Shown here: positions 1 to 37,716 of the stretch, piece by piece
How the letters are laid out: each line of letters starts with the position of its first letter
How positions within the stretch are numbered: position 1 is the first letter of the stretch
From: Candidatus Falkowbacteria bacterium CG10_big_fil_rev_8_21_14_0_10_37_14
GTDB taxonomy: Bacteria; Patescibacteriota; Patescibacteriia; Patescibacteriales; Patescibacteriaceae
Assembly (NCBI GenBank): GCA_002778705.1
Contig: PFAM01000013.1
Location: 65,077 to 102,792, forward strand
DNA: 37,716 nt
Reading direction: 5' to 3'
Translations under genes and position numbers: made by a program
The notes under the pieces: model-generated
The model's database searches: none
What the model was told of the DNA's origin: nothing
The model's input: the letters and a program-made list of their open reading frames with translations, nothing else

Positions 1-107
1 ATTAAATTGAAACGATTTTAAAGGTTATCGAAAATCTATATCCTAGACTACGATTGTGAGCGGGTGCGAGTAGTTAGGCTATTTGCCTATTTTATTTGAC
101 AAATTAG
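1..107. repeat. Dispersed ~105-nt noncoding element, copy 1 (left-truncated by window)
   Basis: This stretch aligns with 3716-3818. The first 29 nt are identical, the middle diverges, and both copies end in TTTGC, a T-rich stretch and ATTAG. The diverged middle keeps a hairpin: here CCTA-G-ACTAC (37-46) pairs with GTAGTTAGG (65-73), leaving one bulged G. The bases change in copy 2 while pairing is kept. The element may extend left of the window. It lies upstream of infB. It could be a small RNA, a terminator module or a mobile repeat; the sequence does not decide. Confidence 0.7.
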
Positions 108-124
108 CCAATTTTAGTTACGCT
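96..124 (+). promoter_or_regulatory. Possible promoter for infB
   Basis: TTGACA at 96-101 is a perfect -35 box. Seventeen bases later comes TACGCT at 119-124, a weak -10. Transcription would start near 131, giving a ~55-nt leader to infB. A second -10-like TATACT at 176-181 lies only 3 nt before the ATG, too close to fit a leaderless start. infB may also be read from upstream genes outside the window. Confidence 0.3.
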
Positions 125-184
125 GTTAACAACTAATAACAATTAATAAGCAACTGGCAACAGTTAAGCATTTTTTATACTCTC

Positions 185-2170
185 ATGAACATCACTGAAT
201 TAGCTCGCATGCTCAAAGTTAACCCTAATGACTTACGGGACCGCTTGCCGGAACTTGGATTTAATATTGGTTATAAAGCTATTAAGGTTGATAACACTGT
301 CGCTAAAAAGATTATTGCTGTTTGGCCGGCTTTTGTGCGTCGTAAAGAGCGTGAAGAACGAGAAAGACGGGCTGAAGTTCAACGCAAGAAAGGTGAGGCT
401 GGTAAAGATCGTCCGATTGTGGAGGTAGGTGCTTTTATTTCGGTGCGCGATTTAGCGGCAGCAGCTGGATTACCAGTTAATCGGATTTTAGCAGAGCTCA
501 TCAAAAATAGCATTTTTTCTTCCATGAATGAAAAAATCGATTTTGATACCGCTTCTATTATCGGTGTGGATTTAGGTATAGAAATTCGTCCGGCAGCGGC
601 AGAAGTTGAAGCAGTGTTTGATAATTCTTCTCGGGTGAAAGATGTTTTAGCCGCGGAAGCTATATGTTCTTTGCGTCCACCAGTAATTGTGGTTATGGGG
701 CATGTAGATCATGGCAAAACTAAATTATTAGACGCCATTCGCCATACTAATATCATGGGCGGTGAAGCTGGTGGCATTACTCAACATATTGGTGCTTATC
801 AAGTGGAAAGAAGAGATCGGAAATTAACCTTTATTGATACTCCTGGGCATGAAGCTTTTACTGCTATGAGAAATCGTGGTGCTAAGGTGGCTGATATTGC
901 GGTTTTGGTAGTGGCGGCTGATGATGGTGTGATGCCACAAACCGTGGAGGCTTATCGTATTATTCAAGCGGCCGGTATTCCGTTTGTAGTGGCAATTAAT
1001 AAAATTGACAAAGAAGATGCTGATATACAAAAAGTTAAACAGGAACTTGCTAATAAATTAAATATTTTATCAGAAGATTGGGGTGGTCAAGCGATTTGTG
1101 TGCCAGTCTCAGCTCGAGATAATAAAAATATTGATGAATTATTAGACACTTTGATTTTAGTAGCGGATATGGAAGTTGATAATTTGCAAGCTAACGCTGA
1201 AGGTAAAACTTTAGGCACTATTATCGAATCTAATATGGACAAATCAGAGGGAGCGGTAGCTACTTTACTTGTTCAAAATGGCACTTTAGGTATTGGTGAT
1301 GAATTAATGTGTAATGGTGTGGATTATGGTAAGGCACGTAATCTTAAAAATTATTTAGGTAAGGCTGTATTGAAGGCTGGGCCTTCGACTCCTGTTAAGA
1401 TTATTGGCTTTAAACATCAGCCGGTGGTTGGTGATATTATTGAAGTGGGTCATGGTATTAAAGTAAAGATGACCAAAGCTTCGAAGGTTGGTATGGAAAC
1501 ACCAACAGCCGCTATCCCGGTTGAAAAAAATGAAGACGGAGATGATGTGGTGGAAGAGAAGATTGTTTTGATGCTCAAGGGTGATACTTTAGGTTCGGTG
1601 GAAGCTATTGAAAACAGTTTAAATAAAATTGATACTCAAGGAGTGAAGGTAAAAATTATTGCCAAGAGTTTGGGCAATATTTCTGAAGGTGATATTAGCC
1701 GAGCACAGGCTGGGAGTGCTAAGCTTTTAGGTTTTAATGTTAAAATCAGTCCTCAAGCAGCTGAGAGTGCTCGTAACGGAGAGGTAGTAGTGAAAACTTA
1801 TAAAATTATTTACGAATTAATTAATGACATTAAAGCTGAAATTCAAGAATTAGTTAAACCAGAAATTGTGCGTGTTGATACGGGTCGTATTAAGGTTTTA
1901 GCAATTTTTAGAACTGATAAAAAATCACAAATCTTAGGTGGTAAAGTTTTGTCTGGAGAGGTAAAACCGGGTTATTTAACTGAACTAGAGCGTGATAATG
2001 AAATTATTGATAATGGTAAAATTGTTACTCTAAAAACCGGTAAAGAAGACGTGGATATGGTAGAAGCTGGTAATGAATGTGGTTTTGGTTATGAAACTAG
2101 AACACCGGTGGTGGTCGGAGATTTGTTGAATATTTATCGTGAAGATAAGATTTATAAAAAGATAAAGTAA
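185..2170 (+). CDS. infB: Translation initiation factor IF-2
   Basis: IF-2 is the GTPase that brings initiator fMet-tRNA to the 30S subunit and promotes 50S joining. The 661-residue protein has two short IF2_N-type helical domains (about 1-50 and 79-130) joined by a charged Arg/Glu linker. The GTPase domain follows: G1 GHVDHGKT at 172-179, [10 protein letters not shown] switch region, G3 DTPGH at 218-222, G4 NKID at 272-275 and a G5 SAR near 308. The remaining ~330 residues are IF-2 domains II-IV. It is short for the family because the N-terminal region is reduced, as often in small genomes. No Shine-Dalgarno is visible before the ATG. rbfA begins 7 nt after the stop, the usual infB-rbfA arrangement. 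Confidence 0.97.
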
Positions 2171-2177
2171 GCTGATT

Positions 2178-2516
2178 ATGGAAAGACAGACACGAATTCA
2201 AGATTTAGTGCAACAGATTTTGGCAGAAGCTGTAAACAAAAAATTGCCGATAGAGGGTTATATGGTGACTGTAACTGGTGTAGAATTATCGCCAGATCAA
2301 AAGCGTCTTAGTGCTGACATTTCCGTATTACCTGATAAATATTATGGAACCGCTTTGAAGGCGGTGCGTAAATTGTCGGGTTTTGTGAAGGGTGAAGTGG
2401 CTCGTCGGGCTAAATTGCGTGAAACGCCGAAAATTTATTGGCAAATTGACCCTAGAGAGAAACGGGCGGCAGAATTGGAGCCATTATTTAGACAAATTGA
2501 AGAAGAAAATAAATAA
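2178..2516 (+). CDS. rbfA: Ribosome-binding factor A
   Basis: RbfA is a KH-fold protein that helps mature the 5' end of 16S rRNA and the small subunit. The 112-residue product starts RQTRIQDLVQQILAEAV, the typical N-terminal helix. It carries the family's C-terminal signature ARRAKLRETPKIYWQID followed by a helix ending in LEPLFRQI. Length is normal for RbfA. It lies 7 nt after infB and is followed at once by a hairpin (2515-2537), so infB-rbfA may form one transcription unit, with the next gene partly uncoupled. No strong Shine-Dalgarno is visible. Confidence 0.93.
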   Translation: MERQTRIQDLVQQILAEAVNKKLPIEGYMVTVTGVELSPDQKRLSADISVLPDKYYGTALKAVRKLSGFVKGEVARRAKLRETPKIYWQIDPREKRAAELEPLFRQIEEENK

Positions 2517-2543
2517 AGGCCGTTAACTGCGGTCTTTAATTTT
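2515..2543 (+). terminator. Hairpin with T-rich tail between rbfA and the DHH gene
   Basis: AAAGGCCG (2515-2522) pairs over 8 bp, including one G-T, with CGGTCTTT (2530-2537) around a 7-nt loop. AATTTT follows. The tail is short and runs directly into the GTG start of the next gene at 2544, so the hairpin may attenuate rather than fully terminate. Confidence 0.6.
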
Positions 2544-3554
2544 GTGTTAACAAAAAATAATTATCAAGAAATTCATCGGTGTTTGGGGGTAGCTAAGGTT
2601 ATTGTGGTGGCTACGCACAGACGACCAGACGGCGACGCCTTAGGATCTTTGGCGGCGTTTTCATTAATTGGTTTGATGGCTGGCTGGTCGCTAAAATTAT
2701 TTGGTCGGCCTGCAGATGTCGGTCGTTTTGATTTTTTACCTTTGCATAATTTAGAAACTGATTGTTTGAAGCAGGTTTTTGATTTTGATGTAGCGTGGTT
2801 AACTTTAGATTGTGCTAGTGTGCGAAGAAGTGAGCTTGCGGAGCGAATTTTAGAACGAAGAAGAGGTGATGTTTTTGTGGACATTGACCATCATCCAACT
2901 TTGGAAAGTTATGCGGATTTATCTTTGCGAGATATTTCTGCAGTGGCGACCTGTGAAGTGCTTTATGATTATTGCAAGGCTAATAAAATAGCAATCAACA
3001 GCACTTTGGCGACTTGTTTATTAACCGGAATCGTAACTGATACTGGTAATTTTTTGTATTCAGCAACTAATGCTCATACTTTTCAAATGGCTTCAGAATT
3101 ATTAAAATTAGGGGCTAGATTAGATTTAATTTATGAAGCGAGTTGGCGTACCAAACGGCCAGCGGCTCTCAGGCTGTGGGGTTTAGCTTTGTCACGTTTA
3201 ACAGTGTTTGATGATTTAGCGATGACTTATTTATTGCCAGAAGATTTAATTTTAGCATCTGAAGTGGACCCCTTGGAAGATTTAGCTGGTTTTTTATCAG
3301 GGCTGGCCGGCGTGAAAGCAATTTTACTTTTGAAAGATGAAGGTTTGGGAGAAATTAAAGGAAGTTGGCGATCGGTGGCGCCTGATTTTTCCGTCTTAGC
3401 TTTGGCCCGTGTTTTTGGTGGTGGTGGACATGTTAAAGCAGCTGGTTTTGCTTGTAATGGAAAATTGCTTGGCGACAAGGAAGACTTAAAAGTGATGACA
3501 GAGAGTGGTATACGAATGGCGACGGAGATGTTTATGATTGATGCGAAGGACTGA
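2544..3554 (+). CDS. nrnA: DHH/DHHA1 phosphoesterase, NrnA-like (nanoRNase/pAp phosphatase)
   Basis: NrnA-type enzymes degrade 2-5 nt RNA fragments and can dephosphorylate pAp. The 336-residue protein has the DHH motifs in order: H25 with the DGDALGS loop (D29, D31), the DCAS motif, the D115-H116-H117 triad and a TGIVTDTGNF motif. The DHHA1 substrate domain has GGGGH at 292-296. Length and domain order fit NrnA rather than RecJ, and recJ is separately present at 11893. I take the GTG at 2544 as start because no in-frame ATG lies before the first motif. The start sits right after a hairpin. In many bacteria infB-rbfA-nrnA are neighbours, which supports the call. Confidence 0.9.
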   Translation: MLTKNNYQEIHRCLGVAKVIVVATHRRPDGDALGSLAAFSLIGLMAGWSLKLFGRPADVGRFDFLPLHNLETDCLKQVFDFDVAWLTLDCASVRRSELAERILERRRGDVFVDIDHHPTLESYADLSLRDISAVATCEVLYDYCKANKIAINSTLATCLLTGIVTDTGNFLYSATNAHTFQMASELLKLGARLDLIYEASWRTKRPAALRLWGLALSRLTVFDDLAMTYLLPEDLILASEVDPLEDLAGFLSGLAGVKAILLLKDEGLGEIKGSWRSVAPDFSVLALARVFGGGGHVKAAGFACNGKLLGDKEDLKVMTESGIRMATEMFMIDAKD

Positions 3555-3715
3555 ATTTTTTTGGATATAGATTTTTTCAAACCAGCTTAAAATCTGGCAA
3601 TTTAATAGCAAAATATACGTCGACTGTCCCGCAACTCGCGATAAATCTGGATTAATTTTTTAAAGGAATGGATTTATTACTCAAACATGCGGTTACATAC
3701 TCTAGTAATTTCACT
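3555..3715. other. Noncoding spacer with small inverted repeats
   Basis: I see no convincing reading frame on either strand here. Short inverted repeats are present: CCAG/CTGG around 3583-3598, and ATAAATC near 3640 with GATTTAT near 3671. The adjoining repeat element begins at 3716, so this spacer could be its 5' extension. That cannot be compared with copy 1, which is cut by the window edge. Confidence 0.4.
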
Positions 3716-3818
3716 ATTAAATTGAAACGATTTTAAAGGTTATCAAAAATCCATGTCCCAAACCGTGATCGAGGGTGGGAGTGGTGTGGGTGAGTTTGCT
3801 TTTTTTGTCGGCAATTAG
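3716..3818. repeat. Dispersed ~105-nt noncoding element, copy 2
   Basis: This is the second copy of the element at 1-107. Its hairpin uses CCCAAACC paired with GGTGTGGG (one internal A-G mismatch), plus two G-T pairs. In copy 1 the same stem is built from CCTA-ACTAC and GTAGTTAGG, so the helix is preserved by paired changes. A seven-T run follows in this copy, making it terminator-like for the infB-nrnA block. The -35 box of the next gene lies inside its right end. Confidence 0.72.
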
Positions 3819-3824
3819 TATAAT
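3796..3824 (+). promoter_or_regulatory. Promoter for the 3839 membrane protein
   Basis: TTGCTT at 3796-3801, a 17-nt spacer and a consensus TATAAT at 3819-3824. The predicted start near 3831 leaves only about 8 nt of leader before the ATG at 3839, with no Shine-Dalgarno, so the transcript would be nearly leaderless. Confidence 0.65.
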
Positions 3825-3838
3825 AAGAGCAAAATTAT

Positions 3839-5566
3839 ATGCCTATTTTATCATTGGTTAATTCTAATAAATCAACAGAAACACTGACGGTGACGGCTGG
3901 TGCTAAACGGGTATTTCAGGCTTTGTTTTGGCAATCTCGTAAAGGTGGATTAGATGAAGATACTCCACGACTACGGGTTAGTGATATGGTATCTAAGATG
4001 GCATTTTTTTATGAAAAGATTCGTAATAGCGTGGATTATCGAGAGGAAGCGCTTTTAAGCAAAGAGGCGATTAGTCGTATTTTAAAAAGGTTATTGTTAA
4101 TTGAAGGAGTGTTTTCTTTTAAAAAAGAAGCGGAGCCTGAAAAGTTGGCTCAGAGTCTTTTAGAAGAATTAATTCGGGCTGGTTATTTACAAAACAATAA
4201 ATTGCCAGAAACAAAAATTAATGAAGTGGCGGTAATTATTCATAAATTTTTAGTACTTCGTGATTTAGCACAAGATCGAGTAGCCGGATCTGGTAGGTTT
4301 TTTGTGGGTGATGAAAAAATAACAGCCAAAAAAAAGAAAAAAGGTTTAGATGATAAAAGTGATTTAAACACTTGGCTAATTGGGTTAATGGCTTCAGAGA
4401 TTGAAGAAAACCTTAATGAAAACGAGGCGACCGATGCAATTGTAGCGGTAATGTATGAGGTTTTATCTAAAGCTGTAAAATTACCACCGGAATTGCCTTA
4501 TGATCGTGATTTGCCAATCCAAATTTATTTGGGGATTTGTCGTAATTATTTAAAACTAAACGATTATTATATTTTGTCGTTTGTGTTGTTTAAGTATTTT
4601 AATGAAGATTGGCAACAACCAACTACAGAAACGGTAGAACGAGTCGCCGATCGCTTAGATGAATTAAAGGCGGCCATTGATAGTCAAGTAGAGCATCCTT
4701 TAACCACCCATCTAAATAAAGTGGTGCATCAGTATACGGTATATTTTACTATCTTGAGAGATGTGATTAATAAAGACCCGAAGAAGGCTTATAATACCTT
4801 AGAGAGAGATCCGGCTGGGTTTATGCGTCAAATTAAAGAGGCCGCTAGTAAACGTTATCAAGAGGCTAAATCTAAATTGTGGAAAAGCGCTATTAGGAGT
4901 ATAATTTTTATTTTTTTAACTAAGTCTGTTTTGGTAGTAGTGTTAGAAGTCCCGGCGATTAAGTTTTTTGGTGAAGAGGTAAAAATGATACCATTGTTAA
5001 TTAATATTACTTTGCCAGCCTTACTGTTGTTTATCTCAGTAGTGTTACTTAGATTGCCTGGTGATAATAACACAGCCAAAATTGCTTCCGGTATTGAAGA
5101 GGTTTTGTATGTTGAAAAAAGTCGTAAACAACCAATTGTATTAAGAGCACCAAGACGAGTGGCTGGACGGGCGATTAGTTTTATTTTTAATATTATTTAT
5201 GCGGCCACCTTTTTGTTGACTTTTGGATTTGTAATTTGGGGCTTAGACCAACTACATTTCTCTTGGGTGAGTATGGTAATCTTTGTATTCTTTTTATCCT
5301 TTGCTAGTTTTTTTGTAATTCGCATTCGTCGCAATCCGTTGTATTGGGTGGTGGTGGAACCACCAGAAAACTTTTTTACTTTTTTATGGAGCTTTGTGTC
5401 GGTGCCGGTGACAGCGACAGGTAAATGGTTGTCCGGTAAATTTTCTAAACTTAACTTCTTGGCCTTTATTTTGGACTTTATTGTGGAAGCGCCGTTTAAG
5501 GTGCTAGTTACAGTAGCGGAAGAGTGGACTAAATATCTGAAAGAAAGAAAAGATAGTATAAGCTAA
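3839..5566 (+). CDS. Large membrane protein of unknown function
   Basis: I do not recognise this 575-residue protein. The first ~345 residues are soluble and helix-rich and hold a Lys-rich patch (KKKKKG near 163-168). About four hydrophobic segments follow: roughly 350-372, 384-405, 447-470 and 478-498. The last ~75 residues contain an amphipathic region ending in a charged tail. There is no signal peptide, so the long N-terminal part is probably cytoplasmic. I see no catalytic motif. It has its own promoter and is followed by metG after 50 nt. Conserved multipass proteins of unknown function are common in Parcubacteria, and this is probably one. A role in envelope or secretion would be a guess. 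Confidence 0.8.
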   Translation: MPILSLVNSNKSTETLTVTAGAKRVFQALFWQSRKGGLDEDTPRLRVSDMVSKMAFFYEKIRNSVDYREEALLSKEAISRILKRLLLIEGVFSFKKEAEPEKLAQSLLEELIRAGYLQNNKLPETKINEVAVIIHKFLVLRDLAQDRVAGSGRFFVGDEKITAKKKKKGLDDKSDLNTWLIGLMASEIEENLNENEATDAIVAVMYEVLSKAVKLPPELPYDRDLPIQIYLGICRNYLKLNDYYILSFVLFKYFNEDWQQPTTETVERVADRLDELKAAIDSQVEHPLTTHLNKVVHQYTVYFTILRDVINKDPKKAYNTLERDPAGFMRQIKEAASKRYQEAKSKLWKSAIRSIIFIFLTKSVLVVVLEVPAIKFFGEEVKMIPLLINITLPALLLFISVVLLRLPGDNNTAKIASGIEEVLYVEKSRKQPIVLRAPRRVAGRAISFIFNIIYAATFLLTFGFVIWGLDQLHFSWVSMVIFVFFLSFASFFVIRIRRNPLYWVVVEPPENFFTFLWSFVSVPVTATGKWLSGKFSKLNFLAFILDFIVEAPFKVLVTVAEEWTKYLKERKDSIS

Positions 5567-5616
5567 ATGTCAAATTTCCAATATCAAAATAAATCAGAAA
5601 GATCGTTATCAATTTT

Positions 5617-7083
5617 ATGAAAGAACAGAATAATTATTATATCACTACAACTTTGCCGTATGTTAATGCTGAGCCGCATATCGGTTTTGCTTTAGAAATT
5701 GTGCGGGCAGATGCTTTAGCACGCTGGCATCGTAGTATTGGTGATAAAGTTTTTTTTAATACTGGTGTAGATGAACATGGCTTAAAAATATACCGTAAAG
5801 CCCAAGAATTAGGGATAGAACCACAAATTTATTGTGATCAAATGGCAGCTAAATTTTTGGAATTGAAAAATCTTTTAGATTTATCTTATGATAGTTTTAT
5901 TCGCACGACTGATCCAGAGCATATTATAGCGGCGCAAGAGTTTTGGAAACTGTGTGAGGCTAGGGGTGATATTTATAAAAAAAATTATTTAGTGAAATAT
6001 TGTGTGGGCTGTGAACTAACCAAAACAGAATCCGAATTAGTTGAAGGAAAATGTCCAGATCATCCAAATCAAGAATTGGAAACTATTGACGAAGAAAACT
6101 ATTTTTTTAAGTTTTCTCGATATGCCAGTGCTTTATTAAAACTCTATGAAAACCAAGCGGAGTTTGTAGTGCCAGCAGCTAAATTGAATGAAATTAGAAA
6201 ATTTGTAGAGCGGGGTTTAGATGATTTTAGCGTTTCTCGGCTTGCTACTAAAATGCCTTGGGGTGTGGCGGTACCTGGAGATGAAGACCAAGTGATGTAT
6301 GTTTGGTTTGACGCTTTGGTAAATTATATTTCGTGTTTAGGCTGGCCTAATGATTACAAAAAATCTCTCGACTTGGTCCAGGATGATAAAAGTTATGATT
6401 TTGCTCGCTTTTGGCCAGGAATACAGATTTGTGGTAAAGATAACTTACGCCAGCAATCAGCGATGTGGCAGGCAATGTTGTTGTCAGCCGGATTGCCAAC
6501 TAGTCAGCAAATTTTAGTGAATGGTTTTATTACTTCAGACGGCCAAAAAATGAGTAAGAGTTTGGGGAATGTGGTAAGTCCGATAGAGTTGGTTAATAAT
6601 TATGGAACGGATGCGGTGCGTTATTTCTTATTAGCTGGAGTAAATGCTCATGAGGACAGTGATTTTACCAAAGAAAAATTTGAAGCGGTTTATAATGCTG
6701 ATTTGTGTAACGGTCTTGGTAATCTTAACTCTAGAATTTCAACTTTGTTTAATAAGTTTGATTTAGATTTTGTAAAACCTGAAAAACCCACAGAAACTTT
6801 AGCTAAAGATTTTGAAGTGGCTATGGGTAAAGCTGATTGGCCAAAAGCAACAGCTGTATTATGGAATTGGTTAAAAACGGCTGATGAAATTTTGTCTAAC
6901 GAACGACCATGGAAAATGGAACCTGGTGAAGCTGACCAATGCTTAAGGCCGTTGGCAGAAAATTTATGGTCGGTGGCTTATTTATTGCAACCAATCTTGC
7001 CAGATACTTCAGCGAAACTTTTAGCTTTATGGGAAACTGGAAAAATAGAAAAGTCTGAATCCTTATTCCCAAGATTAATATAG
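5617..7083 (+). CDS. metG: Methionyl-tRNA synthetase
   Basis: Class I aminoacyl-tRNA synthetase charging tRNA-Met. The 488-residue protein has the HIGH-type signature HIGF at 21-24 and KMSKS at 311-315. A single zinc knuckle inserts in the connective domain: C129-x2-C132 and C146-x2-H149. The VWFDALVNY stretch upstream of KMSKS and the LGNLNSR start of the anticodon-binding helical domain are also visible. It ends soon after the anticodon domain, so the C-terminal tRNA-binding extension found in longer MetG proteins is absent. The ATG at 5617 puts the first beta strand at the expected distance from the start. The next gene starts 4 nt downstream. Confidence 0.97.
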   Translation: MKEQNNYYITTTLPYVNAEPHIGFALEIVRADALARWHRSIGDKVFFNTGVDEHGLKIYRKAQELGIEPQIYCDQMAAKFLELKNLLDLSYDSFIRTTDPEHIIAAQEFWKLCEARGDIYKKNYLVKYCVGCELTKTESELVEGKCPDHPNQELETIDEENYFFKFSRYASALLKLYENQAEFVVPAAKLNEIRKFVERGLDDFSVSRLATKMPWGVAVPGDEDQVMYVWFDALVNYISCLGWPNDYKKSLDLVQDDKSYDFARFWPGIQICGKDNLRQQSAMWQAMLLSAGLPTSQQILVNGFITSDGQKMSKSLGNVVSPIELVNNYGTDAVRYFLLAGVNAHEDSDFTKEKFEAVYNADLCNGLGNLNSRISTLFNKFDLDFVKPEKPTETLAKDFEVAMGKADWPKATAVLWNWLKTADEILSNERPWKMEPGEADQCLRPLAENLWSVAYLLQPILPDTSAKLLALWETGKIEKSESLFPRLI

Positions 7084-7087
7084 AGCC

Positions 7088-7333
7088 ATGAAATTAATGA
7101 TCATGATTATTTTTGGTTTGTTAGTACTGAGCGTGTTTGCTTTGTTTGGTAATAACATACGATGTCTAGCGGCAACAGGAGATTGCCCTGGTTTTTGTCG
7201 AAATAAAAATAAAAGCTGTAATTCAGATACCTCTCTTGATACTTGTGTTTTTGAAAATTATTGTCGAGCTCCAGGGTGGCTAGAGTATCGTGATGATTTT
7301 GAAGCTGTGTTTAAAAAAATTTTTAAGTTATGA
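7088..7333 (+). CDS. Small exported Cys-rich protein, unknown
   Basis: An 81-residue protein that I do not recognise. Residues 1-22 form a hydrophobic signal peptide or anchor. A possible cleavage site follows in LAATGDC near residue 29. The mature part has five cysteines (33, 37, 44, 53, 59), with one more at 26 inside the likely signal. The spacing suggests a disulfide-stabilised fold outside the membrane. The C-terminal 20 residues are aromatic and basic. It begins 4 nt after metG and its stop overlaps the cvpA start (ATGA), so it is translationally coupled to cvpA. The Cys-rich exported style recalls the ectodomain of the protein at 8975, though I see no clear alignment. Confidence 0.75.
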   Translation: MKLMIMIIFGLLVLSVFALFGNNIRCLAATGDCPGFCRNKNKSCNSDTSLDTCVFENYCRAPGWLEYRDDFEAVFKKIFKL

Positions 7334-7863
7334 CATTGCCCACCACATTGCCACTGGTTGATATAATTTTGCTATTGTTTTTAGCAGGTTTTGTTTTTTA
7401 TGGTTTATTTTTTGGTTTAATTAGAACGGTGGGTTCCATACTCGGTGTAGTGGTTGGGACTTGGGTGGCCAGTCGAGTTTATTTGTGGGTGTTTTCTTTG
7501 GTGGGGTCACTAGCTTTCGGTCATGAAAATACTGGTAAAGTGATTGTTTTTATAGTTTGTTTTACTGTTATAAATCGAATAATTGGTTTATTATTTGCTA
7601 TGATAGATAGAACTTATCATTTGTTAACTTTTGTGCCATTTCTTAAAACTATTAATCGTTTAGGCGGTGTGGTCTTAGGATTTTTAGAAGGTGGTTTAGT
7701 TTTAGGATTGTTGTTGTATGTTTCGGCGCGTTATGTACCAGCTGGTATTTGGGCGGCGACACAAATACAAGACTCTGGTTTGGCCCCATTTTTTTTAGAT
7801 TTTGCCAATTGGTTAGTGCCGTTATTACCGGAAATTTTAAGACAACTTAAGTCGATTATATAA
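7330..7863 (+). CDS. cvpA: CvpA-family membrane protein
   Basis: A 177-residue protein with about four membrane segments. The N-terminal pattern LVDIILLLFLAGFVFYGLFFGLIR, shown here only by its start PLVDIILL and the following GLFFGLIRTVG, fits the CvpA/colicin V production family. The family's middle region, with INRIIG and a later GGVVLGFLEG turn, is also visible. CvpA proteins are inner-membrane proteins linked to envelope homeostasis; the molecular function is unsettled. The ATG overlaps the stop of the small Cys-rich gene by 4 nt. Its TAA stop is overlapped by the first AGTTTGTAA unit of the 9-nt repeat family. Confidence 0.82.
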   Translation: MTLPTTLPLVDIILLLFLAGFVFYGLFFGLIRTVGSILGVVVGTWVASRVYLWVFSLVGSLAFGHENTGKVIVFIVCFTVINRIIGLLFAMIDRTYHLLTFVPFLKTINRLGGVVLGFLEGGLVLGLLLYVSARYVPAGIWAATQIQDSGLAPFFLDFANWLVPLLPEILRQLKSII

Positions 7864-7910
7864 GTTTGTAAAGCTGGTTGGACGGTAAGTAGTTTATTAA
7901 AGTTTGTAAA
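7863..7910. repeat. 9-nt repeat units (AGTTTRTAA family) after cvpA
   Basis: AGTTTGTAA at 7863-7871 overlaps the last base of the cvpA stop. Two further units, AGTTTATTA at 7891-7899 and AGTTTGTAA at 7901-7909, follow. This is the least regular of three sites in the window; the others follow rnhA (14044) and a glycosyltransferase (28245). Confidence 0.55.
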
Positions 7911-7993
7911 TTAAAACAATAAAAAAATAATTGTAAGTTTATAGAGTGAAATATGCGAGTGTTTAAGAATTACTAATTTTAATTACATTAATT

Positions 7994-8043
7994 GTAGTAG
8001 ATGTATTGCTACTACTTGGAGAGACTTCCATGTTCACGGAAGT
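7994..8043 (+). promoter_or_regulatory. Two tandem hairpins before tatD, the second covering the Shine-Dalgarno
   Basis: GTAGTAG (7994-8000) pairs perfectly with CTACTAC (8009-8015) around an 8-nt loop. ACTTCC (8024-8029) pairs perfectly with GGAAGT (8038-8043), also around 8 nt. The second right arm contains GGAAG, the only Shine-Dalgarno-like motif before the tatD ATG at 8048. Folding would hide the ribosome-binding site. The structure is seen in the sequence; regulation is inference. Confidence 0.5.
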
Positions 8044-8047
8044 AAAA

Positions 8048-8902
8048 ATGATTATGTATTTAATTGATACACATTGTCATCTTAATTTGCCTAATTACCA
8101 GTTAGATGCGGATACGGTAATTCGTCGAGCTCAAGATAATCAAATAGGAATGATTGTGGTGGGTACGGACTATAAAAGTTCTAGACGAGCTTTAGATTTG
8201 GTGAATCGTTTTGAAAATGGAGTGTACGCAGCTATTGGTTTGCACCCAGGAGAACTAGAAGATCATGAAGAAGAATATGGTGGTCAAAAAATCATGATAT
8301 CTGGTGAAAAATATAATTCAGAGAGTTATCAATTATTAGCTAAGTTCCCAAAAGTGGTAGCGATTGGAGAAATTGGACTGGATTATTTTCAGCGTTCACT
8401 AGACTATGAATTACGAGAAGAGGTTAAGCAAAGACAAAGAAAAGTACTAGAAGCTCAATTAGAATTAGCCGTAGTGGCTGATTTACCGATAATTTTGCAT
8501 TGTCGCCAAGCTCATGAGGATTTACTTAAAATGCTGGCTAGTTTTAAGAAAAAATTTAGAGATGCTTTACCTGAAGATCGACCTTGGGGAGTGGTGCATT
8601 GTTTTTCTGGTGATGAAACCTTAGCTTGGCAATATTTTAATCTAGGTTTGGTTATTTCGTTTACGGGGCTTATTACTTTTAGCCAGCAGTGGGATATATT
8701 AATTCGAAAGATGCCTTTAGAGAAATTGTTATTGGAAACAGATTCACCGTTTTTAACTCCAGAGCCGTATCGTGGTAAACGCAATGAACCGATTTTAGTA
8801 AAACAGGTAGCTGAAAGAATAGCTTTAATTAAAGGAGTGCCTGTTGACAGAATTGCTGAGGTTACTACGGCTAATGCTCGACAATTATTTAAAATAATTT
8901 GA
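8048..8902 (+). CDS. tatD: TatD-family metal-dependent hydrolase (DNase)
   Basis: TatD proteins are TIM-barrel metallo-hydrolases, several with 3'-5' exonuclease activity on DNA. This ~284-residue protein opens with the metal site D-T-H9-C-H11. It continues with GLHPGE, the GEIGLDY strand carrying the metal-ligand Glu, HCRQAHEDLL, VHCFSGD and the final ETDSPFLTPEP. All family motifs are present. The frame stays open to a TTG at 8006, but that start lies inside a hairpin loop. The ATG at 8048 has GGAAG 5 nt upstream and places the first strand at the protein's start, so I prefer it (ATG 8054 is next best). No close partner gene follows. Confidence 0.93.
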   Translation: MIMYLIDTHCHLNLPNYQLDADTVIRRAQDNQIGMIVVGTDYKSSRRALDLVNRFENGVYAAIGLHPGELEDHEEEYGGQKIMISGEKYNSESYQLLAKFPKVVAIGEIGLDYFQRSLDYELREEVKQRQRKVLEAQLELAVVADLPIILHCRQAHEDLLKMLASFKKKFRDALPEDRPWGVVHCFSGDETLAWQYFNLGLVISFTGLITFSQQWDILIRKMPLEKLLLETDSPFLTPEPYRGKRNEPILVKQVAERIALIKGVPVDRIAEVTTANARQLFKII

Positions 8903-8939
8903 TTTTATTTTGAGATTTTTCTTGTTATGTTTGGTAAAC

Positions 8940-8968
8940 TTTACGAGTGAGTCATTTGGTGATATATT
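8940..8968 (+). promoter_or_regulatory. Promoter giving a probable leaderless mRNA
   Basis: TTTACG at 8940-8945, a 17-nt spacer and TATATT at 8963-8968. The ATG of the next gene at 8975 lies 7 nt after the -10 box, where transcription should start, so the mRNA may begin at the start codon. The -35 is weak. Confidence 0.5.
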
Positions 8969-8974
8969 AGAGAT

Positions 8975-9910
8975 ATGAAACAAAATATTGGTAATAAAAT
9001 ATTATTAAGTCTGATAATCGGTTTAACCGTTAGCTTATTTTTTTGTTTATCGCCTGAGGCTCAAGCACTGACTCCGAGAAGATGTTCAGATCCTGAGGCA
9101 CCTTGGAACATTGCCGAAGGAATTATGCCCAATGCCTTTCGATGTCGTAATGATGTTTCTTCTGATGATCGTGAAGATTTATTAATATTTACTTTTATTA
9201 TTCCAGGCAAATTTACTTGTGCGGGTGATCAGAACTGCACTAAGGGTCGATTTTGTAATTGTGTACGCATAGATGATTGTACAACATTGTATGGAAGTCA
9301 GAATTATAGGTGCGTGGATTTTAATAGGGGTGAATTGAGAAGGGCTGATTATGATTGTAAACCTTATCATTGCCACGGCAAGAATAATATTGTTTGTTGT
9401 AGGTTAAAAGCATTAAATGAAGCTCCGTCTTTGCCTGCAATACTTGACGAGCCAGACGTATCAGATTTGCCTACAATACCTGACGAGCCAGCCTTACCAG
9501 ATACTAATCCAACTTTAGTACCAAACTTTTCTTTGACTGGTTGTTGTCAGCAAATTGTGCCACCACTGGATTTAGCAGTTTATGATTATGGTGTTAATCA
9601 TCTAGTGCAAGTGGCTATCAATGTTTATAAGTGTATTTTATGTATTATCGGGTCTTTAATGTTGTTAATGATAGTACTTGGGGGCGCTATTATGATTTTA
9701 GCGGTTGGTAATAAAACACGGATTGAGGCTGGTAAAAAAATGATTATAGCCGCTGTCATTGGAGGTTTTGTGGTGGTGGCAAGTGTTTTAATTGTCAATT
9801 TCTTCATTAAGTCTTTGGGTGCTAAAGTGGAAGATGAAAATTTAAAAATTAATATTAGGTCAACGGAAATGCGGATGGTTTCAAAAGACTTAAAGGGAGT
9901 CTATAATTGA
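8975..9910 (+). CDS. Exported Cys-rich protein with a T4SS-pilin-like membrane pair
   Basis: A 311-residue protein in three parts. Residues 1-31 form a signal peptide ending PEAQA. Residues about 35-140 are an ectodomain with twelve cysteines, including clusters such as FCNC and VCC. A Pro/Asp-rich linker (about 150-182) repeats P-x-x-x-DEP-type units. The C-terminal part has two membrane helices (about 220-246 and 255-279) joined by a short basic loop, GNKTRIEAGKK. That two-helix pattern matches the T4SS_pilin/VirB2-like small proteins common in CPR bacteria, which normally lack a large ectodomain. The C-terminal 30 residues are charged. I infer a membrane-anchored surface or pilus-like subunit held by disulfides. 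A hairpin terminator follows, so it is probably a single-gene unit. Confidence 0.75.
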   Translation: MKQNIGNKILLSLIIGLTVSLFFCLSPEAQALTPRRCSDPEAPWNIAEGIMPNAFRCRNDVSSDDREDLLIFTFIIPGKFTCAGDQNCTKGRFCNCVRIDDCTTLYGSQNYRCVDFNRGELRRADYDCKPYHCHGKNNIVCCRLKALNEAPSLPAILDEPDVSDLPTIPDEPALPDTNPTLVPNFSLTGCCQQIVPPLDLAVYDYGVNHLVQVAINVYKCILCIIGSLMLLMIVLGGAIMILAVGNKTRIEAGKKMIIAAVIGGFVVVASVLIVNFFIKSLGAKVEDENLKINIRSTEMRMVSKDLKGVYN

Positions 9911-9946
9911 CTAAAACTAAGTAATTTGTTATAGTGTTCAAAGATT

Positions 9947-9976
9947 AAAGCGGGATCATATTCTCGCTTTTGCTTT
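9947..9976 (+). terminator. Rho-independent-type terminator before lepA
   Basis: AAAGCGGGA (9947-9955) pairs over 9 bp, with one G-T, with TCTCGCTTT (9962-9970) around a 6-nt loop. A short TGCTTT tail follows. It ends the 8975 unit just upstream of lepA. Confidence 0.7.
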
Positions 9977-9983
9977 CAATAAT

Positions 9984-11774
9984 ATGGATAAAATACGCAA
10001 TTTTTGCATTATTGCTCATGTTGATCACGGTAAATCTACTTTGGCTGACCGACTTTTAGAGTTTACTGATACTATTGATCCGCGTAAAATGAAAAATCAG
10101 ATTTTAGATAGAATGGATCTAGAACGAGAGCGGGGTATCACTATTAAATTGACACCGGTGACTATGCGCTATCAGGGCTATACTTTGAATTTGATTGATA
10201 CCCCTGGGCATGTAGATTTTTCTTATGAAGTATCACGCAGTCTAGCGGCTGTAGAGGGGGCGGTGCTTTTAGTTGATGCTACGCAGGGTATTCAAGCACA
10301 AACTTTAGCTAATTTGTATCTAGCTATTGAGCAAGATTTAACTATTATTCCAGTGATTAATAAAATTGATTTACCGGCAGCTGATACAGAAAAAGTTAAA
10401 CAAGAAATTTTAAAATTATTGGGTTGTGCTGAATCAGAGATTATTTTAGCATCTGGTAAAACTGGAGCGGGAGTGGAAGAGATTTTGGCTTCAGTGATTG
10501 CTAATGTGCCAGAGCCAAAAGGACAAGTAGAAGCACCAACGCGTGCTTTAATTTTTGATTCTAATTATGATGAATATCGTGGAGTGGTAGCTTATATTAG
10601 AATAGTAGATGGACAATTAAAAAAAGGTGATAAAATAAGATTGTTGACTAACGGGACTAAGAGCGAGTGTTTAGATATTGGTATTTTTAATCCTGACTAT
10701 CAATCAACTGGGTCTTTGGCTTGTGGACAAATTGGGTATATTGTTACAGGTTTTAAAGATGTTAGTGAGTCTAGGGTTGGTGACACTATAGCGTTACAAA
10801 ACAATAAAGAAAATATAGACTTGCAACCATTGCATGGTTATGCTGACGTGCGACCAATGGTGTTTGCTGGCATCTTCCCTAAAGAGGGCGATGATTTCGC
10901 GGAGCTTAGAGAAGCTATCGCTAGACTAAAATTAAATGATGCCGCTTTAATATATGAGCCAGAACAATCTTATGCTTTAGGCTTTGGTTTTCGTTGTGGA
11001 TTTTTAGGGCTTTTGCATTTAGAAATTTTTCAAGAACGATTAAGACGTGAATATAATTTAGATTTAATCGTGACAATCCCAAGTGTAGCTTATCAAGTTT
11101 ACACTAAAAATATTCAAGGGGTTCAAATTATCAGAGGTCCACAAAAACTACCAGATCCTTCAATGATAGACAGGATTGAAGAACCTTGGGTAAAGATGGA
11201 TGTAATTACACCTAAGGAATATATTGGTGGAGTAATGAGTTTAATTCAAGAGAAGCGAGGTTTATATAAAAATACTGAATATATTGATATTGCTCGAGTT
11301 ATTTTACATTATGATATTCCGATGTATAGCGTCTTAACCGATTTTTATGATAAAATAAAATCAGTGACTTCGGGTTATGCTTCTATTAATTATGAATTTT
11401 CACATTATGCCACGGCTGATGTAGCGAAGATGGATATTTTAGTGGCTGAAGAGATGGTAGAAGCTTTATCGATGTTCGTATATCGTGATGAAGCGCATCG
11501 TCGTGGTAAAGAAATCGTGGAGACTTTAAAAGATAGTTTGCCGAGGCAAATGTTTGTGATAAAATTACAGGCAGTAATTGGTGGATCAATTGTGGCTAGT
11601 GAAAGAATTTCGGCTATGCGCAAAGATGTAACAGCTAAACTGTATGGCGGTGATGTTAGTCGTAAACGAAAATTATTAGAGAAGCAGAAGAAGGGTAAAA
11701 AGAAAATGATGTTGGCTGGTAAAGGTAGCGTGGAAATTCCTTCAGATACTTTTGTTAAACTTTTAAAAAAATAA
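9984..11774 (+). CDS. lepA: Elongation factor 4 (LepA)
   Basis: LepA is a ribosome-associated GTPase related to EF-G, implicated in initiation, subunit assembly and rescue of mispositioned ribosomes. The 596-residue protein is the normal family length. G1 AHVDHGKST lies at 11-19, with the switch RERGITIK, G3 DTPGH at 72-76 and G4 NKID at 126-129. The LepA-specific C-terminal domain ends in a basic stretch with SRKRKLLEKQKKGKKK, then GSVEIPSDTFVKLL. It follows a terminator by 8 nt and overlaps no neighbour. The next small gene begins 2 nt after its stop. Confidence 0.97.
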   Translation: MDKIRNFCIIAHVDHGKSTLADRLLEFTDTIDPRKMKNQILDRMDLERERGITIKLTPVTMRYQGYTLNLIDTPGHVDFSYEVSRSLAAVEGAVLLVDATQGIQAQTLANLYLAIEQDLTIIPVINKIDLPAADTEKVKQEILKLLGCAESEIILASGKTGAGVEEILASVIANVPEPKGQVEAPTRALIFDSNYDEYRGVVAYIRIVDGQLKKGDKIRLLTNGTKSECLDIGIFNPDYQSTGSLACGQIGYIVTGFKDVSESRVGDTIALQNNKENIDLQPLHGYADVRPMVFAGIFPKEGDDFAELREAIARLKLNDAALIYEPEQSYALGFGFRCGFLGLLHLEIFQERLRREYNLDLIVTIPSVAYQVYTKNIQGVQIIRGPQKLPDPSMIDRIEEPWVKMDVITPKEYIGGVMSLIQEKRGLYKNTEYIDIARVILHYDIPMYSVLTDFYDKIKSVTSGYASINYEFSHYATADVAKMDILVAEEMVEALSMFVYRDEAHRRGKEIVETLKDSLPRQMFVIKLQAVIGGSIVASERISAMRKDVTAKLYGGDVSRKRKLLEKQKKGKKKMMLAGKGSVEIPSDTFVKLLKK

Positions 11775-11776
11775 TT

Positions 11777-11890
11777 ATGATGCGTGCTAAAACTCGTAAA
11801 AAATTAGTGAAGCTGATTTGGTCAATTATTGCTATAGGCGTGATAGTTTCCATGGTAATTTCTTTAACTCCGTCCGCTTGGATGCAGTAA
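11777..11890 (+). CDS. 37-residue single-pass membrane peptide, unknown
   Basis: A short frame (ATG at 11777, or the adjacent ATG at 11780; TAA at 11888) fits exactly between the lepA stop and the recJ ATG, with 2-nt gaps on both sides. The product starts MMRAKTRKKLVK, a strongly basic head. One membrane helix follows (about residues 13-30, IWSIIAIGVIVSMVISL), then a short tail ending SAWMQ. A positive head and one helix predict an N-in membrane peptide. Perfect packing between two genes favours it being real. The alternative is that this is a spacer and recJ starts upstream, but the longer recJ frame has no family-like sequence there. Confidence 0.55.
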   Translation: MMRAKTRKKLVKLIWSIIAIGVIVSMVISLTPSAWMQ

Positions 11891-11892
11891 TT

Positions 11893-13632
11893 ATGGAAAT
11901 TACTAAACAATGGCAGGTCGCGAGTTTGATTACTCCGGAAGTTCAAAAAAATTTAAATTCTTATTCTCCACTGGTGGCCCAGTTGTTGTTTAATCGTGGC
12001 ATAGAAAACGAGTCTTTAGCGCGTCGTTTTTTTAGTGCTGATTGGCAGTTGGATGCACATAACCCTTTTAGTTTTAAAGATATGCAATCAGCAGTAGAAA
12101 TGCTTGTTAGACATATTAAAAACGGTGATTTAATTGCGGTGGCTGGGGATTATGATGCAGATGGCGTAACGGCTTCGGCGGTCGTGGCAGAAACCATTAA
12201 AGCTATAAAGGGTAAGGTGGAGGTCTGGATTCCTAGTCGTTTAGGTGAGGGCTATGGGCTATCTAAATTAATTGTGGACCAAGTGATAGAAGCCGGGGCT
12301 AAATTATTAATTACGGTTGATAATGGAGTGCGGGCAGTGACGGAAGTGGCGTATGCCAGAGAAAAAGGTTTGGAAGTGATTGTGACTGATCATCATACCA
12401 GCCCGGAAGGTGAGGCAATACCGGAACCACCATTGATTAATCCGATATTAGAAAGAGATAATTATCCGTTTAAGTATTTGGCTGGAGTGGGCGTGGCGTT
12501 TAAGCTAATGGCCGGGCTTTTAGCTGAATCAACTTTATCTGATGTGCAAAAAGAAAGACTTTTGGGAAAAGTTTTAGATTTAGTGGCCTTAGGTACTGTG
12601 GCAGACTGTGTGTCTTTGACTGGTGAGAATAGATCTTTAGTGAAACGAGGATTATTAGAATTAAACAAGTTAGAACGACCAGGCATTAGAGCTTTGATTG
12701 CTAGAACGCCAATTAAGGGGGTGATTAGCGAATGGCATGTGGGTTGGCAAATAGCTCCACGACTAAATGTTGCGGGTAGAATGGAGCATGCTAATACTGC
12801 TTTAGCTTTATTAATGACTGATAATCAAAAAGAGGCTGACAGTTTGGCGGAAAAAGTTAATAATCAAAACTCACAGAGGCAATCTGAAACAGCACGTATT
12901 GTAGAGTACTGTGAGCAGTATATAGAGACTCATTTAATGAGTGATAAATTATTAATTGTAATCTCGCCTGACTTAGCAACTATTCCAGATACTGATAAAT
13001 GGTTAGAAGGAGTGATTGGTTTAGTGGCGGGGAGACTTTGTGAAAAGTATTCTCGTCCGGTTTTGGTGATTTGCCAAAGTGAGGGGCAAATTAAAGGATC
13101 GGGGCGGAGTATTGAAAGTTTTAATGTGGTTGGTTTTTTGGGAAATTTTCAAGAGTATTTAGTGCGTTTTGGCGGACATAAAATGGCTTGCGGGTTTACT
13201 GTAAAAAATAAAAAAGCTCTGAATGAATTTGTAATTAAAGCTAGAGATTTAGCTAATGAACAAATTGATTTGAAAGATTTGACGCCACGAATTAAAATTG
13301 AGGCTGAGGTTGATTTGGTGGATATTAATAAAGAATTTTTAGACAATTTAGAACGGTTTGCACCTTTTGGACAGGGTAATCCATTGCCACAATTTGTGTC
13401 GCGTGGAGTTCGTTTGGTAGATTTAATATCACTAGGATCTGAAAGCCAACATTGGAAAATGCGTTTTGGATCACTTTGGGCTGTAGCCTGGAGTGGGGCA
13501 AAGCGATGGCCAGAATTGACTTTGGGTCAACAATTGGATATTGTATATACGGCTGAATGGAACGAATTTAACGGTTATAAAAATATTCAACTGAAGATAG
13601 TTGATATTAAAATAAATCAATTAAATACGTAA
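11893..13632 (+). CDS. recJ: Single-stranded-DNA exonuclease RecJ
   Basis: RecJ degrades single-stranded DNA 5'-3' in recombination and mismatch or base-excision repair. Counting from the ATG at 11893 (579 residues), motif I is D86-Y-D88-A-D90-G and motif III is D166-H-H. The APRLNVAGRM motif follows in the middle, and the DHHA1 domain shows GGH at 427-429. A C-terminal OB-like region carries FAPFGQGNP. The open frame extends upstream to 11818, but those residues are the out-of-frame image of the 37-residue gene; the ATG at 11893 gives a family-like N-terminus. rnhA follows after 4 nt, pairing two nucleases. Confidence 0.94.
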   Translation: MEITKQWQVASLITPEVQKNLNSYSPLVAQLLFNRGIENESLARRFFSADWQLDAHNPFSFKDMQSAVEMLVRHIKNGDLIAVAGDYDADGVTASAVVAETIKAIKGKVEVWIPSRLGEGYGLSKLIVDQVIEAGAKLLITVDNGVRAVTEVAYAREKGLEVIVTDHHTSPEGEAIPEPPLINPILERDNYPFKYLAGVGVAFKLMAGLLAESTLSDVQKERLLGKVLDLVALGTVADCVSLTGENRSLVKRGLLELNKLERPGIRALIARTPIKGVISEWHVGWQIAPRLNVAGRMEHANTALALLMTDNQKEADSLAEKVNNQNSQRQSETARIVEYCEQYIETHLMSDKLLIVISPDLATIPDTDKWLEGVIGLVAGRLCEKYSRPVLVICQSEGQIKGSGRSIESFNVVGFLGNFQEYLVRFGGHKMACGFTVKNKKALNEFVIKARDLANEQIDLKDLTPRIKIEAEVDLVDINKEFLDNLERFAPFGQGNPLPQFVSRGVRLVDLISLGSESQHWKMRFGSLWAVAWSGAKRWPELTLGQQLDIVYTAEWNEFNGYKNIQLKIVDIKINQLNT

Positions 13633-13636
13633 AAAC

Positions 13637-14044
13637 ATGGCAAAGTTGATTATACATACTGACGGCGGAGCGAGAGGGAACCCTGGACCAGCTGGTTGTG
13701 GAGCGGTCCTGGTTTGGGAAGGTGGAAAAGAGCCAGTGGTAGAAATTAGCTATTACATGGGGGTAGCTACCAATAATCAAGCGGAATATACGGCGATAGT
13801 TTTAGCTATTGAAAAGGCTAAAGAGTTGGGGGCTACGGAGCTTGATTTTTATTTGGATAGCGAGTTGGCTGTTAAGCAGTTGAACCGGGAATATAAGGTT
13901 AAAAATAAAGAACTTGAAAAATTATTTGTTTTAGTATATAACAAAAGCCAACATTTTAAGAAGGTGACCTTTACTCATATTCGTCGAGAGTTTAATAAGG
14001 AGGCTGATATATTGGCGAATAAGGCAATGGATAAGGGGAGGTAA
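13637..14044 (+). CDS. rnhA: Ribonuclease HI
   Basis: RNase HI cuts the RNA strand of RNA-DNA hybrids. All catalytic residues are visible in the 135-residue protein: D9 in TDGGARGNPGP, E50 in NNQAEYTA, D74 in LDSE and D125 in EADILAN, with H115 in the flexible loop before the last one. It is a compact RNase HI with no N-terminal hybrid-binding domain. It starts 4 nt after recJ, so the two are probably cotranscribed. The stop TAA at 14042-14044 overlaps the first unit of the 9-nt repeat array. Confidence 0.95.
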   Translation: MAKLIIHTDGGARGNPGPAGCGAVLVWEGGKEPVVEISYYMGVATNNQAEYTAIVLAIEKAKELGATELDFYLDSELAVKQLNREYKVKNKELEKLFVLVYNKSQHFKKVTFTHIRREFNKEADILANKAMDKGR

Positions 14045-14150
14045 GTTCATAAAGTTTGTAAAGTTCATCAAATTTGTAAAGTTGAAAAATAAAAATTAGC
14101 ACGGAGTGCTTACTTATTGAACTTTGAGGACTTGATAAACTAGCAACTTT
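14044..14150. repeat. Palindromic array of a 9-nt repeat around a central hairpin
   Basis: The left arm is five tandem 9-mers of the form AGTTYRTAA (14044-14088: AGTTCATAA, AGTTTGTAA, AGTTCATCA, AATTTGTAA, AGTTGAAAA). The right arm (14115-14150) has four degenerate units of the same motif in inverted orientation. Between them AGCAC-GGA-GTGCT (14098-14110) forms a short hairpin. The array lies between rnhA and tRNA-Val. It may act as a bidirectional terminator, a processing signal or a non-autonomous repeat element. Confidence 0.7.
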
Positions 14151-14162
14151 AAAAACTGATTC

Positions 14163-14236
14163 GGATATGTAGCTCAGTTGGTTAGAGCGCACCGTTCACA
14201 TCGGTGAGGTCACAGGTTCGAATCCTGTCATGTCCA
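14163..14236 (+). tRNA. tRNA-Val (anticodon CAC)
   Basis: The cloverleaf is complete. The acceptor stem is GGATATG with CATGTCC (one G-T pair), the D stem GCTC/GAGC, the anticodon stem CACCG/CGGTG and the loop TTCACAT with anticodon CAC. The variable loop is AGGTC, the T arm ACAGG-TTCGAAT-CCTGT and the discriminator A. Anticodon CAC reads GTG valine codons. The 3' CCA is not encoded (CAA follows the discriminator), so it must be added after transcription. Confidence 0.97.
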
Positions 14237-14258
14237 CAAATTGAACTCTTTTTTGTTG

Positions 14259-14484
14259 TTAGAAATCTGTATTAAAAATTGGTCTTGAGTGTTCTTTGCT
14301 AATTTTAATATAGCGTCTTAGTTTGTTTTCTTTTAATTTTGTTTCAGATTTATGAGCTGTTAGATTGTTTTTTAGTGTAGTCTGAATTTTTAACACCAAG
14401 GTTTTTATCAATTAGTCTAAGGTTTTCTAATTCCTAAATCTTTTTTTCTTCGGCCTGGTCTTGAGCTAGGGTTTTCAAAATTGT
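14259..14484 (-). pseudogene. Decayed minus-strand coding fragment
   Basis: The 380-nt gap between the tRNA and the response regulator has no intact gene. On the minus strand, one frame from about 14484 reads LKTLAQDQAEEKKI, a stop, then ELENLRLIDKNLGV. After a frame change near 14370 it reads NNLTAHKSETKLKENKLRR and on to a stop at 14259. The composition is that of a charged helical protein, and the two pieces join with one frameshift and one stop. I read this as a gene remnant of unknown family. It could be chance, since the region is AT-rich. Confidence 0.35.
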
Positions 14485-14563
14485 TTATAAAGCTAAATTA
14501 GATTATTAACGCACCTTAAGTATGATAGCAGAAGCTTAGAAGTACAAGGTATTATTTATTTTA

Positions 14564-14592
14564 TTGCATAGTTTTTCTATTTAGTTTATAAT
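14564..14592 (+). promoter_or_regulatory. Promoter of the pilus/two-component operon
   Basis: TTGCAT at 14564-14569, a 17-nt spacer and consensus TATAAT at 14587-14592. Transcription would start near 14599, 18 nt before the ATG at 14617. Ten further genes follow with gaps of at most 10 nt, so this probably drives the whole 10.6-kb cluster. Confidence 0.7.
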
Positions 14593-14616
14593 ATATAAAC
14601 CCTTTAATAAAATGAT

Positions 14617-14988
14617 ATGGCTGGAGAAAAATACAAGATTTTAATTGCAGAGGATGAAAAACCAATGGCGAGAGCCTTGGAGATGAAACTAAATCATGAA
14701 GGATTTGAAGCTAAGGCTGTTTTTAATGGCGAATTAGCTTTAGAGTCTTTGCTTTCAGAAAAATTTGCTTTAGTTTTGTTAGATTTAATGATGCCAAAGG
14801 TTGATGGTTTCAAGGTTTTAGAAACGATCAATGAAGCAAATTTAGCAGTGCCGGTGATTGTTTTGAGTAATTTAAATCAAGATGAGGATGAACAGAAAGC
14901 TAAAGATTTGGGGGCAAAAGCGTTTTTTGTTAAATCTAATACGCCGATTGCTGAAATTGTAAATTACGTTAAAAAGTTTTTGAGTTAA
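14617..14988 (+). CDS. CheY-like single-domain response regulator
   Basis: A stand-alone receiver domain of 123 residues. The acidic pocket is E12-D13, the phospho-accepting aspartate D56 in LLDLMMP, the switch Ser S84 in VLSN and the conserved lysine K106 in FFVKS. No DNA-binding or enzymatic output domain is attached, so it must act by binding a partner, as CheY-like proteins do. It is the first gene of the pilus operon, 10 nt before pilB (a GGAG lies in the gap). A role in controlling the PilB motor or assembly is inferred from position. The histidine kinase at 22104 is a candidate phosphodonor. Confidence 0.9.
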   Translation: MAGEKYKILIAEDEKPMARALEMKLNHEGFEAKAVFNGELALESLLSEKFALVLLDLMMPKVDGFKVLETINEANLAVPVIVLSNLNQDEDEQKAKDLGAKAFFVKSNTPIAEIVNYVKKFLS

Positions 14989-14998
14989 TGGAGTTAAT

Positions 14999-16657
14999 AT
15001 GAAACTTAACGGGGAGGCTTTGGTTAAGCTTTTAATTAAGCAAAATTACTTATCAAAAAGTGATGCTGTTAATGCACAAAAACTAGCCATAAAACATCGA
15101 GCCGACGTGCTGGATGTTTTGTTGTCTCAAGGGTTAGTTACTAATGATCTTTGTGGACAGGCGGTGGCTGAAGCTTTGGGGTTAGTTTATGCTGATTTAA
15201 ACTCTAATTTACCTGACAGAGAACAAGTTTTAAAAATTTCTGAAGAGCTAGCTAAAAAATTCAGAGTTGTTTTGTTTAAAGAAAATAAAAAAAGTGTTGT
15301 AGTAACTACTGATAATCCAGAAAACGAAGAAGTGTTATCAGTTATGGAGGCCTTATTTGCTGGTAAAAAAGTTACTATCCAATATTCTTTACCTGAGGAT
15401 ATTGATAATATCTTGATGTTCTATCGTAAATCTTTGGAGACTCGTTTTGCTAAGATTATCGATGAACAAAAACGTTTAGCTCCAGAAATTATAGAACAAA
15501 TTTTATCTGATGCTTTATCATTTCGAGCTTCTGATGTTCACTTTGAACCACAAATAGAGGAGGTGGTAATTCGTTTTCGTGTAGATGGTGTTCTGCAGGA
15601 GGCGGGTAGGGTACCTAAAAATTATTATGAAAATATCTTGAATCGTATTAAAGTGCAAAGCCGATTACGAATTGATGAGCATTTTGCTACTCAAGATGGT
15701 GCCATGAATTATAGTGACGGTGAAGTTTCGGTGGATATTAGAGTTTCGGTAGCTCCAATGGTTAATGGTGAAAAGGTGGTTTTAAGATTATTGTCATCAT
15801 ATATCAAGGGCTTGGCCTTGGCTGATTTAGGTTTGTCGCCCAAACATCAAGAAATGGTAGAATTGGCTGCTAATAAGCCGTTTGGAATGATTTTGGTAAC
15901 CGGGCCGACAGGGTCTGGAAAAACCACTACTTTGTATAGTTTAATTAGAATGTTAAATCAACCTGGGGTGAATATTACTACCATTGAAGACCCTGTGGAA
16001 TATAAAATAAAAGACATTAATCAGATCCAGGTTAACCATCAAACAGAGCTAACTTTTGCTAAAGGACTGAGATCTATTATGCGTCAGGATCCGGATATTA
16101 TTTTGGTAGGAGAAATTCGCGATGAGGAAACGGCTGAGATTGCGGTGAACGCTGCTTTAACTGGCCATTTATTATTATCTGCTTTTCATGCTAATGATGC
16201 CGCCGGGACTATTCCACGTTTGCTAAGCATGAAAAATGAACCATTTTTATTAGCCTCTACTTTAGAATTAATTATCGCGCAACGTTTAGTGCGAAAAATT
16301 TGTGATCATTGCCGTTATAGCTTTACTGCTAAGTTATCCAGCATACCAATGCCGATAAAAACTGTTAATAAGTTTTTTGGTAAAACAGATATGCTGCTCT
16401 ATAAAGGAAAAGGTTGTTCGGTGTGCGGTAATTCAGGATATCTTGGTCGAACGGCTATTTTTGAGTTAATCGCTTTGACTTCAGAAATGAAAGAATTGAT
16501 TTTAAAAGAACCTTCAGCGCAGGAGATTTGGAGTTTGGCTCGTAAACAAGGTTCGGCAACTTTTTTTGAAGATGGAATAGATAAGGTAAAGCAGGGTGTA
16601 ACGACGATAGATGAATTAAAGCGGGTAGCTGAAGTACCTTTGGCCGAGCGGAAATAA
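14999..16657 (+). CDS. pilB: Type IV pilus assembly ATPase PilB (GspE family)
   Basis: Hexameric cytoplasmic ATPase that powers pilus extension. The 552-residue protein begins with a MshEN/GspE N-terminal region (about 1-130). The core has Walker A GPTGSGKT at 302-309, an Asp-box region (TTIEDPVEY), Walker B with E372 in ILVGEIRDEET and a His box in TGHLLLSAFHAND. A zinc tetracysteine site, C435-x2-C438 and C473-x2-C476, is typical of PilB/GspE and absent from PilT retraction ATPases. Length is standard. pilC follows after 2 nt. Confidence 0.95.
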   Translation: MKLNGEALVKLLIKQNYLSKSDAVNAQKLAIKHRADVLDVLLSQGLVTNDLCGQAVAEALGLVYADLNSNLPDREQVLKISEELAKKFRVVLFKENKKSVVVTTDNPENEEVLSVMEALFAGKKVTIQYSLPEDIDNILMFYRKSLETRFAKIIDEQKRLAPEIIEQILSDALSFRASDVHFEPQIEEVVIRFRVDGVLQEAGRVPKNYYENILNRIKVQSRLRIDEHFATQDGAMNYSDGEVSVDIRVSVAPMVNGEKVVLRLLSSYIKGLALADLGLSPKHQEMVELAANKPFGMILVTGPTGSGKTTTLYSLIRMLNQPGVNITTIEDPVEYKIKDINQIQVNHQTELTFAKGLRSIMRQDPDIILVGEIRDEETAEIAVNAALTGHLLLSAFHANDAAGTIPRLLSMKNEPFLLASTLELIIAQRLVRKICDHCRYSFTAKLSSIPMPIKTVNKFFGKTDMLLYKGKGCSVCGNSGYLGRTAIFELIALTSEMKELILKEPSAQEIWSLARKQGSATFFEDGIDKVKQGVTTIDELKRVAEVPLAERK

Positions 16658-16659
16658 TT

Positions 16660-17757
16660 ATGAAAAATAATTTTTTTGGATCAATTGCTCAAAATATAAA
16701 CATCTGGTCTTCTGGCCACGATCGTGAATATTTGGTTGATAATTTGAGCTTGTTAGTTGGCTCTGGTTTAACTGTGCCAGATGCTTTGAAGGCTACAATG
16801 ACCGGTGTAAAAACCAAAACCATGACCAAGACGGTCACAGATATTAAGGATAATGTGGAAGCTGGTGTACCGTTGTGGAAGGCTATGGAAAAAACTAAAA
16901 TTTTCAAGAGTCATGTGGTTTCTTTAATTAAAATAGGCGAGGAAACTGGGCGATTGGCCAATAATTTAAAAGTAGTGCGCACAGAGCAACAGAAAGAATT
17001 AGATTTAAGATCTAAAGTGCGTTCAGCTATGATTTATCCGATTTTTGTATTTTGTTTAACGGGCATAGTAGCTTTAGGTATCGCTTGGTTTGTGTTACCG
17101 AGAATTACTCAAGTGTTTACACAGATGAATATGACACTGCCTTTGATTACTAAGGTTTTAATTTGGTTGGGAGATGCTTTAGAGGCTTATGGAATGATAA
17201 TTATCCCAGTGGCTTTGGTGATAATTTTTTTAACTGCTTTCTTTTTATTTTATTTTTCACTGACGAAATTTTTAGGTCAACGGTTACTGTTTGTTTTGCC
17301 CGGTATTGGTCGATTAATGCAAGATGTAGAATTGGCACGGTTTGGTTATTTATTAGGTTTGCTATTAGAGGCTGGCTTGCCAATTATTCAGGCTATTAAA
17401 TCGTTATCAGAGACTGCAACTTTTCAAGATTATCAAATTTTTTATGAATATCTAGCAAACGAAATTGATGATGGACGAACTTTTAATGATAGTTTTCTAT
17501 CTTATTATAAATTAAAACGGTTAGTGCCGACATCGGTTCAGCAATTAATTGTGACTGGCGAGCGTTCTGGTAATTTAGCTGGAACTTTATTGTCTATCGG
17601 AGCAACTTATGAAGCCAAGAGCGATATTACCGCAAAAAATTTATCAGTAATTTTAGAACCGATACTGCTAGTACTAGTTGCTTCGGGAGTAATTGCCGTG
17701 GCTTTGTCGGTAATCTTGCCGGTGTACAGTTTAATTGGTAGTCTGTCCATACAATAA
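16660..17757 (+). CDS. pilC: Type IV pilus platform protein PilC (GspF family)
   Basis: Inner-membrane platform that couples the PilB motor to pilin polymerisation. The 365-residue protein has two GspF repeats (about 20-140 and 225-345), each a cytoplasmic helical bundle with the LLxxGL-type pattern (LSLLVGSGLTVPDAL; LGLLLEAGLPIIQAI). Membrane helices lie near 125-150, 175-200 and 335-360. The IGEETGRL and TGERSGNL motifs after each bundle are diagnostic. It is slightly shorter than PilC proteins of about 400 residues because the N-terminal extension is missing. The first pilin gene begins 2 nt downstream. Confidence 0.94.
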   Translation: MKNNFFGSIAQNINIWSSGHDREYLVDNLSLLVGSGLTVPDALKATMTGVKTKTMTKTVTDIKDNVEAGVPLWKAMEKTKIFKSHVVSLIKIGEETGRLANNLKVVRTEQQKELDLRSKVRSAMIYPIFVFCLTGIVALGIAWFVLPRITQVFTQMNMTLPLITKVLIWLGDALEAYGMIIIPVALVIIFLTAFFLFYFSLTKFLGQRLLFVLPGIGRLMQDVELARFGYLLGLLLEAGLPIIQAIKSLSETATFQDYQIFYEYLANEIDDGRTFNDSFLSYYKLKRLVPTSVQQLIVTGERSGNLAGTLLSIGATYEAKSDITAKNLSVILEPILLVLVASGVIAVALSVILPVYSLIGSLSIQ

Positions 17758-17759
17758 TT

Positions 17760-18197
17760 ATGGTTAAATTATCAGCTTTTACACTAGTAGAAATGTTGTT
17801 AATTATAGCTATTATGGGTGTAATAGTTGGGTTGTCAGCTCCTGTGGTGCGCTTAAGTCAGATTAGTAATAATTTAGATTTAGCAGCTTTAACTACAACC
17901 CAAGCAATTAAGCGAGCGCAATTATTATCTATGGCTGTGGCGGAAGATAGTAACTGGGGTTTAAATGCTGGGACTAGTAGTTTGATTATTTTTAAAGGAG
18001 CTAATTTTGCCACTAGAGATATTAATTTTGATGAAGTTTGGGATATGCCTAGTGGAACTAGTGTGACTAGTACGGCTAGTATCGTTTTTAATAAAACTCG
18101 GGGTGATTGTATAACTCCGGGACAATTATTTGTAAGCTCTGTAAATAATGCAACTAAAATTCTCGTCATTAATTCTAAGGGGACGGTGGAGTACTAA
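17760..18197 (+). CDS. Pilin-like protein, FimT/GspH type
   Basis: A 145-residue type IV pilin-like protein with a five-residue basic leader and a class III signal: A6, then F7-TLVE with Glu at mature position +5 (E11), and a hydrophobic helix to about residue 30. The residue before cleavage is Ala, not the usual Gly. The C-terminal part is Ser/Thr-rich beta-like sequence with a single Cys. Short leader, small size and position right after pilC suit a GspH/FimT minor pilin. The last 50 nt overlap the start of the next pilin gene in another frame, so translation of the two is probably coupled. Confidence 0.85.
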   Translation: MVKLSAFTLVEMLLIIAIMGVIVGLSAPVVRLSQISNNLDLAALTTTQAIKRAQLLSMAVAEDSNWGLNAGTSSLIIFKGANFATRDINFDEVWDMPSGTSVTSTASIVFNKTRGDCITPGQLFVSSVNNATKILVINSKGTVEY

Positions 18198-19569
18198 GGC
18201 CGCTTTTTCTTTGGTGGAAATTATTTTATCTAGCGCTGTTTTTGCGGTGCTGGCGGCTATTTTATTGGGTTCCTACTGGTATGGCCAAGAGTCCACGGTA
18301 TTATCGGGGCGAAGAGCTCAGGCAATTTTTTTGGCCGAAGAAGGTTTAGAGGTGACACGTAATATGCGTGATACTGGTTTTGCTAGTTTAATTGACGGAA
18401 CCTATGGTTTAGCGACAAGTGGTGGCGAGTGGATATTTTCCGGCGCTCAAGATGTTAATGATATTTATACTAGGCAGGTAGCTGTCGGCAGTTTGGATAA
18501 TAATAATAAGCTAGTAACTTCCACAGTTACTTGGCAACAAAACTTGCAAAGAACAGGCACGGTAGTTTTAACAACCAAGCTAACTAATTGGTTAAGAAAA
18601 GGCGTTGGTAATTGGGCATTGCCAACACAAACTGCTTTTTTGAATTATGTCGGTAGTAATAACGCCACCAAAGTAGAGGTGAGCGGTAATTATGCTTATA
18701 TAATTTTTACGGCTGGCACGCCAAATTTTGTGGTGGTGGATATTAGTAATCCGGCTAGTCCAGTGGCGGTTGGATCATTAACTTTGAGTGGTATGCCGTT
18801 TAATTTATTTATTCAAGGAAATTACGCGTATATAGCTAGTAGTGATAATAGTCGAGAACTACAAATTATTGATGTGACCAATAAGGTGGCGCCAGTGTTA
18901 GTGGGGAGTTATGATGTTACTGGTAGTGCTGATGCTTATGGGGTTTATGTCGATGCCACTAGAGCGGCCTTGGTGAGGGCTAGTAGTGGTAGCAGAGAAT
19001 TTTATTTAATTGATGTTAGTAATCCAACCGCGCCAACTTTGACAAATTCTTTGGAGCTAGGGGCAACTGGCTATGAGGTGGTGATTTCTGGCAATTATGC
19101 TTATGTGGCTTCTGGAAATAATAATCAGGAATTACAAGTGGTAAACATTGCTGGAGGGGCTTCGAACATTGTTGGTTTTAGGGACATTTCTGGAAATACT
19201 GACGTTAGAACGATTACCATGTCTGGAAATAATATGTTATTAGGGGCAGGTTCTAATTTATATGTAGTTGATGTGGTAATACCAACCGCTCCGCAATTAA
19301 AAGGACAGGTTAGTTTAGGAGGAACTGTTAATGACATTGCTTTAACGACAGCTAATAATGGAACCACCGTATTTACAGCTCAGTCTAATACAGCAGCCGA
19401 GTTTAGAACTGTTGATATTACTATACCAAGTGCTCCAACAATTATAGGCACTGTTAATGTGTCCGGAAGTGATGTGATGGCCGGTGTGGCTTATAGCCTG
19501 GACTTTAATACAGCCTTTGGTGCTAGCGCGGCTAATGCTCAAGAGTTATTAGTATTTTCTCCTCAATAA
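18148..19569 (+). CDS. Minor pilin fused to a seven-bladed LVIVD-type beta-propeller
   Basis: A 473-residue protein. The N-terminus is a prepilin: an 18-residue leader plus A19, then F20-SLVE with the +5 Glu at E24, and a membrane helix to about 45. A PilV/GspI-like segment with AEEGLEVTRNMRD follows (about 60-80). From about 160 to the end, seven repeats of ~43 residues each carry a GNYAYV-like strand and a VVDISNPxxPxxVGS-like strand. This is the LVIVD repeat, which forms beta-propellers in exported proteins. The last blade ends at the terminus. A pilus-tip or fibre adhesin is inferred. The ATG at 18148 overlaps the previous gene by 50 nt; no later start leaves the leader intact. Confidence 0.85.
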   Translation: MQLKFSSLILRGRWSTKAAFSLVEIILSSAVFAVLAAILLGSYWYGQESTVLSGRRAQAIFLAEEGLEVTRNMRDTGFASLIDGTYGLATSGGEWIFSGAQDVNDIYTRQVAVGSLDNNNKLVTSTVTWQQNLQRTGTVVLTTKLTNWLRKGVGNWALPTQTAFLNYVGSNNATKVEVSGNYAYIIFTAGTPNFVVVDISNPASPVAVGSLTLSGMPFNLFIQGNYAYIASSDNSRELQIIDVTNKVAPVLVGSYDVTGSADAYGVYVDATRAALVRASSGSREFYLIDVSNPTAPTLTNSLELGATGYEVVISGNYAYVASGNNNQELQVVNIAGGASNIVGFRDISGNTDVRTITMSGNNMLLGAGSNLYVVDVVIPTAPQLKGQVSLGGTVNDIALTTANNGTTVFTAQSNTAAEFRTVDITIPSAPTIIGTVNVSGSDVMAGVAYSLDFNTAFGASAANAQELLVFSPQ

Positions 19570-19570
19570 T

Positions 19571-20101
19571 ATGATTAGTCGAAAGGTAGATAATAAACAA
19601 AATAAAAACGGGTTTACATTAGTGGAAATACTATTATATGTAGCGTGTGCCTCCTTGCTTTTGTTAGCATTATCTTTTTTGTGGATAGAATTACTGGCGG
19701 CCAGAGGCAGGCAACAGGCAATTATTGAGGTTAATGAACAAGGTACGGCGCTGGTTAGAATGATTAATCAAGAAATAAGATCAGCTCAGAATATTAATTT
19801 ACCGGCAATAGGTACTAGTGGTGTAATTTTGTCGTTGACTTCTGATGATTTGTTTATTAACCCACTGGTGTTTGACGCTTCGAGTACAACGATACGTTTA
19901 TCAGAGGCTGGCGGAGCGGCAATGGCTTTAACTAATTCTAAAGTGCTAGCTGATAGTTTAATTTTTTATAATCAATCAAAGCTTAATACTCCCGGGCTAA
20001 TTAGTTTTAGTTTTCATTTGAGATATGATGACGCTTCGGGACGCAGAGAGTATCAATTTGATAAAACTTTTCAAGGCACGGCCGCTTTAAGACAACCTTA
20101 A
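19571..20101 (+). CDS. Minor pilin, PilW/GspJ type
   Basis: A 176-residue pilin-like protein with a canonical class III signal: a basic leader, K-N-G14, then F15-TLVE with Glu +5 at E19 and a hydrophobic helix to about 42. It is the only one of the operon's pilins with the standard Gly before the cleavage site. The region after the helix, with EQGTALVRMINQEIRSA, matches the PilW/GspJ pattern. GspJ-type subunits cap the pseudopilus tip with GspI and GspK-like proteins. It starts 1 nt after the propeller pilin, fitting a tip complex assembled with it. Confidence 0.85.
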   Translation: MISRKVDNKQNKNGFTLVEILLYVACASLLLLALSFLWIELLAARGRQQAIIEVNEQGTALVRMINQEIRSAQNINLPAIGTSGVILSLTSDDLFINPLVFDASSTTIRLSEAGGAAMALTNSKVLADSLIFYNQSKLNTPGLISFSFHLRYDDASGRREYQFDKTFQGTAALRQP

Positions 20102-20105
20102 TTTT

Positions 20106-20522
20106 ATGTTTTGTATAGTGACTAAAAAATGCTATAATAAAAAAAGACCAGCCTATGTAGTGCTGATCAGTGTTTTGGTAGTAGGTGCTTTTGGTACGGC
20201 TTTGGCGATGGCGGTGTTACTATCTGGTATTAATTCGGCTAAGTCTGGGTTATTAGAGCAACAATCTGCTAATGCTCGGGCTTTGGCTAATGCTTGTGCC
20301 GAAGAAGCTTTAGGGCAAATTCGTGCTGACAAAAACTATAACGGTAGCGGTAATTTAAATATTGATAATGATACTTGTATATACACAGTAATATTAGGTT
20401 CTGGAGATATTAGGGATATTAATGTGACGGCTACCAGTAGTGTGGCGATTAGAAAAATATTTATCAATATTACCCAGATTAATCCAAGTATTCAAGTAAG
20501 TGTGTGGCGTGAAGTAAATTAA
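20106..20522 (+). CDS. PilX/GspK-like minor pilin
   Basis: A 138-residue protein with a basic leader (KKCYNKKRPA), then a hydrophobic helix (about 17-42) lacking the +5 Glu and the FTLVE motif. A helix with SANARALANACAEEALGQIR follows; this alanine-rich pattern with a Cys is typical of PilX N-terminal domains. Absence of the +5 Glu is also characteristic of GspK-type tip subunits. It completes a FimT-PilV-PilW-PilX-like series. Two cysteines, in ANACAEE and DTCIYT, may form a disulfide. A TTG/ATG ambiguity does not arise; the ATG at 20106 is 4 nt after the previous stop. Confidence 0.8.
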   Translation: MFCIVTKKCYNKKRPAYVVLISVLVVGAFGTALAMAVLLSGINSAKSGLLEQQSANARALANACAEEALGQIRADKNYNGSGNLNIDNDTCIYTVILGSGDIRDINVTATSSVAIRKIFINITQINPSIQVSVWREVN

Positions 20523-20526
20523 TTTT

Positions 20527-22107
20527 ATGAAACCAATTTTAAAAATAAAAACTAATCAGGTTGTTGAAGCTAATAAAAAAATAATATATTTAGGTGTCTT
20601 ATTGTCGGTCTTCGTATATCTGCTATTTACGGCGTTATCTTTTTGGCAATATAAAAATGAACGTAAGAGTGATGAATTAATGGCCAAAGTACGTAGCGCT
20701 AGTGTTATTAATTTTTACCAAACTCAGTTTAATAGCCATTTAGAAGTATTATCTGGTGATGTTAAGTTTATATCTCATGCCCCGGTTTTTAAAGATTATT
20801 TAAAACAACCTTCGGAACTTAATCGTAAAAAAGTGGAAGATTTATTTACACAATTTGCTTTACAGAGAAAGGTTTATGACCAAATTAGATATTTAGATAA
20901 AAATGGTCAGGAAATTATTAGGATAAATTATAACCAAGGACAGGCAACCGTAGTGCCTGTAAGTGATTTACAAAACAAAAAAGGCCGTTACTATTTTGAT
21001 GAAACCTTGGTGTTAAATGAAGGTGGTATTTACACTTCACCAATAGATTTAAATATTGAAAATAATAAAATAGAAGAGCCGTATAAGCCAATGTTGAGAA
21101 TAGGGACGCCGGCATTTTTGAATGAAGAAAAAGTTGGTGTGGTTATTTTAAACTACTTAGCTAAAAACATTTTAGATGAATCTAGTCTTGATGATAAAGA
21201 TGTTTTAGATAGCTTTAGTAATCAAGTAGAGATTTTAGATAGTAATGGTTATTGGTTAAAATCCAGTTTACCAAGATCTTGGGGGATGATGTTTTCTGAT
21301 AAAAAGGAACAGAATTTAATCAAAGAAAATCCTAAACTTTGGGATTTATTAAAGGGGAACCAACAAGGACAAGTGTTTTTTGAAAATGGTTTTTATTCTT
21401 TCGCTACTCTGGAGTCTGATAGCGGGGGTGTGACTTGGAAGATTTATAATCATATTCATAATAATGATCTGTACAGCAGGTCTAATATAATAGCATTACG
21501 ATTGATTTTAACTAACTTGTTATTTGCTGGCATTTTAGTAATTTTTATTTGGTATTTTTATAGAATTTTTAGACGACTTAAAGATGAAACACAAAAAAAA
21601 CAAGACAATGAACAAATGTTTAAGGCTTTTATGCAGGCGACTAAAGATGCCGTGGTAGTGATGGATGATAAAAATAAAATTGTATTTTGGAACCAAGGTG
21701 CAGTAAAGATGTTCGGCTATGATAACCAGGAAATAGTTGGGCAAGATTTTTATAAAATTACTTCAAACGAAAAACAAAAAAATATTCTAAATTTTAAGCA
21801 ATTTAGTAATATTGATATGCCAGATAAAATTATTGAATTATCCACTAAACGTAAAAATGGTGAAATTTTTATAGTTGAATTGTCAATGTCGAAAGCTTTG
21901 GTTGATGAACGATGGCGAGTTATTAGTATAATGCGAGAAATTACAGAGCGTAAAAAAAAGGAAAAAAATACTCAAGTTGAGTTATTAGAAAATAAAGAAA
22001 CAGCTGAAAAATTAACAAGAATGAATCAGTTGATGGTAGACAGAGAATTGGCTATGGTAAAACTTAAACAAGAAATTGTAGAGTTAAAACAGAAAGTAAA
22101 GCTATGA
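20527..22107 (+). CDS. Membrane Cache/PAS sensor without a kinase domain
   Basis: A 526-residue sensor. TM1 is at about 19-40, a ~280-residue extracellular Cache-type domain (dCache/LuxQ-like, with the QIRYLDKNGQEIIRIN strand) follows, and TM2 is at about 320-345. A cytoplasmic PAS domain (about 364-475, DAVVVMDDKNKIVFWNQGA) and a charged coiled-coil tail (476-526) complete it. There is no HisKA, HATPase, GGDEF or methyl-accepting region. The ATGA overlap with the next gene, a complete histidine kinase, couples their synthesis. I infer a co-receptor or heteromeric partner feeding the kinase. A split from a former larger kinase is another option. Confidence 0.85.
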   Translation: MKPILKIKTNQVVEANKKIIYLGVLLSVFVYLLFTALSFWQYKNERKSDELMAKVRSASVINFYQTQFNSHLEVLSGDVKFISHAPVFKDYLKQPSELNRKKVEDLFTQFALQRKVYDQIRYLDKNGQEIIRINYNQGQATVVPVSDLQNKKGRYYFDETLVLNEGGIYTSPIDLNIENNKIEEPYKPMLRIGTPAFLNEEKVGVVILNYLAKNILDESSLDDKDVLDSFSNQVEILDSNGYWLKSSLPRSWGMMFSDKKEQNLIKENPKLWDLLKGNQQGQVFFENGFYSFATLESDSGGVTWKIYNHIHNNDLYSRSNIIALRLILTNLLFAGILVIFIWYFYRIFRRLKDETQKKQDNEQMFKAFMQATKDAVVVMDDKNKIVFWNQGAVKMFGYDNQEIVGQDFYKITSNEKQKNILNFKQFSNIDMPDKIIELSTKRKNGEIFIVELSMSKALVDERWRVISIMREITERKKKEKNTQVELLENKETAEKLTRMNQLMVDRELAMVKLKQEIVELKQKVKL

Positions 22108-24479
22108 AAAATTTTTCAGTCAAAAAGAAAATAACTTTAAGCATTTTATTTACTGGCCTGTTTATTGGCTCGGTGGTAAGTGCTTCTGTTTTTTTGTATT
22201 TACGGGAAGCTTTAATAAGTAATCAAATAAATTTACTTAGCCAGGTGGTGATAGAGCAAAATCACGAAACTGAACAAACGTTAGCCAATAATTTATTGTT
22301 TACAAAAATGCTGGCGACACGCACAAAGGTACAAGAGTATCTAGAGTTTCAAACAGAAAGTCGGCGCATAGAACTAGACGAAATTTTAAAAGAATATCAC
22401 AAAGAAGACGCTAATTTTCTAGCTATTTATTTGTTAGATGAAAAGGGAACAGCTTTAATATCCACCGACTCAAGTTTTGTTAATAAGGATTATAGTTTTA
22501 GGGATTATTTTAAAAATGCCAAAACTGGAAAAATTACAGCCACGGCTTTGTGGGGTGTGACCAGCAAACAGTTTGGTTATTATTTTTCCCAGCCGATTTA
22601 TAATCAACAGGGAAAATTTATTGGTGCGATGGTGATAAAAACTACTGGTGAAGACTTAACTAAGCAAGTTTTGGAAAGTGAATTGTCAAAGCAAAATGAT
22701 ATAATGCTGGTTGATCGTTATGGTATAATTTTATCAACCAATAAGCAAGGAAGATTTTTAAAAAGTTTAGGAGCTTTAACGGAACAAGAACAAGAGGAAA
22801 TTAAAAGTAGTAAACGTTTTGGTGATAACGCTATAGATCCATTACAATATAATGAAATACAAGAAGCAGTCCGCAATTATGCTGACTATAGGATTATTAG
22901 TATTTATGATCAGGAAGATAGTGATCAGGAATATTTTTTTATTTATAGACTAGCTGGAGAAGATTTATTTTTGGTGGTGGAGGCTGGCCTGGAAAATTTA
23001 CTAGTAATGTTTAGTTTTACTTTATGGATGGTAACTGGATTAATAGCGGTTATGGTTTTATTAATGTCGATAATGGTTTATTGGTTATTGTTTAAGTTTT
23101 TAAAGCCTCTGTATTTGTTGAGAGAGGCGGCTAATCAAATTGGACAGGGTGATTTTTCTTATAAAATAAAAACCGTCAATGATGATGAATTTGGTGATCT
23201 GGCCAAATCTTTTAATCTAATGAATGGACAGCTGAAAGACTTATATTCTGGAATGGATAAAAAAATTAAAGATCGTACTAAAGATTTGAATGAAAAAAAT
23301 AAAAATTTAGATAAACAACAAGAAGCGGTTTTGAATATTTTAGAAGATGTGGCAGTTGAAAAGAAAAAAGCAGAAAGTTTAGCTGATGATTTAGAAAAGT
23401 TCCGGCTGGCGGTGGATAATTCTTCGGAACAAATTGTCATTACTGATAAAGAGGGTTTGGTTTTGTATGGTAATAAAGCCATGCAGACTATTACAGGGTA
23501 TTCCACAAAAGAAGTTTTAGGCACTAAGGCTGGGAAGTTGTGGAGATTACCAATGCCTAAACAATATTATGAAAATTTTTGGGATACTATTAAAAATAAG
23601 AAACAACCGTTTATAGGCGTGATACAGAATAAACGAAAAAATGGAGAAGAATATGATGCGGCTATTAGTGTTTATCCTATTATGAATAGCGATAACGAGA
23701 TTGTATATTTTGTGGCCATTGAGCGCGATGTAACTAAAGAAAAACAAGTTGATCGGGCTAAGACAGAGTTTGTTAGTTTAGCTTCGCATCAATTAAGAAC
23801 GCCACTGTCGACGGTTAATTGGTATGTAGAAATGCTGTTATCAGGAGATGCTGGAGAATTGAATGAAGAGCAGAAAAAGTATTTAGCCGAGGTTTATCAA
23901 GGTAATCAACGAATGGTGGACTTGGTTAATTCTTTGCTAAATGTGTCGCGTATTGAATTGGGTAAATTAGCTATAAAGCCTGAGTTTTTGAATATTGCAG
24001 AATTGGCTCAGAGTGCAGTGGCTGAACAACAACCACAAATTATGCAAAAAGAGCATAAATTAATAACTAATTTTGTTAAAGATGCTCCAAAATTAATGGC
24101 TGATCCTAAGTTGTTAAGAATGGTGTTTCAAAATTTATTGTCTAACGCCATTAAGTACACACCACCTAAAGGACGAATTGAAATGAAGGTGGAATATAAA
24201 ACCAAACAAAAAGCCTTTGTTATAACCGTGGCAGATAATGGTATAGGTATTCCGACGGAGCAATGTAACAGAATATTTACTAAAATGTTTAGAGCTGATA
24301 ATGTTAAAGAGGCTGATACGGAAGGGACCGGCTTAGGACTGTATATTATCAAATCGATTATAGAGGGTTCTGGGGGTAGTATTACTTTTCAATCAGTTGA
24401 GAATGAGGGTACTAAATTTACAGCGACCCTGCCTTTGGAGGGTATGAAAGAGGTTAAGGGCGATAAATCTTTAATTTAA
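22104..24479 (+). CDS. Cache-HAMP-PAS sensor histidine kinase
   Basis: A complete 791-residue membrane histidine kinase. TM1 lies at about 10-32, an extracellular Cache domain at about 40-270 (AIYLLDEKGTALISTD; GYYFSQPIYNQQGKFIG) and TM2 at about 297-325. HAMP is at 325-385, a coiled coil follows, then PAS at about 432-545. HisKA carries the phospho-accepting H562 in ASHQLRTPLS. The HATPase has N box NLLSNAIKY, G1 DNGIGIP and G2 TGLGLYI. It overlaps the kinase-less sensor by 4 nt and is followed 5 nt later by a receiver protein, its likely phosphoacceptor. The first receiver of the operon (14617) is a second candidate. The ligand is unknown. Confidence 0.95.
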   Translation: MKNFSVKKKITLSILFTGLFIGSVVSASVFLYLREALISNQINLLSQVVIEQNHETEQTLANNLLFTKMLATRTKVQEYLEFQTESRRIELDEILKEYHKEDANFLAIYLLDEKGTALISTDSSFVNKDYSFRDYFKNAKTGKITATALWGVTSKQFGYYFSQPIYNQQGKFIGAMVIKTTGEDLTKQVLESELSKQNDIMLVDRYGIILSTNKQGRFLKSLGALTEQEQEEIKSSKRFGDNAIDPLQYNEIQEAVRNYADYRIISIYDQEDSDQEYFFIYRLAGEDLFLVVEAGLENLLVMFSFTLWMVTGLIAVMVLLMSIMVYWLLFKFLKPLYLLREAANQIGQGDFSYKIKTVNDDEFGDLAKSFNLMNGQLKDLYSGMDKKIKDRTKDLNEKNKNLDKQQEAVLNILEDVAVEKKKAESLADDLEKFRLAVDNSSEQIVITDKEGLVLYGNKAMQTITGYSTKEVLGTKAGKLWRLPMPKQYYENFWDTIKNKKQPFIGVIQNKRKNGEEYDAAISVYPIMNSDNEIVYFVAIERDVTKEKQVDRAKTEFVSLASHQLRTPLSTVNWYVEMLLSGDAGELNEEQKKYLAEVYQGNQRMVDLVNSLLNVSRIELGKLAIKPEFLNIAELAQSAVAEQQPQIMQKEHKLITNFVKDAPKLMADPKLLRMVFQNLLSNAIKYTPPKGRIEMKVEYKTKQKAFVITVADNGIGIPTEQCNRIFTKMFRADNVKEADTEGTGLGLYIIKSIIEGSGGSITFQSVENEGTKFTATLPLEGMKEVKGDKSLI

Positions 24480-24484
24480 TTTTT

Positions 24485-24889
24485 ATGGATAAAATAATTA
24501 ATGTGCTAGTAGTAGAAGATGAGAGACCACTATTAGAGGCTATTAAAGAAAAGCTAGAACGTAATAACTTTAAAGTTTTTACGGCACGTAGTGTGGATGA
24601 GGCCTTAGCTAGACTAGAGGAGGCGGGAATAGTGGATGTTATCTGGTTGGATCATTATTTGCTTGGGAAGGCTAGTGGTTTAGATTTTGTTGGTAAATGT
24701 AAAGAAAAAAATAGTAAATATAGTCATGTACCCATTTTTGTAGTGTCTAATACGGCTAGTGATGATAAAGTTCAGGCTTATTTGAAACTGGGGGTTACTA
24801 AATATTATGTTAAGGCTGAAAAACGTTTAGATGAAATGATTGTGGACATCAGGGAAACGTTGGCGAAAGAGGGTTTATTAAAAACTTAG
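24485..24889 (+). CDS. Second CheY-like response regulator
   Basis: A 134-residue receiver domain. The acidic pair is E11-D12, the phosphorylation site D56 in WLDHYLLG, the switch Ser S88 in VVSNTA and the conserved lysine K110 in YYVKAE. The DHYLLG context, with bulky residues after the Asp, differs from the DLMMP of the first receiver, so the two are unlikely to be recent duplicates. There is no output domain. Position directly after the histidine kinase makes it the probable cognate partner. Like the first receiver it presumably acts through protein contacts rather than on DNA. Confidence 0.9.
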   Translation: MDKIINVLVVEDERPLLEAIKEKLERNNFKVFTARSVDEALARLEEAGIVDVIWLDHYLLGKASGLDFVGKCKEKNSKYSHVPIFVVSNTASDDKVQAYLKLGVTKYYVKAEKRLDEMIVDIRETLAKEGLLKT

Positions 24890-24895
24890 AATTGT

Positions 24896-25198
24896 ATGGT
24901 GGCGTTTATTGCTAAAAAAGAAGATTTTGTTTGCGAGCATTGTGGCGCAACGGTGAAGGGCAGTGGTTATACTAATCATTGCCCGCAGTGTTTTTATTCC
25001 AAACACGTGGATATTGATCCGGGCGACCGGCTTAATACTTGCAAGGGGTTAATGGAGCCGATTGGGATGGAAATTAAGGGTAAGACATGGCGAGTAAGAC
25101 AACGCTGTTTGAAATGCGGAGAAATTTGGGAAAATAAGTTAGCTGATAATGATGATATAACGATGTTAATTGAGCTAGTTAAAATGAGGAATAAATAA
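24896..25198 (+). CDS. RNHCP-domain zinc protein
   Basis: A 100-residue protein matching the RNHCP family, named after a conserved motif that here reads YTNHCPQCFYSKHVD. Zinc ligands are visible as FVCEHC, NHCPQC and, in the second half, TCKG and RCLKC, consistent with two treble-clef or rubredoxin-like sites. The DPGDR motif after the first knuckle is also family-typical. The function is not established; the zinc ribbon and basic second half (KTWRVRQRC) suggest nucleic-acid or ribosome binding. It starts 6 nt after the second receiver, so it is the last gene of the pilus operon, an unexpected companion. Confidence 0.85.
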   Translation: MVAFIAKKEDFVCEHCGATVKGSGYTNHCPQCFYSKHVDIDPGDRLNTCKGLMEPIGMEIKGKTWRVRQRCLKCGEIWENKLADNDDITMLIELVKMRNK

Positions 25199-25215
25199 AA
25201 AAATGCTAATTTTAA

Positions 25216-25244
25216 TTGACTTTTTAGGGTATTAGTGTTATGTT
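25216..25244 (+). promoter_or_regulatory. Promoter of rnpB
   Basis: TTGACT at 25216-25221, a 17-nt spacer and TATGTT at 25239-25244. The start would fall near 25251, about 13 nt before the P1 helix of the RNase P RNA. Confidence 0.6.
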
Positions 25245-25263
25245 GGAGCTGTTAAGAAGAGGG

Positions 25264-25674
25264 TTTGAACAGGCCCTTGAGGCAAGTGGATGGCCGCTGG
25301 CAGAAGGTTAAGCCAACTGACAGAGGAAAGTCCGGACTTCACAAACAGGGCAGTGGGTAATGCCCACCAAGAGTGATCTTAGGGAAAGTGCCACAGAGAC
25401 AATACTATCTGCTTAAAGCAGAGAAAGGTGAAAAGTTGGCTGGTGTTATAGTTAGCAAAAAGCTAACGATAGCTACGGTCGGCGACCCTCGGTGACGGGG
25501 TGTTCGTGGTAAACCCTGCCTGAAGCAAGAGCAAACTACTCCCTCGGGGGTAAGGAAAGTAGCTCGCCAGACCCTATGAGTAATTATAGGGCTAGACAGA
25601 TGGTCATCGTCTGTCCCGCCGAGCGGGGCGGATACAAAATCCGGCTTATAGCTGGCCTCAAAGTCTTGTTCAAA
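25264..25674 (+). ncRNA. rnpB: RNase P RNA (class A-like)
   Basis: Catalytic RNA that removes 5' leaders from pre-tRNAs. P1 closes between TTTGAACA (25264-25271) with TTGAGGC and, at the 3' end, GCCTCAA with TGTTCAAA (25667-25674). Universal cores are present: GAGGAAAGTCCGGAC near 25322, AAACCCTGCCTGAAGCAAGAG-type sequence near 25512-25532, the ACAGATGGTCATCGTCTGT region near 25597 and ACAAAATCCGGCTTA near 25634. The CCGCCGAGCGGGGCGG region can form additional hairpins. No clear terminator follows; the next ATG is only ~30 nt downstream, so readthrough into the glycan genes is possible. The exact ends are set by P1 pairing. Confidence 0.95.
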
Positions 25675-25703
25675 AATCTGTGATGTAAAAAGTTGCTTTA
25701 TTT

Positions 25704-27119
25704 ATGAAAAAAATTGACTTGCTACTATCAGTGATTCTATTACCGATTGATTATTGTCTGTTGGTTCTTGCTGGTTGGTCGGCGTATTATATGCGTTTCG
25801 CTCCAATTATGAGTGATTGGCTGCCAGTGACATATCGCTTGTCATATCCAATATACATGCAAACGGTTTTTATCGCGGCGACCTTGTGGTTACTGGTATG
25901 TGTATTAGCTGGTTTGTATAGTTTTAAACGTGATGCGCGTTTGGCGGTAGAATTTCGTCGAGTGGTTTCAGCTACGGCTTTTGGTTTTGTTTTAATAATG
26001 CTGTATGTATTATTTGTGCGCGAAATTTTTTCTTCACGCTTTATTGTTTTAGCTGCTTGGTTGTTCAGTATCATTTATTTATTTGTTGCGCGGATTATTT
26101 TAGCGACAATTCGTTATATGTTGCACTCTGGTGGTATTGGAGTTAAACAAATTATAGTAATTGGTGATTCTAAATCAGCTGAATCTTTGATTCATGAGTT
26201 TTCCAGTAAAAAACATTTAGGCTATAGTGTGGTTAAGCGTTTTGATGCTTTTGGCTCTGAGGAAATTGAAGAACTTTTAAAGATAATGAGTTATGCGGAA
26301 TTAGATGAAATTATTCAAGCTGATCCTAATTTAAGCAAAGCTGAAGTTTTAAAAGCTTATGATTTTGCAGATGAGCATCAGTTAACCTTTAAATATGCAG
26401 CTGACCTTTTGGATACTAAAGTGCTTCGAGTGGAAGTTTCTGAATTGGCTGGTATTCCAATTGTAGAAGTAAAGGCGACGCCTTTAGATGGTTGGGGTAG
26501 AGTTATGAAGAGAATAATGGATATAATTGGTTCAAGTTTTCTAATTGCTGTGACTTCACCAGTTATGCTTGTAACAGCAATAGCTATTAAGCTTGATTCT
26601 CGGGGCACGGTTTTTTTCTCTAAATTGCCTGGCGGTATTTTAGCGACTAGGATTGGACAAGGTGGTAAGCCGTTTCATTATTTTAAATTTCGTTCGATGG
26701 TGCCCGATAAACATAGTTTGCGTTACACCGAATTAGCTGATAAAAATATGCGTAGTGATGGGCCGATGGTTAAAATTAAAGACGATCCACGAGTGACGAG
26801 GGTTGGTAAATTTATCCGTCGTTTTTCTATTGATGAATTGCCGGAATTATTTTTAGTGTTTATTGGTCGGATGAGCTTGGTGGGTCCTCGTCCACACTTG
26901 CCAGAAGAAGTGGCTAAATATAAAAGCTATCATAAAAAAGTTCTAACTATTAAACCAGGAATTACTGGTTTGGCTCAAGTTTCTGGTCGTAGCGATTTGT
27001 CTTTTGAAGATGAAGTTAAATTGGACACGTATTATATTGAAAACTGGTCTTTAGGAAAAGACTTCGTTATACTACTACAAACACCGTTAGCGGTTTTTCG
27101 ATCACGAACTGTTGAATAA
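25704..27119 (+). CDS. Polyprenyl-phosphate sugar-1-phosphate transferase (WbaP/WcaJ-like)
   Basis: Starts surface glycan assembly by moving a sugar-1-phosphate from a nucleotide sugar to undecaprenyl phosphate at the membrane. The 471-residue protein has four N-terminal membrane helices (about 5-27, 45-68, 82-103, 107-130). A CoA-binding/Rossmann-like middle domain follows (IIVIGDSKSAESLIHEF, about 148-260). The C-terminal bacterial sugar transferase domain starts at M268 with KRIMDIIGSS. It carries FKFRSMVPD, RRFSIDELPELF, GRMSLVGPRPHLPEE and the KPGITGLAQVSGRSD motif. All catalytic-domain signatures are intact. Two glycosyltransferases follow immediately. Confidence 0.92.
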   Translation: MKKIDLLLSVILLPIDYCLLVLAGWSAYYMRFAPIMSDWLPVTYRLSYPIYMQTVFIAATLWLLVCVLAGLYSFKRDARLAVEFRRVVSATAFGFVLIMLYVLFVREIFSSRFIVLAAWLFSIIYLFVARIILATIRYMLHSGGIGVKQIIVIGDSKSAESLIHEFSSKKHLGYSVVKRFDAFGSEEIEELLKIMSYAELDEIIQADPNLSKAEVLKAYDFADEHQLTFKYAADLLDTKVLRVEVSELAGIPIVEVKATPLDGWGRVMKRIMDIIGSSFLIAVTSPVMLVTAIAIKLDSRGTVFFSKLPGGILATRIGQGGKPFHYFKFRSMVPDKHSLRYTELADKNMRSDGPMVKIKDDPRVTRVGKFIRRFSIDELPELFLVFIGRMSLVGPRPHLPEEVAKYKSYHKKVLTIKPGITGLAQVSGRSDLSFEDEVKLDTYYIENWSLGKDFVILLQTPLAVFRSRTVE

Positions 27120-27120
27120 T

Positions 27121-28245
27121 ATGGCTGAAGAAAAAAAAGAACCACGTATTGCTCTGATTCATGATCACTTGGCTCAGGATGGTGGGGCAGAAAAGGTTTT
27201 AAAAGTGTTTTCGGATATGTATCCAAAGGCACCGATTTTTACATTATTGTATGAGCCGAATAATGCGGCTAAATATTTTAAAAATCGTACAATTCAAACT
27301 TCAATTATTCAACGAATTCCTGGTGGTGTAAAACATTATAAATGGTTTATGCCATTTATGCCGATGGCGGTAGAATTTTTTAACTTATCGACTTTTGATG
27401 TGGTAATTTCTGACACTAGTTCTTTTGCTAAAGGTGTAATTACTTCGGTTAAAACGCCACATATTTGTTATTGTCACACTCCGACGCGTTATTTATGGAG
27501 TGATACTCATAGCTATATTGAAGAATTACCTTTTAGTAAATATTTAAAGCAATTAATTGCTTTGTCATTAAACAACATTCGTGTTTGGGATAGGCTTGCC
27601 GCTGACCGAGTAGATTTTTTTATCGCTAACTCACAGTTTATAGCTAAAAGAATTAAAAAATATTATCGTAGAGATTCCACGGTAATTTATCCACCGGTAG
27701 AAACTCTATTTTTTAAACCGCAAGAAGAGAAAGGAGATTATTATTTAGCTGGTGGGAGACTGGTGCCATACAAACGATTTGATTTAGTGATTGAAGCTTT
27801 CAAAATATCTGGACGTAAGTTAAAAATTTTTGGTGATGGTCCTGATCGTGATCGCTTACATGATTTAGCAAAAGGATTTTATAACATTGAATTATTAGGT
27901 AGGGTTAATGATGCTGAAAAAGCTGATTTATATTCAGGGGCCAGAGTTTTTGTTAATCCTCAAGAAGAAGATTTTGGTATTACGATGGTAGAGGCTTTGG
28001 CTAGTGGGACACCTGTTTCCGCTTTTGTTTCTGGTGGCGCTGGAGAAATTATTAGTGATGATAAATATGGAGATTTATTTACTGAGCAAACAGTGGAGGC
28101 GATTAATGCTAGTTTAGATAGGCTAGACTCTGAAAAACGTCAGGCTCTAGATTGTCGTTCGCGGGCTGAAGATTTTAGTGTGGAGAGATTTGAGAGAGAG
28201 GTGAGAGAGTATGTGGCCTGGGCCGTAGAGGAACATCGGAAGTAA
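27121..28245 (+). CDS. GT4-type glycosyltransferase (WbaZ/mannosyltransferase-like)
   Basis: A GT-B fold glycosyltransferase of ~374 residues acting on a nucleotide-sugar donor. N-terminal features are IALIHDHLAQDGGAEKV (the Gly-rich acceptor loop) and CYCHTPTRYLW, typical of the WbaZ-like GT4 group. C-terminal features are AGGRLVPYKRFD, the GDGPDRDRL strand and the donor-binding E-x7-E motif in PQEEDFGITMVEALASG. I choose the ATG at 27121. The frame opens at TTG 27112, but that overlaps the previous gene and gives no better context. The stop at 28243-28245 is overlapped by a 9-nt repeat unit. Confidence 0.9.
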   Translation: MAEEKKEPRIALIHDHLAQDGGAEKVLKVFSDMYPKAPIFTLLYEPNNAAKYFKNRTIQTSIIQRIPGGVKHYKWFMPFMPMAVEFFNLSTFDVVISDTSSFAKGVITSVKTPHICYCHTPTRYLWSDTHSYIEELPFSKYLKQLIALSLNNIRVWDRLAADRVDFFIANSQFIAKRIKKYYRRDSTVIYPPVETLFFKPQEEKGDYYLAGGRLVPYKRFDLVIEAFKISGRKLKIFGDGPDRDRLHDLAKGFYNIELLGRVNDAEKADLYSGARVFVNPQEEDFGITMVEALASGTPVSAFVSGGAGEIISDDKYGDLFTEQTVEAINASLDRLDSEKRQALDCRSRAEDFSVERFEREVREYVAWAVEEHRK

Positions 28246-28266
28246 GTTTATAAAGTTTATAAAGTT
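28245..28266. repeat. Two perfect 9-nt repeat units after a glycosyltransferase
   Basis: AGTTTATAA occurs twice in tandem (28245-28253, 28254-28262) and a third unit begins as AGTT. The first unit overlaps the last base of the TAA stop, the same placement as after cvpA and rnhA. Confidence 0.7.
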
Positions 28267-28294
28267 AAATACATAGACGGGGATAAATGCAATT

Positions 28295-29428
28295 ATGAAA
28301 ATTGCTATAGATGCGAGAGTGTTAATGGATAGGCGACGGAGTGGTGTGGGAGAGTACGCTTATCAACTAACTAAACAACTATTAACGACAGACAAAGCCA
28401 ATGAATATTGGCTGTTTTATAACTCCGCTAATTTAAAAATTAGTGATTTGCCAGTTTTTTCTGGAGCCAATGTGGTTAAAAGATCTATTCCTAATAAACT
28501 TTTAAATTATGGTTTATGGACGGCAGTTAACTGGCCACCGGTCAGCAAATTGCTTGGTTTTAAGCCAGATGTATGGTGGATGCCTCATCTTAATTTTGTA
28601 GCCTTGGATAATAATGTAAACAATGTTTTGACAGTACATGATTTATCTTTTGTGTGGTATCCTGAATTTTTTAATCAACGACAAAACTTTTGGCACAGAG
28701 CGCTTAGAATTAAAAAATTATTAAATAAAGTTGATAAAATTATAGCGATCTCTGAGTCCACAGTGCGTGATTTAGAAGAATGTTATAAAATACCAGAAAA
28801 AAAAATTTCAATTATTTATTCTGGAGTCGGAGAAGAATATAAAACAGCTACGGCTGAAAAAGTTTTAGAATTACGCCAGTGTTTAAATTTGCCAGCGCAG
28901 TTTATTTTATTTATCGGTACTTTAGAGCCACGTAAAAATATTGGTGGGTTGATTAAGGCTTTTGAGATTTTAAAAAATCAAAGCTCAAATGAAATAAAAT
29001 TAGTAATTGCCGGTGGGCGGGGTTGGAAATATTCAAGTTTGTTTAAACAAGCTAAGGCTTCTAATTGTGCTAAAGATATTTTGTTTTTAAACTATGTAGC
29101 TGAAGCTGATAAGCCAGCTTTGTATACAGCGGCCAGCGTTTTGGCTTTCCCTAGTTTTTATGAAGGCTTTGGTTTTCCGCCCTTGGAAGCGGCGGCTTCG
29201 GGGACGCCGGTGGTAACCAGTTATTTAAGTTCAATGCCGGAAGTTTTAAAATCTGGGGCGATGTTGGTTAATCCTGATGACGCGGTGTCTATCGCTAAGG
29301 GCTTAGACTTTGCTATCAATAACCAGGCTTGGCGGCAACAAGCAATAAAGCAAGGTTTAGAAATAGCTCAGCAGTTAACTTGGAGGAAAACTGCTGAGCA
29401 GTATCTTAAGGTATTGACAAATAATTAA
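28295..29428 (+). CDS. GT4-type glycosyltransferase
   Basis: A 377-residue GT-B glycosyltransferase of family GT4. The N-terminus MKIAIDARVL with RRSGVGEYAYQL is the standard acceptor-side loop, followed by VHDLSFVWYPEFF and AISESTVRDL. The donor side has FIGTLEPRKNIGGLIKAF, AGGRGWKYSSLF and the E-x7-E motif in PSFYEGFGFPPLEAAASG. It lies 49 nt after the previous glycosyltransferase, separated by the short repeat array, and probably belongs to the same glycan unit. Sugar specificity cannot be read from the sequence. A GGGGAT stretch 8-13 nt before the ATG may serve as a weak ribosome-binding site. Confidence 0.92.
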   Translation: MKIAIDARVLMDRRRSGVGEYAYQLTKQLLTTDKANEYWLFYNSANLKISDLPVFSGANVVKRSIPNKLLNYGLWTAVNWPPVSKLLGFKPDVWWMPHLNFVALDNNVNNVLTVHDLSFVWYPEFFNQRQNFWHRALRIKKLLNKVDKIIAISESTVRDLEECYKIPEKKISIIYSGVGEEYKTATAEKVLELRQCLNLPAQFILFIGTLEPRKNIGGLIKAFEILKNQSSNEIKLVIAGGRGWKYSSLFKQAKASNCAKDILFLNYVAEADKPALYTAASVLAFPSFYEGFGFPPLEAAASGTPVVTSYLSSMPEVLKSGAMLVNPDDAVSIAKGLDFAINNQAWRQQAIKQGLEIAQQLTWRKTAEQYLKVLTNN

Positions 29429-29442
29429 AATAGTGTTAATAA
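29414..29442 (+). promoter_or_regulatory. Promoter of the small gene at 29492
   Basis: Perfect TTGACA at 29414-29419 (inside the end of the preceding gene), a 17-nt spacer and TAATAA at 29437-29442. A second -10-like TATAAT at 29455-29460 lacks a matching -35. Confidence 0.55.
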
Positions 29443-29491
29443 GTAGAAGTTCTTTATAATTTTTTATAACATTATTCGACGGGAGATAACA

Positions 29492-29740
29492 ATGAGTAAA
29501 TATGTAGTAGCGAGGCCATCGATAAAAATCGGTGATGATTCTTGGGAGAATTTAAAGAGCATGTTAGATGGTTTTATTATTCATTTTTATGGACGCAAAA
29601 AACTAGATGAACAAGAGCTAGCTTTATGGCATAGGCATGAAAAAACAGCCCTGGAACACTATAAAAGAGAAAAAGGTATTAGCATTTGTGTTCGTAATGG
29701 AACTCTGTGGTATGGTCGAGAGGAAGATTTTATTCCTTAA
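29492..29740 (+). CDS. Small soluble protein, unknown, in its own transcription unit
   Basis: An 82-residue protein that I do not recognise. It is soluble, without signal peptide or membrane helix, and rich in aromatic and charged residues (SWENL, IIHFYGRKK, ALWHRHEK, GTLWYGREEDF). It has no cysteine pair; the single Cys lies in ISICVRNG. It has the best Shine-Dalgarno in the window (GGGAG at 29481-29485, 6 nt before the ATG), its own promoter and a perfect 11-bp terminator immediately after. This insulation implies independent expression, perhaps at a high level. It sits between glycan genes and smc but belongs to neither unit. Confidence 0.8.
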   Translation: MSKYVVARPSIKIGDDSWENLKSMLDGFIIHFYGRKKLDEQELALWHRHEKTALEHYKREKGISICVRNGTLWYGREEDFIP

Positions 29741-29754
29741 AAAAATGTATTATG

Positions 29755-29786
29755 AAGCCGTCTTAATATCTAAGACGGCTTTTTTA
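29755..29786 (+). terminator. Strong intrinsic terminator with a duplicated right arm downstream
   Basis: AAGCCGTCTTA (29755-29765) pairs perfectly over 11 bp with TAAGACGGCTT (29771-29781) around a 5-nt loop, followed by a T run. The 12-nt right arm TAAGACGGCTTT recurs at 29819-29830, just after a TATAAT at 29814-29819, so the left arm has two possible partners. Confidence 0.88.
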
Positions 29787-29877
29787 TGTTATAATTTTTT
29801 AAGCTCAATGGAGTATAATAAGACGGCTTTACTTTTGTTTGTTTAACATTTAAACTGAAGGTATAGTTTAATTTTTT

Positions 29878-32800
29878 ATGTATTTAGAAAAATTAGTAGT
29901 TCAAGGTTTTAAATCTTTTGCCAGTAAGAATGAGTTGATTTTTCCTGGGGGGATTAAAGATGGTAAACATGGTTTAACCGCTATTGTTGGCCCTAATGGT
30001 TCTGGAAAATCCAATGTAGCCGATGCTGTCCGTTGGGCACTGGGTGAACAGTCCATGAAAACTTTGCGTGGTAAGAAAAGCGAAGATATAATTTTTTCTG
30101 GTTCTGATAAACGCGGTCAATTGGGTATGGCTGAGGTGTCTTTGTATTTAAATAATGAAGATAAACAAGGCGACTTGGATTACAGCCAAATTGTTTTGAC
30201 TCGTCGTTTATTTCGTGATGGTAATTCTGAATATTTAATTAACGGCTCCAGGGTGCGTCTGTTAGATGTACAAATGATGCTAGCTAAAGCTAATTTTGGT
30301 CAGAAAACATATTCGGTAATTGGACAGGGAATGGTGGAGGGTTTTTTAAATACTTCGTTATCTGAACGGAAAGAATTTTTTGATGAAGCGACTGGTGTTA
30401 AGCAATACCAAATTAAACGGGAGGATGCTTTAAATAAACTGCGGGCTAGTATTGAAAATCTAGGGCAATCACAGATGTTGGTAGCGGAAATTGAGCCTCG
30501 TTTAAAAGTATTATCTAAACAAATAGCACGGCTGGAAAAACGAGGTGTGATGGAATCTGAGCTAGCTGATTTACAACTTAACTATTATGCGTATCAATGG
30601 CAAACGCTAGCTAAGAAATTAGAAGCGGCGCGTTCTGGAGTAGAAGTAGCTTGGGCTGAAAGTCAAAAATATGAGGCGACTATTAAAGGTTTAGAAAAAA
30701 CTTTAGCCGGGCTGGCTAGTGAACAAACAGTCAGTCAAGAGTTTGACAGTTGGCAAAATAAATTATCAGAACTGAGAGCCGAGGGTGCTCGTTTGGAAAG
30801 GCGGGGCGGTAATTTGTCGGCTTGGCTGGTTATGTCACAAAGTGTTAATAATTTTAGTGAGGTGGGTAATGATTTAGAACAGGCAGAAAGCGCTTGGCAT
30901 GAAGCGAAACAAGCTGTATTATCTTTAAATCAACAAGATAGACGGCCACGCATCGCTGAGCTTGGTAATTCTTTAGTGGTTTTGGAAAGACAGCGGGCGG
31001 ATATTTTAAAAGAACTGAATCGTCTGGATGCTTGGATGGAAATGAAATTGGAAGCGGTAGGTAAATATGATGTGTCATTTTTAACTAATCGTCGTAGTGA
31101 GTTGGCTTTTAAGATTACAGAGCTTAATAAAGAATTGGCCATTTGGGAAGCAACATTCGGAACTGATAAATTAAAGCTAGAATCTTGGCGTTCACGTCAA
31201 GTAGAATTAGCTACGGAAATAAAACGTCTCAATGAAGAATGGCGAAATTTGTCAGCGACCGGTACTGGCACGGCGGCCAAAGAAGTGAATGCTCGTTTGG
31301 AACGCTTATTAAATAAACTGGAAAAAGCGGAACAAGCGGCCGAGTGGTCGGCGATAAAATTGGCTTTGGCTGAGATTCGTAGTGAACTAACCGAGGCGAT
31401 TAATTACGCAACTGGACAAGTGGTAGAAAAGAAGCTGGCTGTTTTAAGCGAGAGACTGATTAAAGTGACGGCTAAGCGTGAAGAAATTCAAAATGAAATT
31501 AATGAAGTTAGTTTAAATATTGCCACTGTTCAAGAAAAAATTAGGTTATCTAAAAATCAGTTAGAAATTTTAAACAGGGAAGTAATTGACAATGACAAGA
31601 AACTGATTAAGGCTGAGGAGAAGTTTGATGCTGATGGAGCGCGCAAGGAGCGGGCGGAAGTAAATCATCGTCAACTGGAGATAGCCGAAAAAATAAAAAC
31701 TTTGTTTGAAGAATTAACAGCTTTGAAATTGGCTGACGAGGAGCAACGTTTGATTTGGTCTAATGCTCATCGCAAAGCTGAAGAAACAGAGCGTCGCTTT
31801 AATGAATTATCCAGAAAAATACAGGAAGAACGTTTAGTAGTGGCTAGACAGGAGGCGAAGCGTGAAGAATTGGAACGATTAATTGTGGCTGACGGCGTTT
31901 TGATTTTTGATACTGAAACAGTTGCTAAGGCGATAGAGCAAGTACGAATGAGACGGCAAATTTTGGAAAACGAGTTGGCTGAAGTGAAAGCTAAGTTGGA
32001 CGGTTTTAATGCCGAGCAAGAAACTAAACGAAGACGGTTGGTGGAATGCCAACAATCTTTGGGACAAGCCCAAAGTTTATTGAGCCACTCAGGCTCCGTT
32101 ATCAATGAACAAAAAATGGAAGCAGTTCGTCATGAAACTCGTTTGGAAGATTTAGAAATAGAAATTCATGAAAACTATGATCATTTAGATAGACTAAAAA
32201 AATATCAAGTAGGAGAGAGTTTAGCGGTGGAAGAAACTTATAATAAGATTAAGTATTTGCGTCGACAGTTGGAGATGATTGGTTCGGTGGATGAAGAAGC
32301 ATCTAAAGACTATATGAATACTAAGGAACGTTATGATTTTTTGTCTGGTCAGATTAATGATTTAGTGGATACGACCAAAGGCTTGGAGGATGTTATTAAG
32401 GAGTTGGACGGTACGATTCGTGAACGTTTTGATCGAGAGTTTGAAACCATTGCTACAAAGTTTGAAGAATACTTCAGGATATTATTTAATGGCGGTAATG
32501 CCAAGATTGTGAAGGTGATGTCGGATGAATTAGACGAGGAAGATGCGTCGGTAATGGAAGAAAACACAACGACGGATAATCCGATGGCGGGTACGGTTAA
32601 AAAAATAAAAGCGTTATCTCGGATTAATGCCACGGGACTAGCTGGCATTGAAATTGTGGCCACGCCTCCAGGTAAGAAGATTAAATCGATTGCGATGCTC
32701 TCGGGCGGGGAGCGGGCTTTGACTGCTATCGCTTTGATTTCGGCAATTATCAGCGCTAATCCTTCGCCGTTTGTGGTGCTCGATGAAGTTGATGCGGCGC

Positions 32801-32994
32801 TGGATGAAGCCAATAGCGAACGGTTGGCGCGGATTTTGGAAGATTTGTCTGAGAAGACACAATTTATTGTGATTACACATAATCGAGCGCCGATGCGTAA
32901 GGCGGCGATTCTCTATGGCGTGACGATGCAGGAGGATGGCGTGTCTAAGTTGTTGTCGGTGAAATTGGAAGACGTCAAAATAGAAAATAGATGA
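29878..32994 (+). CDS. smc: SMC chromosome-segregation ATPase, no recognisable hinge
   Basis: SMC proteins organise and segregate chromosomes. The 1038-residue protein has an intact N-terminal head: Walker A GPNGSGKS at 38-45, then DAVRWALGEQSMKTLRG and a Q-loop/signature neighbourhood with GQGMVEGFL. The C-terminal head has ABC signature LSGGERA (from 941) and Walker B VVLDEVDAALDEAN with D969-E970. Between them are long coiled coils. Canonical SMC is ~1150-1200 residues with a ~150-residue globular hinge mid-protein. Here the midpoint (about 455-545) is a Gly/Thr-rich turn, SATGTGTAAKE, followed by more helix, and I find no hinge motifs. The shortfall is about the size of a hinge. Dimerisation would need another solution. 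There is no Rad50-type CxxC hook. Confidence 0.92.
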   Translation: MYLEKLVVQGFKSFASKNELIFPGGIKDGKHGLTAIVGPNGSGKSNVADAVRWALGEQSMKTLRGKKSEDIIFSGSDKRGQLGMAEVSLYLNNEDKQGDLDYSQIVLTRRLFRDGNSEYLINGSRVRLLDVQMMLAKANFGQKTYSVIGQGMVEGFLNTSLSERKEFFDEATGVKQYQIKREDALNKLRASIENLGQSQMLVAEIEPRLKVLSKQIARLEKRGVMESELADLQLNYYAYQWQTLAKKLEAARSGVEVAWAESQKYEATIKGLEKTLAGLASEQTVSQEFDSWQNKLSELRAEGARLERRGGNLSAWLVMSQSVNNFSEVGNDLEQAESAWHEAKQAVLSLNQQDRRPRIAELGNSLVVLERQRADILKELNRLDAWMEMKLEAVGKYDVSFLTNRRSELAFKITELNKELAIWEATFGTDKLKLESWRSRQVELATEIKRLNEEWRNLSATGTGTAAKEVNARLERLLNKLEKAEQAAEWSAIKLALAEIRSELTEAINYATGQVVEKKLAVLSERLIKVTAKREEIQNEINEVSLNIATVQEKIRLSKNQLEILNREVIDNDKKLIKAEEKFDADGARKERAEVNHRQLEIAEKIKTLFEELTALKLADEEQRLIWSNAHRKAEETERRFNELSRKIQEERLVVARQEAKREELERLIVADGVLIFDTETVAKAIEQVRMRRQILENELAEVKAKLDGFNAEQETKRRRLVECQQSLGQAQSLLSHSGSVINEQKMEAVRHETRLEDLEIEIHENYDHLDRLKKYQVGESLAVEETYNKIKYLRRQLEMIGSVDEEASKDYMNTKERYDFLSGQINDLVDTTKGLEDVIKELDGTIRERFDREFETIATKFEEYFRILFNGGNAKIVKVMSDELDEEDASVMEENTTTDNPMAGTVKKIKALSRINATGLAGIEIVATPPGKKIKSIAMLSGGERALTAIALISAIISANPSPFVVLDEVDAALDEANSERLARILEDLSEKTQFIVITHNRAPMRKAAILYGVTMQEDGVSKLLSVKLEDVKIENR

Positions 32995-33004
32995 TAAATA
33001 AGAG

Positions 33005-33028
33005 CGGGCTTTGGCCCGTTTTTATTTT
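33005..33028 (+). terminator. Intrinsic terminator after smc
   Basis: CGGGC (33005-33009) pairs with GCCCG (33014-33018) around TTTG, followed by TTTTTATTTT. A new promoter starts 14 nt further on. Confidence 0.85.
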
Positions 33029-33041
33029 AACTAAGGAGGGC

Positions 33042-33070
33042 TTGAAGATTAAGAGAAAAAGAGCTATAAT
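33042..33070 (+). promoter_or_regulatory. Promoter of the DUF805 gene
   Basis: TTGAAG at 33042-33047, a 17-nt spacer and consensus TATAAT at 33065-33070. The start near 33077 leaves a ~23-nt leader to the ATG at 33100. Confidence 0.7.
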
Positions 33071-33099
33071 TAAAATAATTAATTCACTAACCATCTTTT

Positions 33100-33468
33100 A
33101 TGTACTGGTTTTTAAAGTGTTGGCGTTTGTACGCTGTGTTTAAGGGGCGTGCTAATCGTTCAGAATTTTGGATTTTTGTGTTGTTTGAAGTAGTAATTGG
33201 CTTTCTTTTGGCGTATTTAGCATTTACTATGGGAGATGTTGTTTCACCGCTTTTATTCTCGTATTTATTTGCCGGTTTTCAATTGATATCATTACTACCA
33301 ATGTTAGCAGTGTCAGCTAGACGTTTACATGATACTGGACGTAGCGGCTGGTGGTGGCTAGTGAACCTGGTGCCATTAGTAGGTTTTATTATCTTCTTGG
33401 TTTTTTGTATTGAAAAGAGTCAGCCGATGGCTAATCAGTATGGTGCGGTACCAAGTAGTACAGAATAA
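33100..33468 (+). CDS. DUF805 membrane protein
   Basis: A 122-residue protein of the DUF805 (YhaH-like) family. The family pattern is clear: an initial aromatic helix (YWFLKCWRLYAVFKGRANRSEFW, shown by its end GRANRSEFW), two middle membrane helices, the SARRLHDTGRSGWWWL motif near 70-86 and a final membrane helix. It has about four membrane segments and no signal peptide. The function is unknown; the family occurs across bacteria and phages. It has its own promoter after the smc terminator. The next gene begins 36 nt downstream. Confidence 0.92.
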   Translation: MYWFLKCWRLYAVFKGRANRSEFWIFVLFEVVIGFLLAYLAFTMGDVVSPLLFSYLFAGFQLISLLPMLAVSARRLHDTGRSGWWWLVNLVPLVGFIIFLVFCIEKSQPMANQYGAVPSSTE

Positions 33469-33504
33469 ATATAGTTAATTTGTTATAAACTAATACAAAG
33501 CGTT

Positions 33505-35229
33505 ATGCTCACTTTCATTTTGTTTGTGATAGTCGCCTACTTGCTCTATGAGCAATCGGTGATTCAAAGGCAACTCAATCAACTTATTAACAATAAGGGT
33601 CTTGTCAAAAAGCCAAGTCGGGCTATGTCAGCTGAGGCTGCAACTGTACCAGCTTTAAGTGCGGAAGAATTAAGTAAGGCCACGGTGATTCGTGGCGGAC
33701 AACCAGAAACTGGTTTAAATACCTCATTCTTAGAAAGCTTTGCTAATTGGTTTAAAGATGACTGGTTGATGAAACTAGGGGCTTTATTTTTGTTAATTGG
33801 TTTTGGTTGGTTAGTGACTTACGCTTTCTTAAATAATTGGATAGGTCCGATGGGTCGCATCTTGGTGGGTATGTTGTGTGGTACGATATTTTTATTGCTG
33901 GGCTGGTTTAGAATTAAGAGTTTTGTTAATCAGGGAGGGGTTTTATTAATATTAGGCTCCTCAACTATTTTAGTGACGATTTATGCAGCGCGTGAGTTGT
34001 ACGGATTTTTTAATCCTACCTTTGCGTTGTTGATAATGTTATTGAGTGTAACTTTTGTGGCTTTGGCGGGTATTCAAAATAATAATCGTATGATCGGTTT
34101 TATGAGTTTGATTATGGCAGCCATCGTACCAATGCTAACAGGCTCTACGGAAGTTAATTACTTTTCGCTGTACTCTTATTTGTTAGTAGTAGTGTTGGGT
34201 AGTTTATGGGTGGCGGCGGTGACTGGTTGGCGTGAGGCGATTTTAGGATCGTTGTTTATGACTATTTTATATGGGTTGTCAGTCATAGGTAATGTTAATG
34301 ATTCTAATGCCATAGTGATCTTGTTTGTCTATTTGTTCGCAGCTCTATTTTTGTTCAGTAGTCTGCTGGCAATCTTAAAGGGTGGTGGAGAAATGGAGCC
34401 TATGGATATGGCAATTGCTGGAGTCAACTCGATGTATTTATTGGTCTGGATTTTAAATGAAGCTCCAGAAGATTGGAAGAGTTTGATTTTGGTAGCGTGG
34501 TTGTTAATCTTTGTGGTTTCAGCCTTTATTATTTTTAGAAAAACTAATAAACCGGCGCCGGTATATTTATATTCCGCTGCGGCACTAGTATTTTTGGGTT
34601 CAGCAACAGCGGTAGAGGTTAAGGCTGATGTATTGCCACTAGCGTATAGCTTGGAAGTTTTAGCTATGACTTTTTTGGTAAATCATTTTTTCAAAAAATT
34701 GCGCAGTACAGCCTCGGTGGCGGTTTTAATGATTATACCAATGGTTTTGTCCGTCAAAAATCTTATTGGCTACAGTGATGTGGGTGGTCTTGGTGCTGAT
34801 TTTTGGGTGTTACTGTTAGTATCAGCGTGTTTATTAGTGATGGGCTGGTTTTTCCGTCAATTATTTAAACAGAGTGACAAGGATAGTGAAAGTTGGAAAA
34901 CTGCTTCCTCGGCTAGTTTTATTGTGGCGTCTCTTTATGTTTACTGGTTGATTTGGTTTGGCTTTACTAGTCTGTGGTCAGGTTTTGGTGGTGTGATGAT
35001 TTCATTGTTGATCTATACGGTTGTTGGTATTACCACTTATTTTTATGGCAATAGTCGAGAAAGTAAAGTGTTAAAAACCTACGGTCTGGGTTTGTTGATA
35101 TGGGTAATCGCTCGTATGTTATTGGTAGATGTCTGGCGGATGGATATTGCTGGCCGCATTGTTACTTTCTTCTCGGTGGGTTTCTTGCTCTTAGGCACTG
35201 CTTTATTAAATTTCAAGCGAAATAAATAA
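33505..35229 (+). CDS. DUF2339 polytopic membrane protein
   Basis: A 574-residue protein with a short N-terminal helix, a ~55-residue soluble linker and then some 15-17 consecutive membrane segments. The start of the membrane region, KLGALFLLIGFGWLVTYAF (about 90-109), then WIGPMGRILVG and GGVLLILGSSTI, is the DUF2339 signature. The function is unknown. The next gene, a surface protein, starts 2 nt after the stop, so the two are coupled. In other bacteria DUF2339 genes often neighbour a DUF3999 exported protein (from memory). The next gene occupies the same position, but I cannot confirm that it is the same family. Confidence 0.88.
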   Translation: MLTFILFVIVAYLLYEQSVIQRQLNQLINNKGLVKKPSRAMSAEAATVPALSAEELSKATVIRGGQPETGLNTSFLESFANWFKDDWLMKLGALFLLIGFGWLVTYAFLNNWIGPMGRILVGMLCGTIFLLLGWFRIKSFVNQGGVLLILGSSTILVTIYAARELYGFFNPTFALLIMLLSVTFVALAGIQNNNRMIGFMSLIMAAIVPMLTGSTEVNYFSLYSYLLVVVLGSLWVAAVTGWREAILGSLFMTILYGLSVIGNVNDSNAIVILFVYLFAALFLFSSLLAILKGGGEMEPMDMAIAGVNSMYLLVWILNEAPEDWKSLILVAWLLIFVVSAFIIFRKTNKPAPVYLYSAAALVFLGSATAVEVKADVLPLAYSLEVLAMTFLVNHFFKKLRSTASVAVLMIIPMVLSVKNLIGYSDVGGLGADFWVLLLVSACLLVMGWFFRQLFKQSDKDSESWKTASSASFIVASLYVYWLIWFGFTSLWSGFGGVMISLLIYTVVGITTYFYGNSRESKVLKTYGLGLLIWVIARMLLVDVWRMDIAGRIVTFFSVGFLLLGTALLNFKRNK

Positions 35230-35231
35230 AT

Positions 35232-36398
35232 ATGACTAAAAAATTTTTATATCTGTTGGTTTTTGCGACAGCCTGGTTTTTAGCTTATGGATATGTAGCT
35301 TTAGCACAAGCTAATGACATGATGATTGACGAAGTTAAATATATTCAGTCGTCGTTTAGAAAAAAACAAGCGATAATTATGCCAGAACTGGTTACTCCAG
35401 AAATAGTGGAGGTGCCATTAATTAATTCTCAGCGACCCAGTTTGTATAACATTACTGATAATGTTTTTGAGCCAGCGTCTTTTATGGTTTATGATGTGGC
35501 TGACGCTGTGAGCGTTTATCGAGCTACAACTATCAATGAATATGTGCAGAGGGATTATTTAACTCAAGGCATTCCTTGGAATTTTGAATTGCCAGCTGAT
35601 GGTGGTGATGGTTATGATAACATCACTATTAAACCAAAGGAGCCGGCAGAATTATCATCAATCAGACTGGTGGTATCTGATAATTCTAGATTGCCACGCG
35701 AGATTGAATTGTCCGGAAATTATCAAGGCGTGGAGCGGATTATAGTAGCCAGAGAAGATTTATCTGGCGATACGATTACTTTCCCTAATACAAAATTAGA
35801 TTTTTTGACTCTTAAAGTCTATTACAGACAACCGTGGCGTTTATCAAATATTTTATTGTCCGATCGATTAATACAAACTAATTATGCGGCGCGTTTCTTG
35901 GCTAGACCAGGTGTGGAGTATATGTTTTATTGGGATCAGGGTTGGTCGCTGAATGTGCCAGTGGGTGAGTATCCCAATGTTGACGGTAAAGCGGCGTACG
36001 GTGTTTTAGGTGGGCTGATGAATAACGAAACGTATCAGACCATTGATAAAGATGGTGACGGTGTGCGCGATGCTACTCGTGATGGCCAACAGATTGATAA
36101 TTGTTTAGAGGTGCCTAATCCAGATCAAGCTGATATTAACGCTAATGGAATTGGCGATTCTTGTGAGGATTTTGATCGGGATGGAGTATCAAATTATCAA
36201 GACAACTGTATTGATAAACCAAATGGTAATCAAATAGATACTGACGCGGATGGAGTTGGCGATATTTGTGATAGTGAGGAAAGCCGTTTAACTGAAAAGT
36301 ACAAGTGGTTGCCTTGGGCGGGTATGGCAATTGCCGGGTTAGTTTTGTTTACGTTATTTATTATTGCCGCCAAGCATGAATTTGATCAAAGAAAATAG
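35232..36398 (+). CDS. Exported surface protein with thrombospondin type 3 repeats and C-terminal anchor
   Basis: A 388-residue protein. Residues 1-27 are a signal peptide (AYGYVALAQA). A beta-rich ectodomain (about 30-240) follows, with a discoidin-like stretch around SSIRLVVSDNSRLPREIEL. From D272 there are thrombospondin type 3-like calcium repeats: DKDGDGVRD, NPDQADINANGIGDSC, DFDRDGVSNYQDNC and DTDADGVGDICD, with a cysteine ending several of them. One membrane helix (about 356-377) and a short basic tail anchor it with the C-terminus inside. Calcium binding is predicted from the Asp pattern. It starts 2 nt after the DUF2339 gene; a complex of the two is inferred from coupling. Confidence 0.85.
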   Translation: MTKKFLYLLVFATAWFLAYGYVALAQANDMMIDEVKYIQSSFRKKQAIIMPELVTPEIVEVPLINSQRPSLYNITDNVFEPASFMVYDVADAVSVYRATTINEYVQRDYLTQGIPWNFELPADGGDGYDNITIKPKEPAELSSIRLVVSDNSRLPREIELSGNYQGVERIIVAREDLSGDTITFPNTKLDFLTLKVYYRQPWRLSNILLSDRLIQTNYAARFLARPGVEYMFYWDQGWSLNVPVGEYPNVDGKAAYGVLGGLMNNETYQTIDKDGDGVRDATRDGQQIDNCLEVPNPDQADINANGIGDSCEDFDRDGVSNYQDNCIDKPNGNQIDTDADGVGDICDSEESRLTEKYKWLPWAGMAIAGLVLFTLFIIAAKHEFDQRK

Positions 36399-36488
36399 TA
36401 GGATACTAAAGCTGGTTAAAAAAGTGGGGAGAAGTTGTAGAATCTCTTAAAACTTATTTAAAAATAAAAAAAGGTGGGTTTTGTGTGG

Positions 36489-36565
36489 AAAAAGGCCCGA
36501 TTCCCGATTAGCCCCGAAAGAATATTTTAGGGCTATCGGGAACGACAAGTCAAAAAGGCCTTATT
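36489..36565 (+). other. Large composite hairpin upstream of the rRNA promoter
   Basis: The inner stem TTCCCGATTAGCCC (36501-36514) pairs with GGGCTATCGGGAA (36530-36542), 13 bp with one bulged T. An outer stem around AAGGCC (36492-36497) and GGCCTT (36557-36562) encloses it. TTATTTT follows. It probably terminates the preceding operon and insulates the rRNA promoter. The nested design is larger than the window's other terminators. I see no gene between 36399 and the 16S start. Confidence 0.6.
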
Positions 36566-36607
36566 TTAGGGGATAAAAGTGGCTAAAGAGGGAAAATAGG
36601 CCTACTC

Positions 36608-36636
36608 TTGACAGTCTTCAAAATATAAGATATTAT
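36608..36636 (+). promoter_or_regulatory. rRNA operon promoter
   Basis: Perfect TTGACA at 36608-36613, exactly 17 nt, and TATTAT at 36631-36636, close to the sigma70 consensus. The start near 36643 gives a leader of ~290 nt before the mature 16S. Confidence 0.8.
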
Positions 36637-36639
36637 TCT

Positions 36640-36929
36640 CTTGCTTATGACTAATTAAGTTATACGCAGAGTTGTTGTTCTGAAAAATGAATAATAAAGC
36701 TTAGAGATAAATCTAAGGGTGAGATAATATCGCACCTTTTGATTTTTCTCAAAGACTTTTGGGGAAAAAGAACTTTGAAAAATAGTGGCGCTTGAAAACT
36801 GACAGGCGCTAACTCATAAAGCTAAGCACACAACCTTAGCCGGGTCTGATGCTCATCCTCGTGATAGCGTCAGACTTCAATTGAAAAAGAATCAATTAAA
36901 AAAATCCTTGGTTAAAACCAAGTAAAAAA
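36640..36929 (+). other. Structured 16S rRNA leader
   Basis: The noncoding leader holds several hairpins: GGTG/CACC around GATAATATC (about 36718-36738), CAAAG/CTTTG (about 36750-36776), GCGCTTG/CAGGCGC (about 36789-36810), GTCTGATGCT (36844-36853) with AGCGTCAGAC (36866-36875), and the palindrome CTTGGTT-AA-AACCAAG (36907-36922) eight bases before the mature 5' end. These are likely processing or antitermination structures. I could not identify a clean boxA. Confidence 0.55.
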
Positions 36930-37716
36930 ATTTACGAGAGTTTGATCCTGGCTCAGGATGAATGCTGGCGGCGTGTTTAAGGCATGCAAGTCGAGTGCAA
37001 TTCGGTTGCACGGCAAACGGGAGAGTAACACATTGGTAATCTACCCAGAAGACGGGGATAATCTCGCGAAAGCGGGGATAATACCTGATAGTCTATGCGA
37101 ATTATGTTCGTATAGTAAAGCTCCGGCGCTTCTGGAGGAGCCTATGTTCCATCAGCTTGTTGGTGAGGTAAAAGCTCACCAAGGCTACGACGGATACCGG
37201 GTGTGAGAGCATGGCCCGGCTCACTGGAACTGAGACACTGTCCAGACTCCTACGGGAGGCTGCAGTCAAGAATATTCCTCAATGGGCGAAAGCCTGAAGG
37301 AGCGACGCCGCGTGTATGATGACGCTCTTCGGAGTGTAAAGTACTTTTACCAGGGAAGAATTATGACGGTACCTGGAGAATAAGGGGCTGCTAACTTCGT
37401 GCCAGCAGCAGCGGTAATACGAAGGCCCCAAGCATTATCCGGATTTATTGGGTGTAAAGCGTGCGTAGGTGGTTTGGTGTATCTTTTGTTAAAGTCCGGG
37501 GCTCAACCCTGGGAGTGCGGGAGACATAGCCAGACTAGAGACTGGAAGAGGCAAGTGGAATTACTGGTGTAGGGGTTAAATCCGTTAATATCAGTAGGAA
37601 CGCCAAATGTGAAGACAGCTTGCTAGGACAGTTCTGACACTAAGGCACGAAAGCGTGGGGAGCGAATGGGATTAGATACCCCAGTAGTCCACGCCGTAAA
37701 CGATGGATGCTGAGCA
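36930..37716 (+). rRNA. rrs: 16S ribosomal RNA, 5' part (runs off the window)
   Basis: AGAGTTTGATCCTGGCTCAG begins at 36937, E. coli position 8, so the mature 5' end is near 36930. Conserved blocks follow: ACTCCTACGGGAGGC (37246), GTGCCAGCAGCAGCGG (37399) and ATTAGATACCCCAGTAGTCC (37671). The last base corresponds to about E. coli 830. The 3' half, including the anti-Shine-Dalgarno, is outside the window. The EUB338 and 515F sites each carry one change (37261 and 37410). Helix 18 keeps pairing by compensatory changes. The overall look is Patescibacteria/Parcubacteria. A reading frame at 36958-37206 inside the gene is not coding. Confidence 0.98.

Follow-up and report, generated by a model that had tools for sequence, protein, structure and literature searches.

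A probable modular type IV minor pilin with a predicted LVIVD beta-propeller in a Candidatus Falkowbacteria genome and the variety of heads at its operon position in CPR bacteria

Introduction

Partner recognition by uncultivated CPR bacteria is poorly understood, and the one published case, from Saccharibacteria, implicates a propeller-bearing minor pilin: when PilX2 is deleted in Nanosynbacter lyticus TM7x, the share of host cells bound falls from about 10.6% to 4.6% (PMC12206443). A stretch of 37,716 nucleotides from the genome of Candidatus Falkowbacteria bacterium CG10_big_fil_rev_8_21_14_0_10_37_14, here called the window, contains a reading frame which a preliminary description had taken for a type IV minor pilin fused to a seven-bladed LVIVD propeller, and for a candidate adhesin. 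This locus raises the question of whether pilin and repeats really form one protein, what the C-terminal part is, how far the arrangement extends among CPR bacteria and which function it might serve.

Results

Reading frame, leader and pilin module

The features of the locus are collected in Table 1. The 473 codons form a single uninterrupted frame, which confirmed that pilin and repeats belong to one protein. A 19-residue leader is followed by the motif A/FSLVE (the slash marks the predicted cut), a membrane helix, an AEEGLE segment at residues 63-68, the remainder of the pilin module up to LTNW, and LVIVD repeats to the C-terminus. The prepilin N-terminus named in the preliminary description is thus in place, with F20, E24 at position +5 of the mature protein and AEEGLE all correctly positioned. 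The residue preceding the predicted cut is Ala19, where glycine is usual. Profile searches for the pilin N-terminus supported the assignment: TIGR02532 scored 17.2 against a cut-off of 16.3 on the window's module alone, and the prepilin motif PF07963 reached 17.9 bits in hmmscan, below the Pfam cut-off of 21.2, and 22.3 bits in the genome scan, above it. The start codon lies 50 bp within the upstream H-like gene. An identical 50-bp overlap was found in seven relatives (L024, L025, L026, L079, L085, L088 and L113), which makes both the start and the overlap probably genuine. We rejected separate frames and a joining error of the assembly on the evidence of the one open frame, of the overlap in these seven other loci and of the occurrence of the fusion in many genomes.

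Table 1. Features of the pilus operon and of its modular pilin (window coordinates)
Feature	Position	Strand	Basis
Response regulator, REC only, 123 aa, operon head	14617..14988	+	PF00072 1.7e-21
PilB/GspE-type assembly ATPase	14999..16657	+	PF00437 (T2SSE) 3e-120, MshEN 1.5e-8
PilC/GspF-type platform protein	16660..17757	+	PF00482 (T2SSF) 3.1e-45
GspH/FimU-like minor pilin (H), 145 aa	17760..18197	+	ComGD 1.5e-6, GspH 1.7e-4, both under curated cut-offs; conserved position
Modular minor pilin, I/V slot (V): prepilin leader, pilin module, LVIVD propeller, 473 aa	18148..19569	+	Sequence, Pfam, AlphaFold2
Leader peptide, residues 1-19, cut predicted Ala19/Phe20	18148..18204	+	Sequence; TIGR02532; the genome's PilD-type peptidase
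Pilin module, residues 1-152, end = LTNW (about residue 148)	18148..18603	+	Alignments; every I/V-slot relative has a homologous module
Seven-bladed LVIVD propeller, residues 154-473	18607..19566	+	PF08309; AlphaFold2; VIA-align
GspJ/PilW-like minor pilin (J), 176 aa	19571..20101	+	PF07963 5.9e-5; weak HpsC, PRK10557 and GspJ-type matches; conserved position
GspK/PilX-like minor pilin (K), short, 138 aa, without Glu+5	20106..20522	+	Position, recurs after J in relatives; profile matches marginal
Membrane sensor protein: HK sensor domain and PAS, without kinase domain	20527..22107	+	PF21623 2.6e-34, PAS_9 7e-14
Sensor histidine kinase: dCache, HAMP, PAS, HisKA, HATPase	22104..24479	+	Domain matches
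Second single-domain response regulator	24485..24889	+	PF00072 1.2e-14

The class of the subunit was assessed with 45 modules scanned singly, which matched ComGE (26), XpsI (15), PilV (14), GspI (12), GspJ (3) and GspH (1). Relatives reached best E-values of 1e-4 to 1e-7 to GspI, PilV, XpsI and ComGE, under the curated cut-offs where these are visible, and the window's module matched ComGE alone (18.7 against a cut-off of 49). Given scores under the cut-offs, the subunit is of I/V class by position and resemblance and stands outside the curated GspI and PilV families; judged in this way, it probably functions like an I/V subunit.

The propeller head

The seven LVIVD repeats that had been proposed to fill the rest of the protein were borne out by PF08309 (E 3.3e-31, 106.8 bits against a cut-off of 20.2), with four stretches individually significant, which ruled out chance repeats. 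Splitting the sequence at the repeat motif gave seven units of about 43-48 residues each. An AlphaFold2 model, built from two sequences only, placed exactly 28 strands in residues 159-472, that is seven four-stranded blades in a closed ring. Block means of pLDDT in the head were 69-96 for residues 161-400 and 65-82 beyond. The pilin part was modelled for residues 17-131 as a helix and four strands with pLDDT below 50. In VIA-align the head superposed on the seven-bladed WD40 proteins WDR5 and RACK1 (Z 35.5, rmsd 1.9 Å over 286 residues); with 12% sequence identity this is a likeness of fold, not kinship. According to the model, the head is a closed seven-bladed beta-propeller, as the preliminary description had expected. 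Propellers of the RCC1 and PilY1 types were ruled out, since the protein has no match to an RCC1 family or to PF05567 at E ≤ 1.

Searched by sequence against solved structures, the window protein had no match at E ≤ 1; the module profile matched only prepilin N-termini there, for example that of geopilin (E 0.007). Among 18 LVIVD heads 11% of the columns were conserved, against 22% in the module. The conserved head positions are mostly Gly, Pro, Tyr and a recurring blade Glu/Asp; they appear largely structural and form no obvious catalytic set. LVIVD heads are acidic, with net charges of -2 to -41 and pI values of 4.0-5.3 in 20 heads; the window's head has a charge of -12 and a pI of 4.1.

Operon and genome

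The operon at 14617-24889 reads REC-pilB-pilC-H-V-J-K-sensor-histidine kinase-REC. The neighbouring GspH-, GspJ- and GspK-like subunits reported earlier were recovered through weak profile matches together with gene order. In 22 of 34 related loci a stand-alone REC gene lies directly 5' of pilB, and 17 of 48 have a kinase-like gene no more than eight genes downstream. The pilus operon is framed by a sensor/kinase pair and two stand-alone REC proteins; control of the ATPase in the manner of PilG/CheY is conceivable. In the window the sensor kinase genes follow K directly (20522-24896) and there is no major pilin gene, which most relatives have at this place; the filament pilin may be encoded elsewhere, for example near position 171190 of contig C15 (G000:C15:171190). 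An ORF call at 36958-37206 (window from about 36938 onward) is rRNA and not a gene, since GAGTTTGATCCTGGCTCAGG, which immediately precedes 36958, forms the conserved 5' end of 16S rRNA.

The source genome (G000; 910 kb, 26 contigs, 90% complete) encodes a PilD-type prepilin peptidase and further pilus ATPase loci, and the modular pilin is the only LVIVD gene found in it. A locus on contig 17 has the order REC-pilB-pilC-H-V-J-K with a V subunit of 160 aa and no head; headed and headless versions of the V slot thus occur in one bacterium. Another, on contig 22, has PilM-like, PilB and PilC genes and two major-pilin-like genes, without an H-V-J-K set. The genome further contains 41 prepilin-motif matches, 33 of them above the Pfam cut-off and many in ORFs of 340-540 aa, indicating a large set of pilin-like proteins. 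On contig 10 a 1012-aa protein carries two PilB/GspE-type ATPase domains in tandem (L154:8008-11046).

Distribution and conserved position

Of 380 genomes sampled across the phylum, 247 contained a match to a profile of the pilin module at E ≤ 1e-6; the weak matches may represent other I/V-type pilins. We examined 48 modules from loci around the better matches. H is the immediate upstream neighbour in 42 of the 48 loci; downstream, J comes within two genes in 42 and K within three in 40. PilB lies within four genes upstream in 34, and elsewhere the contig frequently stops. The survey of CPR genomes for the same fusion beside pilB/pilC, which had been put forward as a check, was clearly positive: fetched loci and same-frame matches together gave the module-LVIVD fusion in at least 32 of the 380 genomes, from 23 families, with some calls (L095, L103) based on a repeat profile built in this analysis instead of Pfam. 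A further, full-length case, a MAG deposited as Candidatus Gracilibacteria (L113), has the same operon and 38% identity over residues 20-472.

A scan for conserved patterns with the single protein returned three loci, of which two, L114 and L115, are matches of the LVIVD type that lack a pilin module. Giant CPR ORFs of about 1000-3900 aa likewise contain LVIVD repeats, often many of them, and show no evident pilin part (e.g. G411:C2, G352:C4 and G258:C12); the repeat alone is therefore no proof of an adhesin.

Exchange of heads

The C-termini of the 47 full-length modules comprised 27 LVIVD heads, 15 other extensions of at least 100 aa and five short tails, so that LVIVD was the commonest head among the loci examined here; the tree set was picked among top-scoring matches, and these proportions are not population frequencies. 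One of the LVIVD cases (L026/L031) was counted as such with the gene split by a contig end, the matching head starting another contig of the same genome. Other heads included a Laminin_G/ConA-like domain in L092 (4e-23), InlB B-repeats in L100 (1e-41) and fn3 in L029 (2.5e-15), and in L089 the LVIVD repeats are followed by a CBM_2 domain (4e-25). The heads of L024 and L025 are 61% alike and have no convincing Pfam match. In L046:1322-1918, L075:5414-6052 and L078:5610-6350 a related Cys-rich tail of 56-60 aa replaces the propeller; these tails resemble a small disulfide-knotted domain. In one family, f96 (L097, L098, L099, L104 and L105), the H-like subunit just upstream is itself 880-1015 aa long, so that large domains may be borne by two subunits of a single tip complex.

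The window protein shares 53% identity with L024 in the module, while the remainder is unrelated (25%, the background level). L075 and L076 are 74% identical in the module and end in a 60-aa Cys-rich tail and a propeller, respectively. L076 and L077 share 70% in the module and only 34% in the propellers; the corresponding values for L076 and L079 are 60% and 57%. Head type was not clustered on the module tree (15 changes against 15.3 after shuffling), and its well-supported branches force at least five head changes. With only five of 44 inner branches well supported, the timing of the exchanges is beyond reconstruction. Closely related modules with unrelated C-termini, the unclustered heads and the forced changes give good support to the view that heads within one slot have been exchanged, or gained and lost repeatedly. 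The mechanism may have been recombination at the junction of module and head.

Discussion

Modular pilins combine a pilin moiety of helix and beta-sheet with an extra domain that has no specific tie to pilus biology; in the window protein the extra domain is the LVIVD propeller after residue 153. Such pilins are a described class with members in CPR bacteria (PMC8179133); contrary to the emphasis of the preliminary description, size alone does not make a minor pilin exceptional. A propeller on a CPR minor pilin is not unprecedented either: TM7x PilX2, already tested for host binding, likewise has a C-terminal seven-bladed propeller and was proposed to be an adhesin (PMC12206443). Its propeller is of the RCC1 type, for which the window protein has no match at E ≤ 1, and it takes its name from the X class and lacked a predicted PilD signal, whereas the window protein occupies the I/V slot and has a recognisable prepilin motif. 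PilB and PilC of Streptococcus sanguinis, modular pilins whose binding modules were modelled at the tip (PMC8179133, PMC9934059), resemble the window protein in the grafting of a large, unrelated binding module onto the C-terminus of a small pilin module, and the ConA-like lectin domain of L092 parallels that of S. sanguinis PilC. The S. sanguinis heads are a vWA and an Ig plus lectin domain, in contrast to the LVIVD propeller, and the counterpart of the I subunit there is PilA, not one of the modular subunits. In diderm type IVa pili a tip propeller is also presented by minor pilins (PMC7541494, PMC8179133). That propeller, PilY1/PilC, is a separate non-pilin protein of PF05567; PilY1 was found in none of 145 genomes of the phylum, a count that is uninformative, since the control genomes were likewise without a match. 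LVIVD repeats (PF08309) are known from archaeal and bacterial cell-surface proteins (PMC2447325), there outside any pilin. The combination of LVIVD and pilin was not found in the literature searched; it may figure among the 264 architectures in the supplementary dataset of PMC8179133. Known before were thus modular pilins as a class and one CPR minor-pilin propeller with other repeats in another subunit class (PMC12206443). In the literature searched we found described neither the LVIVD head, nor its spread over CPR families, nor a fixed slot in which heads are exchanged.

We consider it fairly probable that the protein belongs to the modular type IV minor pilins, in the GspI/PilV class, and that its propeller serves as an exchangeable binding head projecting at the pilus tip, most likely in surface recognition. 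The prepilin peptidase would cleave the leader; the membrane helix and pilin module would then build the subunit, together with H, J and K, into the filament-initiating complex that ends up at the tip, from which the propeller would project. The I/V slot of CPR bacteria would be a socket for swappable heads, and the likely target would be the surface of a host or partner cell, a surface glycan or a polymer. The tip complex proposed earlier remains the likely location in view of the minor-pilin operon H-V-J-K, and in Myxococcus xanthus the minor-pilin/PilY1 complex was located at the pilus tip (PMC7541494). The same work tentatively put PilV beside the major pilin, at the foot of the tip complex and not at its top, and bulky tags on some tip subunits abolished function (PMC7541494). 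If that placement applied here, a long head would need to extend beyond J and K, and such a PilV-like position at the base is the chief structural doubt about this reading. The lectin-like and carbohydrate-binding alternatives in the slot, the published modular pilins and TM7x PilX2 make a recognition head at the tip the most economical reading.

The propeller might instead have a mostly structural role, as a bulky cap that lacks a ligand, primes assembly and blocks retraction. The M. xanthus PilY1/minor-pilin complex was indeed proposed to prime extension and to act as a cork (PMC7541494), and with the short K subunit of 138 aa the bulk could have shifted to the I/V subunit. A slot that accepts no head, a Cys-rich tail of 56-60 aa or very different folds is nevertheless ill-suited to a fixed cap, and several of the heads are lectin-like or polysaccharide-binding; we regard this explanation as unlikely. 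Somewhat less probable still is a head acting as a sensor that reports contact or a ligand to the kinases of the same operon, which in turn set pilus activity. The sensor, kinase and second REC genes after K, as well as the REC and kinase-like genes in the related loci, fit such a role, but kinase genes also lie beside pilins with other heads or none (e.g. L075 and L091), so that they track the operon rather than the LVIVD head, and the kinase has a dCache sensor domain of its own. Sensing is in any case compatible with adhesion and does not exclude it.

Two readings concern the machine as a whole. For a competence filament whose head captures DNA speak ComGE as the top match of the modules among NCBIfam models and the proposed role of CPR pili in natural transformation (discussed in PMC10633639); acidic heads (pI 4.0-5.3 in 20 of them) are hard to reconcile with it, another pilus system of the genome, without H-V-J-K, could fill this role, and DNA uptake seems improbable. 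H, J and K resemble GspH, GspJ and GspK as much as pilus subunits, as would suit a type II-like secretion pseudopilus with the head as a piston part handling cargo. This is very improbable: major-pilin genes directly follow K in many relatives, no secretin or cargo gene was seen within the window, and pseudopilins do not typically bear large exchangeable heads, as modular pilins do.

Recognition by a head at the tip thus keeps its place as the preferred reading. Host attachment by the propeller pilin is a candidate role suggested by the CPR lifestyle and the PilX2 precedent. Since its slot bears an LVIVD or another head across CPR bacteria, the protein is a likely candidate for a determinant of the attachment target. 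A wider and more tentative proposal, which we hold to be possible though somewhat short of even odds, is that the I/V subunit of a widespread CPR pilus is a dedicated socket whose heads, LVIVD being the commonest, are swapped among lineages by recombination and set the cell or polymer latched on to. Our results indicate that a subunit comparable to that of Saccharibacteria, with another propeller family and in another slot, recurs in many CPR families at a fixed operon position. A slot that accepts lectin-like, polysaccharide-binding and other heads yields a short list of proteins for culture-free ligand screening, and if the socket proposal is true, the predicted head would predict the type of partner.
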